Shown here: positions 1 through 64,000 of the stretch, one piece after another
Numbering within the stretch: position 1 is the stretch's first letter
Layout: each line of letters opens with the position of its first letter
Origin: Coprococcus comes ATCC 27758
GTDB taxonomy: Bacteria; Bacillota; Clostridia; Lachnospirales; Lachnospiraceae
Direction of reading: 5' to 3'
NCBI RefSeq assembly: GCF_025149785.1
Contig: NZ_CP102277.1
Span: 1,860,001-1,924,000, forward strand
DNA: 64,000 nucleotides
The notes under the pieces: generated by a model
Database searches by the model: none
What the model saw: only the letters and a program-made list of their open reading frames with translations
What the model was told of the DNA's origin: nothing
Position numbers and translations under genes: made by a program

Positions 1-467
1 GCTCCAAGTTTTTTCAGTTCCTGGATTCTCTCCGGTTCCTGACAGCAAAAATACCTTTCAACATGTGCAACGATCGGTCGATATCCCTTGGTGATCAGCT
101 CATAAATGTAATTACGGACCGTGACAAAACTGTCATTGGTTGAAAACTCTGCCAAAACATATCTGCTTCCAAGCATCGTCGGCCGAAGCTTCTTATCAAG
201 ATGCCGGATCATCTGCTCATTCCGGTAATACTCGCAGCCAAGCCTCAGTCCAATTCCAACTTCTTCAGCATAATCGCGAAGTTCATGGTATACCCGGATC
301 ACCTTTTTCATGGAAGGCTCAAACATCTCCGGTCTGTAATGCGGAGTCGCAATGATATAACGTACTCCCTGCTCATAGGCATCCCGTATCATTGCTCTGG
401 AAGTCTCCATATCCGGTGCTCCATCATCCACTCCCGGAAGAATATGACAATGAATATCTACCAACAT
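1..467 (-). CDS. cpsB: CpsB/YwqE-type tyrosine-protein phosphatase, C-terminus outside window
   Basis: The first 155 codons of a PHP-domain phosphatase run off the left edge. The N-terminus has the metal-binding DIHCHILPGVDDG motif (His6, His8, Asp14/15), then ATPHY around His43 and HVERY near residue 135, all typical of the CpsB/CapC/YwqE family. These manganese-dependent enzymes dephosphorylate the tyrosine autokinase that, with a Wzz-type partner, controls capsule or exopolysaccharide chain synthesis. The ATG at 467 follows a GGAGAG ribosome binding site. It is read in the same direction as the Wzz-type gene at 2971-3681, so it belongs to the same polysaccharide locus, which should continue left with the tyrosine kinase. 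The family is clear; the substrate is inferred from family and context. Confidence 0.9.
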   Translation of the reverse strand, partial: MLVDIHCHILPGVDDGAPDMETSRAMIRDAYEQGVRYIIATPHYRPEMFEPSMKKVIRVYHELRDYAEEVGIGLRLGCEYYRNEQMIRHLDKKLRPTMLGSRYVLAEFSTNDSFVTVRNYIYELITKGYRPIVAHVERYFCCQEPERIQELKKLG

Positions 468-552
468 CAAAACGTATCTCTCCTGTCAAAAAGAAAACGC
501 CCCTCACGGTGACTACTGCCACAAAGAAGCGCTTTCAACATATGTTTGTAAA

Positions 553-1161
553 TTATCTAACAGCTTTCTTTTTAAGACCGAATACTGCTGCTACTGCTGC
601 CAGTCCAAGTACTGCAACTGCTGATACAGCTGTTGCGCTTGTAGCCGGTGAAGTAGCTGTTCCTGTAGCGGATGTAAGAGTTGTCTTGTCAACAACAAAT
701 GCAACCGGTGACAGTGAACTAAATGTACCTGTTACTGTTCCATCTGCAACAGTTGTATCAATCTTCTCCCAAGCTGATGCTGATCTATTGTAATGCAGGA
801 TCTGAACTTTAGAAGAAGCTGTTACACCTTTCATTACGAATGTGATCTTAAGTGGGAATTTAGCTCCTTCCGGCGCTGTAACTTCCTTAACATCAGCAAC
901 TGTCATATTCGCATTAAAATCGCTTCCAATTACTTCTTTCAATTTTGCTTCAGTCTTAATGTCTGCAACTGCCTGTGTGTATTCTATCGGGATCTCAGAT
1001 GTGATAGAAACATTCACAGCATTACCATCTGTATCTGTTGCGCTGCTTACAGCTGTAACAACTGTAGAAGCTGCCGGGCTTGGTGCTGCAAATGCCGTCA
1101 TTCCAATGCAGGATACCATAGCTGCAATAAGACCAACTGTCTTTAAGATTCTTGACTTCAT
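553..1161 (-). CDS. Small secreted surface protein with degenerate sorting-type C-terminus
   Basis: A 202-residue protein of unknown function. Residues 1-28 form a signal peptide with an Ala-rich cleavage region ending AFA. A globular part of about 110 residues follows, then a Ser/Thr/Ala-rich linker. The C-terminus has SPATS (about 171-175), a hydrophobic stretch and KKKAVR. That layout resembles a sortase substrate whose motif is close to the (S/P)PxTG signal of clostridial class B sortases but lacks the Gly. A sortase B gene lies about 1 kb upstream on the same strand. The ATG at 1161 is chosen because GGAGG sits 9 nt before it; an upstream GTG at 1179 would place the ribosome binding site inside the gene. 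It has its own promoter. Confidence 0.8.
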   Translation of the reverse strand: MKSRILKTVGLIAAMVSCIGMTAFAAPSPAASTVVTAVSSATDTDGNAVNVSITSEIPIEYTQAVADIKTEAKLKEVIGSDFNANMTVADVKEVTAPEGAKFPLKITFVMKGVTASSKVQILHYNRSASAWEKIDTTVADGTVTGTFSSLSPVAFVVDKTTLTSATGTATSPATSATAVSAVAVLGLAAVAAVFGLKKKAVR

Positions 1162-1212
1162 TTTCTTTGACCTCCTCACATAGTTTATTTGATATTCGCT
1201 ATATCAAGCTAT

Positions 1213-1241
1213 ACTATACTACAATTACATTATTTTGTAAA
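1213..1241 (-). promoter_or_regulatory. Sigma-A type promoter of the surface-protein gene
   Basis: On the minus strand TTTACA (1241-1236) is separated by 17 bp from TATAGT (1218-1213), close to the vegetative consensus. It lies between the LCP gene and the surface-protein start, in AT-rich DNA. The surface protein, and possibly cpsB after it, can therefore be transcribed separately from the upstream LCP/sortase genes. Confidence 0.65.
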
Positions 1242-2208
1242 ACATTTTTAATATTATTTTTTTTAATTCTTTATTGTCTACCAGATACTGCGCATGTCCG
1301 TCTTTCTCAATAATCTCACCCGGAACTTTCACGGTGTCCTCTGCAACCTTATAATCTGTCAGCTCTTCCATCTCATCCGCAGTCATGTTTGTTGTCATGT
1401 AATCCTCCAATTTCTGGTACAGAGAAAGATACTCTGTTTCGCTTTGAATACTCTGCATCTTCTCGATCAGAGCATCCATAAACTGTGACTGACGTTCCAT
1501 GCGCTGATTGTTACTGTCAAGGACTTCAATATCTCTTTTACGGACATATTTTTCAGCAAGTTCCCCATTAAGAGTAACTTCTGCACCTTTTTCAAATGCA
1601 GGATCAACAGCTGTATAATCTTCTGGCACGGTAAGAGTAATTCCTCCAACCGCATCGGTTGCTACAACCAGCCCCTCCAGCGTCAGTGAAAAATAAGAAT
1701 CCACATTCACGCCATACATCAGTTCTGATACCTTCTCAGATGTCAGACGGCAGCTCTCTTCTGCCCCGTCCCCATATGCGTACTGAAGTGCGATCTGCCC
1801 ATTTTCCGTCATCAGCCTGTTACCTGTCACATCATAAATATCGATTCCCACCATAGAATCTCTGGAAATCTGAATGATCTGTGCCGTCTTCTCTTCTTTG
1901 TTAAGGACCAGAAGATTCAGGCTGTCGCTCTGTCCGTTTTCTCCCGGGTTATTACCAAGATCTGCTTTTTCTTCCTTGTCAACACCCATGAACAGAACGG
2001 TCTTGATATCCGGGTTGAGTTTGTATTTCTTTCCGTCTTCTTCGATGATTCCGGACTGTGATTCCGTTTCGTCTGCACCCGCTTCTGCCGATGCCTCCTG
2101 TTTTTTCTGCGTACCGCTTTTCCCTTTTGTAACCGTATAAACGACACCTGCCAACAGCCCTGCGCAGATAACTGCAAGTATCACGATTACCAGATTTCTA
2201 TTCTTCAT
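1225..2208 (-). CDS. LytR-CpsA-Psr (LCP) family protein
   Basis: A 327-residue membrane-anchored protein: transmembrane helix at about 5-27, a charged linker, then an LCP domain from about 65 to 255. Visible family residues are the SRD of QISRD (Arg116, Asp117) and the Arg/Gln cluster NQRMERQ (Arg236, Arg239, Gln240), which bind the lipid pyrophosphate. LCP enzymes transfer undecaprenyl-linked polymers (wall teichoic acid, capsule) onto peptidoglycan outside the membrane. Its start overlaps the end of the sortase gene by 11 nt, so the two are translationally coupled. With the Wzz, CpsB and nucleotidyltransferase genes around it, attachment of the locus-encoded polysaccharide is the likely role. 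Confidence 0.92.
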   Translation of the reverse strand: MKNRNLVIVILAVICAGLLAGVVYTVTKGKSGTQKKQEASAEAGADETESQSGIIEEDGKKYKLNPDIKTVLFMGVDKEEKADLGNNPGENGQSDSLNLLVLNKEEKTAQIIQISRDSMVGIDIYDVTGNRLMTENGQIALQYAYGDGAEESCRLTSEKVSELMYGVNVDSYFSLTLEGLVVATDAVGGITLTVPEDYTAVDPAFEKGAEVTLNGELAEKYVRKRDIEVLDSNNQRMERQSQFMDALIEKMQSIQSETEYLSLYQKLEDYMTTNMTADEMEELTDYKVAEDTVKVPGEIIEKDGHAQYLVDNKELKKIILKMFYKIM

Positions 2209-2974
2209 TTGTCAGAACCGCCTCCACAAGAAGTCTATGGTTTGATTCTCCCGTCACACAGGTACTGAGCGACAGGATCCGGTCTTCTGTTCCTACGCTT
2301 TCGATATCACTGTAACGGCTTCTCAGGTCTCTGGAATCCTGAAGTGAATCCAGAAAAGCCTGTCTCTGGTCATCCATTACATAATTGAAAGAGTTGATCA
2401 GATGACGGTCATCATAAATAACTGCCGCAAAAATCCGGTAAGTCAGAACATGATCTGGTGTATAAATGATCACATTTGGATATTTTTCAATATATCCTTC
2501 TTCCAGATAACGATCCAGTGTATGAAACATGGTATCTACACCCTCACCCATCTGATGTCCGTAAATAACCGTATTGAAATCTGTAAAATTCTTACTGTTG
2601 CATGCCTGTGTAAAAATAGCACCATCCGCCGCTTCTACCCGTTCCCAGGTATGAGATAGATAATAATTATCATCCTCATTATTCTGGCAAACCGGATAAT
2701 CAACGGTTGTTCCATCAATCTTAATCCATGCGTAAATGTCCGGATTTTTTTCCTGAAGAGCAGTAAAATCAACCGGTATCTCCGGCTTTGTCTGCTCTCC
2801 GTCATCACTATTTGTTTTTGACGGTTTCACATTTTCCGTTGACAGCTTTTTTGCATCATCATACGACTGCTTCGTCTTTGCCGCCGTGGCGTAATACCAA
2901 ATCAGATAACCTGCACAGCAGACTGCTATCACAAGCAACACCGCAACAATAATCTTTCTTGTCCTGTCTTTCAA
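2198..2974 (-). CDS. srtB: Class B sortase
   Basis: A 258-residue class B sortase. A transmembrane anchor at about 8-29 precedes an extracellular catalytic domain with the full triad: His140 in VIYGH, Cys239 in SLSTC and Arg247 in NHRLLV. It is a cysteine transpeptidase that cleaves a C-terminal sorting motif and links the protein to cell-wall peptide. The start is a TTG at 2974 that overlaps the stop of the upstream Wzz gene by 4 nt; AGAGGG lies 7 nt before it. The nearest candidate substrate is the surface protein at 553-1161, whose C-terminus carries SPATS. The neighbouring polysaccharide genes suggest surface assembly is organised here. Confidence 0.93.
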   Translation of the reverse strand: MKDRTRKIIVAVLLVIAVCCAGYLIWYYATAAKTKQSYDDAKKLSTENVKPSKTNSDDGEQTKPEIPVDFTALQEKNPDIYAWIKIDGTTVDYPVCQNNEDDNYYLSHTWERVEAADGAIFTQACNSKNFTDFNTVIYGHQMGEGVDTMFHTLDRYLEEGYIEKYPNVIIYTPDHVLTYRIFAAVIYDDRHLINSFNYVMDDQRQAFLDSLQDSRDLRSRYSDIESVGTEDRILSLSTCVTGESNHRLLVEAVLTNEE

Positions 2975-3681
2975 ATCGATTCCCTCTTTTCTGTCGGAAT
3001 CGCTGCAAGCATATGAAGTCCAAGATATTTTTTAATATCTTCTTCTGTCTGAATTGTATCATTCATGAGATAACGAAGTACAATAACAGTAGCTGCCACA
3101 AACGCAAATGCAAGTCCACCCATTGCAGTATTCTTCTTAGTATTCGGTGAAGAAGGATATTTTGGCACAACAGCTTCTTCAACAACCTTCGGCTTGTCAC
3201 TGGACATTACATATGCCACTCTCTCAGCTGTCACATCCGCAAGTTCATTTGCAATTTTCTTTGCTTCTTTAGCGTTTGCATTCGAAACAGTAAATCTCAA
3301 AATACGGGTATCTGTCTGATTATCTGTCTGAATCATACTTTTTAACTCTTCATATGTATAATCCAGATTTAATTTTTCAATTACTTCTTCGAGAACAGGA
3401 CGGCTCGTTGCCAAAATCTCAAAGTCTGCTGTAAGCTGCGTACCCATCTGAATATCTGCAAGGGATGTCACACTTGTTGTTTTTGTTAAGATATAAATCA
3501 TTGAGGAAGCGGAATATTTCGGTGTGATCAGCAGTTTCGTACCACCAAACGCAAGTGTCGCTCCTATGATAAAACACAAAACAATTATCCACAATTTATT
3601 CATCAGCAAATGAAAAATTTCTCCGAGATCGATCTCCATCTCATCATCTTTTTGCATTTCTAACTGTTTCAACTCACTCAT
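2971..3681 (-). CDS. Wzz/YwqC-type polysaccharide copolymerase
   Basis: A 236-residue protein with two transmembrane helices (about 31-50 and 183-205) flanking an extracellular alpha/beta region, the layout of Wzz/CpsC/YwqC chain-length determinants. Such proteins set polymer length and act as membrane activator of a separate CpsD/YwqD tyrosine kinase; no kinase domain is fused here. The ATG at 3681 is chosen because GAGGAA lies shortly upstream and the longer reading frame (from 3735) would run into the nucleotidyltransferase gene. It overlaps the sortase start by 4 nt. CpsB at 1-467 would be the matching phosphatase. Confidence 0.88.
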   Translation of the reverse strand: MSELKQLEMQKDDEMEIDLGEIFHLLMNKLWIIVLCFIIGATLAFGGTKLLITPKYSASSMIYILTKTTSVTSLADIQMGTQLTADFEILATSRPVLEEVIEKLNLDYTYEELKSMIQTDNQTDTRILRFTVSNANAKEAKKIANELADVTAERVAYVMSSDKPKVVEEAVVPKYPSSPNTKKNTAMGGLAFAFVAATVIVLRYLMNDTIQTEEDIKKYLGLHMLAAIPTEKRESI

Positions 3682-3703
3682 AGTTTTTTTCCTCTTCTGT
3701 TCT

Positions 3704-4618
3704 TTAATTCCACAATTTTTCCGGATAAACGCCATCCTCTGTCATCTTCCTGAATCCGGCCTGTGCAAGTTCTGTATCTTCTTTATAAGTAATACCGATC
3801 CATTTATCGTGTGTTTCCAGAACCTTTACATCCACATTTCCTTCTTTTAAGAGATCTCCTACAATATTTGGAAGAAGATATTCTTTTTTCAAAGGATCTC
3901 CTGCTTCATCTTTTAAAAATTCTGCGAATCTCTCATCCAGAACCTGAATGAAATCCGGATAACCAGCCCACATATTCATGGATACATTAGAATCTGGTGT
4001 GATCCATTTCTGAACCGCTTCGCTGTCGCAGTGTACCCCGTCAGCCTGGATACTGATTCCAGTCGTCTCATGGATCTGTTCAAGCATTCCATTTTCATCT
4101 ACCACACATACGCCGCGGGTAACTGTTCCATTTTCACTAACCGTATTCTTCAGAATAAAACCAGCCATTCCCATCTGCATCTTATCTGCTGTCTCTGCGT
4201 GCGCAATCAAGTAATCATGGAGAAGCTTAAACGCTTCCTTTCCATAATAATCATCTGCATTGATGATCACAAACGGTTCTTTTACTACATCTTTACAACA
4301 CAGGACTGCCTGACCAGTTCCCCAAGGTTTGGTACGTCCCTCCGGAACTTCAAAACCAGCTGGAATATCTGCAAGATCCTGATATACATATTCCACCTCG
4401 ATCTGATCTCCGATACGATTCCCGATTACAGAACGGAATTCTTCTTCAATATCTTTTCTGATAATAAATACAACCTTGTCAAAACCAGCTTCTTTTGCAT
4501 CATAAATAGAGTAATCCATAATGATCTCCCCATTCGGAGACATCTTGGCGAGCTGCTTGATTCCTGTTCCAAATCTTGAACCGATTCCTGCTGCCATAAT
4601 AATCAGAGTAGTCTTCAT
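3704..4618 (-). CDS. Sugar-phosphate nucleotidyltransferase family protein
   Basis: A 304-residue cytosolic protein of the NTP_transferase fold. It starts with the nucleotide-binding loop MAAGIGSRFG (about 8-17) followed by KQ at 21-22, and has an INADDYYG metal-site motif in the middle. Proteins of this type couple NTP and a sugar 1-phosphate to give an NDP-sugar, but this subgroup has no experimentally assigned substrate that I can name. GAGGGAG lies 8 nt before the ATG, and a promoter-like sequence sits just upstream. It is the first gene of the minus-strand polysaccharide/sortase operon, which supports supply of an activated sugar. Confidence 0.85.
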   Translation of the reverse strand: MKTTLIIMAAGIGSRFGTGIKQLAKMSPNGEIIMDYSIYDAKEAGFDKVVFIIRKDIEEEFRSVIGNRIGDQIEVEYVYQDLADIPAGFEVPEGRTKPWGTGQAVLCCKDVVKEPFVIINADDYYGKEAFKLLHDYLIAHAETADKMQMGMAGFILKNTVSENGTVTRGVCVVDENGMLEQIHETTGISIQADGVHCDSEAVQKWITPDSNVSMNMWAGYPDFIQVLDERFAEFLKDEAGDPLKKEYLLPNIVGDLLKEGNVDVKVLETHDKWIGITYKEDTELAQAGFRKMTEDGVYPEKLWN

Positions 4619-4654
4619 AATAAATTCTCCCTCACTAAAAAACTGTCAATCTAC

Positions 4655-4681
4655 ATTATATACACTGTTTTTCTCCGTCAA
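4655..4681 (-). promoter_or_regulatory. Promoter of the polysaccharide/sortase operon
   Basis: On the minus strand a consensus TATAAT (4660-4655) is preceded at 15 bp by TTGACG (4681-4676). The spacing is short, so the promoter may be weak or assisted. It lies 37 nt before the nucleotidyltransferase ATG. The rest of 4682-4840 is AT-rich with no other recognisable feature. Confidence 0.55.
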
Positions 4682-4845
4682 AACATTAACATTTTAAACG
4701 CTTTATTCAAAAATCTTACATAAAAACAGCTATTCATAATTATACTTCAATTTTTTCACAATGTCTACCACCTATTACGAAATTAAGGAACTCCTTCTCT
4801 TCCTATCCATAACATTTTGATATGAATATAATTCATTATTGCTAT

Positions 4846-4874
4846 TTTACGTTATCTTTTACTCATGATATGAT
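4846..4874 (+). promoter_or_regulatory. Extended -10 promoter of the phosphoketolase gene
   Basis: TTTACG (4846-4851), a 17-bp spacer and TATGAT (4869-4874) form a good vegetative promoter. A TG one base before the -10 hexamer makes it an extended -10 type. It lies 55 nt before the phosphoketolase ATG, which has AGAGAGAGG as ribosome binding site. Confidence 0.75.
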
Positions 4875-4928
4875 GAACCCAGTTGAAAAAATAACAAAAA
4901 TGAACTAGAGAAAGAGAGAGGTACTAAA

Positions 4929-7304
4929 ATGGAAGACAATAAATTATGTCTTGAAAAGCAGCCATTATCTGATGAACTGCTCAACAAAATGAATGCCTAC
5001 TGGCGTGCTGCCAACTACCTGTCAGCCGGTCAGTTATACCTTCTTGATAATCCGCTTCTGAAAAAGCCATTGACCATGGATCAGATCAAGAAAAAAATCG
5101 TCGGACACTGGGGAACCGTACCTGGACAAAACTTCATCTATGTACACTGCAACCGTGTCATCAAACGTTATGATCTGGATATGATTCTTCTTTCCGGTCC
5201 AGGACATGGCGGAAACTTCCTGATCGCCAACACTTATCTGGAAGGTTCTTATAGTGAAGTTTATCCGAACATCAGCCAGAATGAGGAAGGCATGAAGAAA
5301 ATGTTCAAGCAGTTCTCATTCCCATGCGGAGTTCCGAGTCACTGTGCTCCAGAAACACCAGGTTCTATCAATGAGGGTGGAGAACTTGGATATTCAATTG
5401 CTCACGGCTTTGGTGCTGTTCTGGACAACCCAGATCTTATCGCTACAGTTGTTGTCGGTGACGGTGAAGCTGAAACAGGGCCGCTTGCTACTTCATGGCA
5501 GTCCAACAAATTCCTGAACCCGATCACAGACGGTGCTGTTCTTCCAATCCTTCATCTGAACGGATACAAGATCAGTAACCCGACCATTTTCTCACGTATT
5601 TCTCATGAGGAAGTAGAAAACTTCTTCAAGGGCTGCGGATGGAAACCTTACTTCGTAGAAGGTGATGATCCGATGACTATGCACAGAAAAATGGCTGAGA
5701 CTATGGATGCCTGCATCGAAGAAATCAAAGCAATCCAGAAAAATGCCCGTGAAAACAATGATCCTACCCGTCCGTTCTGGCCAATGATCGTTCTTCGTAC
5801 TCCAAAGGGATGGACAGGACCAAAGGTTGTTGACGGACTCCAGATTGAAGGATCTTTCCGTGCACATCAGGTACCGCTTTCTATGGAATCACCAGAACAT
5901 CTTGACCTTCTGAAAGAATGGTTGGAAAGCTACCATGCAGAAGAACTCTTTGATGAAAAAGGACGTCTGATTCCGGAACTTGCAGAACTTGCTCCAAAGG
6001 GAGATGCCCGTCTTGGTGCAAACCCGCATGCAAATGGCGGACTTCTTCTGAAAGACCTTCGTCTTCCGGATTTCCGCTCATACGGAATCGAAGTAGAACC
6101 TGGCAAGACAAAAGCACAGGATATGATCGAACTTGGCGGATACATCCGCGACATCTTCAAATTAAATGAAGACAGTAAGAACTTCCGTATCTTCGGACCA
6201 GATGAAAGTATGTCCAACCGTCTGTACAAAGTATTTGAAGAACAGAAACGTGACTGGCAGGCAGACTTGCTTGACACTGATGACTGCCTTGCAAGAGACG
6301 GACGTATCATGGACGGTATGTTAAGTGAACATATGTGTGAAGGATGGCTGGAAGGATATCTTCTGACAGGACGTCATGGATTCTTTGCAAGCTATGAAGC
6401 ATTCATCCGTATCGTTGACTCTATGGCAGCACAGCATGCAAAATGGCTGAAGGTCTGCAACCAGCTTTCATGGAGACAGCCGATTGCTTCGCTGAACTTT
6501 ATCCTGACATCTAATGTATGGCAACAGGATCATAACGGATTTACACATCAGGATCCAGGATTTCTGGATCACATTGCCAATAAAAAGGCAGACGTTGTCC
6601 GCATGTATTTACCACCGGATACAAACTGCTTACTCTCATGCTTCGACCACTGCATCAAGAGTAAGAACTATGTCAATGCAATCGTAGCGTCTAAACATCC
6701 AAGCTGCCAGTGGCTGACTATGGAACAGGCTGTAAAGCATTGTACACAGGGTATCGGTATCTGGGAATGGGCAAGTAATGACTGCGGTGAAGAACCAGAT
6801 GTTGTTATGGCTTGCTGCGGTGACACTCCTACTCTTGAAGTTATGGCTGCTGTTACTATCCTTCGTGATGAAATGCCAGAGCTCAAGATCCGCGTTGTCA
6901 ATGTAGTTGACCTGTTCAAACTGGAATCAGACCACAAACATCCACACGGATTAAGTGATGCAGAATACGATGCAATCTTCACAAAAGATAAACCGGTTAT
7001 CTTTGCATTCCACGGATATCCGACACTGATTCATGAGCTGACATACGAACGTCACAACCACAATATTTCTGTTCATGGATATCAGGAAGAAGGTACGATC
7101 ACTACTCCATTTGACATGCGTGTACAGAACCAGATTGACCGTTTCAACCTTGTAAAAGATGCAATCATGCATCTGCCACAGCTTGGCAATAAGGGATCAT
7201 TCCTGATTCAGAAGATGAACGACAAACTGGTTGAGCACAAGCAGTACATCGCTGAATATGGACAGGATCTGGAAGAAATCAGAAACTGGGAATGGCATAA
7301 ATAA
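4929..7304 (+). CDS. xfp: Xylulose-5-phosphate/fructose-6-phosphate phosphoketolase
   Basis: A 791-residue cytosolic enzyme at the normal family length. It uses thiamine pyrophosphate to split xylulose 5-phosphate or fructose 6-phosphate with phosphate, giving acetyl phosphate plus glyceraldehyde 3-phosphate or erythrose 4-phosphate. Visible family features are GPGHGG in the first 100 residues, the [11 protein letters not shown] cofactor-binding segment and the HQDPGF stretch in the second half. The gene is monocistronic: strong promoter upstream, intrinsic terminator 59 nt downstream, convergent LysR gene beyond. Its codon use is rich in preferred codons, suggesting high expression. It provides an acetyl-phosphate/ATP route for pentoses. 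Confidence 0.97.
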
Positions 7305-7362
7305 TATCAATCGTTTTCTAATCCAAAATTCTACTTTATAACTTTATACTTACAAATATAAA

Positions 7363-7407
7363 AATGCTCCGGAATTATGATCCACACATAAAAAATTCCG
7401 GGGCATT
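7363..7407 (+). terminator. Intrinsic terminator after xfp
   Basis: AATGCTCCGGAATT (7363-7376) pairs with AATTCCGGGGCATT (7394-7407) over 14 bp with one G-T wobble. The T-rich sequence CTTATATTTTT follows. It lies between convergent xfp and the LysR gene and has a short A-rich flank, so it may serve both directions. Confidence 0.75.
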
Positions 7408-7492
7408 CTCCTTATATTTTTCTTTGCAGATACACATCCCGGCTACAAAGGATACCGATTTGCACAATCCACTTTGAAAATCTATTTCTTCT

Positions 7493-8386
7493 TTAGTTCT
7501 TCTGACTGCTCAGAAACTTCTGAAACTCCTTCGATGCAATACTCTGAGGATACTCAGTATCATAGATCAGAATAATATTTCTGGTCGGAAGCTTCTCTTC
7601 CACTTCGATTTCAAATACATTTTCTGCCTTCTTCTCTTCTTCGGCAAATTCTTCCGGGACAAATCCAATTCCAAGATTGTGACGGACTGCCGGCAAGATC
7701 AGGTCTGTCGTCGCAAGCTCCATATCCGGCAAAAACTGCAGACCATGATCTGCAAAATAATTATTCAGGAATTTTCTGGTCAGTGCCTCCGAAGTCAGGC
7801 TGATCCAGGGATAAGTCGAAAGCTCCTCCAATGAAATCTTTCTTCCTTTTAATTCTATGTAACGACTGCCGCCGATCAGCACCTCATGGTATTCCCGCAG
7901 TTTCTTCATCCTGAGCGGCTTATTTACCTGCAGATCCGTTGACACAAATGCAAGGTCTACCTTTCCTTCTTTTACCGCGTTGACCGAGTCCATGGTACTG
8001 TTATTTAAGATTTTGAAATGTACGTTCGGATAAATGCTGTTGAACTCTCCCATTGCCCGGAACAGGAAGCAGTGCAAGGCTGTCTCAGTCGCACTGATAT
8101 AGATTGTCCCGTTCTCCAGACTGATCAGATTGCTCAGATCATTTTCCCCTTTAAAAAACTGGGCGCACCCTGCCGATACATAGCTGTAAAAGGTTCTTCC
8201 CTCCGGTGTCAGCTTCATACCAGATTTGCTTCTGGTAAATAACCGGCATCCCAGTTCATTTTCCAGGTTGTGTATCGTTCTCGTCACCGCCGGCTGGCTC
8301 GTCTTCAGAACGCTGGATGCCTTTGTAAGGTTCTCATACTTCGCCACATAATAAAAAACTTTATAATATTCAAAATTAGAATTCAT
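7493..8386 (-). CDS. LysR-family transcriptional regulator
   Basis: A 297-residue LysR regulator: winged helix-turn-helix at about 3-60 (SQPAVTRTIHNLE) and a periplasmic-binding-protein-like effector domain from about 90. LysR proteins bind T-N11-A type sites and activate or repress on binding a small ligand. The gene stands alone: xfp is convergent on one side, and the other side holds only the dapB fragment and an unrelated transporter. The target is therefore not evident; xfp is possible but unsupported by promoter sharing. Confidence 0.92.
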   Translation of the reverse strand: MNSNFEYYKVFYYVAKYENLTKASSVLKTSQPAVTRTIHNLENELGCRLFTRSKSGMKLTPEGRTFYSYVSAGCAQFFKGENDLSNLISLENGTIYISATETALHCFLFRAMGEFNSIYPNVHFKILNNSTMDSVNAVKEGKVDLAFVSTDLQVNKPLRMKKLREYHEVLIGGSRYIELKGRKISLEELSTYPWISLTSEALTRKFLNNYFADHGLQFLPDMELATTDLILPAVRHNLGIGFVPEEFAEEEKKAENVFEIEVEEKLPTRNIILIYDTEYPQSIASKEFQKFLSSQKN

Positions 8387-8502
8387 GTGTCTCTCCTTTG
8401 TTGTCTTATCCTGTCAGTTTTTCATCTGCCGTAAGTATAGCATGCTTTTTTAGTTCTTACAATTGGAATCATAGCTTACTGAACATTCGGTGCGGATCCG
8501 GT

Positions 8503-8733
8503 CAAGTCATCATCGATTTTTCTACCAGAGAAACCAGTCTGGAGGTACTCTCCCTCGCAGTGAAACACCAAAAAGCCCTGGTATGCGGCACAACCGGATT
8601 TTCACCAGAAGAAATGCAGCAATTCCAGAACGCTGCTACATTGATTCCAATGCTCTATGCAGCAAATACTTCCAAGCTGGTCAAATATAATGAACAAGCT
8701 TCTGAAACTGGTCACTTCCACACTAAAAAAGAA
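8503..8733 (+). pseudogene. dapB: dapB fragment (dihydrodipicolinate reductase remnant)
   Basis: From about 8506 frame + encodes VIIDFSTRETSLEVL, a Lys-Ala-rich helix, then ALVCGTTGFSPEEMQ and IPMLYAANTS, matching the middle of DapB (VIIDFS, GTTG and the APNMS loop). Around 8675 the similarity shifts to another frame, which continues NIMNKLLKLVTSTLKK like the DapB segment after NMS. Neither the NAD(P)-binding N-terminus nor the C-terminus is present nearby. About 75 codons survive, with one frameshift and a disrupted NMS. This is a dead fragment; an intact dapB is expected elsewhere. Nothing else was recognised in 8387-8500 or 8765-8907. Confidence 0.75.
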
Positions 8734-8764
8734 CTGGCGACACTTTTTATCGTGCCGCCAGTTC
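8725..8764 (-). terminator. Intrinsic terminator downstream of the ABC fusion gene
   Basis: Read on the minus strand, GAACTGGCG pairs with CGCCAGTTC (8764-8756 with 8739-8731). The stem extends by GCAC/GTGT around a GATAAAAA loop, and CTTTTTTAG follows. It lies about 145 nt beyond the stop of the ABC transporter and overlaps the end of the dapB fragment. Confidence 0.75.
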
Positions 8765-8907
8765 CTTATATTGCCAGAACATGCTGTAGTCCGAACGGAA
8801 TCGCCTTTTTTACCGGCACTCTTCCATTCAGACAGTAAATATTTTCCTCACTCACTGCTTTTGTATTTTTCTCTTTATCCATTTTCCTTTTCCCTCATTC
8901 TCTTTTT

Positions 8908-11900
8908 TTATTCTGTCCTAAGCGCTGTCACCGGATCGCTCTTTGCTGCTTTCCTTGACGGAATGATTCCACCGAGCAGGGTAAGCCCGATACTCAAAAG
9001 AATCAGCACAATTGCCGGAAGCACTGGTAAAAATGCATTGATTTTGTTATTATCTGCCACCGCATGAATGATCATATTTCCAGGGATCAGAAGCAGCAGT
9101 GACAGTCCGATTCCGATCAGTCCGGCACACAGACCAATGATAACGGTTTCTGCATTAAATACCTGCGATACATTTCTCTTAGATGCCCCGATCGCGCGCA
9201 GGATTCCAATCTCCTTCTTCCGTTCCAGTACACTGATGTAGGTGATAACCCCGATCATAATTGAAGATACTACAAGGGAAATCGCCACAAACGCAATCAG
9301 CACATAGCTGATGATATCCACGATATTTGTCACGGAAGACATCAGTGTTCCGACTATATCGGTATAAGTGATGATCTGTTCCTCTTTTCCTTCTTTTTCC
9401 ATCCGGCTATTATAAGAATCCAGGATTTTCACCACTTTTTCCTTGCTCTCAAAATCCATCGGATATATGGAAATCTGACTCGGGTTCGCAAAATCCACGT
9501 ATCCAAGCTTCTGCAGATTATTGTCATAGGAAGCAGTCGCGCTCATTGTCATGGATGTCATCAGCTCTTTCAAATCATCTTCTGTCATATTCATCTGAAA
9601 TGCCTTTGCAAATGCATCGGTATCAATCTTCATCGAACTTCCAAGCATGTTCTGCAGCTGGGCTCCCACATTTCCCATGGCAGCCTGCATGGCGTTCCCG
9701 ATTTCTCCTGTGATCTGAGTGACGATCTGATTCATTGCCGAAGTGATCTGAGTCTCAAGCATATCCGAAATTGCTCCGGTATAAGTTCCCATTGCCTTTG
9801 CCATGTAACTTCCCATTGTCGCACTTAACTGGCTCTCCAGCTGATCCATATCGATCACCTCGGAAAGCCCGTTCATCAGACGCTGTTTTCCATCTGCTGT
9901 AGCAAGGTAGTTCAGAAAATAATCTCCCATTTTGGTCGGATCTGCTTTTCCATTCGCCGCAGCATATGCCGGATAACTACTCGCCAGTTCTTTTGTCAGT
10001 TTTTTCAGCTGGTCAGAAGTAATATTTATCACCGTATCTCCAAAAATCTCCTGCTGCCAGGCATTCATAATCTCTTTTGCTTCCTCGGTCTGTAAATACT
10101 CCGCCAAGTATTCTCCAAATTTATCCGGATCTGTATATCCTTTTCCCGCAGCATACTTTTGATATCCTTCCATCACACGCTGTACAAGCTCCTGCATCTG
10201 ATCAATTGTAATCTTAAACCCACCGGTGCTCTCAATGATCTCCTGCAGATTATCTTTCAGGATCTTCTGCGCTTCATCCGTCATCAGGTAATCCATAAAA
10301 TCTCTCGCCAGATTTGAATAATCTGCTTCCGGATGGAATTTCACATACTCCTGATAACCTTCCATAACACTCTCAGACAACTTCTGCATTCCACCCGGTT
10401 TTACGGTAAGATCCAGGCTTCCGATCATATCGCCAAGATTCATCTGTGGCATACCGGACACGTCAAGACTGATCTGATCCAGATTTATCATCCCGGACAG
10501 ATCCAGAGAATCCCCACCCATCCGGAATGCATTTTCCAGATTCAGGAAATCTGCTGACAACATATCACCGGAAAATCCACTGTCGTCTAAAACAAATGCT
10601 TTCTGAAGTGCATCCTCATCTACCGTAAACAGACTGTTCGCATCCAGTCCGTTCTTCTCTTCTGTGGTTCCGAACTGTTCTCCGGTAAATACATTCTTGG
10701 ATGGATTCTCCAGCTGATCTTTTACAATCTCGCTTTTCGTAGCCTCTTTCGCAACATGCTCGGCAAGACTCTGTGGATAACCGATCCCCGGTGTCAGAGC
10801 AGAGGCATTTGCATCCTCTGATGCCTGCACGATTCCGACGATTTTCAAATCTTCGCCCTGGTCCACCAGTTTCTTTATATATTCCTTATTATCGGATTTA
10901 TCCTTCCAGATCTTATACTGGCTGTCATATTCATAGCATTCAGATACATTGACCAATTTGAACGTCTTGTCTAAAATATCCTCGTATGTGTAATTTCCAA
11001 TATCTGCCGGTGTATTGACATCTTCTTCATTGATAAACTCCTGGATCATCTCATCCAGTTCCAACTGATCCCGAAGCCCCAGGGTATAGAGAAGAAAATC
11101 ACTGATTCCACCATCCGAAGTCAGCACCAGCACACATTCATTATAATTCTGCGGCCAGCGTCCTGCCTTCACATCATACTGGTTTTCATAAAGACTTTCT
11201 GTCTTCGGCATCTCAAAAAACACATTGGTGCTCATCATTGATGACATCAGGCTGCTGGTGCTTGCACCGGAACCGATCCCCAGTGACTCAAAGGATTTAT
11301 CCGGATTCACCTGACGGACAGAACCGTCTTTATTCTGCCGAAAAATCTGCGGTGAAATGCTATAGTAATACTCCACTGCACTGGTATAATCTTCGATTCC
11401 GCTTTTACCGCTGTCCAGATATTTTTTTAAGGATTTCAGATCGTTGGAATCCATCGTGGAAAACATATTGGTCATCATCTGCATAACCTTGACTTCCCCG
11501 TCTTTTTTTGTCTCCTTCTTATCCGAACTGCCCGAACCACTGTCCATATTGCCTACCATCATCGATGTCATATCAAATCCGGTACTCTGGATCTGAAGCG
11601 GATACTCGGAAAGAGTCTCTTCTTCAATTGACTTGATGTAGGCATTGACTCCGTTGGAAAGTGCCAGTATCAGTGCAATCCCGATAATTCCAATAGAACC
11701 GGCAAAAGATGTCAGAAGAGTCCTTGCTTTCTTCGTCTTTAAGTTATTAAAGCTCAGGGAAAGAGCCGTCAGAAATGACATGGAAGCTTTCCCCATATTC
11801 TTATGCTCCGGCTCCTTCATGACCGCTTCATTGACATAAAATTCGTCCGTATCCGAACGGATCTTTCCGTCCTTGAGCGTTACGATACGGGTCGCATATT

Positions 11901-12513
11901 CTTCAGCAAGCTCTGGGTTATGTGTAACCATTACAACAAGCCGGTCTTTTGCCACTTCTTTTAAAAGTTCCATAACCTGCACACTGGTCGCCGTATCCAG
12001 CGCTCCTGTCGGTTCATCAGCAAGCAGGATATCCGGATCATTGACCAGCGCACGGGCGATTGCCACCCTCTGCATCTGTCCGCCTGACATCTGGCTCGGT
12101 TTTTTATGCAACTGCTCCCCAAGACCAACTTTTTTCAGAGCCTCAATCGCTCTCTTTTTCCGTTCTTCCTTCCCGATCCCAGAAATAGTCAGTGCCAGCT
12201 CCACATTGGCAAGCACCGTCTGATGTGGAATCAGATTATAACTCTGAAATACAAAACCAATTGTATGATTCCGATAGGAATCCCAGTCTCTGTCTTTATA
12301 TTTTTTCGTAGAAATCCCGTTGATGATCAGATCACCACTATCGTACCGATCCAGTCCACCGATGATGTTAAGAAACGTCGTCTTTCCCGAACCACTCGGT
12401 CCCAGGATCGCAACAAATTCATTGTCCCTGAAATTCAGGCTTACATCATCCAGTGCCTTCTGTACCAGCGTACCTGTACGGTATTCTTTGCAGATATGTT
12501 GAATTTGAAGCAT
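8908..12513 (-). CDS. ABC transporter, ATPase-permease fusion (MacB/FtsX type) with giant extracellular region
   Basis: A 1201-residue fusion. The N-terminal ATPase (about 1-230) has Walker A GPSGSGKT (38-45), the signature MSGGQ and the Walker B/D-loop ADEPTGALD. A linker leads to transmembrane helix 1 (about 265-290), then about 750 extracellular residues rich in Met, Gln and Asp, and finally three helices of an FtsX domain (about 1050-1195, with the ERKKEIGILRAIGAS loop). This is the MacB/LolCD-like mechanotransmission architecture with ATPase and permease in one chain. The extracellular part has three repeated blocks, each carrying a DPxKxGxYLxxYL-like pattern. The start at 12513 has AAGGAG 7 nt upstream, inside a large hairpin. 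No substrate can be assigned; peptide or drug export and signalling are family possibilities. Confidence 0.9.
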   Translation of the reverse strand: MLQIQHICKEYRTGTLVQKALDDVSLNFRDNEFVAILGPSGSGKTTFLNIIGGLDRYDSGDLIINGISTKKYKDRDWDSYRNHTIGFVFQSYNLIPHQTVLANVELALTISGIGKEERKKRAIEALKKVGLGEQLHKKPSQMSGGQMQRVAIARALVNDPDILLADEPTGALDTATSVQVMELLKEVAKDRLVVMVTHNPELAEEYATRIVTLKDGKIRSDTDEFYVNEAVMKEPEHKNMGKASMSFLTALSLSFNNLKTKKARTLLTSFAGSIGIIGIALILALSNGVNAYIKSIEEETLSEYPLQIQSTGFDMTSMMVGNMDSGSGSSDKKETKKDGEVKVMQMMTNMFSTMDSNDLKSLKKYLDSGKSGIEDYTSAVEYYYSISPQIFRQNKDGSVRQVNPDKSFESLGIGSGASTSSLMSSMMSTNVFFEMPKTESLYENQYDVKAGRWPQNYNECVLVLTSDGGISDFLLYTLGLRDQLELDEMIQEFINEEDVNTPADIGNYTYEDILDKTFKLVNVSECYEYDSQYKIWKDKSDNKEYIKKLVDQGEDLKIVGIVQASEDANASALTPGIGYPQSLAEHVAKEATKSEIVKDQLENPSKNVFTGEQFGTTEEKNGLDANSLFTVDEDALQKAFVLDDSGFSGDMLSADFLNLENAFRMGGDSLDLSGMINLDQISLDVSGMPQMNLGDMIGSLDLTVKPGGMQKLSESVMEGYQEYVKFHPEADYSNLARDFMDYLMTDEAQKILKDNLQEIIESTGGFKITIDQMQELVQRVMEGYQKYAAGKGYTDPDKFGEYLAEYLQTEEAKEIMNAWQQEIFGDTVINITSDQLKKLTKELASSYPAYAAANGKADPTKMGDYFLNYLATADGKQRLMNGLSEVIDMDQLESQLSATMGSYMAKAMGTYTGAISDMLETQITSAMNQIVTQITGEIGNAMQAAMGNVGAQLQNMLGSSMKIDTDAFAKAFQMNMTEDDLKELMTSMTMSATASYDNNLQKLGYVDFANPSQISIYPMDFESKEKVVKILDSYNSRMEKEGKEEQIITYTDIVGTLMSSVTNIVDIISYVLIAFVAISLVVSSIMIGVITYISVLERKKEIGILRAIGASKRNVSQVFNAETVIIGLCAGLIGIGLSLLLLIPGNMIIHAVADNNKINAFLPVLPAIVLILLSIGLTLLGGIIPSRKAAKSDPVTALRTE

Positions 12514-12518
12514 AAAAA

Positions 12519-12581
12519 TTCTCCTTTTAAGTTGTAACTCATGAAACGCGTATGTTTCATTGTACACCCTTAAAAGGAGAA
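12519..12581 (-). promoter_or_regulatory. 63-nt hairpin enclosing the ABC-gene ribosome binding site and a -10 box
   Basis: Arms 12519-12531 and 12569-12581 are a perfect 13-bp inverted repeat (TTCTCCTTTTAAG/CTTAAAAGGAGAA). Inside, 12541-12547 and 12554-12560 form a second perfect 7-bp repeat (ATGAAAC/GTTTCAT); the connecting 8-9 nt are partly paired. On the minus strand the 3-prime arm is the AAGGAG of the ABC gene, followed by TTTTT and ATG. It therefore looks like an aspA terminator and an RBS-sequestering hairpin at once. TACAAT (12567-12562, minus) within the loop side is a possible -10. Confidence 0.65.
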
Positions 12582-12610
12582 AATCATGTCTTTTAGAAAA
12601 ATTTTATTCT

Positions 12611-14047
12611 TTATTTTCTGAGAAGTTCTTTTCCCGAAATACCTGGCTCTGTCATATTGACCGGATTCAGAACGGTTTCCATCTCTTTTTCACTTAAAAG
12701 ACCTTCTCTGAGAATCAGATTACGGATGGATTCCCCGGTCTTCATTGCTTTTTTCGCAATCTCCGCTGCTTTCTCATAGCCTACATGCGGACAGATTGCA
12801 GTAATTACGCCGATGCTGTTCTCTACCAGCTGACGACATCTCTCTTCATTGGCTGTGATTCCTGTCACACAGTTGTCAATAAAAGTCTGCACTGCATATG
12901 CAAGTGTATCAATCGACTGGAACAGACAGTAGAATACGATCGGTTCAAACGCATTCAGTTCCAGCTGTCCACCCTCTGCTGCCATCGTGATCGTCACATC
13001 ATTTCCAATGATGTTAAATGCGACCTGGTTCACTACTTCCGGGATGACCGGATTCACTTTTCCCGGCATGATCGAAGAACCATTCTGCTTTGCCGGAAGG
13101 TTAATCTCACCAAATCCGGCTCTTGGTCCGGATGACATCAGACGCAGGTCATTTGCAATCTTGGAAAGTGTGACTGCACACGCTTTCACTGCACCAGATA
13201 CTGCCACAAACGGATCCAGGTTCTGGGTTGCATCGATCAGATCAAAAGCCTGGACAAACTGAATATCAGATATTTTTGAAAGATTCGGAACAATGCGGCT
13301 TACATAGGCTTCATCTGCATTGATTCCGGTTCCGACTGCCGTTCCACCCATGTTGACGGTACGCATCTCGTCCATCGCATTATCCATACGGTGGATATCA
13401 CGCATGATGGCATCGGAATATGCCTGAAATTCCTGACCCAAACGGATTGGAACTGCATCCTGCATTTGGGTGCGTCCCATTTTGATCACATGGTCAAATT
13501 CCTCTGCCTTTTTGCAGAGCGCTCCATGAAGTCTGAGCAGTTCTTTTTTCAGATTCTGAAGAAGTCTGAGTGAAGTCATCTTGCCAGCTGTCGGAATAAC
13601 ATCATTTGTGGACTGTCCGCAGTTTACATCATCATTCGGATTTACTGCTGAATAATCTCCCTTTTTCCCGCCAAGAATCTCAATCGCACGGTTGGCAATG
13701 ACTTCGTTTGCATTCATATTTAGAGAAGTACCCGCACCTCCCTGGATCGGATCTACGATAAAGTACTCATGCAATTTTCCTGTAAGGATTTCATCACATG
13801 CCTGTACGATTGCTTTTGCCTTTTTCTTTTCCAGAATCCCACTCTCGCAGTTGGTGATCGCAGATGCTTTCTTTATGTACGCAAGACTGTTGATGATCTC
13901 CGGATGCATATTCAGCCCGGTAATACGGAAATTCTCCGCAGCACGCAATGACTGTACCCCGTAATATACATCTCCCGGAATATCTTTTGCCCCTATTGAA
14001 TCCTGTTCTACACGATAACCTGTCTTGTTTTCTTTTCCATTTTCCAT
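12611..14047 (-). CDS. aspA: Aspartate ammonia-lyase
   Basis: A 478-residue cytosolic enzyme of the fumarase/aspartase superfamily that reversibly deaminates L-aspartate to fumarate and ammonia. The superfamily signature GSSIMPGKVNP is present in the C-terminal half, as are the substrate-binding GAGTSLNMN and CGQSTND segments. GAGGG lies 8 nt before the ATG. A LysR gene is divergent 139 bp away, with a 15-bp palindrome between, the classic arrangement for a locally acting regulator. Fumarase C is the main alternative; the motif variants and the aspartase-like length favour aspA. Confidence 0.92.
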   Translation of the reverse strand: MENGKENKTGYRVEQDSIGAKDIPGDVYYGVQSLRAAENFRITGLNMHPEIINSLAYIKKASAITNCESGILEKKKAKAIVQACDEILTGKLHEYFIVDPIQGGAGTSLNMNANEVIANRAIEILGGKKGDYSAVNPNDDVNCGQSTNDVIPTAGKMTSLRLLQNLKKELLRLHGALCKKAEEFDHVIKMGRTQMQDAVPIRLGQEFQAYSDAIMRDIHRMDNAMDEMRTVNMGGTAVGTGINADEAYVSRIVPNLSKISDIQFVQAFDLIDATQNLDPFVAVSGAVKACAVTLSKIANDLRLMSSGPRAGFGEINLPAKQNGSSIMPGKVNPVIPEVVNQVAFNIIGNDVTITMAAEGGQLELNAFEPIVFYCLFQSIDTLAYAVQTFIDNCVTGITANEERCRQLVENSIGVITAICPHVGYEKAAEIAKKAMKTGESIRNLILREGLLSEKEMETVLNPVNMTEPGISGKELLRK

Positions 14048-14142
14048 CTCAAAATCCCTCGATTTTCCATTTTTCTCTGGCGTATTGCCTTTGTTGTTTT
14101 CATTATAGCTCTGTGTTACAATATAATCTAATACATATATTT

Positions 14143-14157
14143 TTATAGTAACTATAA
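14143..14157. promoter_or_regulatory. 15-bp palindrome between aspA and the LysR gene
   Basis: TTATAGTAACTATAA is a perfect odd-centred palindrome containing T-N11-A, the LysR box pattern. It is 30 bp before the LysR ATG and about 95 bp before aspA, so the LysR protein may bind here to control itself and aspA. Confidence 0.6.
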
Positions 14158-14186
14158 TTTTAAAACTATGTCAAAGGAGAATACCT

Positions 14187-15122
14187 ATGTTTCAGGGAAT
14201 GGAATATGTCTATGAAGTTTATCTGGAAAAAAGCTTTTCCAAGGCGGCTGAGAAGTTATTTATCTCACAGCCTTCACTCAGTGCCAACGTAAAGCGTGTC
14301 GAGCATCACATCGGATATCCGATCTTTGACCGGAGTACCAAACCACTTTCCCTTACCGAATGTGGGGTACAGTATATCAAAGCGGTAGAAAAAATAAAAA
14401 GTATCCAGAATGAATTTGAAGGATTTGCAAACGACTGGGGCGACCTAAAAAAAGGAACACTCACCCTCGGAGGAAGCAACTTGTTTTCCTCCTGGATCCT
14501 GCCTCCGCTGATCGCGGATTTTGCCCGCAGATATCCTCTAATCCAGATCAGCCTGATTGAAGAAACCACTGCCAATCTTGCCCGTATGCTGCGACACGGG
14601 CAGCTGGATCTGATGCTGGACAGCAGTGTTCTGGATGCCACCATCTACGGCTGCCGTAAATTTCAGGAAGAGCACCTGATCCTTGCTGTTCCGGGAGCAT
14701 TCCCGATCAATAATACGCTGCGCTCCTATCAGCTTCCTGTAGAAGATATCCTGAGCAAAAAATTTCTGGAAGAATCCTGTCCTCCCGTTCCTCTGACACG
14801 CTTTAAAAGTGAGCCTTTTATTATGCTGAAACCGGAAAACGACACTGGAAAACGTGCCCGTATGATCTGCCGGAACAATCTCTTTGAACCAAATATCATC
14901 CTGGAAATGGATCAGCAGATGACTTCTTACAACATCACCTGCTCCGGCATGGGGATCTCTTTTATCGGAGATATCATGCTCTCAAAAGTACCTCTTACCT
15001 CTGATGTGGTGTACTATAAGCTTCCTGCAGGCGAAAGCAGCCGTGACATCCGGTTCTACTGGAAAAATGGTCGCTACCAGACAAGGGCAATGGAAGAATT
15101 TTTAAAAATGGCGTGCCAGTAA
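14187..15122 (+). CDS. LysR-family transcriptional regulator, divergent from aspA
   Basis: A 311-residue LysR regulator with an N-terminal helix-turn-helix (about 4-60; SKAAEKLFISQPSLSANVKRVE) and an effector-binding domain from about 90. AAAGGAG precedes the ATG by 8 nt. It is divergent from aspA and separated by a palindrome fitting a LysR box, so control of aspartate-to-fumarate flux is the simplest inference. A compact hairpin overlaps its stop codon. Confidence 0.92.
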   Translation: MFQGMEYVYEVYLEKSFSKAAEKLFISQPSLSANVKRVEHHIGYPIFDRSTKPLSLTECGVQYIKAVEKIKSIQNEFEGFANDWGDLKKGTLTLGGSNLFSSWILPPLIADFARRYPLIQISLIEETTANLARMLRHGQLDLMLDSSVLDATIYGCRKFQEEHLILAVPGAFPINNTLRSYQLPVEDILSKKFLEESCPPVPLTRFKSEPFIMLKPENDTGKRARMICRNNLFEPNIILEMDQQMTSYNITCSGMGISFIGDIMLSKVPLTSDVVYYKLPAGESSRDIRFYWKNGRYQTRAMEEFLKMACQ

Positions 15123-15131
15123 GGCACGCCA
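15109..15131 (+). terminator. Hairpin overlapping the LysR stop codon
   Basis: TGGCGTGCC (15109-15117) pairs perfectly with GGCACGCCA (15123-15131) around the loop AGTAA, which contains the TAA stop. Only a weak pyrimidine tract follows (CTTTCCTG), so it may act as an mRNA 3-prime end stabiliser rather than an efficient terminator. Nothing else was seen up to 15204. Confidence 0.55.
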
Positions 15132-15204
15132 CTTTCCTGCAGAACAGATACTATCTATTTGTCTGCAATCTTGGATCCGACAAATAATTCTTCTCTACAT
15201 AAAC

Positions 15205-16461
15205 CTACTCACTTCTCAGTGCATCGATTGGATTCATGTTCGCCGCCTTCACCGACGGAAGGAGTCCGAAAATAATTCCGATCAGTGTGGAAAATACTAC
15301 TCCGACCAGAATGGACACTCCGCTGATTGCCACCGGAACTGCCGAGACTGCGGAAATAATATAGGCAAGCGCAATCCCTCCTGCCACACCGATCAGACCT
15401 CCGAGAAGGGTAAGTACTGCCGCTTCCGTCAGAAACTGCGTCAGGATTCTTCTTTTTCTTGCCCCCAGTGCCTTTTTCAGACCGATTTCTCTCGTTCTTT
15501 CTGTCACAGACACCAGCATAATATTCATAACACCGATCCCGCCAACCAGAAGTGAAATGCTTGCAATCCAGAGCAGCTGCTGGTTCGTCGAGCTGCTGAT
15601 CTCCTGGATCTGGTTCGCCTGTTCCAGAAGATCTTCCCCTTTATACTTTATCGTCTCATCAGACACGGTCAGGTAACTGTTCAGGATATCTGCCGCCTTT
15701 TCTCCTGCCGCAGTCATCTCATCTGTGCTTGTCGCGCGGACAACCAGATTCTGCGGTTCATCGTACTGATAAATAATCGGCCACAGTGTATCCGGAATAC
15801 AGATCGTTCCGCTTCCATCCGTGGATACATAACGGTAATAGTCTTCCATCGAATTGATCACCGGCTGTGAATTTTCTTTTCTCGCCATCATACCGATCAC
15901 CGTAAATGGCTCCCCTTTAACCTCAATAATCTTTCCAATCACATTTCCATCCGGAAATAGAGCTGTGGCTGTCGTTTTATCAAGCAGCACAACTTTTCGG
16001 TTTGCAGTAAAATCTTTTTCGGAAAAGCCACGCCCTTTTGTGATCTGAAATCCATAGGCATCCAGATAATTGGAATCTATTCCAAAAATATTACAGCTTG
16101 CCAGCTTCTGACTGCCTGCATATACAGCATCATATTCATTCCGTCTGTGATAAAGGGCTGCACTTTCCACCTCATCCAGTGCCTGGATCTCACCAAGTAC
16201 CTGATCTGAAATCTCCGGTATTCCATCCGGAACCTCCTGATAAGACAGATCCAGTGTCCAGTCTCCCTGATAAAGCTGGATATTGACCGCATTATTTCCC
16301 GCGCCAACCAGATTTTTCTTGATCTGCTCATTGGTTCCTTTGATCGTTGAAACAATTGCAATGATCGATCCGATTCCGATAATAATACCAAGCATCGTCA
16401 GCGCAGACCGCAGCTTATGACTCCAGATTCCCTGAAATGCCAGCCTGATATCTTCAAGCAT
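15205..16461 (-). CDS. MacB-type ABC transporter permease
   Basis: A 418-residue permease: transmembrane helix 1 at about 18-42, an extracellular MacB-type domain of about 240 residues, then three helices in the C-terminal FtsX domain with the cytoplasmic ERTREIGLKKALGARKRRI loop. It lacks an ATPase domain, so it needs a separate MacB-type ATP-binding subunit. It is the last gene of a minus-strand operon after two HlyD-type adaptors (15 nt and 3 nt gaps). No ATPase gene of the right type is adjacent, which is unusual. Macrolide, peptide or lipid export are family possibilities only. Confidence 0.92.
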   Translation of the reverse strand: MLEDIRLAFQGIWSHKLRSALTMLGIIIGIGSIIAIVSTIKGTNEQIKKNLVGAGNNAVNIQLYQGDWTLDLSYQEVPDGIPEISDQVLGEIQALDEVESAALYHRRNEYDAVYAGSQKLASCNIFGIDSNYLDAYGFQITKGRGFSEKDFTANRKVVLLDKTTATALFPDGNVIGKIIEVKGEPFTVIGMMARKENSQPVINSMEDYYRYVSTDGSGTICIPDTLWPIIYQYDEPQNLVVRATSTDEMTAAGEKAADILNSYLTVSDETIKYKGEDLLEQANQIQEISSSTNQQLLWIASISLLVGGIGVMNIMLVSVTERTREIGLKKALGARKRRILTQFLTEAAVLTLLGGLIGVAGGIALAYIISAVSAVPVAISGVSILVGVVFSTLIGIIFGLLPSVKAANMNPIDALRSE

Positions 16462-16476
16462 CTCCTCACCCCCTCA

Positions 16477-18177
16477 TTAATTATAATCATACAATGACTC
16501 CACTGTCTTTGTCTTCGCACCCTCTTTTACATTTCTTCCATACGGAAATGCAATCTCATCCTCCATGGTAAGTCCGGAAACGATTTCAATGGAACCGTAC
16601 ATATTTTTTCCAACCTCTACATACTGCTTCTCCAGCCTTCCATGTTTTCCTTTCTTGTATACATAGGAGCGGTTTCCGCCTTCTCTTATGAACATCTGTT
16701 CCAGGTAAATCGAATTCCCACTGTCACCCGAAAGTCCGTCTACGGAAATACTGACACCCTCACCAGATGAAAGGTCTGCATCTTTCTCAACCACTGCAGT
16801 AAACGGATAGTAGGACATATTAGGATTCTCGCTGCTCTTCATACTTTCAACCGGTGAATTACCGATGCTGGTGATCGTTGCCTCATAAGAGTTCCCCGTA
16901 TTCCAGGAAGTCACCATCACAGTCATACCCTCTTTTAATTTATCATAGCTGCTTTCGGCAATCCCTCCGATTACATAACAACCATTTTTTCCGGTCACAG
17001 ATATAACCGGTTTATTCTCCAGCTTTGCCTCTTCTTCGTCAAGTACAGCTTTTACCGTTCCCTCTACTGTACTCTTTACAACACCATTATTTACTTTTTT
17101 ATCCAGCTTTTTCAATTCCAATTGTGCTGTTCGCTTTTCCAGATCCAGGTCCTTGATCTTCTGTTCTTTTTCCTGGATTTGCTTTGCCTGCTCTTCCCTG
17201 GTCATTCCATCTGCCTCTCCCGGATCCGGCTCCTCATATCCACCAGGATTATCCGGTTCATCCGGAATTTTCGGCTCTTCCGGTGTCTCCGGCTGTTCCG
17301 GATTTTCAGGCTTTATCACCTGTCCGGTCTTTCCGTCCAGCGTCCAGGAGTATAAAAGAAGCGTCGGTTCCTTCTCCTGATCCACTACATCAAAGATACA
17401 GACTGCCCTCTCTTCCAGCATTTTCAGCATGAACTCCGCATTTACCGTTGCTCCCGGCGCACAAAGATAGCGATACGGCTTTTCTTTTGTTCCATCTCCA
17501 TCTTCATTATAAGGAGCAGCGTCCTTTGTAATCTCTTTATAAATGATCTTATCCTTCAGTTCTTCCGGAAACGGTTTCCCGATTGATGGTTTTTCCGGTC
17601 CTTCCGGATTTTCTGGTGTCTCCGGCTGCTCAGGATTTTCGGAAGTATCCGGATTTTCCCCTTCATTTTTCTTTGCATCCGCAGTCCGTATTATTCCAGG
17701 TCTGGTTCCTTTTGCAGTCATTTTCCGCAGCTCATCCTGGCTTCTTTCAACAGACGAAACAATCTTTGCATTTTTCAGCTGCTCTAATTCTGCCTTTTGA
17801 TTCTGAATATTCAGTTCAATCCCCTGAATCTCCATCTGCTTCATTTCCTGCTCAAGTCCTGCAAGCGTAGTATCATAGGCAACCAGACGATCGCCGATCT
17901 TCACCGTATCCCCTGATTTGACATAAATCTCCTTGATCGTAAGGGTATCATCATGGTAAATGTCCTGGCTCGCACCTGCCTGCACCTTCGCATAATCATA
18001 AATATCCGATTCTGAATACCATCCACCATTACTCATACTGGCTACCGGTGCTACCTTGACCGCTTTTTCACTTTTTTTCATTGCAAATAAAGTGCCGCCT
18101 CCAATGAAACATACACAGACAACCAAAGCAATCCCGATCTGAAGAATTTTTTTCTTATTTCTTTTTTGAAAAGTCAT
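16477..18177 (-). CDS. HlyD/MacA-type efflux adaptor with inserted Pro-rich-flanked domain
   Basis: A 566-residue periplasmic-adaptor homologue, far longer than the usual 380-430. The N-terminal helix (about 11-33) anchors it; a split lipoyl half (about 75-105) and a coiled-coil helix (106-160) follow. The hairpin is interrupted by a Pro/Glu repeat (174-204), a compact unit of about 85 residues (205-288, with KPYRYLCAPGATVNAEFM) and a second Pro/Glu repeat (289-324). The return helix (325-362) and the barrel domains then resume. The insertion sits where the coiled-coil tip would be. It probably acts with the permease at 15205; the role of the insert is unknown. Confidence 0.88.
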   Translation of the reverse strand: MTFQKRNKKKILQIGIALVVCVCFIGGGTLFAMKKSEKAVKVAPVASMSNGGWYSESDIYDYAKVQAGASQDIYHDDTLTIKEIYVKSGDTVKIGDRLVAYDTTLAGLEQEMKQMEIQGIELNIQNQKAELEQLKNAKIVSSVERSQDELRKMTAKGTRPGIIRTADAKKNEGENPDTSENPEQPETPENPEGPEKPSIGKPFPEELKDKIIYKEITKDAAPYNEDGDGTKEKPYRYLCAPGATVNAEFMLKMLEERAVCIFDVVDQEKEPTLLLYSWTLDGKTGQVIKPENPEQPETPEEPKIPDEPDNPGGYEEPDPGEADGMTREEQAKQIQEKEQKIKDLDLEKRTAQLELKKLDKKVNNGVVKSTVEGTVKAVLDEEEAKLENKPVISVTGKNGCYVIGGIAESSYDKLKEGMTVMVTSWNTGNSYEATITSIGNSPVESMKSSENPNMSYYPFTAVVEKDADLSSGEGVSISVDGLSGDSGNSIYLEQMFIREGGNRSYVYKKGKHGRLEKQYVEVGKNMYGSIEIVSGLTMEDEIAFPYGRNVKEGAKTKTVESLYDYN

Positions 18178-18180
18178 CCT

Positions 18181-19407
18181 TTATTCCCCCTCTTCCATGC
18201 CTCCTGCCTGTACATTTTCGTTCTTCTGAACGGCTGCTCCTTCTTTACATTCTCCATCCGGCCAGACAATGTAATCCGTCTCTTTCAGTCCTTCTGTAAT
18301 TTCCCATGTATCCTGCTCCTCATCATAAGCACCAAGCTTTACAGTTCTCTTTTCCAGTCTGTCCTTTTTATTTGCTACCCAGACGTAAGGCTCTTTCCCG
18401 TCTGCATCTACAATATAAGCAGTCATCAGATGTAATCCCTCTGTATTTACTCCGGTTCCAGGCTCGATATATACATGCTGTCCCAGCATCAGACCATCAC
18501 TGGTTTCAAGCGTTACATAAAATGGATACTTAGTTGCCCGGGCAGAAGAATCCGAACCGGAATACATCTCGCTTTGTGAACTGCTCTCCGGTTTTTCTGT
18601 GTCAATCACATCCACAGATCCCTTCCAGATTTCCTCCTGGTTATTCCTTGCCCGCACCGTCACATCCATTCCCGGCTGAAGCTCACCGATATTCTGTTCA
18701 CTGATTTTTCCCTTAATTCGGTATTTTCCGGTAGAAAGAATGCTCATAAATGCCTGCTTTTCTCCACTGTAATCATCATAACCAGGATCCGGATTGATCT
18801 CCTGGATAATTCCTGCAATCGTGGATGTCACCGTGGATGATTCCAGACTCTTCTTCGTCCGGTTCACTTCCAGTTCTTTTACTTTATAATTATATTCTTC
18901 CTGTTTTACATTCGTCTGCAGCTCCTGGATCTGCGTTGTATAAGAAAGCTGCTCACCTGCCGGTGCATTCTTTTTCTCTGTCGTTAAGGCCGCAATCTGT
19001 GAATTCAGATTGGAAATACTGTTTCCTATCTTTTCCAGCTCCAGATTTCCCTGCTCCAGTGTCATTGCAAGCTCCTCTGTATCATATTCAAAGAGTTTCG
19101 TCCCAGGCTCCACTTCCTGCCCTTTTTCCACGAAAATCTCTTTCACTTTCTGTCCTTCTGAAAGTGAGATTTTCAAAGTATCCTGCGCCTCCACAACGCC
19201 TGCAAAGCGGTTCACGGTTCCGCTTCCGTTTCCGGTGATCACGCTGACTTTATCCGCGTAGTAGATGTTCTTCGCGGAATCCTTTCCCCCTCCTGAAACC
19301 ATGTGCAGGATTGCGGCAATCAGAGCGACTGCAAAAATAAGGCATCCAATAAAAATCACCTTTTTCTTCCCCATCAGATTGTCTTTGAAATTCCCATTTA
19401 CATTCAT
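18181..19407 (-). CDS. HlyD/MacA-type efflux adaptor
   Basis: A 408-residue membrane-fusion protein: transmembrane anchor at about 16-38, a split lipoyl domain with the LSEGQKVKEIFVEKGQ hairpin, a coiled coil (about 115-190), a second lipoyl half and beta-barrel domains. It is the first gene of the adaptor-adaptor-permease operon; the next gene starts 3 nt after its stop. The second ATG (19407) is preferred because GGAGG is 8 nt upstream of it but only 2 nt from the ATG at 19413. Two adaptors with one permease suggest a heteromeric adaptor ring or two exporters sharing parts. Confidence 0.9.
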   Translation of the reverse strand: MNVNGNFKDNLMGKKKVIFIGCLIFAVALIAAILHMVSGGGKDSAKNIYYADKVSVITGNGSGTVNRFAGVVEAQDTLKISLSEGQKVKEIFVEKGQEVEPGTKLFEYDTEELAMTLEQGNLELEKIGNSISNLNSQIAALTTEKKNAPAGEQLSYTTQIQELQTNVKQEEYNYKVKELEVNRTKKSLESSTVTSTIAGIIQEINPDPGYDDYSGEKQAFMSILSTGKYRIKGKISEQNIGELQPGMDVTVRARNNQEEIWKGSVDVIDTEKPESSSQSEMYSGSDSSARATKYPFYVTLETSDGLMLGQHVYIEPGTGVNTEGLHLMTAYIVDADGKEPYVWVANKKDRLEKRTVKLGAYDEEQDTWEITEGLKETDYIVWPDGECKEGAAVQKNENVQAGGMEEGE

Positions 19408-19465
19408 TTTCATTCCCTCCTCATCATTCTACTTTTAAGGTGTAAAAGTTTGTTGAAGTTAGTCC

Positions 19466-19626
19466 GACAAAGTGTATATAGAAAGTGCTGCGGCTTTCCT
19501 TCGGCAAACCATTCCGAGGAACCTCTGAAAGCGGGAATCGTGTTCAGCAAAGGCTTCCACGATTCCTGAGTTTCCTCTCCATTGCCTCAATAAGGAAGCC
19601 GCAGCACTTTCCAGATCCAATTTGTC
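19466..19626. repeat. Structured repeat element, copy 1
   Basis: Variable arms 19481-19501 and 19592-19611 pair over 20 bp with one bulged T (GAAAGTGCTGCGGC...). The core holds P2 (GGCAA/TTGCC), P3 (GAGGAA 19516-19521 with TTCCTC 19572-19577, extended by CTC/GAG) and P4 (GGAATCGTG 19534-19542 with CACGATTCC 19558-19566), closed by the 15-nt loop TTCAGCAAAGGCTTC. Outside, GACAAA/TTTGTC and TTAG/CTAA add weaker pairing. It lies between the tsf end and the HlyD operon start. Copies 2 and 3 are at 44743 and 61809. Confidence 0.85.
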
Positions 19627-20151
19627 CCTCTAAGTTATCGCACTATACCCTCACCACATAACTTAAGTTCCAATGTCCAATTATAGTTTCAGTATACTGG
19701 AAAACAGTTGGAAATACTATTTAGATTTTCTTAAATTTTCGTTCATTTCTGTGTCATATAATCTTTTGACTGAACTCTCGTTCTTTTATTTCTACATAAA
19801 TAATCTCCCCACAACAATCGCTCCGTAACTTTGTCCATAACCTTCAACTCTTCACCGCATATATCCCATCTGTTCTGTGGAGATATTTAGTAGTGTTGCC
19901 AGTTTTGCTCTGTCCGGCTCTGCCTGATTAAGCATCACGATATACTCACTGTTGGAAATCATCGTACTTGCAAGAACAGAATCTAACAAATTAAAACAGG
20001 CAATCTTCGCCTACTTATTTTAGAAGAATGAGGCGAAGTTTCACACGCCAGTTGGGAAATTGAAATTCCCCAACTCACTCCCCAACTTTTACCCAATTCC
20101 ATGCATAAATAGCGGTAATTTTCGATAAGTCAAAATTTATTCCTCAACACT
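19627..20151. other. Gene-poor decayed region around the VirB4 fragment
   Basis: Apart from the VirB4 fragment no coding sequence is supported. Two hairpins are visible: CTTCGCCT (20005-20012) with AGGCGAAG (20031-20038), and AGTTGGG with CCCAACT near 20048-20075. No attachment-site repeats or recombinase gene were recognised. The composition is AT-rich with many stops in all frames, consistent with decay after loss of a mobile element. Confidence 0.6.
19852..20001 (-). pseudogene. VirB4/TraE-type conjugation ATPase, C-terminal fragment
   Basis: The minus strand encodes about 49 residues ending at a TGA (19854-19852): a stretch with ASTMISNSEYIVMLNQA, DRAKLATLLNIS and TEQMGYMR. It matches the region near the C-terminus of VirB4-like ATPases of clostridial integrative conjugative elements (NSEFIVMLNQA, DR.KLA.LLNIS). 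No start codon, ribosome binding site or ATPase motifs are near. It is a relic of a conjugative element in an otherwise gene-free stretch. Confidence 0.7.
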
Positions 20152-20175
20152 AAAAAAGGTCCACCGGACCTTTTT
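20152..20175 (+). terminator. Compact bidirectional terminator
   Basis: AAAAAAGGTCC (20152-20162) pairs with GGACCTTTTT (20166-20175) around a 3-nt ACC loop. It has an A-tract before and a T-tract after, so it works on either strand. It may close leftover transcription of the decayed element or back up the tsf terminator. Confidence 0.7.
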
Positions 20176-20193
20176 GTCGCATGCTTGGCAACG

Positions 20194-20243
20194 CAAAAAA
20201 ACCTTGAATCATCCCATTTTCATAGGAAATTCAAGGTTTTTCG
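20194..20243 (-). terminator. Terminator of the rpsB-tsf operon
   Basis: ACCTTGAAT (20201-20209) pairs with ATTCAAGGT (20229-20237), extended by the flanking A and T tracts. On the minus strand it lies about 50 nt after the tsf stop and ends in a run of T (complement of 20194-20200). Confidence 0.8.
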
Positions 20244-20293
20244 TTGATTTACATGATAATCATACGGTTCAAATTCTTATGCGAACTGTAAGA

Positions 20294-21226
20294 TTATGCG
20301 TTCATCTGAGCTGCAACTTCAGCTGCGAAATCTTCATTTTTCTTTTCAAGACCTTCACCTGTCTCGAAACGAACGAATTTCTTCAGAGTGATAGTTGTTC
20401 CGTTAGCTTTTCCAACTTCGTCAAGGTATTTAGCTACAGACTGTTTTCCGTCTTCAGCTTTTACATATACCTGATCTAACAGACAGATTTCCTTCATCTC
20501 TTTGTTGATACGTCCGGAAATCATTCCCTGGATAACCTTTTCCGGTTTCTGAGATTCTTTCGGGTCGTTCATGATCTGAGCAAGAAGAATTTCTTTCTCA
20601 TGTGCGATGTAATCAGCATCTACATCTGCCTGGCTTACATACTTAGCATTTAAAGCTGCTACCTGCATAGCTACGTTTTTCAGAGCTTCTTTAACAGCAT
20701 CGTTAACAACTGCTGTATCAGCTTCTACAAGAACACCGATACGTCCGCCACCGTGAATGTAAGATACTACACAGCCATCTGTAACGATCTTTTCGAATCT
20801 TCTGATGCTGAGCTTTTCTCCGATTACAGAAATCTTTTCTGTAAGTGCATCGTTAACTGTCTTAGAAGCATCTTCGTTCCAAGCTTCAGCCATGAATCCT
20901 TCCATATCTGTAGCTTTTGTAGTAAGTGCCTGATTAACAACTGCTTTTACGAATGCCTGGAAATCAGCGTTCTTAGCAACGAAGTCTGTCTCAGAGTTAA
21001 CTTCTACGATAGCTGCTGTCTTATCTTCTTTAACGTCTGCCATAACAATACCTTCAGCTGCGATACGTCCGGCTTTCTTAACAGCCTTAGCTTCGCCGTT
21101 CTTTCTGAGGTATTCGATTGCTGCATCCATATCTCCGTTAGATTCGTTCAGAGCTTTTTTGCAGTCCATCATACCAGCGCCTGTCATTTCTCTTAATTCT
21201 TTTACCATGCTTGCTGTGATTGCCAT
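20294..21226 (-). CDS. tsf: Translation elongation factor Ts
   Basis: A 310-residue EF-Ts, the guanine-nucleotide exchange factor that recycles EF-Tu-GDP in the cytosol. The N-terminal UBA-like segment (VKELREMTGAGMMDCKKAL, about 8-26) is followed by the dimerisation domains with the conserved ETDFVAKN. The start at 21226 is chosen because GGAGG lies 8 nt before it; a more upstream ATG at 21241 includes the ribosome binding site. It follows rpsB by 45 nt in the standard operon and ends at a terminator. Confidence 0.98.
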   Translation of the reverse strand: MAITASMVKELREMTGAGMMDCKKALNESNGDMDAAIEYLRKNGEAKAVKKAGRIAAEGIVMADVKEDKTAAIVEVNSETDFVAKNADFQAFVKAVVNQALTTKATDMEGFMAEAWNEDASKTVNDALTEKISVIGEKLSIRRFEKIVTDGCVVSYIHGGGRIGVLVEADTAVVNDAVKEALKNVAMQVAALNAKYVSQADVDADYIAHEKEILLAQIMNDPKESQKPEKVIQGMISGRINKEMKEICLLDQVYVKAEDGKQSVAKYLDEVGKANGTTITLKKFVRFETGEGLEKKNEDFAAEVAAQMNA

Positions 21227-21271
21227 GATTTTTTCCTCCATCTTTCAATATGATCTTTTGGATTGTTCGAA

Positions 21272-22015
21272 TTATTCTTCTGTTGTTTCTTCAGCTGTTT
21301 CTACGTCTTCGCCTTCGTAAACTTCTTCTGCTTCGCCCTGGTTTGCTTCGATTACAGCATCAGCCATCTTAGATACGATAAGTTTTACAGCTCTGATCGC
21401 ATCATCGTTTCCTGGAATTACATAATCAAGTTCTTCCGGATCACAGTTTGTATCAGCAATACCGATCAGCGGGATTCCAAGTGTGTGAGCTTCCTGAACA
21501 CAGATTCTTTCTTTCTTAGGATCTACTACAAAGATAGCATCCGGGATTCTCTTCATTTCTTTGATTCCGCCAAGGTTCTTTTCAAGCTTTTCCCATTCTT
21601 TCTTGATTTCGATAACTTCTTTCTTCGGCAGTACATCGAATGTTCCGTCTTCTGACATAGCTTCGATTTCTTTCAGACGAGCGATTCTGCTCTGGATTGT
21701 CTTGAAGTTTGTAAGCATTCCTCCAAGCCATCTTTCGTTAACATAGTACATTCCGCAACGTTCTGCTTCTGTCTTGATAGCGTCCTGAGCCTGTTTCTTT
21801 GTTCCTACGAAAAGGATCTTTCCACCTTCTGCTGCGATGTCAGATACTGCCTGGTAAGCTTCATCTACTTTACCTACAGATTTCTGAAGGTCGATGATGT
21901 AGATACCATTTCTCTCTGTGTAGATGTACTCTGCCATCTTAGGGTTCCATCTTCTTGTCTGATGTCCAAAATGAACACCTGCTTCTAAAAGTTGTTTCAT
22001 TGAAATAACGCTCAT
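21272..22015 (-). CDS. rpsB: 30S ribosomal protein S2
   Basis: A 247-residue S2 protein of the small ribosomal subunit. The conserved start [20 protein letters not shown] and the FVGTKKQAQ and [11 protein letters not shown] motifs are all present. An acidic tail rich in Glu (about 228-247) ends the protein. The ATG at 22015 has GGAGG 8 nt before it; the frame upstream (from 22030) covers that site. It leads the rpsB-tsf operon with a promoter about 110 bp upstream, leaving a leader long enough for autoregulation, as known for S2 in other bacteria. Confidence 0.98.
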
Positions 22016-22127
22016 GTTTCTTTCCTCCATTGGTTTTTTACTTCCGTGTGCTTATGTCCGCGAACCATGCTTGTCAGCTTTGGCACCACCGGGATAAACC
22101 ACACACGTGTTTTTTTGCAACGTTAGC

Positions 22128-22156
22128 ATTGTATCACAAAAGCCCTGCATACGCAA
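22128..22156 (-). promoter_or_regulatory. Promoter of rpsB-tsf
   Basis: On the minus strand TTGCGT (22156-22151), a 17-bp spacer and TACAAT (22133-22128) give a strong vegetative promoter. It overlaps the terminator hairpin of the upstream operon. The leader to the rpsB ATG is about 105 nt. Confidence 0.75.
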
Positions 22157-22165
22157 GGCTTTTTT
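22138..22165 (-). terminator. Terminator after the 45-residue membrane protein
   Basis: On the minus strand AAAAAGCC pairs with GGCTTTT (22165-22157 with 22144-22138) around a 12-nt loop. It closes the long operon from the U32 peptidase to the small membrane protein and physically overlaps the rpsB -35/spacer. Confidence 0.55.
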
Positions 22166-22202
22166 CAGGGTTTCCCCTGCAGGTTCTCATATTTTTTCAA
22201 AA

Positions 22203-22340
22203 TCAGCAGCAAAAAAGCTGATATCCGACAAGGAGGCACAGCAGAACGATCAGAATTCCGATAAATATGCTCGGAATGAACATCATGATCACCATACCAA
22301 GTGCCACAAAAAACAGTGCAAAACCAAATACCCGTTTCAT
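22203..22340 (-). CDS. 45-residue hydrophobic membrane protein
   Basis: ATG at 22340 begins MKRVFGFALFFVALGMVI; the stop is a TGA at 22205-22203. Two adjoining hydrophobic segments (about 5-20 and 22-41) with a Pro at the turn form a hairpin in the membrane, and it ends in QLFCC. GCAGGAA precedes the start. It lies 53 nt after gerW on the same strand. No function is recognised. A longer frame over the same DNA (22165-22425) has no ribosome binding site or family features and is rejected. Confidence 0.65.
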   Translation of the reverse strand: MKRVFGFALFFVALGMVIMMFIPSIFIGILIVLLCLLVGYQLFCC

Positions 22341-22393
22341 CTTCGTTCCTGCTTTTTCCTCTTTTACAATAAATATATGCCAGAAACCTACGT

Positions 22394-22801
22394 CTATTCC
22401 TGATTTTCCGGAGAATCTGCTTCATTTAACAGATTTGCCACATCCTCTTCGGTCATTTTATCCTCAGATGGGGATTTAAAACGGTCGATCACATCCGGGA
22501 CCATATCCAGGATCTTAGTCATGGTATCCTGATTCTTGATGTTGACCAGTCTGGTTGTTCCGTTCTGGATCACAAGCACCGCACTCGGGATCATCTTTCC
22601 GCCGAGTCCGCCGGCTCCTCTGTCCTTTTTGTCCGCATGAAATGCCCCTGCTCCGATTGCAAAAGATACATCAACAAGCGGAAGAATGATCGTATCTCCG
22701 ATGTGGATTGCATCTCCTACAACGGTTTTGGATGATACCACACCGTTCATCCCTTTAAACAATGCATCTACTGTCTCTTTAAACTGATTATCTACTGCCA
22801 T
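22394..22801 (-). CDS. gerW: GerW/YtfJ family sporulation protein
   Basis: A 135-residue protein of the GerW (YtfJ) family, needed in Bacillus for normal spore germination. It has the typical VVGDAIHIGDTIILPLVDVSF strand segment (the family core at about 28-50) and the Gly-rich GAGGLGGKM. The ATG at 22801 has GGAGG 10 nt upstream. It follows a DUF2953 gene, the same pairing as ytfI-ytfJ in Bacillus subtilis. This supports a spore-forming host; expression in the forespore is an inference from family knowledge. Confidence 0.92.
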   Translation of the reverse strand: MAVDNQFKETVDALFKGMNGVVSSKTVVGDAIHIGDTIILPLVDVSFAIGAGAFHADKKDRGAGGLGGKMIPSAVLVIQNGTTRLVNIKNQDTMTKILDMVPDVIDRFKSPSEDKMTEEDVANLLNEADSPENQE

Positions 22802-22836
22802 TTTTCGATTCCTCCTGTTATTTTCTATCGAATGCT

Positions 22837-23952
22837 TTACCATTTAAACTCCCTGATATCATGGTAAGTGCTGCGGATATTCTTATCCAGCAGCATCTTT
22901 GCTGCAAATACTGCCATATGAACTGTTCTTAGTCTTCCTTTTACATAAACGGAACCTTCCAGTACCCGCTTTTCAAAATCCGGTTCCAGATCCATATTTT
23001 CTCCAACAAACGCGTAAAGCATTCCGCAAAGCGCAAGTACCTGTCCGGTATGATAAGGATCTTCAAAACCGAAATGCAGTTTTACGCGAAGCTTTTTCGG
23101 CTTTAGAAAACGTTTCACCCATACCAGCTCTTTTTTGCCATGCGTAAAAGCTGCCTTATGGTTTTCTTTTTCCAGAAACTCCAGAATTTTGTCTTTTTTA
23201 TTTGCGATATTTTTTATTTTATCACATAAATTCTTCCATGTACATTTGATCTTTTCCAGAAAATTCCGGAGTTTCTGACTGATCCTCCGGATCATTTTTC
23301 CAAATGCTTTGACTGGTTTCTTTCGCTTTCGTGGAGTTTTGTGAGCCTTTCCAGGTTCTCTCTCGTCATGAACATCCTTTTTTTCTCTGGATTCACTTTC
23401 CTTTTCCAGTGTAGCATTCTCTTCTTTTTTTTCTGAAAATGTTTTCACCTTCGTGTCAGGATTTCCCTGTGTTTCTGTTTTGGACTTCTCATCTTTCACG
23501 TCCGCATGCTCTGGCTTTGCATACGTTCCGCTTTCGGCTTTCTTTTCCGGCAGCGTCTGCGGCTTCTTTACATCTACCGCATCATTTCTTTCCGCCGTTC
23601 TCTCACTGGCATTCTCCGCACCGGCTTTTTTTCCGCCATCCGGCTTTTTCTCCTTCTTTCTCACCGGTTTATCTTCCGCTTCCAGAACATCTCCCAACTT
23701 CTTCCAGGCAATCCGCCCCTGCCATTTCACATCGCCGTTCCGATACTCCACTCTTCCTGCAATCAGATGAAGCAGCCATGAAATCTTAAGATTCCCCTCC
23801 GCATCTTCCAGCTTTCCCGGAAACCCGGCACACAGTTCATACCTCAGCGGTACAAAGAGAAGGACACCGATCACAAGTAGCAGGATTCCAAGAATCACCA
23901 GAAGAATTATCCCGATAATCTTCAAAATCAATCCAATGATATGTAGAATCAT
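22837..23952 (-). CDS. DUF2953 (YtfI-like) membrane-anchored protein
   Basis: A 371-residue protein. The N-terminal helix (about 5-33) is strongly hydrophobic; residues 40-75 and 285-360 hold the DUF2953 parts (KISWLLHLIAGRV and LHFGFEDPYHTGQVLALCG). Between them is a long Lys/Glu/Asp low-complexity segment (about 95-225), much larger than in the Bacillus homologue. It overlaps the next upstream gene by 4 nt and is followed by gerW. Function is unknown; the ytfI-ytfJ pairing suggests a role in sporulation. Confidence 0.88.
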   Translation of the reverse strand: MILHIIGLILKIIGIILLVILGILLLVIGVLLFVPLRYELCAGFPGKLEDAEGNLKISWLLHLIAGRVEYRNGDVKWQGRIAWKKLGDVLEAEDKPVRKKEKKPDGGKKAGAENASERTAERNDAVDVKKPQTLPEKKAESGTYAKPEHADVKDEKSKTETQGNPDTKVKTFSEKKEENATLEKESESREKKDVHDEREPGKAHKTPRKRKKPVKAFGKMIRRISQKLRNFLEKIKCTWKNLCDKIKNIANKKDKILEFLEKENHKAAFTHGKKELVWVKRFLKPKKLRVKLHFGFEDPYHTGQVLALCGMLYAFVGENMDLEPDFEKRVLEGSVYVKGRLRTVHMAVFAAKMLLDKNIRSTYHDIREFKW

Positions 23953-24275
23953 TCTTCTTTCCTCTCCTGCTTTCTGATGTAAGACCGGATATCCAGATCT
24001 CCTGTCTCTTCATAAACTTCCTTTGCGATCTCTTCTACCAGATACAGCGCATCATCATATCCGCTTGCAAGACCAACTGCGAAAATACCATCATCGATCA
24101 CACTTCCCTGGCGGAACATCAACGTCGAATAAAATTCCAGCTGGTTTTCCCCTTCTTCGATCAGTGCGATCACATAAGTATTCAACGGATACTTTTTTTT
24201 ATTCAGTTTTGCAATCACTTTTTCTTTCTTTTTTGTCATACTCTCGCTGACATAAAGATTTTTGTAAAACCTCAT
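23949..24275 (-). CDS. Conserved hypothetical protein, 108 aa
   Basis: A small soluble protein with a basic N-terminus (MTKKKEKVIAKLNKKK, about 13-28) and an acidic, helical C-terminus. A central alternating segment, LNTYVIALIEEGENQLEFY, looks like beta strands. No family is recognised. It sits between the class B PBP (20 nt upstream) and the DUF2953 gene (4-nt overlap), so it is a member of this envelope operon. The start at 24275 is not supported by a strong ribosome binding site; the internal Met13 is possible. Confidence 0.7.
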   Translation of the reverse strand: MRFYKNLYVSESMTKKKEKVIAKLNKKKYPLNTYVIALIEEGENQLEFYSTLMFRQGSVIDDGIFAVGLASGYDDALYLVEEIAKEVYEETGDLDIRSYIRKQERKEE

Positions 24276-24295
24276 GTGCGCTGTCTCCCCGACCT

Positions 24296-25693
24296 TTAAT
24301 TATTATAATAAGAATCAAGCACCTGCTTTGCTACACTGACACCAGTAATGGTCGCCGTATCTGCATCCTCGACACAGACGCTGATTGCCAGCTCCGGATT
24401 ATCCACATTGGAAAATCCGACAAACCAGGAATGTACTGTATTTCCATCTTCACTGACCTCGGCAGTTCCGGTTTTCCCTGCCACCGTATAAGACGCACCC
24501 GAAAGCGCAGCTCCGGTACCATAATCCACAACCGCCTTCATGTATTCCGTAAGCTGTGCAGCTTCAGATGATGTCATCAGCTCTTTGTAGCTTTCCGGCA
24601 TATATTTCTTCACCGTTGTGCCTGCATAATTTGTAATCTTGTCCACCAGATACGGCTTCATCAGCTTTCCACCATTTGCGATCGCCGAAACGATCATCGC
24701 CATATGGTACGGACTGACCTGTGTCTCTCCCTGACCAATTGCAGTCATCATCGTATCTGCATCTCCTGCATCTGTTTTCAGGCGGAAACTGCTTTCATTA
24801 TATTTCACATCACCCGGAAGCTTGCTGTTAAACAGCATCTGTTTGGCAGTCTTTCTCCATTCTGCCTTATCCAGCTGCAACCCGATATTTGAAAACGAAG
24901 AATTGCAGGAATTTGCAACCGAATCCGTCAGATTCTCTTCCCCATGGGCAGTGCTGTTATAACAGTGGATCGTCGCCCCATTCTGTGAAAATTCTCCGTT
25001 ACATTCAAACGAATAATTGTTATAATCTGGATTCTGCCGCATAAAAGCAAGTGTTGTCACCAGCTTGAATGTCGACCCCGGTGTATACTGTCCAAGTGTA
25101 GCCCTGTTAAGAAGCGAACTGTTCTCGTCATTGTTCAATGCATCCCAGTTTTCCGAAACATTATTCGGATCAAAAGACGGCTTCGATACCATTGCCAGGA
25201 TCTTCCCTGTACTTGGCTCCATCACGACAACTGCACCTTTATTATCTCCCAGTGCATTATATGCTGCATTCTGCAGGTTCGCATCCAGGGTTGTGACCAC
25301 CGTATCTCCCGTATTCTTCTGGTCTTTAAATTCATTCGCCAGCTTTTCCAGGAAAAAGGCATTTGAAGTCAGAAGATTGAAATTCTGTGAGGATTCCAGT
25401 CCGGATTTTCCTTTTGCGGCATATCCGACAACATGTGCAAACACTTCTCCTTCCGGATATTCCCGTGTTTCCGATCCATCGTCATTTGTCACAGTCTGTG
25501 CAAGCACTTCTCCATTTTTATCTGTAATACTGCCGCGCAGCACACGATCCGCAAGAAGATCCTGTCGGATATTGTAAGTGCTGTTGACAACCTCCTTACT
25601 TTTTACCACATCAAAATAAACCAGATATCCCATCAGTACCAAAAACAGTGTTACAAAAATATAAGTAACTCTCGTCAGTTCTTTATTGGTCAT
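24296..25693 (-). CDS. Class B penicillin-binding protein (PbpA/FtsI type)
   Basis: A 465-residue peptidoglycan D,D-transpeptidase: one transmembrane helix (about 8-28), a pedestal domain and a transpeptidase domain with SxxK (STFK, Ser207), SCN (about 285) and KTG (AGKTGTAEV near 420). It crosslinks stem peptides outside the membrane, partnered with the SEDS protein encoded just upstream. The ATG at 25693 lies 17 nt after the ftsW stop but has a weak ribosome binding site. An in-frame TTG at 25933 with GAGGA 8 nt upstream would add 80 highly charged residues and overlap ftsW by 224 nt. The start is therefore uncertain. Confidence 0.92.
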   Translation of the reverse strand: MTNKELTRVTYIFVTLFLVLMGYLVYFDVVKSKEVVNSTYNIRQDLLADRVLRGSITDKNGEVLAQTVTNDDGSETREYPEGEVFAHVVGYAAKGKSGLESSQNFNLLTSNAFFLEKLANEFKDQKNTGDTVVTTLDANLQNAAYNALGDNKGAVVVMEPSTGKILAMVSKPSFDPNNVSENWDALNNDENSSLLNRATLGQYTPGSTFKLVTTLAFMRQNPDYNNYSFECNGEFSQNGATIHCYNSTAHGEENLTDSVANSCNSSFSNIGLQLDKAEWRKTAKQMLFNSKLPGDVKYNESSFRLKTDAGDADTMMTAIGQGETQVSPYHMAMIVSAIANGGKLMKPYLVDKITNYAGTTVKKYMPESYKELMTSSEAAQLTEYMKAVVDYGTGAALSGASYTVAGKTGTAEVSEDGNTVHSWFVGFSNVDNPELAISVCVEDADTATITGVSVAKQVLDSYYNN

Positions 25694-25709
25694 CTGCTTC
25701 TCTTTTTTC

Positions 25710-27242
25710 TTACTGGCTCCGCTTCTTTCTGCCTGTGTTTCTTTCGGACGCCGCTGTCCGTTTTTTTGGCTGCTGCGTGCGGCCTTTTTCTTCGGTTCGC
25801 CATCCGTTCGTCTGCTGCGGCTTTTCCCTTCTGCCTTCTTCTTTTGGTCGTGATACCCGCTCTCGTCTGGCAGGCTCTCCAGCTGCTGATCCAGATCTGG
25901 AAGTTCGTCTTCTCTGTAATTTTTTCCTTTCAATGTCTTCTTCCTCGTCTTCTCTTAATACATACAGTCCCTGAATGATCGCAAACATAATGATCGTACT
26001 GAGGACGGAGGTTCCACCGTAACTTACCAGTGGAAGCGTCACTCCGGTAGACGGAATGAACTTGGTCACGCCTCCGATCGTCAAAAATGTCTGAAAAATA
26101 TAACAGGTTCCAAGTCCCAGTGCCACCAGTTTATAAAAGCTGTCCCGAAGCTGCATCGCAATATTCAGAAACATCATATAAACACTGACACATACCAGGA
26201 TCAGACAAAGTGCAAAAATCAGTCCCATTTCCTCCGCAATTGCTGAAAAAATAAAATCCGACTCTGCAACAGGTATCTGATCTGCCGCCCCTTGAAAAAG
26301 TCCCATTCCAAACCAGCTTCCTGTGCCGATCGCCATCAGGGATTGTGCCACCTGATAACCACCTTCATTGTAAACGGCAAATGGATCCTTCCATACCAGT
26401 ACACGCACACGGACGTGGTTAAATAACTTATATGCCACAACTGATGCCCCACTTCCTGCAATCAGTCCGGCAATTACATAAAGTGGCTGTCTGCTTGCCA
26501 CATAGAGCATCATCAGATATACAGCAAAGATGATCAGCGCCGCACCAAGGTCTTTTGACACAACCAGGATCAGCACATGCATTGCTGCCACTGCCGTTGT
26601 GATCACAATATTCTTAAATGAAGTATCATCCTTCAGACTCGCCGCAACGAAAAATACAAAAATGATCTTCACAAGCTCAGATGGCTGAAGGGTAAAACCT
26701 CCGATTGCAACATTCAGCATCGCTCCCCCAGTCACACGTCCTACAATGATAACGACCCCAAGCATTACAACACCTGCAATTGCATAGAATATTTTCCATT
26801 CTGACAGAGCTTTTACCTTCCGGATGATGACCGGGATCACAAGACTTATCGCTACGGATGCACTGACAATGATAAACTGCTTTACAGCAAGCGAATACGA
26901 AAGTCTGGTGATCATAATAAAGCCGATTGCCATCAGCATACACATATTATTTACAACCAGCCGCGACACTCGCGGGTAAATTTTTGTATACAACAAAATG
27001 ACCGCCAGAAACAGTACCACCTGCATCCCGTAAAATCCGATCATTTTTGTTTCATTTGTCTGCAGATACATCACCAGAAATGCAATCATATGAAGCAGAA
27101 ACATCAGCACATTCTGCTTTCTGAAAATACTTCTCTGTGTATACTCATCTGCGTAATTAAATACTGCAAAACATTCAAATGTATAGACCAGCATCAGGGC
27201 TATCATCAGATATTTTGACAGCTCTACAATTATATTGACCAA
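25710..27242 (-). CDS. SEDS-family glycosyltransferase (FtsW/RodA/SpoVE)
   Basis: A 510-residue polytopic protein, the peptidoglycan polymerase of the SEDS family. It has about a dozen transmembrane helices, including two or three extra N-terminal ones (residues 7-80). Signature segments are ESDFIFSAIAEEMG (catalytic Asp region) and the C-terminal STGVTLPLVSYGGTS. A cytoplasmic tail of about 80 residues follows, very rich in Arg, Lys, Gln and Glu; its DNA also reads openly in the PBP frame. It is paired with the class B PBP. Whether it serves division, elongation or sporulation cannot be told from sequence. Confidence 0.93.
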   Translation of the reverse strand: MVNIIVELSKYLMIALMLVYTFECFAVFNYADEYTQRSIFRKQNVLMFLLHMIAFLVMYLQTNETKMIGFYGMQVVLFLAVILLYTKIYPRVSRLVVNNMCMLMAIGFIMITRLSYSLAVKQFIIVSASVAISLVIPVIIRKVKALSEWKIFYAIAGVVMLGVVIIVGRVTGGAMLNVAIGGFTLQPSELVKIIFVFFVAASLKDDTSFKNIVITTAVAAMHVLILVVSKDLGAALIIFAVYLMMLYVASRQPLYVIAGLIAGSGASVVAYKLFNHVRVRVLVWKDPFAVYNEGGYQVAQSLMAIGTGSWFGMGLFQGAADQIPVAESDFIFSAIAEEMGLIFALCLILVCVSVYMMFLNIAMQLRDSFYKLVALGLGTCYIFQTFLTIGGVTKFIPSTGVTLPLVSYGGTSVLSTIIMFAIIQGLYVLREDEEEDIERKKLQRRRTSRSGSAAGEPARRERVSRPKEEGRREKPQQTNGWRTEEKGRTQQPKKRTAASERNTGRKKRSQ

Positions 27243-27250
27243 AATTCCAC

Positions 27251-29665
27251 CTACTTTATTCCTCTTTTCCAGTGTCCCCTGGTGTACGTTCCCTCCGGAA
27301 GTTCTTTTCCTTCAAAATACGCACTTAAAATCTGTCTTACCTCCTGCTGCCTTTCAGTAGTAAACATCAGTCGGATCCGCCCAGGACCGATCTGATATAC
27401 CTCTTCCATCCGGTCTCCCAGATATAATGGTACATAATTGTAAAGGATATTATAACAGTAATCACATTCATTTTTTACCACAAATGGATTACGATATCTG
27501 TCAGTTATTGTCGTCTGTCCGGATTTTTTCAGACATCCTCTGGTCGTTTTCTGAATACATCCTGCAGATATCATCATCGGAAGATAACCATATACGATCA
27601 CTTCTCCATCCTTTACCCGGAGATCCTGGAGTTCTCTTTCTGTCAGTTCCACGGGCGCTGTAAATTCAAAAACTCCCTTTTCCTTCCAGAATTTCCTGCT
27701 TTCCTGATTAAATTCATACAGATTGTAATCGGTCATAATCCTTCCGGTATAACCATGCTCTTTCAGAAACGCAAAACTTTCATAATTGGCGATCAGAATG
27801 CCGTCCCATCCGGCTCCGAATATCCGGTTATATGCAGCTTCATACTGTTTTCGGGTTCTTTCCCGGAAAATATACGGCATGACCAGATAAATTTCTTTCC
27901 CTGCTGCATGTACTTTTGTAATCCACTCCACATAGCTGTCCTTCTCCCAGATGCGAGGGAACATGGTACAATCCGCATAGATTCTTCCGATTGCTTCTTC
28001 TTCCAGAATCACTTCCATCTGTTCTGCGGTTCTTACCGATGCCGTCCATCCGGAAAGTATCTCTTCTTCCATTGAAAGCTCTGTCTTATCTTCTTCCGGA
28101 TCTTTCACTTCACCACTTCTTCTGTATTTCTCACAGATCACTTTTTCCAGCGTCTCCAGTGCTTCCCTTCGAAGTTCGTTCAGGCTCTGCATCGGAAGAA
28201 ATACTTTTTCTCCGATCTCGGCCTTTAAAAAGGAAAATTCAAATTCCGTATTTCCCGTCTTGCGCAGCTGCTTTTCAATCCGCTCTCTGCTCATCGGCTG
28301 GCTCAGTGCTTCCTGTGCTTTTTCACCGGCAACCGTAATCTCGGCATCCCGGCACTTCACCGTAAGCGTTGCCTTTTCTTGCGGATACAGCCGGAAAGTT
28401 CCGCAGATCCGTTCTTTTATTTTTCCATTTACAAATTCTTCACGCAGCGTGTCAATCAATGTGCTGTTTCTTGTGCGCATCCAGATTTCATCCCTCTTGA
28501 ACGGGGTATCTGCAAATACTGGGATCTGCACATTCATTCCTTTTCTGACTGCATCCTTACAGGTATAATTATCTGCTTTTTCCCTGCCTTTGCGCATCGG
28601 GAGTTCAATAATATCCTGCGGATACAGGTCTGTCAGTGCTTTTGCAGTCACATTTCTGCCTTTTTTAGCAAGTACCTTTACTGCCGGCACTCCTGCATGG
28701 TTCGGACGGTTTAAGGAAATCATCTCCCGTCCATTCTGTGTATGATAATAACCCGTATGGAAACCGCCACGGTTATAGAGATCCAGCAGCATCTGCCGAT
28801 CCTCCTCGCGGACACGGTATTTCTTCATCGCATACGCTGCCGGATCCTCTTCTGCCGGACATTCTTCGTAATATTTCAGATAAAGATCGGTATATTTCCG
28901 GTACTGGAAAGCGACTGCTGCCGCATACTCCGGCTTCTTCATCCGGCCTTCAATCTTGAAGGAATAAATCCCGCTCTCGATCATCTCCGGGATCAGTTCC
29001 AATGTACAGATATCCTTAAGACTCAGCAGATACTGTGGTCTCTTTGCTTCCGGTGTCCGGTAAAGCAGTCTGCACGGCTGTGCGCACTGTCCACGGTTGC
29101 CACTTCTGCCGCCGATAAAACTGCTGAACAGGCACTGACCGGAATAGCAATAGCAGAGTGCACCATGTACAAAGCTTTCAATCTCAAGCTCTGTCTCATC
29201 GGCAATCTTTTTCACCTCTGCCATACTCAGTTCTCTGGATGTAACAATCCGCTGTGCACCTTCCTTTTCCAGAAACTTCGCCCCATCCACTCCCGTAAGC
29301 GTCATCTGGGTACTTGCGTGGATCGGAAGATCTGGAAAATGCTTCCGGATAAAACGGAACAGTCCGATATCCTGCACGATCACCGCATCCAGCCCCTGCC
29401 GGTAATAAGGGAGCAGATAGTCATACATCTGTTTTTCCATCTCACGGTCTTTGATCAGTGTATTCACGGTCAGATACAGTCTTCTTCCATGCAAATGCAC
29501 ATAATCAATTGCCTCTAAAAGTTCTTCCTCCGTCAGGTTATGTGCATAAGCACGTGCCCCGAAAAGGGCTCCCCCTGTATATACCGCATCAGCTCCTGCT
29601 GCAATTGCCGCTTTCAGGCACTCCATACTCCCTGCCGGTGCAAGGATTTCAACTCTGTCTTTCAT
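27251..29665 (-). CDS. U32 family peptidase / RlhA-like protein
   Basis: An 804-residue protein. The N-terminal half is a peptidase U32 domain (EILAPAGSMECLKAAIAAGADAVY at the start; ALCYCYSGQCLFSS and GNRGQCAQPCR supplying clustered Cys). A C-terminal extension has a further Cys-rich patch (CDYCYNILYNYVPLY, about 745-760). This is the long RlhA/YdcP form; E. coli RlhA hydroxylates C2501 of 23S rRNA and probably uses an Fe-S cluster. GAGGAG precedes the ATG. It begins the envelope operon running to 22203. Confidence 0.9.
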   Translation of the reverse strand: MKDRVEILAPAGSMECLKAAIAAGADAVYTGGALFGARAYAHNLTEEELLEAIDYVHLHGRRLYLTVNTLIKDREMEKQMYDYLLPYYRQGLDAVIVQDIGLFRFIRKHFPDLPIHASTQMTLTGVDGAKFLEKEGAQRIVTSRELSMAEVKKIADETELEIESFVHGALCYCYSGQCLFSSFIGGRSGNRGQCAQPCRLLYRTPEAKRPQYLLSLKDICTLELIPEMIESGIYSFKIEGRMKKPEYAAAVAFQYRKYTDLYLKYYEECPAEEDPAAYAMKKYRVREEDRQMLLDLYNRGGFHTGYYHTQNGREMISLNRPNHAGVPAVKVLAKKGRNVTAKALTDLYPQDIIELPMRKGREKADNYTCKDAVRKGMNVQIPVFADTPFKRDEIWMRTRNSTLIDTLREEFVNGKIKERICGTFRLYPQEKATLTVKCRDAEITVAGEKAQEALSQPMSRERIEKQLRKTGNTEFEFSFLKAEIGEKVFLPMQSLNELRREALETLEKVICEKYRRSGEVKDPEEDKTELSMEEEILSGWTASVRTAEQMEVILEEEAIGRIYADCTMFPRIWEKDSYVEWITKVHAAGKEIYLVMPYIFRERTRKQYEAAYNRIFGAGWDGILIANYESFAFLKEHGYTGRIMTDYNLYEFNQESRKFWKEKGVFEFTAPVELTERELQDLRVKDGEVIVYGYLPMMISAGCIQKTTRGCLKKSGQTTITDRYRNPFVVKNECDYCYNILYNYVPLYLGDRMEEVYQIGPGRIRLMFTTERQQEVRQILSAYFEGKELPEGTYTRGHWKRGIK

Positions 29666-29691
29666 ATAACTCCTCTATCTTTAAATAACCT

Positions 29692-29733
29692 GTATACAAA
29701 GTCCCTGTGTTGCAGACATTTCTCTTTGTATAC
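29692..29733. repeat. 10-bp inverted repeat between zapA and the U32 gene
   Basis: GTATACAAAG (29692-29701) and CTTTGTATAC (29724-29733) are perfect inverted copies 22 nt apart, about 30 nt before the U32 start. They could be an operator pair or an mRNA-leader hairpin. No clear promoter hexamers were found around it. Confidence 0.45.
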
Positions 29734-29743
29734 CGGAGTATCA

Positions 29744-29773
29744 AAAATAGACTGCCTCAGGACAGTCTATTTT
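29744..29773 (-). terminator. Terminator overlapping the zapA stop
   Basis: AAAATAGACTG (29744-29754) pairs perfectly with CAGTCTATTTT (29763-29773) around an 8-nt loop. On the minus strand it begins in the last codons of zapA and ends in TTTTTGAT. The zapA transcript should mostly stop before the U32 operon. Confidence 0.75.
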
Positions 29774-30180
29774 GTACGGTGATTTTTCATTTCTGTTTCA
29801 AGCTGTACGATCTTCATCTGAAGTTCCTGGTTCTCTGCCTTGAGTTTATCCAGTGCTTTTTCAGCATTCTCATACTTGATCTGTACTGAGATCAGTTCAT
29901 GCTTTAAATCGTACATCTCTTTGTCTTTTGCCTCGATGTCGCTTTCTAATGCGCCGCCCTGTTTCTTGGCTTTAAAATAATCATCTGCTATATTTAAAGC
30001 AAGAAGCACACTTCTGGCTTCCGCACTCTGCTTGCGATATCCATCGCTGCTTGTACATTCCTCGATTTTATGGTTCAGATAAGTGGATACCTTCTGCAGA
30101 TAATCTTCGCTTTCAAATCCGCTCAGGGTGAATACTTTGCCGCCTATCAAAACTTCTGTATAATTTTTTGACGATGCCAT
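29767..30180 (-). CDS. zapA: Cell division protein ZapA
   Basis: A 137-residue ZapA. The N-terminal head carries VLIGGKVFTLSGFESEDYLQKV and the conserved ALNIADDYFK; a coiled coil of about 60 residues rich in Glu, Lys and Leu follows (about 75-135). ZapA binds FtsZ and bundles its protofilaments at the division site. GGAGG sits 6 nt before the ATG. It lies immediately upstream of the U32-ftsW-PBP operon, though separated by a terminator. Confidence 0.92.
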   Translation of the reverse strand: MASSKNYTEVLIGGKVFTLSGFESEDYLQKVSTYLNHKIEECTSSDGYRKQSAEARSVLLALNIADDYFKAKKQGGALESDIEAKDKEMYDLKHELISVQIKYENAEKALDKLKAENQELQMKIVQLETEMKNHRTK

Positions 30181-30274
30181 AAAGAACCTCCTTGCCGCCT
30201 AATCCTTTTTTCATTATAAACTATATTCTGATAAAAACCAACCACTTTTCGATATTTTCAGCAGAAATTCTGTT

Positions 30275-30949
30275 TTATTCTTTATCAGCCAGCTCAAAAT
30301 GATTCTTTCTGACCTTCAAAATCCCCTCTTTTTCCATTTTTTTCAACTCATGTGACAGCACACTCCGGTTGATCCCCAGATAATTTGCCATCTGTTCTCT
30401 GTTAAATTCAATATCAAAGGCATTGCTTTTATGGCGTCTTTGCTGAATTCTCAGATACTGCTCGATTCTTTCCCGGATTCCTCTAATCGACAGCAATTCA
30501 ATCTTCCTGCACTTGCGGATATCTTCATTTGCAAGGAAATGAACCGTTTTCTTGTAAAACTCAATCCTCTCACGCAGATCCAGAACGCCCTCTTCTTCCA
30601 TCGCCCGTACAGGAAACCAGAAAATGTGTGCCTGTTCCGATGCATAAACATCATAAGGACTCGTCTTTTTTTCACTGACCGCAATCTCCACTCCCACAAC
30701 AAACGAGCTGACAAGCTTCTGGACCAGCTGCTCAGTTCCATCCCGGTAATACTGCACTTTACAGAGTACCCCGTCAAGCAGGATTCCGATATTGTTCAGT
30801 TTTTCTCTTTCTCTTATGATGATTTCGCCCTTGTCATAGGTTACGGTTCTGCCGCCTAACCGGTTAATGATCACATCCGCCTTCTTCCGATCCATATCAC
30901 AAAAGAAAATGCTCCGGTAAATCGCTTCCCTTTCTTGTTCTTTCTGCAT
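30275..30949 (-). CDS. Crp/Fnr-family transcriptional regulator
   Basis: A 224-residue regulator with a cyclic-nucleotide-binding-type beta barrel (about 25-120) and a winged helix (about 150-220; NREQMANYLGINRSVLSHELKKM is the recognition helix region). The Cys residues do not match the Fnr 4Fe-4S pattern, and the cAMP-contact motif is not evident, so the ligand is unknown. It lies 57 nt after modC on the same strand and may be the last gene of the molybdenum operon. It could therefore control uptake or use of molybdate; this is inference. Confidence 0.88.
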   Translation of the reverse strand: MQKEQEREAIYRSIFFCDMDRKKADVIINRLGGRTVTYDKGEIIIREREKLNNIGILLDGVLCKVQYYRDGTEQLVQKLVSSFVVGVEIAVSEKKTSPYDVYASEQAHIFWFPVRAMEEEGVLDLRERIEFYKKTVHFLANEDIRKCRKIELLSIRGIRERIEQYLRIQQRRHKSNAFDIEFNREQMANYLGINRSVLSHELKKMEKEGILKVRKNHFELADKE

Positions 30950-31005
30950 TTATGCTGCCACCTTCTGCCCGTTTTCTCTATTTGTCCATTATAGCATCTG
31001 CCACG

Positions 31006-32055
31006 CTATCCTTCAAGGAACAGCACTTTTTCTTCCGGAAATGCGAGTGCATCCGGCATTCCTTTTTCTTCCAGAGTGGCAGAAATCTCTCTTTGGACAA
31101 ACCAGCAGAAGTCCTCACATCCCGACTCGCATTGGATAAAATATTTTCGTTCAAATGGATAATCCACACTTTTCCATTCTTTAACTTTCAGCATAGCCCC
31201 GGATATCGTTCCATACACCGGAATCAGATCATGAGCTCGGATCCCGATTGCCTTCACATTCTCCGGCACACTGCGTCCTTTAAAAATCAGCTGCACATCC
31301 CAGTCTTTCACATACACCGTCTGCGCATCCATCCGGTAAACATCTGCAATATTTTTACATCCGGTAAGTCTTGCCGCTGTCTTATAGCGCGGTGCATTAA
31401 ATACTTCTTTTACCGGACCCAGGCGGATTCCATGTCCATCTTCAATTACCAGAACCTCTTCACTGAAGCTGTAGATTTCATCCCTGCTGTGGGACACCAT
31501 GATCACCGTACCTTCATAATCACTCAGTATTTCCATCAGCTCGGTCAGCATCCGCTCCCGAAGATACGCATCCAGTGCCGAAAATGGTTCATCCAGAAGG
31601 ATTACGTCCGGTTCATATGCCATAATCCGTGCCAGTGCCGTTCTCTGCTGCTGTCCGCCGGAAAGCTTTGACGGATAAAGCTTTTCCAGTCCGTCCAGCT
31701 GGAAATGATGGATCAGCTGTTCTACCATTTTCTGCTTATCTTCTTTGTTTCCAGTAAATCCAATCCCGATATTCTGCTCCACGGTCATGTTCGGAAACAA
31801 CGCATAATTCTGAAAAAGATAACCGACTTTCCTTTTTTGTGGCTTCAGAAAAATCTTTTTTCCGGCATCAAAAAGGGTAACTCCGTCAATCACGATCCGC
31901 CCTTTTTCCGGTCTTTCGATCCCGGCAATACTTTTCAAGGTCAGGCTTTTCCCACATCCGGAAGCGCCCAGGATTCCGATCCGCTTTTTTTCACTTTTAA
32001 AGGCAACATCCAGCCTGAATTTTTCATACTGTTTTTTTATCTCTAGTTCTACCAT
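31006..32055 (-). CDS. modC: Molybdate ABC transporter ATP-binding protein
   Basis: A 349-residue ATPase. Walker A GASGCGKS (about 29-36), signature LSGGQQQR and Walker B VILLDEPFSALDAY are all clear, and a C-terminal MOP-like domain (about 230-345) completes the ModC layout. It powers import of molybdate (or tungstate) with ModB and ModA. The ATG at 32055 overlaps the modB stop by 7 nt, indicating translational coupling; the frame upstream of it lies inside modB. The operon feeds the molybdenum hydroxylase cluster. Confidence 0.93.
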   Translation of the reverse strand: MVELEIKKQYEKFRLDVAFKSEKKRIGILGASGCGKSLTLKSIAGIERPEKGRIVIDGVTLFDAGKKIFLKPQKRKVGYLFQNYALFPNMTVEQNIGIGFTGNKEDKQKMVEQLIHHFQLDGLEKLYPSKLSGGQQQRTALARIMAYEPDVILLDEPFSALDAYLRERMLTELMEILSDYEGTVIMVSHSRDEIYSFSEEVLVIEDGHGIRLGPVKEVFNAPRYKTAARLTGCKNIADVYRMDAQTVYVKDWDVQLIFKGRSVPENVKAIGIRAHDLIPVYGTISGAMLKVKEWKSVDYPFERKYFIQCESGCEDFCWFVQREISATLEEKGMPDALAFPEEKVLFLEG

Positions 32056-32753
32056 TGCTTTGTATGTTTCATTCCCTTTCCAAATGCCAGATTCATAAGT
32101 ACTACTATTCCGAATGCGATCAGGATTACAATTCCGACCCACACACCTGCCGTCTGATAATCACCGTCCTGGATGACCATTGCAATCCTCTGGGAAATGG
32201 TTGCCGTCTTTCCTGGAATATTGCCCGCAAGCATGGAGGTCGCACCATATTCTCCAAGCGCTCTTGCAAATGCAAGAATTGTACCGGATGCAACTCCAGG
32301 ACCTGCCGCCGGCATGATCACCCTCCAGAAAATCTTCCACTCCGGCATACCGAGCGTCTGCGCCGCATAGATCAGGTTCACATCCACCTGTTCAAATGCT
32401 GCTCTTGCATTCCGGTACATCAGTGGAAATGCAATCACAGTTGCCGCGATCACGCATCCTGCCCAGGACTGTACGATCTTGATATCAAATGTCGTATAAA
32501 GATACGATCCAACGGTTCTTCTCGTACTGAAAATGAGCAGCAGGAAAAATCCTGCAACCGTCGGCGGAAGCACCAGCGGCAGTGTCAGAATCCCATCCAG
32601 CACAGCCCTGAGACCCGTCTTCGCTTTCAGCATCTTTCTTGCTGCCCATATTCCCAGGAAGAATGACACGATCGTTGCTGCGATTCCTGTTTTGATTGAA
32701 ATGAAAAGCGGACTCCAGTCAAGTCCTGCAAGGATCTGTCTTATTTCTTCCAT
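32049..32753 (-). CDS. modB: Molybdate ABC transporter permease
   Basis: A 234-residue integral membrane protein with about five or six helices. It carries the ABC permease EAA-type loop AAQTLGMPEWKIFWRVIMPAAGPG, and RALGEYGATSMLAGNIPGKT typical of ModB. It lies 12 nt after modA and overlaps modC by 7 nt. It forms the channel for molybdate delivered by the lipoprotein ModA. Confidence 0.95.
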   Translation of the reverse strand: MEEIRQILAGLDWSPLFISIKTGIAATIVSFFLGIWAARKMLKAKTGLRAVLDGILTLPLVLPPTVAGFFLLLIFSTRRTVGSYLYTTFDIKIVQSWAGCVIAATVIAFPLMYRNARAAFEQVDVNLIYAAQTLGMPEWKIFWRVIMPAAGPGVASGTILAFARALGEYGATSMLAGNIPGKTATISQRIAMVIQDGDYQTAGVWVGIVILIAFGIVVLMNLAFGKGMKHTKQW

Positions 32754-32765
32754 ATCGTTCCTCTT

Positions 32766-33662
32766 TTACTCTACGTTTGTATCGAAATAGTAGCTGTCAA
32801 AGATCTTCTTTGCGTCATCGGATGTTACATATGCAAGGAAATCATCGGCTGCTTTTTTCTTTGCATCATCTGCCTCTTTATTTTCCACACGGCAGATCGG
32901 ATAAATCACATTACCTGTCAGATCATAGCTTACTGTCTGAAGGATCTTGATCTGATCCTCATATCCGTATGTATCAGAATAATAAGTTGTTCCAACTTCG
33001 CATGCACCCTCTGTAACGGTGATCAGCACCTTGCTTACATTTGCCTGCTCACTGATTTCTGCTCCACCAAGAGCTTCAGAAACCTGTTCTGTTGTGATGG
33101 TAGACGCATCGTCTACTTTGTCCAGAATTCCGAGATTCATCAACGCCTGACGGGTGTATTTTCCAACTGGTACACTTCCGCCTGCAAGTGCAATGCTCTT
33201 TGCCTCATTTAAGTTTTCAAGCCCGGTTACTGCTGTATCACTGTCCTTTAATGTGATAACGACTACCTGATTGTTCACTACATTATGGCGGGTTCCTTCT
33301 ACTACCAGTCCGTCAGCCTCAAGCTGATCCATCTGTTTCTGTGCTGCAGAGAAGAACAGGTCACACTCATATCCTTCTTCGATCTGTGTCAGCAGAGTTC
33401 CTGAGCTGTCTGCATTGTAGACAATCTTCACATTCGGATGCTCTTTTTCATAACGCTCTGCAATATCTGTCATTGCCGTATTCAGGCTGGCTGCGATAAA
33501 TACCTGAAGCTCTACATCCTCTTCTTTGTCAGCCTTTGTTTCTGTCTTTTTGTCTTCTGTTTTTGTGTCGGTCTTTTTACCGTCACATGCAGCAAGTGAT
33601 GCTGTCATCAGCAGAACCAGACCTGCTGCCACTGTTTTCTTAAATAAGTTATTCTTTCTCAT
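32766..33662 (-). CDS. modA: Molybdate-binding lipoprotein
   Basis: A 298-residue solute-binding lipoprotein. The signal peptide ends in a lipobox (LLMTASLAAC, Cys about 26), followed by a Lys/Asp/Thr-rich spacer (about 27-50) and a periplasmic-binding domain with FIAASLNTAM at its start, typical of ModA. The ATG at 33662 has AAAGGAGG upstream; the longer frame would run into the MoeA-like gene. It is the first gene of modABC, 4 nt after the MoeA-like stop, so import and cofactor genes share a transcript. Confidence 0.94.
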   Translation of the reverse strand: MRKNNLFKKTVAAGLVLLMTASLAACDGKKTDTKTEDKKTETKADKEEDVELQVFIAASLNTAMTDIAERYEKEHPNVKIVYNADSSGTLLTQIEEGYECDLFFSAAQKQMDQLEADGLVVEGTRHNVVNNQVVVITLKDSDTAVTGLENLNEAKSIALAGGSVPVGKYTRQALMNLGILDKVDDASTITTEQVSEALGGAEISEQANVSKVLITVTEGACEVGTTYYSDTYGYEDQIKILQTVSYDLTGNVIYPICRVENKEADDAKKKAADDFLAYVTSDDAKKIFDSYYFDTNVE

Positions 33663-33666
33663 GATT

Positions 33667-34704
33667 TTAATATCCTCCTTTTCCAAATCCACAGTTTGGA
33701 AAAGTACACACCGGACAGGACAGACAAAGTCCTCCCTGTCCAAGAAGCCGGAAATCTTTTTCATGCAGCTTTTCATCACACATAATCCTCGGAAGAACCA
33801 GATCAAAAATCGTCCGTTTTGCATACATCACGCATCCCGGAAGACCCATGACCGGAATCTGTCTGCCTTCTTTTTCACAATAAGCAAGCATAAACATGGC
33901 TCCCGGAAGAACCGGTGCCCCATAAGTCACCACTTCCGTACAGGCATTTTTGATCGCAAGCGGAGTCCTGTCATCCGGATCTACACTCATTCCACCGGTA
34001 CAGACGATCAGGTCAGAACCATCCTCGATCAGAGTCTGGATTGCTTCCATGATCATCTCATGATCATCGTTGCACTGGATCTGCTTCACCTCTGTAACGC
34101 CACATTCTTTCAGTTTTTCGATCACAACCGGAGTAAATTTATCCTCGATCCGGTGATAATACACTTCGCTTCCCGTCGTTACGATTCCCGCTTTTTTCTT
34201 CTGGTACGGAAGAATCCGGAAAATCGGTTCTTTTCCTGCCACTTCACAGGCCTTCTGCATCTTTTCTTCTTCGATCACAAGCGGAATGATCCTTGTTCCT
34301 GCAATCTTATCTCCGGTTTTCACCGGAAAATTTCCATGTCTGGATGCGATCATCATCTCACCAAGATTGTTCACCGCATTCAGCTTTTCGGTATTGATCT
34401 TCAATACCCCTTCACAGTCGGCGATCAGTTCGATTTTTCCTTCCTTCACTTCGGAAGGATGCATATGCTCACCCTGACAGATCTGACGCAAGATCTCAGC
34501 TGCCTCATTTTCATGAAGCATACCTTCCTGTTTTTCCCAGATATAAAGATTCTCTTTTCCCACAGATAAAAGTACCGGAATGTCTTCCTTGGTAACAATA
34601 TGTCCCTTCCGGAAAACAGCATCCTTTACAACTCCCGGAATAATCTGTGTAATGTCATGGCACAGCACCTGCCCCACTGCATCTTCTGTTCTTACCAGTT
34701 TCAT
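33667..34704 (-). CDS. Molybdopterin-binding MoeA-like protein with C-terminal Cys cluster
   Basis: A 345-residue cytosolic protein. A MoaB/MogA-type molybdopterin-binding domain occupies about 170-310 (GIVTTGSEVY, VCTGGMSVDPDD, LPGAMFML); the N-terminal part is distantly MoeA-like. Such proteins handle molybdopterin or molybdate insertion and are common beside XdhABC/YqeB genes. The last 22 residues hold four Cys (327, 330, 333, 338; C-x2-C-x2-C-x4-C), which suggests metal or Fe-S binding. It is followed 4 nt later by modA. A terminator-like hairpin sits in its leader. Confidence 0.88.
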   Translation of the reverse strand: MKLVRTEDAVGQVLCHDITQIIPGVVKDAVFRKGHIVTKEDIPVLLSVGKENLYIWEKQEGMLHENEAAEILRQICQGEHMHPSEVKEGKIELIADCEGVLKINTEKLNAVNNLGEMMIASRHGNFPVKTGDKIAGTRIIPLVIEEEKMQKACEVAGKEPIFRILPYQKKKAGIVTTGSEVYYHRIEDKFTPVVIEKLKECGVTEVKQIQCNDDHEMIMEAIQTLIEDGSDLIVCTGGMSVDPDDRTPLAIKNACTEVVTYGAPVLPGAMFMLAYCEKEGRQIPVMGLPGCVMYAKRTIFDLVLPRIMCDEKLHEKDFRLLGQGGLCLSCPVCTFPNCGFGKGGY

Positions 34705-34740
34705 TTTTTGTTCCTCACTTTATATGGATTATGGCATAAA

Positions 34741-34768
34741 AATACCTGCCGTCACTGCGGCAGGTATT
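34741..34768 (-). terminator. Hairpin in the leader of the MoeA-like gene (possible attenuator)
   Basis: AATACCTGCCG (34741-34751) pairs perfectly with CGGCAGGTATT (34758-34768). On the minus strand TTTATGCC follows, so it has the form of an intrinsic terminator. It lies about 37 nt before the ATG and downstream of a TAAAAT-like -10 (about 34793-34788). It either ends yqeB transcripts or attenuates the moeA-like/mod operon. Confidence 0.6.
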
Positions 34769-34813
34769 CTGCCCAAGCCTTTTTATATTTTACCATAAAA
34801 AGGATGGATAAAT

Positions 34814-34831
34814 AAGTTGTCCAGACAACTT
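34814..34831. terminator. Short hairpin just after yqeB
   Basis: AAGTTGT (34814-34820) pairs with ACAACTT (34825-34831) around CCAG, 3 nt beyond the yqeB stop. The T-tract is stronger on the plus strand (TTTTTTATTTTG) than on the minus strand (ATTTAT), so its strength for yqeB is uncertain. Confidence 0.45.
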
Positions 34832-34833
34832 TT

Positions 34834-35622
34834 TTATTTTGTTTTATAGACAAGATCGATTGCTTCCGCAACTCCGTTTCCGATCTTTCGTGCTTTATCC
34901 GAAATCGTATAACAAAGTTTTCCCTCTATCCTTGCATCCACATCTCCGATCTTCAATCCTTTTTTGACCGGTACACCTTCCTGGAGCATCCCACGGACAA
35001 TCCCGTGGAGCCTCGCATAGACAGGTTCATCTCCGCACCTTGCAACAATCTGCCCTTTTTTCACCACATCACCAATTCTCGCGACCGGATGCATGATTCC
35101 GTCTGCGGATGCCTTTAAAAGGCGTTCCACCGTATAGCCGCCAATATTTCCCGGAATTCCGGTGTTGGGGATTGCACTTCCCTCGCGGATCACTTCGCCC
35201 AGATGCTCACCTCTTTGCGTTTCAATCACAAAATGGCAGTCTCCGGCTGCCGTAAAGCCCGGTCCGATACCGATAACAAGAGGAGCGTCACTGATCCGGG
35301 TCCCAAGATTCTTTTTTGCCATGATCCCGTCAACCAGTACATCCGGCAGATATTCTTTCCGCACTTCTGCTTTTTCATCCACCATGACAGCAATTTTCCG
35401 TGTTGCCATAATTGTTTCTGCTTCTTCAAAATTGTCGGCAAGAACTGCTTCTATTCCTTCTACCACTGCATGTTCTTCGTACACCGCTCTTGAAAATGCC
35501 ACCTCACGTCTGACGGTGAGTGGGATGGCAACATCCGTCATCAGGATCTGATGTCCTCTTTCCCACAGCTCTGCCGCAATTCCTGTGGCAAGATCCCCGG
35601 CTCCTCTTATCAGGATCTTCAT
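34834..35622 (-). CDS. yqeB: YqeB/EF2563 family selenium-dependent molybdenum hydroxylase accessory protein
   Basis: A 262-residue protein starting with a Rossmann-like nucleotide-binding segment (MKILIRGAGDLATGIAAELWERGH). It has the GIGPGFTAAGDCHFVIET core of the EF2563 family and a C-terminal lipoyl-like stretch (KKGQIVARCGDEPVYARLHG). By comparative genomics this family accompanies selenium-dependent molybdenum hydroxylases and SelD; the biochemical step is unproven. It follows the purine permease with zero gap (stop TAA directly abuts ATG). With the YqeC domain at 37091 it argues that the hydroxylase here uses a labile selenium cofactor. Confidence 0.9.
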   Translation of the reverse strand: MKILIRGAGDLATGIAAELWERGHQILMTDVAIPLTVRREVAFSRAVYEEHAVVEGIEAVLADNFEEAETIMATRKIAVMVDEKAEVRKEYLPDVLVDGIMAKKNLGTRISDAPLVIGIGPGFTAAGDCHFVIETQRGEHLGEVIREGSAIPNTGIPGNIGGYTVERLLKASADGIMHPVARIGDVVKKGQIVARCGDEPVYARLHGIVRGMLQEGVPVKKGLKIGDVDARIEGKLCYTISDKARKIGNGVAEAIDLVYKTK

Positions 35623-36954
35623 TTACTCTTCTTTCTCCTTTGGTAAAACCAGATTCAGGAACACTGCAACCAGAGTAGACAGTGCAACCGGTGATTTACC
35701 GAAAATGGTTGTTACCCATGCAGGGAGCTGCGCAAGTGCTGCATTTGCCTGTGTCACACCCATTCCAAGTGCAATGGCAAGTCCTACGATGGATGTATTT
35801 CTATAATTCATCTTTGAATTATTGATCAGTTTGATACCCGTCATGGAAATCATTGCAAATACAGAGATTGTTGCGCCTCCAAGCACACATGACGGAATAG
35901 TTAGAAGAATGTATGCGATCTTTGGCATGATTCCTGCAACCAGCATGATCATCGCTGCAATTCCAAATACTCTCTTTGCTACTACTTTCGTAGAACTTAC
36001 GATTCCGACATTCTGACTGTAGGTTGCTGTCGGGAGTCCGCTGAAAAATGCGCAGACAATATTGCTGACTCCATAACCAATGATACCACCGCTTAATTCC
36101 TCATCCGTCGGCATACGGTCCATTCCTCCGGTCGTCGTTGCTGAAAAGTCTCCGATTGCCTGAATAGAGCTGATTGCGAACAATACCGCAATCGCAACAC
36201 ATGAGGATGGCTCGAATTTAATTCCGAAATGCATCGGCTGTGGGAACTGTACCCATTTTGCCGTTAATACGGAAGAAAAATCCACCATTCCAAAGCCAAG
36301 CGCAACTACATATCCAACTATGATTCCGATCAGAACGGAAGAAAGCTTTAAAAAGCCCTTTCCAAAATGATTCAGTCCTGTTACGACTACCAGTGTGATG
36401 ATCGCAACAAGCCAGTTCTGCCATGAACCATAATCCGCACTTCCTGCTCCACCTGCCATATAATTGACTGCGGTCGGATACAGCGAAAGTCCGATTGCAA
36501 ATACAACCGTTCCCGTAACCAGCGGCGGGAAAAGATGACGGATCTGCTTGATAAATATTCCTACAATAATCGCAACAATACCGCCCACGATCTGTGCACC
36601 AAGTATTGTTCCAACATCTGCATCCTGTGCAATTGACTGCATAATCGGCACATACGCAAAGCTGATTCCCATAATAACCGGAAGCCCGGCTCCTATCTGA
36701 TAAGACTTAAATTTGATAAACGGAAAAAGCTGGATGAATGTCGAAATCGCTGACATTGCAAGAGATGCCTGAATCAGGACAACCGTATCTGATTCTGAAA
36801 GTCCGGACACACCAGCAAGAATGATCGCCGGTGCAACACAGCCAATGATCATCGCCACTACATGCTGGAATGCCAGCGGAAGTGCCTGACCAAAGGATGG
36901 TTTTCCGTTAAGGTTAAATAGTTCCTGTGAAGTATTACTATTCTTCGTACTCAC
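35623..36954 (-). CDS. NCS2-family xanthine/purine permease
   Basis: A 443-residue transporter with 12-14 hydrophobic segments, of the nucleobase:cation symporter-2 (xanthine/uracil permease) family. The signature IQAIGDFSATTTGGMDRMPTDEELSGGI lies in the middle, then LPTATYSQNVGIVSSTKVVAKRVF, the NCS2 substrate/ion-site region. The start is a GTG at 36954 with GGAGG 7 nt upstream; frames beginning earlier include the ribosome binding site. It has its own promoter with an operator-like repeat. Next to a xanthine-dehydrogenase-type enzyme, import of xanthine, hypoxanthine or urate is likely. Confidence 0.93.
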   Translation of the reverse strand: MSTKNSNTSQELFNLNGKPSFGQALPLAFQHVVAMIIGCVAPAIILAGVSGLSESDTVVLIQASLAMSAISTFIQLFPFIKFKSYQIGAGLPVIMGISFAYVPIMQSIAQDADVGTILGAQIVGGIVAIIVGIFIKQIRHLFPPLVTGTVVFAIGLSLYPTAVNYMAGGAGSADYGSWQNWLVAIITLVVVTGLNHFGKGFLKLSSVLIGIIVGYVVALGFGMVDFSSVLTAKWVQFPQPMHFGIKFEPSSCVAIAVLFAISSIQAIGDFSATTTGGMDRMPTDEELSGGIIGYGVSNIVCAFFSGLPTATYSQNVGIVSSTKVVAKRVFGIAAMIMLVAGIMPKIAYILLTIPSCVLGGATISVFAMISMTGIKLINNSKMNYRNTSIVGLAIALGMGVTQANAALAQLPAWVTTIFGKSPVALSTLVAVFLNLVLPKEKEE

Positions 36955-36980
36955 TTTTTTGCCTCCTTCTCTACCCACTT

Positions 36981-37039
36981 ACAACTTTCGTTGTCAAAGC
37001 TATCGTATCTATGATAGCACGAATAGTTTTCAATGACAA
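36981..37039 (-). promoter_or_regulatory. Promoter, operator repeat and leader hairpin of the permease operon
   Basis: On the minus strand TTGTCA (37039-37034), a 17-bp spacer and TATCAT (37016-37011) form the promoter. A perfect repeat GCTATC-N8-GATAGC (36999-37018) covers the -10, a likely repressor site. In the short leader ACAAC and GTTGT (36994-36981, minus) close a GAAA tetraloop just before the ribosome binding site. No purine riboswitch is present. Confidence 0.7.
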
Positions 37040-37090
37040 TTCGGCAATGTTCCGTTTTTCAACACACAATTGCTTTATTTTTCCAAAATA

Positions 37091-38515
37091 TTAACGAAAC
37101 GATGTAATCCGTACTTTTTCACCAGAATCCCGTTCTACTCTTAAGGCGATTCTCTCTGCCATTTTCAGACGTTTTTCGTCATCTGCTTTGTTTAGCACAA
37201 TATAGAAATCCATTTCCGGCAGGACATTCTTTTTCCCGCCTTTTGTCGAAACAGCCAGCCCTGCCAGATCCTCCTCCGTCAGGACCTCTTCCACTGCTTT
37301 TCCAAGTACCTGTGCCACAAGCTCAGGCCGGAAACAGCAGTCTTTTATCCTTTGTCCGATGGCATCGAGTCCATATACAGAAAGGACTATCTGGATCTGC
37401 TTTGGAATAACCGGTTCTTTCTCCCCCGGCACTTTCGCCGGAAGCATCCGTGCACCATCCGCTTCCACAAGAACCGGCGCAGGAAGCTCCCAGATCTTTT
37501 CCATTACCGGTACAGAAAGGCTTTTGATCCTGCCTCCTCCTGCATCCAGACCGGCGATCACCATGCCTTCTCTTTTATGTACTTCCAGAATTTTTTCGAT
37601 AGAATCCTCCATTACAAAATAAGGGGCAGTCTCTTTTTTCATATGGGTTGTAGTCACCAGAACCGGGAGGGCACCCTTCTCTTGGTATTCAGCGAGCAGC
37701 TGTTTCAAAAGAGAAGTCTTACCTCCCGCACCCACGGCAGCAATTCTCGGTACCATCTGCTCCGTAAGTCCAAGTGCCATAAGCAGAGACTCTTTCCTTT
37801 GAAGCTTTCCATTTTCGATGACATATACATGGAAAGTTTTCTCTGTGCCTCCTTCTGTTATCCGCATTTTTTCTATTTCCGGCATATAATCAATATCTTC
37901 CAGCTCTTTTTCCAGGCTCACCTCGTAAAATACTGCTTTTTCCCGGTATCTGCGGAACACCTTTCTTCCTCCGGCATCTCCTTCCAGTTCCAGAAGTTCT
38001 TTCCCGTACTTTGCCGGAAACCAGACCGGATTGCCTTCCTGTCCATTCCAGGTCACACATCCCGGTACAACTTTTGCCTCCCGCTCCATCTTTTCCAGGA
38101 ATCCTTCCATGCTTTCTTCTGTAAAATAAGGCTGATCCGCCACAAAAAATGCATAGGCATCAGCATCTCCTGCCGCACGGATCCCTGCTTTTACCGAATA
38201 GGCTGCTCCTTTATAGCTGTCTTTTGAAATCACTGTTTTTACCGGGAAACGTTCACCTTGCTGCTCGTTTTCCTGAAGTGCTTTTACCTGATGCTCAATC
38301 TCCGGATACTGTGTTACCACAATCATTTCCCATTCCGGATGCCTTTGACAGACTTTTACCAGACGGTCGAATAAATAGCGGAACATCGGCTTTTCACCCA
38401 ACAGATAAAGTAGTTTGTTCTCTGCTTCTGATTGTGGCGGTTCTGTATTTTGCATCCTTTGGCTGTTAAAACGGCGGCTGTTTCCAGCCGCCAGATAAAT
38501 CAGTTTAATTTTCAT
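37091..38515 (-). CDS. Fusion of MocA-like molybdenum cofactor nucleotidyltransferase and YqeC
   Basis: A 474-residue two-domain protein. Residues 1-220 are a MobA/MocA-type NTP transferase (IYLAAGNSRRF loop at 5-15, FVADQP near 140), which attaches CMP or GMP to molybdopterin. Residues about 245-474 are a YqeC domain with its own P-loop-like VGAGGKTSLL. YqeC is associated with selenium-dependent hydroxylases. In many genomes these are separate genes; the fusion links cofactor nucleotide addition to selenium maturation. The start at 38515 overlaps the xdhA stop by 11 nt; the longer frame would lie inside xdhA. Confidence 0.9.
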   Translation of the reverse strand: MKIKLIYLAAGNSRRFNSQRMQNTEPPQSEAENKLLYLLGEKPMFRYLFDRLVKVCQRHPEWEMIVVTQYPEIEHQVKALQENEQQGERFPVKTVISKDSYKGAAYSVKAGIRAAGDADAYAFFVADQPYFTEESMEGFLEKMEREAKVVPGCVTWNGQEGNPVWFPAKYGKELLELEGDAGGRKVFRRYREKAVFYEVSLEKELEDIDYMPEIEKMRITEGGTEKTFHVYVIENGKLQRKESLLMALGLTEQMVPRIAAVGAGGKTSLLKQLLAEYQEKGALPVLVTTTHMKKETAPYFVMEDSIEKILEVHKREGMVIAGLDAGGGRIKSLSVPVMEKIWELPAPVLVEADGARMLPAKVPGEKEPVIPKQIQIVLSVYGLDAIGQRIKDCCFRPELVAQVLGKAVEEVLTEEDLAGLAVSTKGGKKNVLPEMDFYIVLNKADDEKRLKMAERIALRVERDSGEKVRITSFR

Positions 38516-40787
38516 TTTCCATAATTCCCATTGCAATCTGTTCACTTGTAATCGGAAGTTCACGGAACCACAGACCTGTTGCATTTGCGATTGCATGCGT
38601 CAATGCCGGAGCCGGTGTATTGATGACGATTTCGCCAATCGATTTTGCACCAAATGGTCCGGTCGGCTCATAGCTGCTCTCAAATTCCACATGCAGATTT
38701 CCCATATCCATTCGGGTCGGAATCTTGTACTGCATAAATGAATTGTTCAGAAGCTGTCCTTTTTCCGTGTACTGAATATTCTCATAAAGAGTCATGCCGA
38801 TTCCTTGCACGATTCCGCCTTCCGCCTGTACCCTCGCAAGATTCGGGTTAATAACAGTTCCGCAGTCAACCACTGCATAGTAATCCAGGATCTCGACATG
38901 TCCTGTCTCCGGATCCAATTCGATTTCAACAGCGCCTGCCATATAAGGCGGCGGAGATACCGGCGAACTGTGGCTTTCTGTTACCTGAAGCGCAATATCA
39001 CTTCCGCACATTGCCCCTGCTCCGATTGCCGCAAGTGTCACCTCTTCTCCGGTCTTATCGCTTCTTGCAATGTGTCCATCGAAATCAACCTCATCCACTT
39101 CACATTTCAGCATCTTCGCTGCCTGTCTGACGATCCGCTTTTTCAGTTCCTCACCGGCTCTTGTCACCGCCATACCGGTCACATAAGTCGTACTTGATGC
39201 ATAAGAGCCTGAATCATACGGTGAAGTATCGGTATCTGCTCCGGATACTGCAATATCATCCAGATCACAGTCCAGACATTCTGCTGCCATCTGTGCAAGA
39301 ATCGTATCACACCCGGTTCCCATGTCCGCTGCCGCGATTGACATATTGTAGACACCATCCTCGCCCAGTTTGATCGTCGCAGATCCGACATCTACATTGG
39401 AAATGCAGGATCCCTGCATGGCAAGTGCTACTCCGACGCTGCGGATTTTGCCATCCGGCATAACTTTTCTTGGATACTTTTCATCCCATCCGGACATTTC
39501 TTTTACTCTCGCAAGGCATTTATCAAGTGCACAGCTATTCGCTGTCTCCCCATAATATGCCGGCATGAACTGTCCTTCTTTGACCATATTCTTCATACGG
39601 ATCTCCATCGGATCCATGCCAAGTTTTTCTGCCAGTTCGTTAACAGATGTCTCAACCGCAAAGATTCCCTGCGTCGCTCCATATCCACGATAAGCTCCTG
39701 CTGCCATCCGGTTGGTATAGACCACATCGTAACGGAACCGGTATGCATCTAATGAACCATAAAGCGGAATCGCCTTATGTCCGGAAAGTCCGACCGTTGT
39801 CGGTCCATGTTCCCCGTATGCTCCTGTGTTAGAAAGTGTATACAGATCAATTGCCCGGATATTTCCCTCTTTATCTGCTCCCATGCGAACCGTCACCGCC
39901 ATATCATGACGCGGTGAGGATGCAATCTGGGATTCCTCTCTTGTAAATACAATTTTCGATGGCTTTCCGGTTTTCCAGGTTACAAACGCCGGATAAACCT
40001 CACTTACCGCCGTCTGTTTTGCCCCAAATCCACCACCGATCCTTGGCTTAAATGCACGGATTTTAGATTTTGGTATGCCAAGCGCATTGGAAACAATACG
40101 GCGCACATGGTAAACGATCTGCGTAGAACTCATCACATTCAGTCTTCCATACATATCCATAAAGCAGACCGTCTGAAATGGTTCCATCATTGCCTGCTGT
40201 GCCGCTTTGACATGATATGTATGTTCTACAACAACATCGCATTCTGCAAGAACTTTCTCTACATCCCCATGTCCATCTTCTGCCTGTGCACAAAGATTCC
40301 GCTTGTTATCTGCTCCTACCGGGCACAATGCCTTCCAGCTGTCCTCCGGATGCACCAGAATTGGACCATCCAGCGCTTCCTCAGGATCTAATACTGCCGG
40401 AAGGACCTCGTATTTGACCTTGATCATCTTCATTGCACGTTCTACGCAGGCTTCATTTTCTCCGGCAATGATCGCTACCGGATCTCCTACAAAGCGAACA
40501 TGCTGGTCCAGGATCAACCGGTCATACGGACTAGGCTCCGGCCAGGTCTGTCCTGCAATTGTAAAACGCTGCTGCGGTACATCCTTCCAGGTATAGATTG
40601 CTTCAATTCCCGGCACACGCATTGCCACATCTGTCTTGATCTCCTGGATCATCGCATTGGCATGCGGACTTCTTAGAAGCTTAACGATCAGACAATCCTT
40701 TGGTGCCAGATCATTTGTATATACCGGCTTTCCAGTCACCAGTGCTTTCGCATCTTTTTTTACAAATGGTACTCCTACTGCTTTCAT
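38505..40787 (-). CDS. xdhA: Xanthine-dehydrogenase-type molybdenum-binding subunit
   Basis: A 760-residue large subunit of the xanthine oxidase family. The N-terminal a/b hammerhead domain is followed by the molybdopterin-binding domain, with IGGGFGAKQ, AYRGYGATQ (Arg position of purine hydroxylases) and the catalytic Glu719 in GPFGAKSIGE. It hydroxylates an aza-heterocycle with water as oxygen donor; xanthine or hypoxanthine is likely but not proven by sequence. The gene overlaps the Fe-S subunit by 4 nt and the MocA-YqeC fusion by 11 nt. YqeB/YqeC nearby point to the selenium-dependent class. Confidence 0.93.
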   Translation of the reverse strand: MKAVGVPFVKKDAKALVTGKPVYTNDLAPKDCLIVKLLRSPHANAMIQEIKTDVAMRVPGIEAIYTWKDVPQQRFTIAGQTWPEPSPYDRLILDQHVRFVGDPVAIIAGENEACVERAMKMIKVKYEVLPAVLDPEEALDGPILVHPEDSWKALCPVGADNKRNLCAQAEDGHGDVEKVLAECDVVVEHTYHVKAAQQAMMEPFQTVCFMDMYGRLNVMSSTQIVYHVRRIVSNALGIPKSKIRAFKPRIGGGFGAKQTAVSEVYPAFVTWKTGKPSKIVFTREESQIASSPRHDMAVTVRMGADKEGNIRAIDLYTLSNTGAYGEHGPTTVGLSGHKAIPLYGSLDAYRFRYDVVYTNRMAAGAYRGYGATQGIFAVETSVNELAEKLGMDPMEIRMKNMVKEGQFMPAYYGETANSCALDKCLARVKEMSGWDEKYPRKVMPDGKIRSVGVALAMQGSCISNVDVGSATIKLGEDGVYNMSIAAADMGTGCDTILAQMAAECLDCDLDDIAVSGADTDTSPYDSGSYASSTTYVTGMAVTRAGEELKKRIVRQAAKMLKCEVDEVDFDGHIARSDKTGEEVTLAAIGAGAMCGSDIALQVTESHSSPVSPPPYMAGAVEIELDPETGHVEILDYYAVVDCGTVINPNLARVQAEGGIVQGIGMTLYENIQYTEKGQLLNNSFMQYKIPTRMDMGNLHVEFESSYEPTGPFGAKSIGEIVINTPAPALTHAIANATGLWFRELPITSEQIAMGIMENEN

Positions 40788-41251
40788 CTGGCTCCTCCTT
40801 TTCTTTTGTACTCCAGAAAATCATGGATTCCTCTGAGCTGTCCCTCGTAGCCTGAACAGCGGCAGAGATTCCCCGCAAGGTATTCCCGGATCTCGTCATC
40901 ACTTGGATCCGGATTCTCGCGGAAAAGTGCGATTGCATTCATGATCATACCCGGATTACAGAATCCGCACTGCTCCGCCCCCTGTCCTGCGATAAAAGAG
41001 CCAAATTCTTCTGCTTCCTCCTGCAGTCCTTCCAGCGTATCTACCTTGTGCCCGTCTGCTCTTGCAGCAAGCACGGAACAGGAAAGTACCGGCTTCTCAT
41101 CTAAAAATACGGTACAAAGTCCACAGTTGGAAGTCTCACAGCCGCGCTTTACGCTGTAACATCCATGATTTCTCACGAAATCGATCAGAAGCAGATCAGC
41201 TGCGATCTCTTCTGTAATCTTTTTTCCATTCAGTGTCAGACTAATCTGCAT
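40784..41251 (-). CDS. xdhC: Xanthine-dehydrogenase-type [2Fe-2S] subunit
   Basis: A 155-residue iron-sulfur subunit. The N-terminal plant-type ferredoxin domain has Cys38, Cys43, Cys46 and Cys58; the C-terminal helical domain has CGFC (Cys95, Cys98) and CRC (Cys130, Cys132), giving two [2Fe-2S] clusters. It carries electrons from the molybdenum site to the FAD subunit. The ATG at 41251 is chosen for its GGAGG 8 nt upstream over a GTG at 41260. It overlaps xdhB by 11 nt and xdhA by 4 nt. Confidence 0.95.
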   Translation of the reverse strand: MQISLTLNGKKITEEIAADLLLIDFVRNHGCYSVKRGCETSNCGLCTVFLDEKPVLSCSVLAARADGHKVDTLEGLQEEAEEFGSFIAGQGAEQCGFCNPGMIMNAIALFRENPDPSDDEIREYLAGNLCRCSGYEGQLRGIHDFLEYKRKGGAR

Positions 41252-42038
41252 TCTTTTCACCTCCGTTTGTGATTCTCTCTAACGCTCTGCGGATCAGAAC
41301 CTCTGCAAGATGGGTACGATACGCTGCACTTCCACGCATATTGCTTCCCATCGGCACCTGGACTGCAAGCTCTTTTGCAAATTTTTTCAGATCTGTGCAC
41401 GCATCCAGCTGTTCTGCCGGAACGTGAATACAGACTGCTTTCATCGGTCTTGCCCCAACTGCCACCTTTAGTTCATCTCCATAACGGTCAGCAGCAACCG
41501 CCAGTACCGGAAAATCCGTCTTGGTATTACGGTGTGACTGATAGCTTCCCTTTCCCGGTGTTTTCTTTACGATCACACGGACAAGGATATCATTATCTCT
41601 CTCCATCTTTGCAAACTCTTCCAGAGAAATGATCCCACCTTTATAAAGTTCTACTTCTGTATCCAGTGCAAGGAAACAGGTCAGTACATCCGAAAATCCA
41701 AACCGTCCGAAAATACTTCCGCCGATCGTCGCAAGATTCCGGAACTGTACACCGACAATACTTCTCACACTTTCTCTGATCATGTTGCAGCTCAATTCAT
41801 TTAATCCTTCGTGTAACTCCAGATCACGAAGGGATACCATACATCCAATCTTCCATGCATCCTCCGTCTCTTCAATCTGATCCAGTCCGAGTCCGGACAG
41901 ATCGATCGCAGTCTGGATCTGCGCAGTACTCATTTTCAGCCAGAGCATTCCACCGACGATCCGGTTCGTCTTTTTCTGGTTCAGTTCATACGCCTGCTCC
42001 AGACTCTCTGCTTTCACATATTGTTTTATCTTCAGCAT
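41241..42038 (-). CDS. xdhB: Xanthine-dehydrogenase-type FAD-binding subunit
   Basis: A 265-residue FAD subunit of the CoxM/XdhB type: the FAD-binding fold has the ATIGGSIFGRFGFSD segment (about 103-118) for pyrophosphate binding, and a C-terminal CO-dehydrogenase flavoprotein domain ending in RGSAAYRTHLAEVLIRRAL. It accepts electrons from the Fe-S subunit and passes them to NAD+ or a ferredoxin-like acceptor. It is the first hydroxylase gene, only 14 nt after the ruvB stop, with GGAAAGAG as ribosome binding site, so any private promoter must lie inside ruvB. Confidence 0.93.
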   Translation of the reverse strand: MLKIKQYVKAESLEQAYELNQKKTNRIVGGMLWLKMSTAQIQTAIDLSGLGLDQIEETEDAWKIGCMVSLRDLELHEGLNELSCNMIRESVRSIVGVQFRNLATIGGSIFGRFGFSDVLTCFLALDTEVELYKGGIISLEEFAKMERDNDILVRVIVKKTPGKGSYQSHRNTKTDFPVLAVAADRYGDELKVAVGARPMKAVCIHVPAEQLDACTDLKKFAKELAVQVPMGSNMRGSAAYRTHLAEVLIRRALERITNGGEKNAD

Positions 42039-42052
42039 CGTCTCTTTCCTTT

Positions 42053-43054
42053 CTATTCTTTGTTCTTGTCAAATCCAAGATGGGTATACGCAAGATCTGT
42101 GACCACCCTTCCTCTTGGTGTTCTCTGTAAAAAGCCATTCTTCAGAAGATATGGCTCATAGACATCTTCTACGGTTCCGGCATCTTCCCCGATCGCTGCC
42201 GCAAGGGTATCCAGTCCTACCGGACCTCCCTGAAATTTTTCAATCATGGTCGTCAAAAGATTACGGTCTACATGATCAAGTCCAAGCCGGTCCACATCCA
42301 GAAGATCCAGTGCCTGCCTTGCCACCTCTTCGGTGATCACCCCCTCGTATTTGACCTGGGCAAAATCCCGGACTCTTTTCAAAAGCCGGTTGGCAAGCCT
42401 TGGCGTTCCTCTGGAACGTCTTGCCATCTCAAGGGCTCCCTTTTCATCGATCTCCACATCCAGCACGCCTGCTGAACGGATGATGATGGTCTGCAGTTCT
42501 TTTTCCGTATAAAATTCCAGACGGTTCACAACCCCGAAACGATCCCGGAGCGGAGCTGTCAGCATTCCGGCACGGGTGGTTGCCCCTACCAGTGTAAAAT
42601 GCGGCAGATCCAGACGGATCGACCTTGCCGAAGCCCCTTTTCCGATCATAATATCGATTGCAAAATCTTCCATCGCCGGATAAAGTACTTCCTCCACCTG
42701 CCGGTTCAGCCGGTGGATCTCATCTACAAATAGCACATCTCCTTCCTGGAGATTATTAAGGATTGCCGCCATTTCCCCAGGTTTCTCGATCGCAGGACCT
42801 GACGTGATCTTGATATTTACGCCCATTTCATTCGCAATGATCCCGGCGAGGGTTGTCTTTCCAAGTCCCGGCGGGCCGTAAAACAGCACATGATCCAGTG
42901 CCTCTCCCCTGCTTTTTGCCGCTTCTATATAAATCTTAAGAGTCTCTTTTGCCTTCGCCTGTCCAATATAATCTTCCAGAAGCTGAGGTCTTAAATGGCT
43001 CTCAATTTTTACATCCTCTTCCAGATTCTCTGTGGTAATAATTCTTCTTCCCAT
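42053..43054 (-). CDS. ruvB: Holliday junction branch-migration helicase RuvB
   Basis: A 333-residue AAA+ ATPase. Walker [20 protein letters not shown] is near residue 60, Walker B VDEIHRLN near 110, and the C-terminal winged helix ends [19 protein letters not shown]. With RuvA it drives branch migration of Holliday junctions during recombination repair. It follows ruvA by 10 nt. No ruvC is adjacent, as is common in clostridia. Confidence 0.98.
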
Positions 43055-43064
43055 CCTAATCCTC

Positions 43065-43676
43065 TTATATCAAATATTTGAGTGCACCCTTCAGCAGATC
43101 TTCCACCGTCGTGCTCTCATCCATTTCCACTTTTCGTACTGCCTGCAGTGCCTCAGTACTTCCATAGCCAAGCGCCGTAAGTGCCTGTACCGCATCTGCC
43201 TGAAGTCCTTGTGCATTTACCGTATCTTCATCAGCTCCATTTGCCGCTTCCACCTGGTGATCCAGTACGTCCTCAATCTTCAGCTTATCCTTCAGTTCCA
43301 CGATCAGCTTCTCCGCCGTCTTCTTGCCAATTCCCGGTGCTGTTGAAATTGCCTTGATGTCCTTCGACATCACGGCAAATCGAAGTTCGTCCGGTGTAAG
43401 CTGCGCCAGAATCCCAAGACCTCCTTTCGGTCCGATCCCACTGACACCGATCAGAAGTTTGAACACAGAAAGCGCATCACGGTTTAAAAATCCATACAGC
43501 TGCATGGCATCTTCTTTGACATTCAGATAGGTGTGGATCTTCACTTTACTCCCAACCGGCGGAAGCTGTCCCATCGCCTGTCCGGACATAAAAATCCCGT
43601 AGCCTACGCCGCCTACATCTACGATCACTTTATCTTCTTCGAGAGCTACAAGCTCCCCTCTTATATATGAAATCAT
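43065..43676 (-). CDS. ruvA: Holliday junction DNA helicase subunit RuvA
   Basis: A 203-residue RuvA. The OB-fold N-terminus ([10 protein letters not shown]...[10 protein letters not shown]) is followed by helix-hairpin-helix motifs ([30 protein letters not shown]) and a C-terminal UBA-like RuvB-contact domain ([15 protein letters not shown]). The tetramer binds the four-way junction and recruits RuvB. It lies 14 nt after the Gx transporter gene on the same strand. Confidence 0.97.
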
Positions 43677-43690
43677 CTCTTCCTCCCATG

Positions 43691-44194
43691 CTATGACAAT
43701 ACGATGCTGCCAAGTCTTTTGAGCATTTCATTTGCCACAACTCCGATAATAAATCCGGTGATCACTCCTGCGATCAGAAGCACCGGCACATAATAGGCGA
43801 CGCTGAATGTCTCCACGACCAGCATCGCTACGATCAGCTGACCGACATTATGAAAGACACCACCTGCCATGCTGACTCCAAAAACACTGAATGATCCCCG
43901 CTTTTTCAAAATCACCATCACTGCAAGGCTTAAAAGTCCGCCTGCCAGACTGTATAAAATACTAAACAGACTGGCAAAAATAAATCCGGACAGCACGATA
44001 CGCGTCACCGAAAGCAACATGGCATCCTTTCCACCCATCTTGTACAGTGCCACCACAACGATCAGATTCGCCAGTCCAAGCTTAACCCCCGGAATCCCGA
44101 TCTGAAACGGGATCAGAGTCTCTACATAACTAAATATCAGCGCAAGGGCAGTAAATACACCAAACCACGCTATTCTGACTGTATTTTTCTTCAT
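43691..44194 (-). CDS. Gx transporter family membrane protein (EetB-like)
   Basis: A 167-residue protein with five or six transmembrane helices, of the family annotated as Gx transporter or heptaprenyl diphosphate synthase component I (FGVFTALALIFSYVETLIPF; GVKLGLANLIVVVAL). It lies 3 nt after a NusG_II-domain gene, and an ApbE gene is divergent nearby. From memory, this trio resembles the EetA/EetB/FmnB genes of flavin-based extracellular electron transfer in Listeria. That assignment is inference; the family itself has no firmly shown transport activity. Confidence 0.85.
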   Translation of the reverse strand: MKKNTVRIAWFGVFTALALIFSYVETLIPFQIGIPGVKLGLANLIVVVALYKMGGKDAMLLSVTRIVLSGFIFASLFSILYSLAGGLLSLAVMVILKKRGSFSVFGVSMAGGVFHNVGQLIVAMLVVETFSVAYYVPVLLIAGVITGFIIGVVANEMLKRLGSIVLS

Positions 44195-44197
44195 ATC

Positions 44198-44602
44198 TTA
44201 ATTCGTCACCGCATCCAGTTCGGCTTCTTCTCCATCGACAATTTTCAGAACGATCTTATTCGGAAGGCAGATAATACTCTCTCCGTTCCTTGAAATTGCT
44301 TTCTGGTGTACACAGATCTGATCCGGACAGTTGGCCGCTGCCATTTTCACTTTTCCGTTCTCGATCTGCACGGTGTTCGTTCCTCCGTTGATCTTAAATG
44401 CACGCTCTTTCTGCAGATCCAGTGTCTCTACCACTTTCCCGTCAATCTGTATTTCTACAACGCCTGCGCTTTTCTGGCTCGTGAATAGATGTCCTGAAAA
44501 AAAAATGCCTGCCGCAGCAAATACAAGGAGGACAAGAATCAGATCATTCTTTTTAAAACCGGATGCTTTCTCCTCATGGCTCTTATTTTCTTTATGGCTC
44601 AT
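44198..44602 (-). CDS. NusG domain II-containing membrane-anchored protein (EetA-like)
   Basis: A 134-residue protein. A transmembrane helix at about 21-40 is followed by an extracellular NusG_II-type beta domain (about 48-132) with ANCPDQICVHQ and ESIICLPNKIVL, which supplies three Cys. It is not the NusG transcription factor; only the small domain is shared. AAGGAG lies 6 nt before the ATG. It leads an operon with the Gx transporter and possibly ruvAB. Context suggests extracytoplasmic electron transfer or flavin handling. Confidence 0.87.
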   Translation of the reverse strand: MSHKENKSHEEKASGFKKNDLILVLLVFAAAGIFFSGHLFTSQKSAGVVEIQIDGKVVETLDLQKERAFKINGGTNTVQIENGKVKMAAANCPDQICVHQKAISRNGESIICLPNKIVLKIVDGEEAELDAVTN

Positions 44603-44625
44603 AGGGTTCTCCTTTTTCTTTGTTT

Positions 44626-44654
44626 ATTCTAACACATCATTTTATCTAATGCAA
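44626..44654 (-). promoter_or_regulatory. Promoter of the NusG_II-Gx-ruvAB operon
   Basis: On the minus strand TTGCAT (44654-44649), a 17-bp spacer and TAGAAT (44631-44626) form a plausible vegetative promoter 24 nt before the NusG_II ATG. Confidence 0.6.
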
Positions 44655-44705
44655 TCAAGTGTTCGATTGATTTTTTTCATAGGGGAACGTATAATGGGGT
44701 AATTG

Positions 44706-44938
44706 ACGAATGGGACGGTTTGTGGAAGAAGAGAATGGGGACGCCGTGAGGGAAGCGAAAGTCCTGCACGCCTCAAGTTGTACAAACCATTCCGATGAAC
44801 CACTTAGGGCGAAAATCGTGTTCAGCAATGGCTTCCACGATTTTTGTGTTTCATCTCCATTGCACAAAATAGAGGCGTGCAGGACTTTCGCTTCCCTCAC
44901 GGCTGTGCATTGGCTGGTTGCACAAACCTGAGATTCGT
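44706..44938. repeat. Structured repeat element, copy 2
   Basis: Arms 44743-44774 and 44872-44903 are perfectly complementary over 32 bp, with a sequence unlike the other copies. The core has P3 (GATGAA 44794-44799 with TTCATC 44850-44855, extended by CAC/GTG) and P4 (AAAATCGTG 44812-44820 with CACGATTTT 44836-44844) around the loop TTCAGCAATGGCTTC. P2 has one A-C mismatch. Further out, ACGAAT/ATTCGT and GGTTTGTG/CACAAACC (44706-44724 with 44921-44938) add a second layer. It lies between divergent NusG_II and apbE genes. Nothing else is recognised in 44655-45013. Confidence 0.85.
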
Positions 44939-45013
44939 AAATTTTCATTATGTCGTTTTTAGGAAGTTTATGAAAAAAGCAATGCTGTAGGTTATGGTTT
45001 GAGGAGGTTTGCG

Positions 45014-46000
45014 ATGAAAATAAAAAGTTTGGGAATTGGTATTTGTTTGAGTTTGTTTGGGACTTTTTGTCTGGGTGGATGTTCTGGGAGTTCGCCGCAG
45101 CCGGTGTCGCGGACGGTGACGGTGTTTGATACGGTGGTGACGATTACGGTTTATGATAAGGATTCAGAGGATGTTCTGGATGCTTGTGTGGCGAAATGCG
45201 AGGATTATAATGCGCGGTTTAGCCGGACTTCGGAAGGAAGCGAGATTTATGAGCTGAACCATGCAAACGGGGAGCCTGTGACACTTTCGGGTGATACGGT
45301 GGATTTGATTCAGAAAGGCGTGGAATACAGCCGTCTGGCAGATGGAAAGTTTGATATTACGATCGCTCCACTTAGTGACTTGTGGGATTTTAAGAATAAT
45401 ACGGGGACCGTTCCGGATGATGCAGCGATTCAGCAAGCGAAAAGTCATATCGGATATGAGAATGTGAGGGTTGATGGAAATACGGTTCAGCTTCTGGATC
45501 CGGAGGCGGCTATTGATCTTGGCGGAATTGCAAAGGGATATATTGCGGATCAGCTGAAAGCATATCTGAAAGAGCAGAATGTATCCCATGCACTGATCAA
45601 TCTGGGCGGAAATGTGCTGGCTCTTGGCGGCAAACCGGATGGTTCGGATTATAATATCGGTATCCAGAAGCCGTTTGCACAGAATGGAGAAGCGATCACC
45701 AGTGTAAAGATCAAGGATCAATCTGTGGTTTCTTCCGGTATTTATGAGCGGTATTTTAAGGTGGACGACAAGATTTATCACCATATCTTAGATCCGAAAA
45801 CCGGGTATCCTTATGAAAATGATCTGCTTGGGGTGAGTATTGTCTGTGACTCTTCTACGGAAGCGGACGCACTTAGTACGACCTGCTTTGCGATGGGGTT
45901 AGATGATGGATTGAAATATATCGAAGGAATCAAGGGGGCAGAGGCACTCTTTATCACGGATGATTATGAGATTCATTACTCCAGCGGATTTCCAAAGTAA
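45014..46000 (+). CDS. apbE: FAD:protein FMN transferase (ApbE), lipoprotein
   Basis: A 328-residue extracytoplasmic enzyme that transfers FMN from FAD to Thr/Ser of secreted flavoproteins. The lipoprotein signal ends LGGC (Cys about 21). Family motifs follow: DGKFDITIAPLSDLWDF, AAIDLGGIAKGYIADQL and the C-terminal HHILDPKTGYPYEN. The ATG at 45014 has GAGGAGG 6 nt upstream; the TTG at 44999 would include it. It is divergent from the NusG_II/Gx genes, an arrangement fitting flavin-based electron transfer. No FMN-binding substrate protein is encoded in the window. Confidence 0.95.
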   Translation: MKIKSLGIGICLSLFGTFCLGGCSGSSPQPVSRTVTVFDTVVTITVYDKDSEDVLDACVAKCEDYNARFSRTSEGSEIYELNHANGEPVTLSGDTVDLIQKGVEYSRLADGKFDITIAPLSDLWDFKNNTGTVPDDAAIQQAKSHIGYENVRVDGNTVQLLDPEAAIDLGGIAKGYIADQLKAYLKEQNVSHALINLGGNVLALGGKPDGSDYNIGIQKPFAQNGEAITSVKIKDQSVVSSGIYERYFKVDDKIYHHILDPKTGYPYENDLLGVSIVCDSSTEADALSTTCFAMGLDDGLKYIEGIKGAEALFITDDYEIHYSSGFPK

Positions 46001-46033
46001 AAAAGTTGAATGATGTAGGTTGTGAGACAAATC

Positions 46034-46097
46034 AGAAAAATAAATGGTACCAGATTCAGTTATAAAAAAAATTGAATCCGGTACCATTTATTTTTCT
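46034..46097. terminator. Long bidirectional terminator between apbE and the histidine kinase
   Basis: Arms 46034-46051 and 46080-46097 are perfectly complementary over 18 bp (ending GGTACC); an inner GATTCA/TGAATC stem (46053-46058 with 46073-46078) adds six more pairs. The outer ends are A-rich then T-rich, so it stops both convergent genes. The 10-mer TAGGTTGTGA (46016-46025) just before it also precedes structured element copy 3. Confidence 0.8.
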
Positions 46098-46105
46098 TAT
46101 GTTTC

Positions 46106-48181
46106 CTACTTCACTGTCTCTTCTCCCGGCAAAGCCCAGCGGATTTCGGCTTTGAAGAGATCTGCTTCGGTTTCGATATGGAAGCTTCCTCCTTGGAGAC
46201 CTACGAAGCTTTTTACGATTGCAAGGCCAAGACCGGAGCCTTCGGTATTGCGGGACTCATCTCCGCGGACGAAGCGTTCTGTAATTTCTTCCGGATTGAA
46301 GGTGAGCTCAGTTGCAGAAATATTTTTCAGGCGGATAAATACATCTTTCTCCGTCTTTTCGATTTCCACATAAACTCTTGTTCCCGGAAGCGCATATTTT
46401 ACAATGTTATTCAGAAGATTCTCAAAGATCCGGCAGGTCTTCTGACTGTCCAGACGAAGAATCACTTTTTCTTCTGGGAAAGTGGTCCTGAACTCCAGAC
46501 CTTTTTCTTCGAACTTATCTTCCAGCTCAAATTTTACCTGTTTAAACAGATTGACGATATCCACGTTCATCAAATTCAGGTTTACATTCTGGCTGCTTGC
46601 TTTGCTGATCTCAAAGAGGTCTTCGATCAGGACTTTCAGACGCATAGATTTGCATTCCAGAATATCAATATAATCCTTTCGCTTTTCCTCATCTTTCTCG
46701 TCTTTCAACAGATTCACATAGGTTATGATCGCAGTCAGCGGTGTTTTCAGATCATGTGATACGTTTGTGATCAGTTCTGTTTTCATACGCTGGCTCTTTA
46801 CTTCTTCCTTTACCGCTTTCTTAAATCCGGTCTGGATCTTCTGGATTTCATTACGGAACGGACTAAACACACCAAGATCACCTTCAATCTCTACATCCAG
46901 ATTTCCGTCTGCAATTTTATTGGTTGCCTCCAAAAGCAATGCATATTTTTTCCGGAGATCATTAAAATATTTTTGCAGGATCAGGAACAGGATTACAGAA
47001 TATACGATCAGTCCTGCAATTCCGTAATACCAGAATGAACAGATCACCAGCAGTATTGCGAAATTGAACAGCACGATTTTCAAAATAATCTTATTGTTCT
47101 TTTCCTTGAAATTGAACTGATCCAGCGAATGATAAAATGCTTCGATCTTATTCTTGCACCAGCGGATACCACCTCGGATTCCGTTTCCGAATCTTCTCCA
47201 GATCCAGATCAGCAGAACTCTTTTTTTCACATATTCCTTTACTCCAAGAAGCCGGATCTGGCGTACACAGCCGGATACCCAGTACATGACTGCAAAGAAA
47301 ACAAACCAGACCAGAAAATCGATTGGCCACACATTTCCTTTCGCGTGCATAATCAGTTCTCCAAGACAGCTGAAAATCAGGCTAATTCCAGTAATACCAG
47401 TCGCTATCGCAATTTCAAATGGTACATGGAAAATTTTTTCATCTCCTGTATGCAGATCTTTCTTCATCGGAATCAGCCATGCCAGAAGTGCGACCAACAA
47501 TATAAGGGGCAAGATTGTATAAACCGCCGCGTTTCCCACCATCGAAGTAATCGGATATACCCGCATAACATAAGCATTCAGCTTTGCTTCCGTCATCATG
47601 AAATAATAGGTCCTGTCTTTTGGTGAAATATTTTCAATCTCACTTTCATCTTCATATTCAAATATTTTTTCCGGCAGATTTGAGGTCAGGATCTTCAGAA
47701 CAGCTTCCTGTTTGGTTACTTCCGTTCCCATCACCTGATCAATCTTGATTTCACCGTTTTTGTCAAACGAGATCTTAATCCCAAGAGCATAATCTGCAAG
47801 CTCGGTATCTTTCACTTTTTCCCAGGAATCTCTATTCGACCGGTATCCATCGATTACCTCTCCGTTTGCATCCTGCACCTGGTAATTCATATATGCAATC
47901 TGCCGGTTAAATTTCTCATCAAATTCCGGATAATAATCATCCAGAAACTTTACGTTATATTCGTTTCCGGATTCTTTGGAATACAATACATAGCAGTCCC
48001 GAATAAATGTCTTCATAAAGGACTCACTCGTCCGGTAATTCTGTGTCAGACTGTCCTGCTCCTTTTTTGCATTCTTATAAAAAGTATTATAGTTTCCTAA
48101 CACGATCACCGTCGCAAGTAAGATTACACTTAAAATCAGGACAATCCCTAGTTTATGCCTGTTTTTCGATTTTGTATCCAA
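46106..48181 (-). CDS. Sensor histidine kinase with multi-helix membrane input domain
   Basis: A 691-residue membrane kinase. Helix 1 (about 10-30), an extracellular domain of about 185 residues (32-217), further helices (220-240, 255-275, 287-305, 365-400), a HAMP-like linker (about 410-455), a dimerisation domain with His476 in NVSHDLKTPLTAI, and an HATPase domain with NIVKYAL and GSGLGLAIVKS. It phosphorylates the OmpR-type regulator encoded just upstream; the genes overlap by 29 nt. The signal is unknown. The core resembles VanS/cell-wall-stress kinases. Confidence 0.93.
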   Translation of the reverse strand: MDTKSKNRHKLGIVLILSVILLATVIVLGNYNTFYKNAKKEQDSLTQNYRTSESFMKTFIRDCYVLYSKESGNEYNVKFLDDYYPEFDEKFNRQIAYMNYQVQDANGEVIDGYRSNRDSWEKVKDTELADYALGIKISFDKNGEIKIDQVMGTEVTKQEAVLKILTSNLPEKIFEYEDESEIENISPKDRTYYFMMTEAKLNAYVMRVYPITSMVGNAAVYTILPLILLVALLAWLIPMKKDLHTGDEKIFHVPFEIAIATGITGISLIFSCLGELIMHAKGNVWPIDFLVWFVFFAVMYWVSGCVRQIRLLGVKEYVKKRVLLIWIWRRFGNGIRGGIRWCKNKIEAFYHSLDQFNFKEKNNKIILKIVLFNFAILLVICSFWYYGIAGLIVYSVILFLILQKYFNDLRKKYALLLEATNKIADGNLDVEIEGDLGVFSPFRNEIQKIQTGFKKAVKEEVKSQRMKTELITNVSHDLKTPLTAIITYVNLLKDEKDEEKRKDYIDILECKSMRLKVLIEDLFEISKASSQNVNLNLMNVDIVNLFKQVKFELEDKFEEKGLEFRTTFPEEKVILRLDSQKTCRIFENLLNNIVKYALPGTRVYVEIEKTEKDVFIRLKNISATELTFNPEEITERFVRGDESRNTEGSGLGLAIVKSFVGLQGGSFHIETEADLFKAEIRWALPGEETVK

Positions 48182-48860
48182 CGCCCCACACCACCTTTAA
48201 ATATTTTGGTTCTTTCGGGCAGCTCTCAATTTTTTCACGGATATTCCGGATATGGACCATGATCGTATCGGTATTGATCGCTTTTTCATTCCATACACGC
48301 TCGTAAATTTCCTCTGCCGAAAAAACTCTTCCAGGACTCTTCATAAGGAGAAGCAGGATTTTGTACTCAATCGGTGTCAGGCGCACCGGCTCTCCGTCAA
48401 CCGATACCTCCACCGTAGCTTCATTCAGCTCCAGACCGCCGATCACATGGATATTCTGATTTTCTTCACGATCTCTCAGCTTCTCTGCAAACATCCGGTA
48501 TCTTCTGAGCTGTGAATTCACCCTTGCAAGAAGCTCCATCGGTGTAAATGGCTTCGTCACATAATCATCTGCCCCGATATTCAGTCCCATGATCTTATCC
48601 ACTTCCTCTGATTTTGCCGACAGCATGATCACCGGAAAATCATATTTTTCCCGAAGCTTCATCGTCATACGGATTCCATCCATCCGCGGCATCATAATAT
48701 CGACGATTGCAAGATGGATTTCCTCTTTCTCGATCACTTCCAGACCTTCAATCCCATCTGCCGCCTGAAATACTTCGTATCCCTGACTTTTCAGGTATAT
48801 TTCCACACCTTCTCTGATTTCCTTGTCGTCTTCAACGACCAGTACATGATTCATTTCCAT
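48153..48860 (-). CDS. OmpR/PhoB-family response regulator
   Basis: A 235-residue regulator: receiver domain with acidic pocket EDD (10-12) and phospho-acceptor Asp54, Lys105 region YVTKPF, and a C-terminal winged helix (about 135-232; TPIEYKILLLLMKSPGRVFS and NTDTIMVHIRNIREKIE). It acts with the kinase at 46106. GAGGAG lies 10 nt before the ATG; the Met at codon 3 is an alternative. A 10-bp palindrome GACTATAGTC (48891-48900) in the upstream region could be part of its own control. Confidence 0.95.
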   Translation of the reverse strand: MEMNHVLVVEDDKEIREGVEIYLKSQGYEVFQAADGIEGLEVIEKEEIHLAIVDIMMPRMDGIRMTMKLREKYDFPVIMLSAKSEEVDKIMGLNIGADDYVTKPFTPMELLARVNSQLRRYRMFAEKLRDREENQNIHVIGGLELNEATVEVSVDGEPVRLTPIEYKILLLLMKSPGRVFSAEEIYERVWNEKAINTDTIMVHIRNIREKIESCPKEPKYLKVVWGVGYKIEKQA

Positions 48861-48962
48861 AACTGCTTTTCTCCTCTTTTTCTCATCCTTGACTATAGTC
48901 TATCTCCTAAAGCTAAAGAGAACCGGAATAGATTTCTAAAGAATTTCTAAAAAAATGAAAAA

Positions 48963-48998
48963 GCTTTTCAACAAAGCACTGCTGCCCTGCCGAAAAGC
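48963..48998 (-). terminator. Terminator of the low-complexity membrane protein gene
   Basis: On the minus strand GCTTTTC (48998-48992) pairs with GAAAAGC (48969-48963) around a 22-nt loop, followed by TTTTTCATTTTTTT. It begins 16 nt beyond the gene's stop. Confidence 0.6.
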
Positions 48999-49013
48999 CT
49001 GCCAGATACTTAT

Positions 49014-49706
49014 TTAATAACCATAATAGCTTACTCTGCCGATCGCTGCGATGATAACAAAGAAAATCACAAGCACATAGGAAATCACCTGAAGGATCAG
49101 GGATGCTCTGCAGTAGTTACGCCGGTTCAGATTGCCACTATTACCAAACGCCCAGATAATATACAGAATCAGTCCCGCACATGGAATAATTCCGACAATC
49201 ATCGTTAAAAGCCATTCTCCGGTAGAAAGTGGAGATAGATCCATCTGCTTTGGCGGCATCTGACAATTGTTCTGGCTATTGTAATTGTTATTATAGCCGC
49301 TCGCGTTAAATCCGGTATTATAACCGCTATTCTGATACTGGTTGTCAGAGTACCCATTGGTATAAGCTCCGCTCTGATTGGTTCCGTTATAATACGAATT
49401 TCCGTTGTAAGTATTATTTTCATAAGTTCCATCCGAAGTTCCAGAATGGCAAGCGCTTCCGTCCGGTGCTGACTGTCCGTAACCGCTTCCGTTTTCTGAC
49501 TTTGGCATTTCACCGTAAGTATATGCCGGATGACTTTTTTCTTCCTGCTTTAAATTATCGTCCGCTGCCTCTTTTGGCACGCTATTGTCATTCTTTGCCT
49601 GCGGCTCTGCTTCTGTATATCCTGCATTGGGATCGGTGTAAGAAGATGGACTCTTTTCCTCCCCTTCACTATTCTCAGTTATCTGGTCATTTAAGTTATT
49701 ATCCAT
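49014..49706 (-). CDS. Membrane protein with Asn/Tyr/Gly-rich cytoplasmic domain
   Basis: A 230-residue protein. Residues 1-75 are acidic and polar; 76-152 are extremely rich in Asn, Tyr, Gly, Ser and Gln (NGYSDNQYQNSGYNTGF), a prion-like composition. Two transmembrane helices (about 163-188 and 205-228) form a small C-terminal domain with the LLTMIVGIIPCAGLILYIIWAF motif seen in small DUF4190-like membrane proteins. It is monocistronic between a lysozyme gene and the two-component system. Function unknown; sequestration or adhesion by the low-complexity arm is speculation. Confidence 0.82.
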   Translation of the reverse strand: MDNNLNDQITENSEGEEKSPSSYTDPNAGYTEAEPQAKNDNSVPKEAADDNLKQEEKSHPAYTYGEMPKSENGSGYGQSAPDGSACHSGTSDGTYENNTYNGNSYYNGTNQSGAYTNGYSDNQYQNSGYNTGFNASGYNNNYNSQNNCQMPPKQMDLSPLSTGEWLLTMIVGIIPCAGLILYIIWAFGNSGNLNRRNYCRASLILQVISYVLVIFFVIIAAIGRVSYYGY

Positions 49707-49831
49707 ATCCCAAAACCTCCTGTGTATTCATTTTTTTCATCATAGCACACCAAAAAGCTGAAAACAATAGCTCTTTTTGCCAAATTACTGAATTCAAAGA
49801 CCAGATTCTGAATATCAAATCTATTAGCCGG

Positions 49832-50872
49832 TTATTTGATCCGCAGCCTCTGACCGACATAAATCAGATTCGGATTTTGTAGTTTGTTCAACCTTGCGAT
49901 TTCCTGATAAGATGTTCCGTATATCGCTGCAATTTTCGAAAGCGTATCCCCGGATTTGACGATATGATACTTGTTTTCTTCGGCATTGACTCTGCTTTGT
50001 ACTTCTTCATACCGTTTCCCCAGAACCGTTTTCCGCACTTCCCCGTTGCCATATTTCCCGGCACGCACTTCCTTTGCCAGTGTCTCTGTACTGGCACCGG
50101 AAATATAGTCGATCATCCCCTGCACTTCTCCATATCTGGTTCCAAGCCAGCTTTTCCGTTCTTCCCCATTTCCAAATTCTCCACGCATCGTCCGAAAAAC
50201 CAGATCCAGCGTAGTTCCTTCCTGGTTTTCTTCCTCTTCAGAAGGTTTCTCTGAAGTTGTCTGGTTTCCTTTTCCAGCATACCGGCTCCACGCCTGCCGG
50301 TCTCCGTAGAATTTATTCAAATCCAGATTGCCATTCCATCCGCTTAATCTTCCCGAAGAACTGTACTGCCGCATCACACAGGCATATGCACCCTCATTCC
50401 ATGGATTTTCCTGGTACCCGATTGGCTCCATACTCGCGTACTGCGCTACCCACAGTCCATAGTTTCCGATATTCTGCAATCGGCTCATCATACTTTGCTG
50501 CACATAAATCACAGGATTGACGCTGGTCTTTGTTGAAATATAATTACACCAGGCTTTCACCCATTCCCGGTCATTCACACCAAATGCCGGATTGGACCGC
50601 CCTTCCCAGTCCAGCACAAGCATTGCCTCCCCCACACGGCTCCCTGCATTCTTCAGAAAATATTCTGCCTCCGCCTGTATATTTCCACCAGACGCATAGT
50701 GATAAATGCCCAGGCATTTCCCTGCTGTTTTCGCCTGGCGGTAGGCTCTTTCGTAATCCGGATTTACATAACCGGTTCCTTCTGTCGCCTTAATCACCAC
50801 AAAATCACACGGGACAACCGCAAGATTGATCCCACTTTGCCAGTTGCTGATGTCAATTCCATTTAATGCCAT
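49832..50872 (-). CDS. GH25 endolysin with CW_7 repeats and LysM
   Basis: A 346-residue phage-type muramidase. The GH25 domain (1-195) has GIDISNWQ at Asp7 and the catalytic LDWEG (Asp88, Glu90). Two CW_7 (Cpl-7-like) repeats at about 221-257 and 263-297 ([22 protein letters not shown]) and a LysM at 301-345 bind the wall. It has no signal peptide, so it needs a holin, and a holin gene precedes it by 13 nt. No other phage genes are near. It cleaves the N-acetylmuramic acid-N-acetylglucosamine bond. Confidence 0.95.
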
Positions 50873-50885
50873 ACCACTTCTACTC

Positions 50886-51179
50886 CTACTCTTCTTTTCC
50901 TGCCTGCTTGATGATCTGATAGATGTAGGTACTCAGTCCTGCAACAACAATGCCCTGCGTTACGGATGCGAAAACTGCGGTCAACACATCCTGTGCTCCT
51001 GCGAAATGTGCGGTAGATGTCACCCAGATCCCGCAGATGATAATGCCTGTCGCCCCAAGCGTGATCGGAATATATTTATCTTTGATAAATTCTGCTTGTT
51101 TAAGTGCAATTCCGAAAAAGTATAGAACTGCGGTCACAATAAGCAGTTCCGGTTTTACATAATCCATAAGTTGCTCCAT
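50886..51179 (-). CDS. Phage-type holin
   Basis: A 97-residue protein with three or four short hydrophobic segments (about 12-27, 39-57, 63-88) and charged ends, matching the phage holin family found beside GH25 endolysins in Firmicutes. It would form membrane lesions that release the endolysin. It is upstream of the lysozyme with a 13-nt gap. The DNA from 51180 to 51350 holds no gene and no confident promoter. Confidence 0.85.
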
Positions 51180-51350
51180 TATCTGGATAGCCTGCCTTTC
51201 TTTTTGGGGATTTTAAGGAAGATTTCTTTTGAAAAATAATTCGATCAGATGTGGTATTAGTATATGTGAGAGATAGGATTTAGTGATAAAAGAAAGATTT
51301 GATATAAAATAATCGGACCGGCAGGTTCTTCTTTGATTTGTATATACAAA

Positions 51351-51373
51351 GGGAGAGGCGCTACGCCTCTCCC
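51351..51373 (-). terminator. Terminator of the Fe-S scaffold/GGGtGRT operon
   Basis: GGGAGAGGC (51351-51359) pairs perfectly with GCCTCTCCC (51365-51373) around GCTAC. On the minus strand TTTGTATATAC follows. It begins 14 nt after the GGGtGRT stop. Confidence 0.8.
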
Positions 51374-51387
51374 TGTAAATAAATTTC

Positions 51388-52398
51388 TTAGAATTTACCA
51401 GCTTTGTGAGCTTCCTCGATACTTACAGCAACAGCGACTGTCATTCCGACCATCGGGTTGTTACCTGCACCGATAAGACCCATCATTTCTACGTGAGCCG
51501 GTACAGATGAAGATCCTGCGAACTGTGCATCAGAGTGCATACGTCCGAGTGTATCTGTCATACCGTAAGAAGCCGGTCCTGCTGCCATGTTGTCCGGGTG
51601 AAGTGTACGTCCTGTACCACCACCTGAAGCAACTGAGAAGTATTTCTTTCCTGCTTCTACGCATTCTTTCTTGTATGTACCTGCAACCGGATGCTGGAAA
51701 CGTGTCGGGTTTGTAGAGTTACCTGTGATAGAAACGTCAACGCCTTCTTTCCACATGATAGCTACACCTTCACGTACATCATTTGCACCGTAGCAGTTTA
51801 CTTTAGAACGGAGTCCGTCAGAGTAAGCGATTCTCTGAACTTCTTTCAATTCTCCTGTATAATAGTCATAGTCTGTCTGAACATATGTGAATCCGTTAAT
51901 TCTTGAAATGATCTTTGCAGCATCTTTTCCAAGACCGTTCAGGATAACACGAAGAGGTTTCTGACGAACTTTGTTTGCTTTTTCAGCGATACCGATTGCA
52001 CCTTCAGCAGCTGCGAATGATTCATGTCCTGCAAGGAAGCAGAAGCAGTCTGTTGTTTCTTCAAGAAGCATCTTTCCAAGGTTACCATGTCCCAGACCTA
52101 CTTTTCTCTGATCTGCTACAGATCCCGGAATACAGAAAGCCTGAAGTCCTTCTCCGATTGCTGCTGCAGCGTCTGCTGCTCTTGTACATCCTTTTTTGAT
52201 TGCGATTGCTGCACCTGTGATGTAAGCCCAGCATGCGTTTTCAAAACAGATTGGCTGAATACCTTTGATCTGGTTGTATACATCCAGTCCGGCATCCTTT
52301 GTGATCTTTTCAGCTTCTTCGAGTGAAGCAATGCCATAGCTGTTTAAAACTTCATTGATTTTATCAATTCTTCTCTCATATGATTCAAATAAAGCCAT
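51388..52398 (-). CDS. GGGtGRT protein
   Basis: A 336-residue protein named for the motif SGGGTGRTLHPDN (about 268-280). It is common in anaerobic Firmicutes, and always by my recollection next to a NifU-like Fe-S scaffold gene, as here (60 nt upstream). It has many conserved Gly and Cys (DCFCFLAGHESF) but no catalytic family is established. Codon use is strongly biased, indicating abundant expression. It ends at a strong terminator. A role with the scaffold protein in metal-sulfur metabolism is inference. Confidence 0.9.
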   Translation of the reverse strand: MALFESYERRIDKINEVLNSYGIASLEEAEKITKDAGLDVYNQIKGIQPICFENACWAYITGAAIAIKKGCTRAADAAAAIGEGLQAFCIPGSVADQRKVGLGHGNLGKMLLEETTDCFCFLAGHESFAAAEGAIGIAEKANKVRQKPLRVILNGLGKDAAKIISRINGFTYVQTDYDYYTGELKEVQRIAYSDGLRSKVNCYGANDVREGVAIMWKEGVDVSITGNSTNPTRFQHPVAGTYKKECVEAGKKYFSVASGGGTGRTLHPDNMAAGPASYGMTDTLGRMHSDAQFAGSSSVPAHVEMMGLIGAGNNPMVGMTVAVAVSIEEAHKAGKF

Positions 52399-52458
52399 TT
52401 AATTGTCCTCCTGAAAATATTGTTGCCTATATAACCCGTTAATTACTTATGTATGTAA

Positions 52459-53151
52459 TTAGTTTTTACGCGGATCAATGATCTTAACGGCATCAGCTAC
52501 ACGTCCGTACTGTCCTTTAGCTTTTTCCCAAGCTTCGTTCGGAGTATCGCCTGCTTTGACAAAGTCTGTGAATTTTCCAAGACTTACGAACTGGTATCCG
52601 ATGATTTCATCATGGTCATCAAGAGCGATTCCTGTTACATAACCTTCTGCCATTTCCAGGTAACGTGGTCCTTTTGCGAGAGTTCCGTACATTGTACCAA
52701 CCTGTGAACGAAGTCCTTTACCAAGGTCTTCAAGTCCTGCACCGATCGGAAGTCCTTCTTCTGAGAATGCACTCTGAGTTCTTCCGTATACGATCTGTAA
52801 GAAAAGTTCTCTCATTGCTGTATTAATTGCATCACAGACAAGGTCTGTGTTAAGTGCTTCCAAAATAGTCTTTCCTGGAAGAATTTCTGAAGCCATAGCT
52901 GCGGAATGAGTCATTCCTGAACATCCGATAGTCTCCACAAGTGCTTCCTGAATAATACCATCTTTAACGTTCAAAGTAAGTTTACATGCACCCTGCTGTG
53001 GAGCACACCAGCCGACACCATGTGTAAGACCGGAAATATCTTTGATTTCTTTAGCCTTTACCCATTTTGCTTCTTCCGGAATTGGAGCTGGTCCGTGGTT
53101 TGCACCCTGAGCTACCGGACACATCATTTCTACTTCATGTGAATAAATCAT
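52459..53151 (-). CDS. NifU/IscU-like iron-sulfur cluster scaffold protein
   Basis: A 230-residue scaffold protein. The NifU_N-like fold has Cys in GVGWCAPQQGACK (about 48-57) and ETIGCSGMTHS (about 78), the latter in the position of a cluster ligand of IscU. The C-terminal part is specific to the GGGtGRT-linked subgroup. The ATG at 53151 has AGGAG 7 nt upstream; the frame upstream of it lacks support. It forms a two-gene operon with the GGGtGRT gene and has the same biased codon use. Confidence 0.9.
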   Translation of the reverse strand: MIYSHEVEMMCPVAQGANHGPAPIPEEAKWVKAKEIKDISGLTHGVGWCAPQQGACKLTLNVKDGIIQEALVETIGCSGMTHSAAMASEILPGKTILEALNTDLVCDAINTAMRELFLQIVYGRTQSAFSEEGLPIGAGLEDLGKGLRSQVGTMYGTLAKGPRYLEMAEGYVTGIALDDHDEIIGYQFVSLGKFTDFVKAGDTPNEAWEKAKGQYGRVADAVKIIDPRKN

Positions 53152-53250
53152 GTTAAAACTCCTTTCAAATACATCTGTTTTTCTTTTATAAGGCGTTTGT
53201 GATTGTTTTAACACCATATGTATTTATTTTCGCACAATTTTCGACATTCG

Positions 53251-54726
53251 TCAATTGTTACTTTGTACAAGATTCCAGAACTCACTGTCTGTTTTATATT
53301 CAATTATTTCTTTCATAGTAAACGGCGCTGTGATCCATCCACTCTCCGCAGATGATTTTTTTCCATCTCCCGGGTAATGGTAAGTAATTCCGATCTCAAT
53401 TCCATCCTTATCTACAAAAAATGCATCAAAGTACCGGTTCTCCAGGATTTCCCCATTTAAAATCTGTCGGAAATCATTTAATTTCACACTGCTTAACACC
53501 TCTGCCGATGGTGCTTCACCCTTCATCTTTTTCATCCAATCGTGCATAAATGCATCGCTTAGATCCACGATATCTGCCACTTCAAACTGCTTTGCGTCAG
53601 AAATACGGATGTTGCGGGTACGGAGGTCACAATACTGCGCAGAAGTATTTCCTGCATAATAAATATCATTGAATGCTACGCTGATAAAATCTTCTCCTGC
53701 ATAAGAAACCTTGTACGTTACAAGACTTCCTAAAAACGGGTTCGATTCCTCCAACATTTTCTCTTTCATAGAATCACTCGGAGCCAGATATAAGGTATTG
53801 ACCGTACTCATCGCACAGTCCTTCAGCATTTCATTGATCTTGTCAATATTTTCACCTTCCACACCTGTGATCTGCGGATATTTGACATCAAACTGCATCG
53901 GATATTCGCCTTTATTTCCATTAGAAAAATAAGTGTAATTTTCCTCCGTGATCGTATACGGCAGATTTTCTGCCTCGTAGCCTTCAATTGCCTCGATTCC
54001 CTGTGCTTCTTCAGAACTGCTGTCCTTATTATCCTCTTCATTTCCATTACTGCCAAAGATATCGTCAATTTCTCCGTCCTCATCCGGGTTATATTCAAAA
54101 ATCTGTGACGAATCCTCCTGTTTTCCTTCACCACTCGCAAAATTGCTGATGATTTTTCCGAAAAGCAGCCCCAGGAATATCAGAAAAATAAGTACGGTAA
54201 CTGCGATCCCGATAAAAAGTCCCGTATGTTTCTTTCCATTATAAGAAGATCTTACATTTGCCGGCGATATCATCAAATCCATCGGAACAAAACGGATCCC
54301 GTTCTTTTCCTGAACCGGTGCCAGATCCCGGAATCCCATATGGTGATAAGCTTCCGTACTCACAACCGATGCATTGACCGTCATACGCATCAGAGCAAAC
54401 TGCATCGTACAGTATCTGCACATTTCACCAACAAGAGCCTTCGCAATCCCTTTTCTCCGCAAATCCGGGCGGACAAACAGAAGGGAAATATGTCCATCCC
54501 TCCGCACGGCTCCGACACCGCCAAGATCCTGTCCTTCTACCGCGCCAAAGACGATCATCTCTCCGCTTTCGACAAGAGGCATAAAATTCTCCATCTTGAT
54601 AAAACGGGCAAATTCCTCGATTCCCTGCTGCGTACAGGAACTGGCGTTTTCTCTGATAAATACATCCCATACCAGATGCAGACCTTCCACAACCTCCTGA
54701 CTGCTATATAGTCTTTTTATGATCAT
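53251..54726 (-). CDS. GNAT acetyltransferase - transmembrane - DUF3298 fusion
   Basis: A 491-residue protein joining three parts. Residues 1-155 form a GNAT acetyltransferase with the acetyl-CoA motif RPDLRRKGIAKAL (86-98) and AYHHMGF near 130. A transmembrane helix (about 169-193) follows, then an acidic Ser/Glu linker (195-245). Residues 250-490 are an extracellular DUF3298/RsiV-like domain with YPQITGVEG and VAFNDIYYAGN. The ATG at 54726 has GAGGT 7 nt upstream. An intracellular enzyme coupled to an outside lysozyme- or peptide-binding-like domain suggests transmembrane signalling, which is inference. Confidence 0.85.
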   Translation of the reverse strand: MIIKRLYSSQEVVEGLHLVWDVFIRENASSCTQQGIEEFARFIKMENFMPLVESGEMIVFGAVEGQDLGGVGAVRRDGHISLLFVRPDLRRKGIAKALVGEMCRYCTMQFALMRMTVNASVVSTEAYHHMGFRDLAPVQEKNGIRFVPMDLMISPANVRSSYNGKKHTGLFIGIAVTVLIFLIFLGLLFGKIISNFASGEGKQEDSSQIFEYNPDEDGEIDDIFGSNGNEEDNKDSSSEEAQGIEAIEGYEAENLPYTITEENYTYFSNGNKGEYPMQFDVKYPQITGVEGENIDKINEMLKDCAMSTVNTLYLAPSDSMKEKMLEESNPFLGSLVTYKVSYAGEDFISVAFNDIYYAGNTSAQYCDLRTRNIRISDAKQFEVADIVDLSDAFMHDWMKKMKGEAPSAEVLSSVKLNDFRQILNGEILENRYFDAFFVDKDGIEIGITYHYPGDGKKSSAESGWITAPFTMKEIIEYKTDSEFWNLVQSNN

Positions 54727-54769
54727 TTTTCTGTACCTCATTTTTTCCAGAATGAACTGGTTTTCTCTC

Positions 54770-56020
54770 TTACGCCCTCTTTAAAAGTTCTTCCCGCAAG
54801 AGCGTGATCGCACGTGCAACCGCATAGTCCCGGTTCTTCTCACGATTGCCGGTAAAACGGTACTCTCTTACCGTTACCTCTCCATTTACCGCACATCCGA
54901 TATACACAAGTCCGACCGGTTTTTCCGCTGTACCGCCGCCAGGTCCTGCGATTCCGGTTACACTAAGTGCCGCATCCGCACCTGCCGCCTTTGCTGCCCC
55001 AAGCGCCATCTCTGCTGCTGTCTGTTCACTGACTGCCCCGTAGGTTTCCAGTGTCTCATGCTTCACACCAAGAATCTTTTCTTTCGATGCATTCGCATAA
55101 GTAATATATCCTTCATTGTACACGCCGGAAGCTCCTGCCACATTCAGAAGTCTGCCGGAAAGCTTTCCTCCTGTACAGGATTCTGCCGTTGTCACAGTCA
55201 TCTTCTTCTCTTCCAGAAGACGGATCACCGACTCTTCCAGTGTCACATTCTCTTCGGTCGTATAAACAGCATCACCAAAACGCTTCTTCATCTCTTCGAT
55301 CATCGGCTCCATCAGTTGTTCTGCCGCTTCTTCAGAGCATGCTCTTGCAGTCACACGAAAATGTACCTCTCCTGTCTTTGCATAAGGCGCAAGCGTCGGA
55401 TTGGTCTGTGCATCCATCAGATCCGCAACCATGGTCTCTGCCCTGCTTTCCCCAATCCCGCACACTTTTACCATATGGGAATAGATTCCCTCCGGCTGCT
55501 TTTTATTGAGGTACGGTGCAATGTCGTGTTCAAACATCGGCTTCATCTCATTCGGAGGCCCAGGGATCAGGATCGCTGCTTTGCCGCGCTCTTTATCCTC
55601 CAGGATCAGTCCAGGTGCCGTTCCGTTCAGATTGTCGATCACGATCGCGCCTTCCGGAACCAACGCCTGCTTCCAGTTATTCTCTGTCACCTTTTTACTC
55701 TTAATCTTCTCAAAATAGTCCCGGATTCGTGCCCTGGAATGTTCATCCATATAAAGTTTTCTGCCAAATACCTTTGCAGTTACTTCTTTTGTCAGATCAT
55801 CCTTGGTAGGGCCAAGTCCCCCTGTCAGAATTACGATATCAGCGCGCTCTATTGCCTGGTGGATTGCTTCTTCCATACGCTCTTCATTGTCACCGACAAC
55901 AGTCTGGTGATATAAAGAACAACCTAGCAGAGCACATTTCTCTGCTAGGTATGCTGCGTTTGTATTCACAATGTTGCCAAGTAAAATTTCAGTGCCGACA
56001 GAAATCAGCTCTACAACCAT
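54770..56020 (-). CDS. cinA: CinA family protein (nicotinamide-nucleotide amidase)
   Basis: A 416-residue full-length CinA. The N-terminal MoCF/COG1058 domain (about 1-170) has LISVGTEILLGNIVNTNAAYLAEK and LTGGLGPTKDDLTKE; the C-terminal amidase domain (about 255-410) has TAESCTGGKLSGRL and SVTGIAGPGGGTAEKPVGLVY. The C-terminal domain deamidates NMN to nicotinate mononucleotide for NAD recycling; the N-terminal part is an ADP-ribose pyrophosphatase in homologues. The start lies 1 nt after the pgsA stop. It is the last gene of rimO-pgsA-cinA. Confidence 0.95.
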   Translation of the reverse strand: MVVELISVGTEILLGNIVNTNAAYLAEKCALLGCSLYHQTVVGDNEERMEEAIHQAIERADIVILTGGLGPTKDDLTKEVTAKVFGRKLYMDEHSRARIRDYFEKIKSKKVTENNWKQALVPEGAIVIDNLNGTAPGLILEDKERGKAAILIPGPPNEMKPMFEHDIAPYLNKKQPEGIYSHMVKVCGIGESRAETMVADLMDAQTNPTLAPYAKTGEVHFRVTARACSEEAAEQLMEPMIEEMKKRFGDAVYTTEENVTLEESVIRLLEEKKMTVTTAESCTGGKLSGRLLNVAGASGVYNEGYITYANASKEKILGVKHETLETYGAVSEQTAAEMALGAAKAAGADAALSVTGIAGPGGGTAEKPVGLVYIGCAVNGEVTVREYRFTGNREKNRDYAVARAITLLREELLKRA

Positions 56021-56021
56021 T

Positions 56022-56564
56022 TTACATGCCTCCCTGTGTTAATACCTGTTTGTTCTTTGCAATATAATCGATCAGTGAAACGATGGTCAGAAGCAGTGCT
56101 ACCCATGTAAGGACTGTTCCTACAACATTCCACACACCGCCCAGATCCATGATCAGCACAATGATCAGTGCCATCTGTGATACGGTTTTGAATTTGCCCC
56201 AGTAGCTTGCCGCAATGACGATTCCATTGTCAGAAGCAACCAGACGGAATCCGCTGATGATAAATTCTCTGGCAATGATCACCAGAACAACAATGACATT
56301 CAGTCGGTTCATAGATGTCAGACAGATCAGCGCGGTACATACCAGCAGCTTGTCTGCAAGCGGATCCATAAATTTACCGAAGTTCGTTACCAGATTGTAC
56401 TTTCTGGCGATTTTCCCATCCAGCATATCCGTCAGGCTGGCAACACAGAAGATCACAAGTGCGATCCACTTATCTGCTGCTCCGGTAATATCAAATAACA
56501 TAAACACTACAAAAAACGGAATTAAAATCACTCGTAAAATCGTTAACTTATTTGGTAAATTCAT
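56022..56564 (-). CDS. pgsA: CDP-diacylglycerol-glycerol-3-phosphate 3-phosphatidyltransferase
   Basis: A 180-residue integral membrane enzyme that makes phosphatidylglycerol phosphate. It begins MNLPNKLTILRVILIPFFV and has the CDP-alcohol phosphatidyltransferase motif D-G-x2-A-R-x8-G-x3-D-x3-D, seen as DMLDGKIARKYNLVTNFGKFMDPLADK. Four to five helices span the membrane. It overlaps the end of rimO by 4 nt and precedes cinA, the standard clostridial order. Confidence 0.96.
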   Translation of the reverse strand: MNLPNKLTILRVILIPFFVVFMLFDITGAADKWIALVIFCVASLTDMLDGKIARKYNLVTNFGKFMDPLADKLLVCTALICLTSMNRLNVIVVLVIIAREFIISGFRLVASDNGIVIAASYWGKFKTVSQMALIIVLIMDLGGVWNVVGTVLTWVALLLTIVSLIDYIAKNKQVLTQGGM

Positions 56565-57901
56565 AATAACTCTCCTATCAAATCATAATCTGCTGATCCG
56601 GTCACTTTTACCTTTGCAAAATCTCCCGACATCAGTTCTTCCGATGTGTTCACAAAAATAAGTCCGTCTACATTCGGCGCATCCCGGTAGGTTCTTCCCA
56701 CATAGGCATTCTCATCTGCTACCTTGCCTTCGATCATCACAAGCAGCTCTTCCCCGATCCGGTCTTCTGCCTGGTCAAATACGATATCCTGCTGAAGTTC
56801 CATGAGCTCTGCCTGACGTTCCTCTTTGACTTCTTCCGGGATCTGATCCGGCATAGATGCTGCAGGAGTATCCTCTTCCGGTGAGTAGGTAAATACGCCA
56901 AGTCTGTCGAATTCCATCTGATCCACAAAATCCATCAGCTCTTCATGCTGTTCCTGTGTCTCTCCCGGGAATCCAGTGATCAAAGTTGTGCGAAGTGCGA
57001 TATCCGGAATCTCACGTCGAAGCTTCTCAATGGTCTCGATGAGCTGCGCTCTGGAAGTCCGTCTTCCCATTCTCTTCAGGATACCATCGCTTGCATGCTG
57101 GATCGGGAGATCCAGATAATGGCAGATCTTTGGTTCCTCCTTGATCACCTGAATCAGCTCATCCGTGATTTCCTCCGGATAGCAGTATAAAATACGGATC
57201 CAGCGAAGTCCGCTGATCTTGCAGAGTGCTCTCAAAAGCTGCGGAAGCCGCTTCTCCCCGTACAGATCGGTTCCGTACATGGTGGTCTCCTGTGCTACCA
57301 GGATCAGCTCCTTCACCCCTCCGTCTGCCAGATTCTGCGCTTCCTCCAGCAGATGCTCCATCGGCACACTCCGAAAATCTCCTCGTACCTTTGGGATAAT
57401 ACAGTAAGTACAGTGCTTGTCACAGCCTTCTGCAATCTTCAGATAAGCGAAATGTCCGCCGGTCGTCACCATACGGTGTGTGTCTGTCACCGGGAGATAA
57501 TCCACATCCTTCATAGTCAGGCGCACATCTCCACGCTCCATCGGACTGTCGCTTAAAACTCCATCGATCACGTGTGCGATCTCTTCATAAGAAGTCGTTC
57601 CGAGAACCGCATCAACCTCCGGGATTTCCTGAATGATCTCTTCTTTGTATCTCTGTGCAAGACAGCCTGTTACGATCAGGGCTTTTAATCTACCGGTCTT
57701 CTTCAGATCTGCCATCTCAAGAATATTCTGGATACTCTCTTCCTTTGCGTCATGGATAAAGCAGCAGGTGTTGATGATAATGACATCTGCCATTGTCTCA
57801 TCGTCCACCATCTGATGACCGTCCTTTGCAAGAATCCCAAGCATGACCTCCGAATCCACAAGGTTCTTGTCACAGCCTAATGAAATGAATAATATATTCA
57901 T
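56561..57901 (-). CDS. rimO: Ribosomal protein S12 methylthiotransferase RimO
   Basis: A 446-residue radical-SAM enzyme that adds a methylthio group to an Asp of ribosomal protein S12. The N-terminal MTTase domain binds one 4Fe-4S cluster through Cys10, Cys46 and Cys80. The radical SAM domain holds the second through Cys160, Cys164 and Cys167 (CDKHCTYC), and a TRAM domain ends the protein. The start MNILFISLGCDKN is typical. It leads rimO-pgsA-cinA. MiaB is excluded by the SLGCDKNLVDSE form. Confidence 0.96.
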   Translation of the reverse strand: MNILFISLGCDKNLVDSEVMLGILAKDGHQMVDDETMADVIIINTCCFIHDAKEESIQNILEMADLKKTGRLKALIVTGCLAQRYKEEIIQEIPEVDAVLGTTSYEEIAHVIDGVLSDSPMERGDVRLTMKDVDYLPVTDTHRMVTTGGHFAYLKIAEGCDKHCTYCIIPKVRGDFRSVPMEHLLEEAQNLADGGVKELILVAQETTMYGTDLYGEKRLPQLLRALCKISGLRWIRILYCYPEEITDELIQVIKEEPKICHYLDLPIQHASDGILKRMGRRTSRAQLIETIEKLRREIPDIALRTTLITGFPGETQEQHEELMDFVDQMEFDRLGVFTYSPEEDTPAASMPDQIPEEVKEERQAELMELQQDIVFDQAEDRIGEELLVMIEGKVADENAYVGRTYRDAPNVDGLIFVNTSEELMSGDFAKVKVTGSADYDLIGELL

Positions 57902-57983
57902 AAAATAAATTTCTCCTCAAGCATAATTTCTGGGCGGCAGGGGAAATCATCTTCACCGGAAAATAAAATCCCCTATCATAAGA

Positions 57984-58009
57984 ATACCCCGCAGACAGCT
58001 GCAGGGTAT
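57984..58009 (-). terminator. Terminator of the yicC-gmk-rpoZ operon
   Basis: ATACCCCGCAG (57984-57994) pairs with CTGCAGGGTAT (57999-58009) with one C-A mismatch. On the minus strand TCTTATGAT follows, 10 nt after the rpoZ stop. Confidence 0.7.
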
Positions 58010-58019
58010 CGAACTTCTT

Positions 58020-58262
58020 TTATTTATCTGCATCTTCTGCAATAATTTTGATCTTTCCACTGTTCAGCTCATCAATTGCAATAGAAAGCGGCTTTTCGCC
58101 GTCCTTAACAGGAACAAGCGGCATCTCGCCGTCAATGATCTGTCTCGCTCTCTTTGCTGTTGCAAGAACGATAGAATAACGGCTGTTGACAATCTTAGTT
58201 GCGCCTTCTTCCACGTCCTGATTTACTACTTTCATCAAATCGGTATATGATGGATGTAACAT
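58020..58262 (-). CDS. rpoZ: DNA-directed RNA polymerase omega subunit
   Basis: An 80-residue omega subunit, which assists assembly of the beta-prime subunit of RNA polymerase. The core has NSRYSIVLATAKRARQI (about 26-42) followed by KPLSIAIDELNSGKI, the standard RpoZ pattern. GGAGC lies before the start. It follows gmk by 16 nt, the usual arrangement, and ends at a terminator. Confidence 0.95.
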   Translation of the reverse strand: MLHPSYTDLMKVVNQDVEEGATKIVNSRYSIVLATAKRARQIIDGEMPLVPVKDGEKPLSIAIDELNSGKIKIIAEDADK

Positions 58263-58278
58263 AAATTCTGCTCCTTTC

Positions 58279-58902
58279 CTACAGTTCCTTCAGTTCTTTT
58301 CTGATATCATCTATAAAGTCAGCATTCCGGCTTACCCGGTCATGCTCACCCTGAATAATGCTGTGCATCTCTTTTGCGCAGCGCTCCAGGTCATCATTGA
58401 TCACAAGATAATCGTACTTCTCTACGCCCTGTGATTCTTCTACTGCCCGCTTCATTCTCGAATCGATCACTTCTGCGGTCTCGGTTCCCCGTCCTACCAG
58501 TCTGTCTTTCAGTACCTGCGCACTCGGCGGAGTCACGAACATCAGCAGGGTATCCGGATACTTCTCTTTCACTTTCAACGCACCCTGGATCTCAATCTCA
58601 AGGATCACATCCTTGCCTGCCTCTAACTGCTCCATAACATACTGCTTCGGAGTTCCATAGTAATTTTCTACATATCTAGCATACTCTATAAGCTCATCAC
58701 GCGCAATCATTTTTTCAAATTCTTCTTTGGTTCTAAAAAAATACTCTCTTCCATCTTCTTCCCCGACACGAGGCTGTCGCGTGGTTGCAGAGATCGATAA
58801 TGCATAATTATCATAGTCCTGCATCAGCTTTTTCATCAGTGTTCCCTTACCGGCTCCGGAAAATCCGGATACTACAATAAGAATTCCTTTTTTTTCTCTC
58901 AT
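58279..58902 (-). CDS. gmk: Guanylate kinase
   Basis: A 207-residue cytosolic enzyme that phosphorylates GMP to GDP. The P-loop GFSGAGKGT (about 13-21) is followed by the GMP-binding SATTRQPRVGEEDGREYFF. AGGAG is 8 nt before the ATG at 58902; an upstream ATG at 58929 would lie before the ribosome binding site. It follows yicC by 69 nt. The small remA gene often found between yicC and gmk in Firmicutes is absent here. Confidence 0.97.
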   Translation of the reverse strand: MREKKGILIVVSGFSGAGKGTLMKKLMQDYDNYALSISATTRQPRVGEEDGREYFFRTKEEFEKMIARDELIEYARYVENYYGTPKQYVMEQLEAGKDVILEIEIQGALKVKEKYPDTLLMFVTPPSAQVLKDRLVGRGTETAEVIDSRMKRAVEESQGVEKYDYLVINDDLERCAKEMHSIIQGEHDRVSRNADFIDDIRKELKEL

Positions 58903-58971
58903 AATCAGTTCTCCTGCATACTCAGACATTGAAATGTTATTTTAACACATCTTTTTACATTTTTCAAAGCT

Positions 58972-59850
58972 TTATTCAATATTTTGAATCTGCTCACGGA
59001 CTTTTTCAATCTCAGTCTTCAGATCGATCGCATAATTGGATACTTCCAGATCATTTGCCTTGGATAAGATCGTGTTCGCCTCACGGTTCATCTCCTGCGC
59101 AATGAAATCAAGCTTGCGTCCGATTCCCTCTGTCTGTTCCAGAGTTTCCTTCATATGCTTGATATGGCTTTTCAGCCTTACCACTTCTTCATCTGTACAG
59201 ATCTTGTCAGAGAAGATCACAACCTCAGCCGCGATCCGTCCTTCGTCAATCTGGGTGTCCCCAAGAAGCTCCTTCACTTTCGTTTCCAGCTTCTCCCGGT
59301 ATTCAGCAACGATCTGCGGAGATCGCTCTTCAACCCTGGCAACAACTTCCAGCATTCCATCCAGCTTGCCAATGATATCCTTTTTCAGGTTCTCACCTTC
59401 TGTAGTCTTGGTCTGTACAAACTGTTCGCATGCGCCTTTCATTGCTTTTTCAAGACCACTCCACAGTTCTTCCTCATCCACAGATTGTTCTTCCATCGTA
59501 AGGACTTCCGGGCAGCGTGCAAGTGTGGATACCCGCACATCATTGTCAAGCCCAAACTGTTCTTCCATCTGCTTAAAGCTTGCCATATATTCTTCTGCCA
59601 GCTTCTGATTATATTTCAAAGTCATCTGGCTTTCTGTCATATCTTCATACCCGATGAAAATATCAATCTTTCCTCTCTGCACATACTGCTTGAGCAGGTT
59701 GCGGATCGCGGACTCAAAGAAGTTAAGCTTCTTTGGCATACGGATATTCACATCCAGGTAACGGTGATTAACCCCCTTCATCTCTACGGTAAATTTGCGG
59801 TCTGCTTCGGCGATCTCACACCGTCCAAAGCCTGTCATACTTTTTATCAT
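58972..59850 (-). CDS. yicC: YicC family protein (endoribonuclease-like)
   Basis: A 292-residue YicC-family protein. It starts IKSMTGFGRCE with the conserved GVNHRYLDVNIRMPK, and ends with the DUF1732 helix (GRKLDFIAQEMNREANTILSKA). E. coli YicC is a founding member of a ribonuclease family that acts on small RNAs. It leads the yicC-gmk-rpoZ operon from a near-consensus promoter. It is divergent from rqcH. Confidence 0.94.
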   Translation of the reverse strand: MIKSMTGFGRCEIAEADRKFTVEMKGVNHRYLDVNIRMPKKLNFFESAIRNLLKQYVQRGKIDIFIGYEDMTESQMTLKYNQKLAEEYMASFKQMEEQFGLDNDVRVSTLARCPEVLTMEEQSVDEEELWSGLEKAMKGACEQFVQTKTTEGENLKKDIIGKLDGMLEVVARVEERSPQIVAEYREKLETKVKELLGDTQIDEGRIAAEVVIFSDKICTDEEVVRLKSHIKHMKETLEQTEGIGRKLDFIAQEMNREANTILSKANDLEVSNYAIDLKTEIEKVREQIQNIE

Positions 59851-59901
59851 TTGATTTTCCCTCTTCTTACTGACCTTTTAAGGGCCGTTTTACTATCGAT
59901 T

Positions 59902-59930
59902 ATTATAGTTCATTTACACTTACTCGTCAA
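59902..59930 (-). promoter_or_regulatory. Promoter of yicC-gmk-rpoZ
   Basis: On the minus strand TTGACG (59930-59925), a 17-bp spacer and consensus TATAAT (59907-59902) form a strong vegetative promoter 52 nt before the yicC ATG. Confidence 0.8.
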
Positions 59931-59952
59931 CCGGGTGACAGGGCATTTTCAC

Positions 59953-59982
59953 TTGTCTATGCATGCCTCTCTATGCTATAAT
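59953..59982 (+). promoter_or_regulatory. Promoter of rqcH
   Basis: TTGTCT (59953-59958), an 18-bp spacer and TATAAT (59977-59982), with TG one base before the -10, form an extended -10 promoter 65 nt before the rqcH ATG. It is back-to-back with the yicC promoter. Confidence 0.75.
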
Positions 59983-60046
59983 GAGCCCATTGAAAAAAGA
60001 ATGTGCCCTGGCATATTCCCGGATAAATATGAGGTGAATTTTTAAA

Positions 60047-61783
60047 ATGGCTTTTGATGGAATTACAATCGCAAATATCGTAAAAGAATTAAATGATACC
60101 ATCCTGAACGGACGGATCGCCAAGATCGCACAGCCGGAAAATGATGAACTGCTTCTCACGATCAAACCTGCAAAAGGGCAGGTAAGACTGGTCATCTCCG
60201 CAAGTGCATCCCTGCCGCTGATCTATCTGTCCAGAGATAACAAACCAAGTCCGATGACTGCGCCGAATTTCTGTATGCTTCTGAGAAAACATATTGCAAA
60301 TGGCCGCATCGTAGGCATTTCTCAGCCTTCCCTGGAACGGATCATCCGCTTCGAGATCGAGCACCTGGATGAACTCGGAGATCTGTGCCGCAAATCCCTG
60401 ATCGTTGAGATCATGGGCAAGCACAGCAATATTATTTTCTGTAATGAAAAAGGAATGATCATCGACAGTATCAAGCATGTTTCCGCGCAGATGAGTTCTG
60501 TGCGTGAGGTTCTTCCGGGAAGAGAATATTTTATCCCGGATACTATGAAAAAAGAGAATCCACTTGGCATACCGGAGGAAAATTTCACACAGGAACTTCT
60601 CTCCAAACCAATGCCGGTCGGAAAAGCGATCTACAACAGTTTTACCGGAATCAGTCCGGTTGTCGCCGAAGAGATCTGCTATCTGGCAGGAATCGACTCC
60701 TCTGTTCCGGCATCGGAGATGTCCGGTGATCTGCTGGCGCATCTGTACCGGCAGTTTACCTATTTTATGGAGCAGGTGACAGAAAGCAAATTCTCTCCTG
60801 CTATTTATTACGATGGAAATGAGCCGAAAGAGTTCTCATCTCTTCTGCTCACCCACTTTTCCAACTATCAGGTAAAATCTTATGATTCGATTTCCGAAGT
60901 GATCCGGACTTATTATTCTTCCCGTGATCTGATCACCCGGATCCGCCAGAAATCTTCGGATCTGCGCCGTGTGGTTCAGACAGCACTGGAACGTAACCGC
61001 AAGAAATACGACCTGCAGTTAAAGCAGCTTCGCGATACGGAAAACCGCGATAAATACAAGGTATACGGGGAACTGATCCACACCTACGGTTACAATCTGG
61101 AAGAAGGTGCAAAAGAACTGGAAGCACTCAATTATTATACTAACGAAATGATCAAAATTCCGCTGGATCCGCAGAAAACACCACAGGAAAATGCAAAGAA
61201 ATATTTTGACCGGTACAATAAACAGAAACGTACTTTCGAGGCTCTTTCAGAACTGATCAAAGAAACGAAAGATGAGATTGATTATCTGGAGTCCGTCAGC
61301 AAATCCCTGGATATTGCACGAAGCGAGGATGACCTGATCCAGATCAAGGAAGAACTGATCGAAAGTGGATTTATCCGCAGAAAGCAGTCTGCCAAAAAGG
61401 TGAAGATCACAAGCAAACCGTTCCACTATATTTCTTCAGACGGTTTCCATATGTATGTTGGAAAAAATAATCTTCAGAACGAAGAACTCACCTTCCATTT
61501 TGCAAATGGCGGGGACTGGTGGTTCCATGCGAAAAAGGCACCGGGTTCCCATGTCATCGTGAAGACGAACGGGGAAGAACTTCCGGACCGGACCTTTGAA
61601 GAGGCAGCCAGACTTGCTGCGCATTACTCGAAGAATTCCGGGGCTGAAAAGGTGGAGGTTGACTATGTAGAGAAAAAGCAGGTTAAAAAACCAAATGGAA
61701 GCAAGCCTGGGTTTGTCGTGTATTATACCAATTACTCGATGATGATAGATAGTGATATTTCCGGGATTCAGGAAGTACAATAA
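60047..61783 (+). CDS. rqcH: RqcH (Rqc2/NFACT) ribosome quality-control factor
   Basis: A 578-residue NFACT protein, formerly called fibronectin-binding protein. NFACT-N (MAFDGITIANIVKELNDTILNGRIAKIAQP) and the helix-hairpin-helix part are followed by a coiled coil (about 290-430) and the NFACT-R domain (GDWWFHAKKAPGSHVIVKTNG). It binds stalled 50S-peptidyl-tRNA complexes and directs Ala tailing. GAGGTG precedes the ATG. It is monocistronic; its 3-prime side holds structured element copy 3 instead of a simple terminator. Confidence 0.96.
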   Translation: MAFDGITIANIVKELNDTILNGRIAKIAQPENDELLLTIKPAKGQVRLVISASASLPLIYLSRDNKPSPMTAPNFCMLLRKHIANGRIVGISQPSLERIIRFEIEHLDELGDLCRKSLIVEIMGKHSNIIFCNEKGMIIDSIKHVSAQMSSVREVLPGREYFIPDTMKKENPLGIPEENFTQELLSKPMPVGKAIYNSFTGISPVVAEEICYLAGIDSSVPASEMSGDLLAHLYRQFTYFMEQVTESKFSPAIYYDGNEPKEFSSLLLTHFSNYQVKSYDSISEVIRTYYSSRDLITRIRQKSSDLRRVVQTALERNRKKYDLQLKQLRDTENRDKYKVYGELIHTYGYNLEEGAKELEALNYYTNEMIKIPLDPQKTPQENAKKYFDRYNKQKRTFEALSELIKETKDEIDYLESVSKSLDIARSEDDLIQIKEELIESGFIRRKQSAKKVKITSKPFHYISSDGFHMYVGKNNLQNEELTFHFANGGDWWFHAKKAPGSHVIVKTNGEELPDRTFEEAARLAAHYSKNSGAEKVEVDYVEKKQVKKPNGSKPGFVVYYTNYSMMIDSDISGIQEVQ

Positions 61784-61808
61784 GATAGGTTGTGACACCA
61801 CCAGAGAA

Positions 61809-61947
61809 GAATAAAATCCACCCCATTCCAAGTTGTGCAAAGCATTCCGATGAGCCTCTTAGGGCGAGAATCGTGTTCAGCAAAGGCTTCCACGATTCTT
61901 GAGTCTCATCTCCATTGCACAAGATAGGAATGGGGTGGATTTTATTC
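61809..61947. repeat. Structured repeat element, copy 3
   Basis: Arms 61809-61829 and 61927-61947 are perfectly complementary over 21 bp. The core has P2 (TTGTGCAA/TTGCACAA), P3 (GATGAG 61849-61854 with CTCATC 61905-61910, extended by CTC/GAG) and P4 (AGAATCGTG 61867-61875 with CACGATTCT 61891-61899), closed by TTCAGCAAAGGCTTC. It lies between convergent rqcH and murI. Its arm ends are A- and T-rich, so this copy could also terminate both genes. The 10-mer TAGGTTGTGA (61786-61795) precedes it. Confidence 0.87.
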
Positions 61948-61958
61948 GATATCAGTAT

Positions 61959-62741
61959 TTACTTGATCTCATATACTTTATCTAACTGCGTCATACATGC
62001 CTGGATTTTCTTCATACCCTCATCATCAGCAGGTTCTCCGGAGAAGTAGTAGGTGACTTTGCTGGGTTCTCCCGGGGTGGTTTGTTCGGGGAGGACTCTT
62101 CTTAATTGACGGAGGGTGCCTTCGTTGCCGTCTACGAAATGGATTTCTCCCGGGAAGATTTTGCGGAAGGATTGTTTGAAATAGTTGAAGTGAGTACAGC
62201 CAAGTACGACTGCAGCATACTGGTTGAGTGTATAGCTCTGAAGGCTGTTTTTCAGGTATTTATCTACTTCCGGGTCCTGGAATCTTCCGGCTTCGGCAAA
62301 GCGGACCAGTTTTGGAAGTGGCGCAAGGTCTACTTCGTGTTCAGTATCTACTTTTTCCAGAAGGCTGTGTAATTTTTCTCCGGCTATCGTAACCGGTGTT
62401 GCTGTTACCAAGATCCGTTTCTGCATATCCTGATAGAGCTTGAGCGCGCGCTTGACTGCCGGTTCCATACCGACGATCGGTACGGCAAATTCGCCTCTGA
62501 ATTCTTTCGTTGCCACGCTGGTTGCCGTATTACAGGCGATTACGATTGCATCAACCTCTTTCGCGATCAGGAAATTCAGAACCTCTTCTACATATCCTTT
62601 GATCTGTTCCCTCGTCTTTTCTCCGTATGGAACATGCTTTGTATCCGCATAATATATAAATTCTGCTTCCGGCATCTTTTTCAGTGCGCGGTGAAGCACA
62701 GAAAGTCCGCCGATACCTGAATCATATATTCCGATTTTCAT
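61959..62741 (-). CDS. murI: Glutamate racemase
   Basis: A 260-residue racemase that supplies D-glutamate for peptidoglycan. Catalytic residues are visible: DSG at 7-9 (Asp7), Cys70 in VIACNTATS and Cys182 in LGCTHFNYF, plus the YYADTKHVPYG segment. It overlaps the upstream DUF3877 gene by 20 nt. It is convergent with rqcH, with structured element copy 3 between them. Confidence 0.97.
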   Translation of the reverse strand: MKIGIYDSGIGGLSVLHRALKKMPEAEFIYYADTKHVPYGEKTREQIKGYVEEVLNFLIAKEVDAIVIACNTATSVATKEFRGEFAVPIVGMEPAVKRALKLYQDMQKRILVTATPVTIAGEKLHSLLEKVDTEHEVDLAPLPKLVRFAEAGRFQDPEVDKYLKNSLQSYTLNQYAAVVLGCTHFNYFKQSFRKIFPGEIHFVDGNEGTLRQLRRVLPEQTTPGEPSKVTYYFSGEPADDEGMKKIQACMTQLDKVYEIK

Positions 62742-63306
62742 TGGTGTTACCTCGATTTCTTATTTTCTTATCTGGTTTAAATCCAAAATCTGCATAATCT
62801 TCCGGCAGGAAACGATGATAAATAATATGGCATCCTTCATCTTTAAAGCAATAATAATACTTGTCTTCTCCCTCTTCAAACCGGATCATCCGGTCAAATT
62901 CTCCATTGTCCATAGGTTCTGCCACGATCTTGTCTGAATGAGAACGGAACAATACTTCGATATCTTCCATCGTGCAGCCATGCTTTGCGACAAGTTCCAC
63001 CAGCTCTTTGATAAATTCATTCGGTTTCATATTTTCATGTACATATTCCGATGCTTTTTCCGATAAAGCAAAGCAAAAACGGTCCTTTGCATGTGTAATC
63101 CCGACTTCCCCGAAAATATCTTCTGCTGCTTTCGGAAAATCTGCAAGGAGCTCCTGCATTTCTTCCGAATCTGCATTCGTCTCCATAAAATGATTCAGTG
63201 AACTGAGCGGATAATAAAGCCGGATCATCTCTTTCCGATATCCGAGCTTTGCCTGCTCTTCCTTTACCAGATCGATTAAACTCTTTTCCAAACGCTCGTA
63301 TCCCAT
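62722..63306 (-). CDS. DUF3877 family protein
   Basis: A 194-residue soluble protein of a family largely confined to Lachnospiraceae. It starts MGYERLEKSLIDLVKEEQAKLGYRKE and has conserved acidic/aromatic stretches (KYYYCFKDEGCHIIYHRFLPEDYADFG near the C-terminus). No activity is known. The ATG at 63306 has AGGAG 9 nt upstream. It overlaps murI by 20 nt, suggesting co-expression. A homologue search would be needed to say more than the family name. Confidence 0.8.
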   Translation of the reverse strand: MGYERLEKSLIDLVKEEQAKLGYRKEMIRLYYPLSSLNHFMETNADSEEMQELLADFPKAAEDIFGEVGITHAKDRFCFALSEKASEYVHENMKPNEFIKELVELVAKHGCTMEDIEVLFRSHSDKIVAEPMDNGEFDRMIRFEEGEDKYYYCFKDEGCHIIYHRFLPEDYADFGFKPDKKIRNRGNTNENRNI

Positions 63307-63541
63307 ATATATTAAAACTCCTGTCTTGATAAAATTATGTAAGTCTGCTGCTGCAAACAAAAATATTTTATCACATTCTTTCCATTTTCGCCACTCACAC
63401 CGTTGAAGAATTCCCTTATTTTCGTTATCATAAAAGAAATATACATTATTTTCAGTATAAAAGACTCTTCAAGAATATAAACACAATTTGGAAAACAGGA
63501 ATCGAAACTTAAATATCCAGATACCTGGGAGGTTAAGACAC

Positions 63542-64000
63542 ATGGATGAACAGACAATCAGACAGCGGATTTCCACACAGCGTGATTTTTTTGCAACCGG
63601 CGCAACACTTCCGCTTTCTTTTCGATTAAAACAATTAGAACAGCTAAAACTTGCACTCAAACGCCATGAACAAGATCTGTACACAGCACTAAAAGCGGAT
63701 CTTGGAAAAAGCCGGATGGAAAGCTATATGTGCGAAATCGGTCTGACGCTTTCCGAGCTTACCTGGATGCAAAAGCATTTACCAAAGCTGATGCGCTGTA
63801 AAACCGTCCCTACTCCGCTGGCACACTTCGCCGCCAAAAGCTTTCAATCGCCATCCCCCTACGGAACCGTACTGATCATGAGTCCCTGGAATTACCCGGT
63901 ACTCCTCACTTTAGAACCGCTGATCGATGCGCTCGCCGCCGGAAATACCGTCATCCTGAAGCCAAGCGCTTACGCTCCACACACCAGTCAGATTCTGAGT
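63542..64000 (+). CDS. Aldehyde dehydrogenase family protein, 3-prime end outside window
   Basis: The first 153 codons of an NAD(P)-dependent aldehyde dehydrogenase. The N-terminal helices (FRLKQLEQLKLALKRHEQDL) are followed by the cofactor-binding YGTVLIMSPWNYPVLLTLEPL (about 107-127) and AAGNTVILKPS (about 134-144), as in class 3 / YwdH-type fatty aldehyde enzymes. The catalytic Glu and Cys lie beyond the window. GGGAGG is 9 nt before the ATG at 63542. It is divergent from the DUF3877 gene. The 63307-63541 gap is AT-rich, with a TATAAA-like -10 near 63461 but no clear -35. Confidence 0.93.
   Translation, partial: MDEQTIRQRISTQRDFFATGATLPLSFRLKQLEQLKLALKRHEQDLYTALKADLGKSRMESYMCEIGLTLSELTWMQKHLPKLMRCKTVPTPLAHFAAKSFQSPSPYGTVLIMSPWNYPVLLTLEPLIDALAAGNTVILKPSAYAPHTSQILS

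What the first reader, a model, noticed from the sequence alone, without database searches (positions are those of the whole stretch)
19481..19611. Three-copy structured repeat with conserved core, covarying stems and copy-specific self-complementary arms
Copies at 19481-19611, 44743-44903 and 61809-61947 share a core: P2 (GCAA/TTGC), P3 (6 bp, a C-T mismatch, 3 bp), an asymmetric TTAGGGCG/T joint, P4 (AATCGTG/CACGATT) and a 15-nt loop TTCAGCAAAGGCTTC. Six core pairs differ between copies and all six remain paired: one in P2 (G-C or T-A); three in P3 (G-C/T-A, A-T/G-C, T-A/A-T); two in P4 (G-C/A-T twice). One extra P2 position in copy 2 is an A-C mismatch. Outside the core each copy has a 20-32 bp arm, near-perfectly self-complementary but of different sequence. 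This pattern indicates selection on a folded RNA or single-stranded DNA. I do not recognise it as a named RNA family.
Basis: seen in the sequence. Interest (0 to 1): 0.92.

Follow-up and report, generated by a model that had tools for sequence, protein, structure and literature searches.

The report
Hairpin mobile repeats with conserved core
The three hairpins in the window are 3 of 28 copies of a dispersed, transposon-derived hairpin repeat found across the Lachnospiraceae, with a strictly conserved folded tip on a long stem whose sequence differs in every copy yet stays self-complementary.

Summary
The window's genome has 28 copies (3 in the window), Coprococcus comes MSK.16.63 has 44, six other species of the genus have none, and relatives occur across Lachnospiraceae. 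No Rfam family matches. Core covariation is strong (22 of 30 pairs change on both sides).

In several relatives the same core sits in ~235-bp elements with terminal inverted repeats (GATTNGGGTGTCAAAAGCCC or GATGTTGGGGTCAAAAGCC) and, in the clearest copies, ~8-9 bp target duplications. Those repeats match the ends of IS1182-like insertion sequences, one of which lies decayed in the window's own genome. So the family is MITE-like; the window's copies have other, worn ends, so their own mobility is inferred by homology.

Unusual points: at orthologous sites the core diverges 2.8% against 9.3% for flanks; the ~32-bp arms change by clustered double substitutions with few G-U intermediates; paralogs with nearly identical cores have nearly unrelated arms, while orthologs keep theirs. 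An RNA-specific reading is not supported. I favour a DNA hairpin element whose core is constrained and whose arms stay paired largely through replication template switching. What the core does is inferred, not shown.

The parts
19466..19497 (+). Copy 1, left arm (inner two thirds well paired with the right arm)
   Evidence: the C. comes ortholog L306 is perfect over 33 bp
19495..19595 (+). Copy 1, structured core (P1, P2/P3, P4, loop TTCAGCAAAGGCTTC)
   Evidence: covariance model match, 112.6 bits, E 1e-28
19596..19626 (+). Copy 1, right arm; outer third (about 19612-19626) has lost complementarity
44740..44774 (+). Copy 2, left arm (GACGCC...GCCTC)
   Evidence: 9 paired double changes against its C. 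comes ortholog L300
44773..44873 (+). Copy 2, structured core (loop TTCAGCAATGGCTTC)
   Evidence: covariance model match, 114.2 bits, E 4e-29
44872..44903 (+). Copy 2, right arm
61809..61829 (+). Copy 3, left arm (21 bp, perfect; the outer part is lost on the right side)
   Evidence: the C. comes ortholog L299 still has 32 bp (31 paired)
61828..61928 (+). Copy 3, structured core
   Evidence: covariance model match, 117.3 bits, E 5e-30
61927..61947 (+). Copy 3, right arm

Best explanation
These are copies of a fold-back, MITE-like mobile element. Its full form, seen in relatives, is: terminal inverted repeat, spacer of about 17 nt, arm of about 25-35 bp, joint, and an apical structured core of about 90 nt. 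In several lineages it was moved in trans by IS1182-like DDE transposases that share its ends (matching termini and target duplications shown; movement in trans inferred). In the window's genus the copies are old, sit at fixed intergenic sites, have worn or different ends, and are being lost by partial deletion of the hairpin (shown). The core is retained under constraint (shown by slow evolution), most likely because it acts as a folded single DNA strand or cruciform recognised by the mobilising or a host machinery (inferred). The arms need only be complementary, and are kept so largely by template switching within the hairpin during replication, which rewrites several pairs at once (inferred from clustered double changes with few intermediates).
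For: Elements of about 235 bp with inverted ends GATTNGGGTGTCAAAAGCCC; clear 8-9 bp target duplications in L049, L062, L129 and L149. The same terminus precedes a decayed DUF772/DDE transposase in G407 and in the window's own genome at about 2.5846-2.5865 Mb. Intact IS1182-like relatives in G110 and G118 have such ends on both sides, and G118's agrees with MITEs L130/L151 over GATGTTGGGGTCAAAAGCC. Core divergence between orthologs 2.8% against 6.8% arms and 9.3-9.5% flanks, p = 6e-22 for core against near flank. 38 double compensatory arm changes between orthologs, overdispersed (mean 1.65, variance 10.5 per locus), with 19 G-T-type and 11 A-C-type single changes. Partial hairpin deletions at orthologous sites. 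Multi-base compensatory changes by template switching are described in PMC8794818.
Against: The window's copies lack the IS1182-type ends, and G176's copies have a third kind of end. Most genomes rich in the repeat hold no close relative of the transposase. Target duplications are clear in only 4 of 26 full elements. Inert MITEs should not conserve their centre, so an unknown function must be added. Paralogs with almost identical cores have almost unrelated arms, which slow template switching alone does not explain.
Confidence: 0.6

Rival explanations
1. A multi-copy structured non-coding RNA: the hairpin is transcribed and the core binds a protein or another RNA; the transposon ends only spread it.
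For: Asymmetric core with a nearly invariant loop and strong covariation; core constrained at fixed loci; one base pair at the foot of P4 is usually G-U on the + strand.
Against: G-T and A-C mismatches are about equally common in arms (43 to 37) and in the core once the two helix-end pairs are set aside (9 to 9); G-U states are rare at covarying interior pairs. No Rfam match. No promoter-like site around copy 1 (a weak test). No transcript data.
Confidence: 0.2
2. A passive MITE: neither arms nor core are selected. Arms stay paired by template switching and cores look alike because copies convert one another or spread recently.
For: Near-perfect arms of unrelated sequence and clustered double changes fit template switching; two orthologs have exchanged core stem segments.
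Against: Core divergence between orthologs is a third of the flanks', and conversion within each genome would raise it, not lower it. The asymmetric internal loops would be erased by unchecked template switching, yet persist. No donor copies were found.
Confidence: 0.15
3. A transcription insulator or terminator-like hairpin kept between genes.
For: Common between convergent genes (26 of 66) and rare between divergent genes (4 of 66).
Against: No T-run and no terminator call around copy 1; copy 2 lies between divergent genes. The same bias is expected of any insertion that must spare promoters.
Confidence: 0.04
4. A REP/BIME-like repeat moved by a RAYT (Y1, TnpA-REP) transposase.
For: Dispersed intergenic palindromes, often in inverted pairs.
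Against: No Y1 transposase (PF01797) in the window's genome or in G176, G198, G404, G405, G407; target duplications and long inverted ends in relatives do not fit.
Confidence: 0.01

Closest known systems
MITEs (non-autonomous derivatives of insertion sequences), here of IS1182-like elements
   Same: Small, without a gene, dispersed and intergenic; in relatives terminal inverted repeats shared with an IS1182-like transposase element and short target duplications.
   Different: The most conserved part is the folded centre, not the ends; the same core occurs inside at least three kinds of ends; arms are copy-specific yet near-perfect; the core is constrained at fixed sites.
REP/REPIN elements with RAYT transposases
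   Same: Many intergenic hairpins per genome, often in inverted pairs.
   Different: Several times longer; no Y1 transposase in the genome; target duplications in relatives.
Template-switch maintained hairpins (PMC8794818)
   Same: Multi-base compensatory changes that keep stems perfect without single-change intermediates.
   Different: There described for RNA genes; here proposed for a dispersed DNA repeat, with 25 orthologous loci as natural replicates.

Membership tests
MITE of an IS1182-like insertion sequence | Short, no open gene of its own, many dispersed copies | tested here: met
   About 235 bp in relatives, core plus arms about 160 bp in the window genome; 28 copies in G000 and 44 in G232; no recurrent neighbouring protein
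MITE of an IS1182-like insertion sequence | Terminal inverted repeats shared with an autonomous element | tested here: inconclusive
   Met for relatives: L130/L151 against G118, and GATTNGGGTGTCAAAAG against one-sided transposase remnants in G407 and G000. Not seen around the window's own copies or G176's.
MITE of an IS1182-like insertion sequence | Target site duplication | tested here: inconclusive
   Clear 8-9 bp repeats in L049, L062, L129 and L149, partial in others of 26 full elements; G176 copies have repeats of about 9-11 bp by eye; none established for the window's copies
MITE of an IS1182-like insertion sequence | Movement by the transposase in trans | not testable with these tools
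   Needs a transposition assay; no clean empty sites found
REP/REPIN with RAYT | A Y1 (RAYT) transposase in the host genome | tested here: not met
   PF01797: none in G000, G176, G198, G404, G405, G407
Named Rfam RNA family | Covariance-model match above the family threshold | tested here: not met
   0 gathering hits in the window; best permissive hits for copy 1 are chance level; none for L129
Structured non-coding RNA | Covarying stems | tested here: met
   but template switching can produce the same pattern (PMC8794818)
Structured non-coding RNA | G-U pairs tolerated well above A-C on the transcribed strand | tested here: not met
   43 to 37 in arms; 19 to 11 between orthologs; 9 to 9 in the core apart from two helix-end pairs
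Structured non-coding RNA | Transcription of the element | not testable with these tools
   No transcriptome available

The most novel reading that the evidence does not exclude
The ~90-nt core is an independent structural module that outlives and moves between different transposon ends, is kept by selection at fixed chromosomal sites, and acquires a new, perfectly paired ~32-bp stem whenever it is copied or converted: a hairpin module with a rewritable stem and an unknown recognising protein.
Probability: 0.25. Interest if true: 0.85.

Novelty: new variant of a known kind. Interest (0 to 1): 0.6.

Why it matters
It is a natural experiment on how long hairpins evolve: 25 orthologous loci in two sequenced gut species where arms, core and flanks can be compared at the same age. 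It can separate covariation caused by selection on RNA from covariation caused by DNA-level copying, a distinction on which the discovery of RNA families relies. And it defines a conserved structured DNA (or RNA) module in common human gut bacteria that has no known binding partner.

Tried and rejected
RAYT/Y1 partner: absent. A recurrent neighbouring gene: none, neighbours are ordinary housekeeping genes. Plasmid carriage: none. Phage carriage: one hit, but record MT840076.1 looks like mislabelled bacterial DNA. Viral contigs: no match to the stringent core pattern or to the terminal repeat; the 78 hits were to a short pattern and were not followed. A 1.84-kb pair of ends in G407 (L371) as the autonomous element: no transposase-like gene evident among its open frames. 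Terminal-repeat hits in L144: chance. A fully autonomous IS with the exact GATTNGGGTGTCAAAAG ends on both sides was not found, only one-sided remnants. Donor copies for replaced arms or cores: none convincing. A bias in orientation relative to replication, counted from the positions and assuming the contig starts at the origin: not significant. Literature: no description of this repeat found with the terms tried; the library covers only open papers.

Full report
Observation. A pattern search of the genome gave 10 copies; a covariance model built from those gave 28 copies in this 3.37-Mb genome, 44 in G232 and none in six other species of the genus. G232 is Coprococcus comes MSK.16.63, judged from matching contig lengths. 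In a sample of 397 genomes of the family multi-copy occurrence is patchy (G000, G232, G176, G198, G333); several of the single hits there are chance matches in genes. Exact-pattern hits in a second collection are mostly Lachnospiraceae. No Rfam family matches.

Anatomy. From outside in: weakly conserved ends; an arm of about 25-35 bp, near-perfect in 69 of 72 copies but different in each; P1 (8 bp); an asymmetric internal loop; P2/P3 with a C-T mismatch; an asymmetric joint; P4 (about 10 bp); and the loop TTCAGCARNGGCTTC (one T shorter in many copies) with AGC/GCT inside. On 72 copies and on 107 further copies the structure is supported far beyond shuffled and slid controls.

Relatives show what it came from. 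In many Lachnospiraceae the same core lies in elements of about 235 bp bounded by GATTNGGGTGTCAAAAGCCC, or GATGTTGGGGTCAAAAGCC in L130/L151. Four copies have clear direct repeats at the boundary (L049 GTAATAGG, L062 CTTATAGG, L129 CATCATAGG, L149 CTTTATAGG) and others partial ones. One genome holds 83 such termini, many belonging to internally deleted or truncated copies.

The termini belong to IS1182-like elements. In G407 a terminus of this kind precedes a decayed DUF772/DDE transposase. The window's own genome has a frameshifted relative at about 2.5846-2.5865 Mb starting GATTAGGGTGTCAAAAG, its far end overrun by an IS110-family gene. The family label is by best match: the intact G176 protein scores 126 bits to the NCBIfam IS1182 model, below its cut-off of 270, so I say IS1182-like. 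Relatives in G110 (1852 bp) and G118 (2023 bp; one stop inside the matched part) have inverted ends on both sides; G118's GATGTTGGGGTCAAAAGCCCC agrees with the L130/L151 elements over GATGTTGGGGTCAAAAGCC. I therefore call the family MITE-like. Two limits apply. The window's copies have other ends (about GATANAGGTTG.. and ..CAACnTTATCGAAT, read), and G176's copies a third kind (TAGGYAATTGCGAAAC..). And most genomes rich in the repeat hold no close relative of the transposase, so mobilisation of the window's own copies is inferred by homology.

The window's copies are old and fixed. 25 of 28 have a C. comes ortholog. Fifteen sites of C. comes copies missing here were located in the window's genome; many retain a piece of arm or core, so they are deletions rather than empty sites. 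Despite that instability the core in surviving orthologs diverges 2.8%, the arms 6.8% and the flanks 9.3-9.5% (core against near flank p = 6e-22). Flank divergence may be inflated by gappy alignment, but the core against arm difference (p = 3e-8) is less exposed to that. Sites are not independent (linked changes), so these p-values are nominal.

How the arms evolve. Between 23 usable orthologs there are 38 concerted double changes in the arms against 19 changes to or from G-T and 11 to or from A-C. They are clustered: 13 of 23 loci have none, one (L288/L292) has 13 and one (window copy 2) has 9. In the core two ortholog pairs (L278/L296, L274/L310) show several adjacent paired changes at once. 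Interior covarying pairs rarely show G-U states. The expected mark of selection on an RNA stem, G-U well in excess of A-C, is missing; that expectation rests on general knowledge of RNA families, and I ran no control family. Template switching during replication produces such multi-base compensatory changes (PMC8794818), so arm complementarity need not be selected. The conserved unpaired loops of the core would be erased by unchecked template switching, so the core does need another constraint.

A point plain drift does not explain: paralogs whose cores are at least 95% identical (18 pairs) have arms 48% identical, against 36% for shuffled arms, whereas orthologs with cores 97% identical keep arms 89% identical. 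Either arms are remade when a copy is born, or cores are homogenised among copies by conversion, or cores are so constrained that their similarity says little about age. The data do not decide.

Context. All copies examined are intergenic by simple ORF calling. Neighbouring genes (left, right, relative to the core): +/- 26, -/- 23, +/+ 13, -/+ 4. In the window the neighbours are an HlyD-like protein and elongation factor Ts (copy 1), a NusG-II domain protein and ApbE, divergent (copy 2), and an NFACT protein and an Asp/Glu racemase-like protein, convergent (copy 3). Close pairs of copies were always convergent: nine loci in the two genomes, of which two are orthologs of others, plus L058, L084 and L121. 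I have no explanation for that orientation.

Verdict. Real, widespread and structured; derived from a mobile element; not a named RNA family and not a REP/RAYT system. The origin is ordinary; the constrained core and the rewritten, copy-specific arms are not.

Noticed in passing
L275, L279, L283, L293, L302, L306, L309, L317, L318 (G000/G232); L058, L084, L121: Whenever two copies lie within about 1 kb, their cores are convergent (+ then -), 200-900 bp apart; in L318 (C. comes) tRNA-like sequences lie between them. Unexplained.
   Followed up: partly
G000 C1 about 2,584,360-2,584,746 (L418:360-746): An IS110-family transposase gene runs over the far end of the decayed IS1182-like element.
   Followed up: partly
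L326-L340 (G000 sites of C. comes copies): Hairpin copies are often lost by partial deletion, several times leaving outer arms or a half hairpin (L329, L331, L332, L334).
   Followed up: partly
L373, L374, L382 (G407), L377 (G405): Coreless miniatures of 48-87 bp with the same terminal repeats; L373 and L374 share nearly the same internal breakpoints.
   Followed up: partly
L290:1459 against L301:1487: The two species carry copies at what looks like the same site but with different arms; a replacement or two independent insertions.
   Followed up: no
L129, L380 (G405): Another palindromic repeat (ATCATAGGAAATTGC..GCAATTTCCTATGAT) lies next to several insertions and may be a preferred target.
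   Followed up: no
MT840076.1 (L396): A 5.2-kb record labelled Bacteriophage sp. (unverified) looks like ordinary bacterial DNA and carries one copy of the hairpin.
   Followed up: partly
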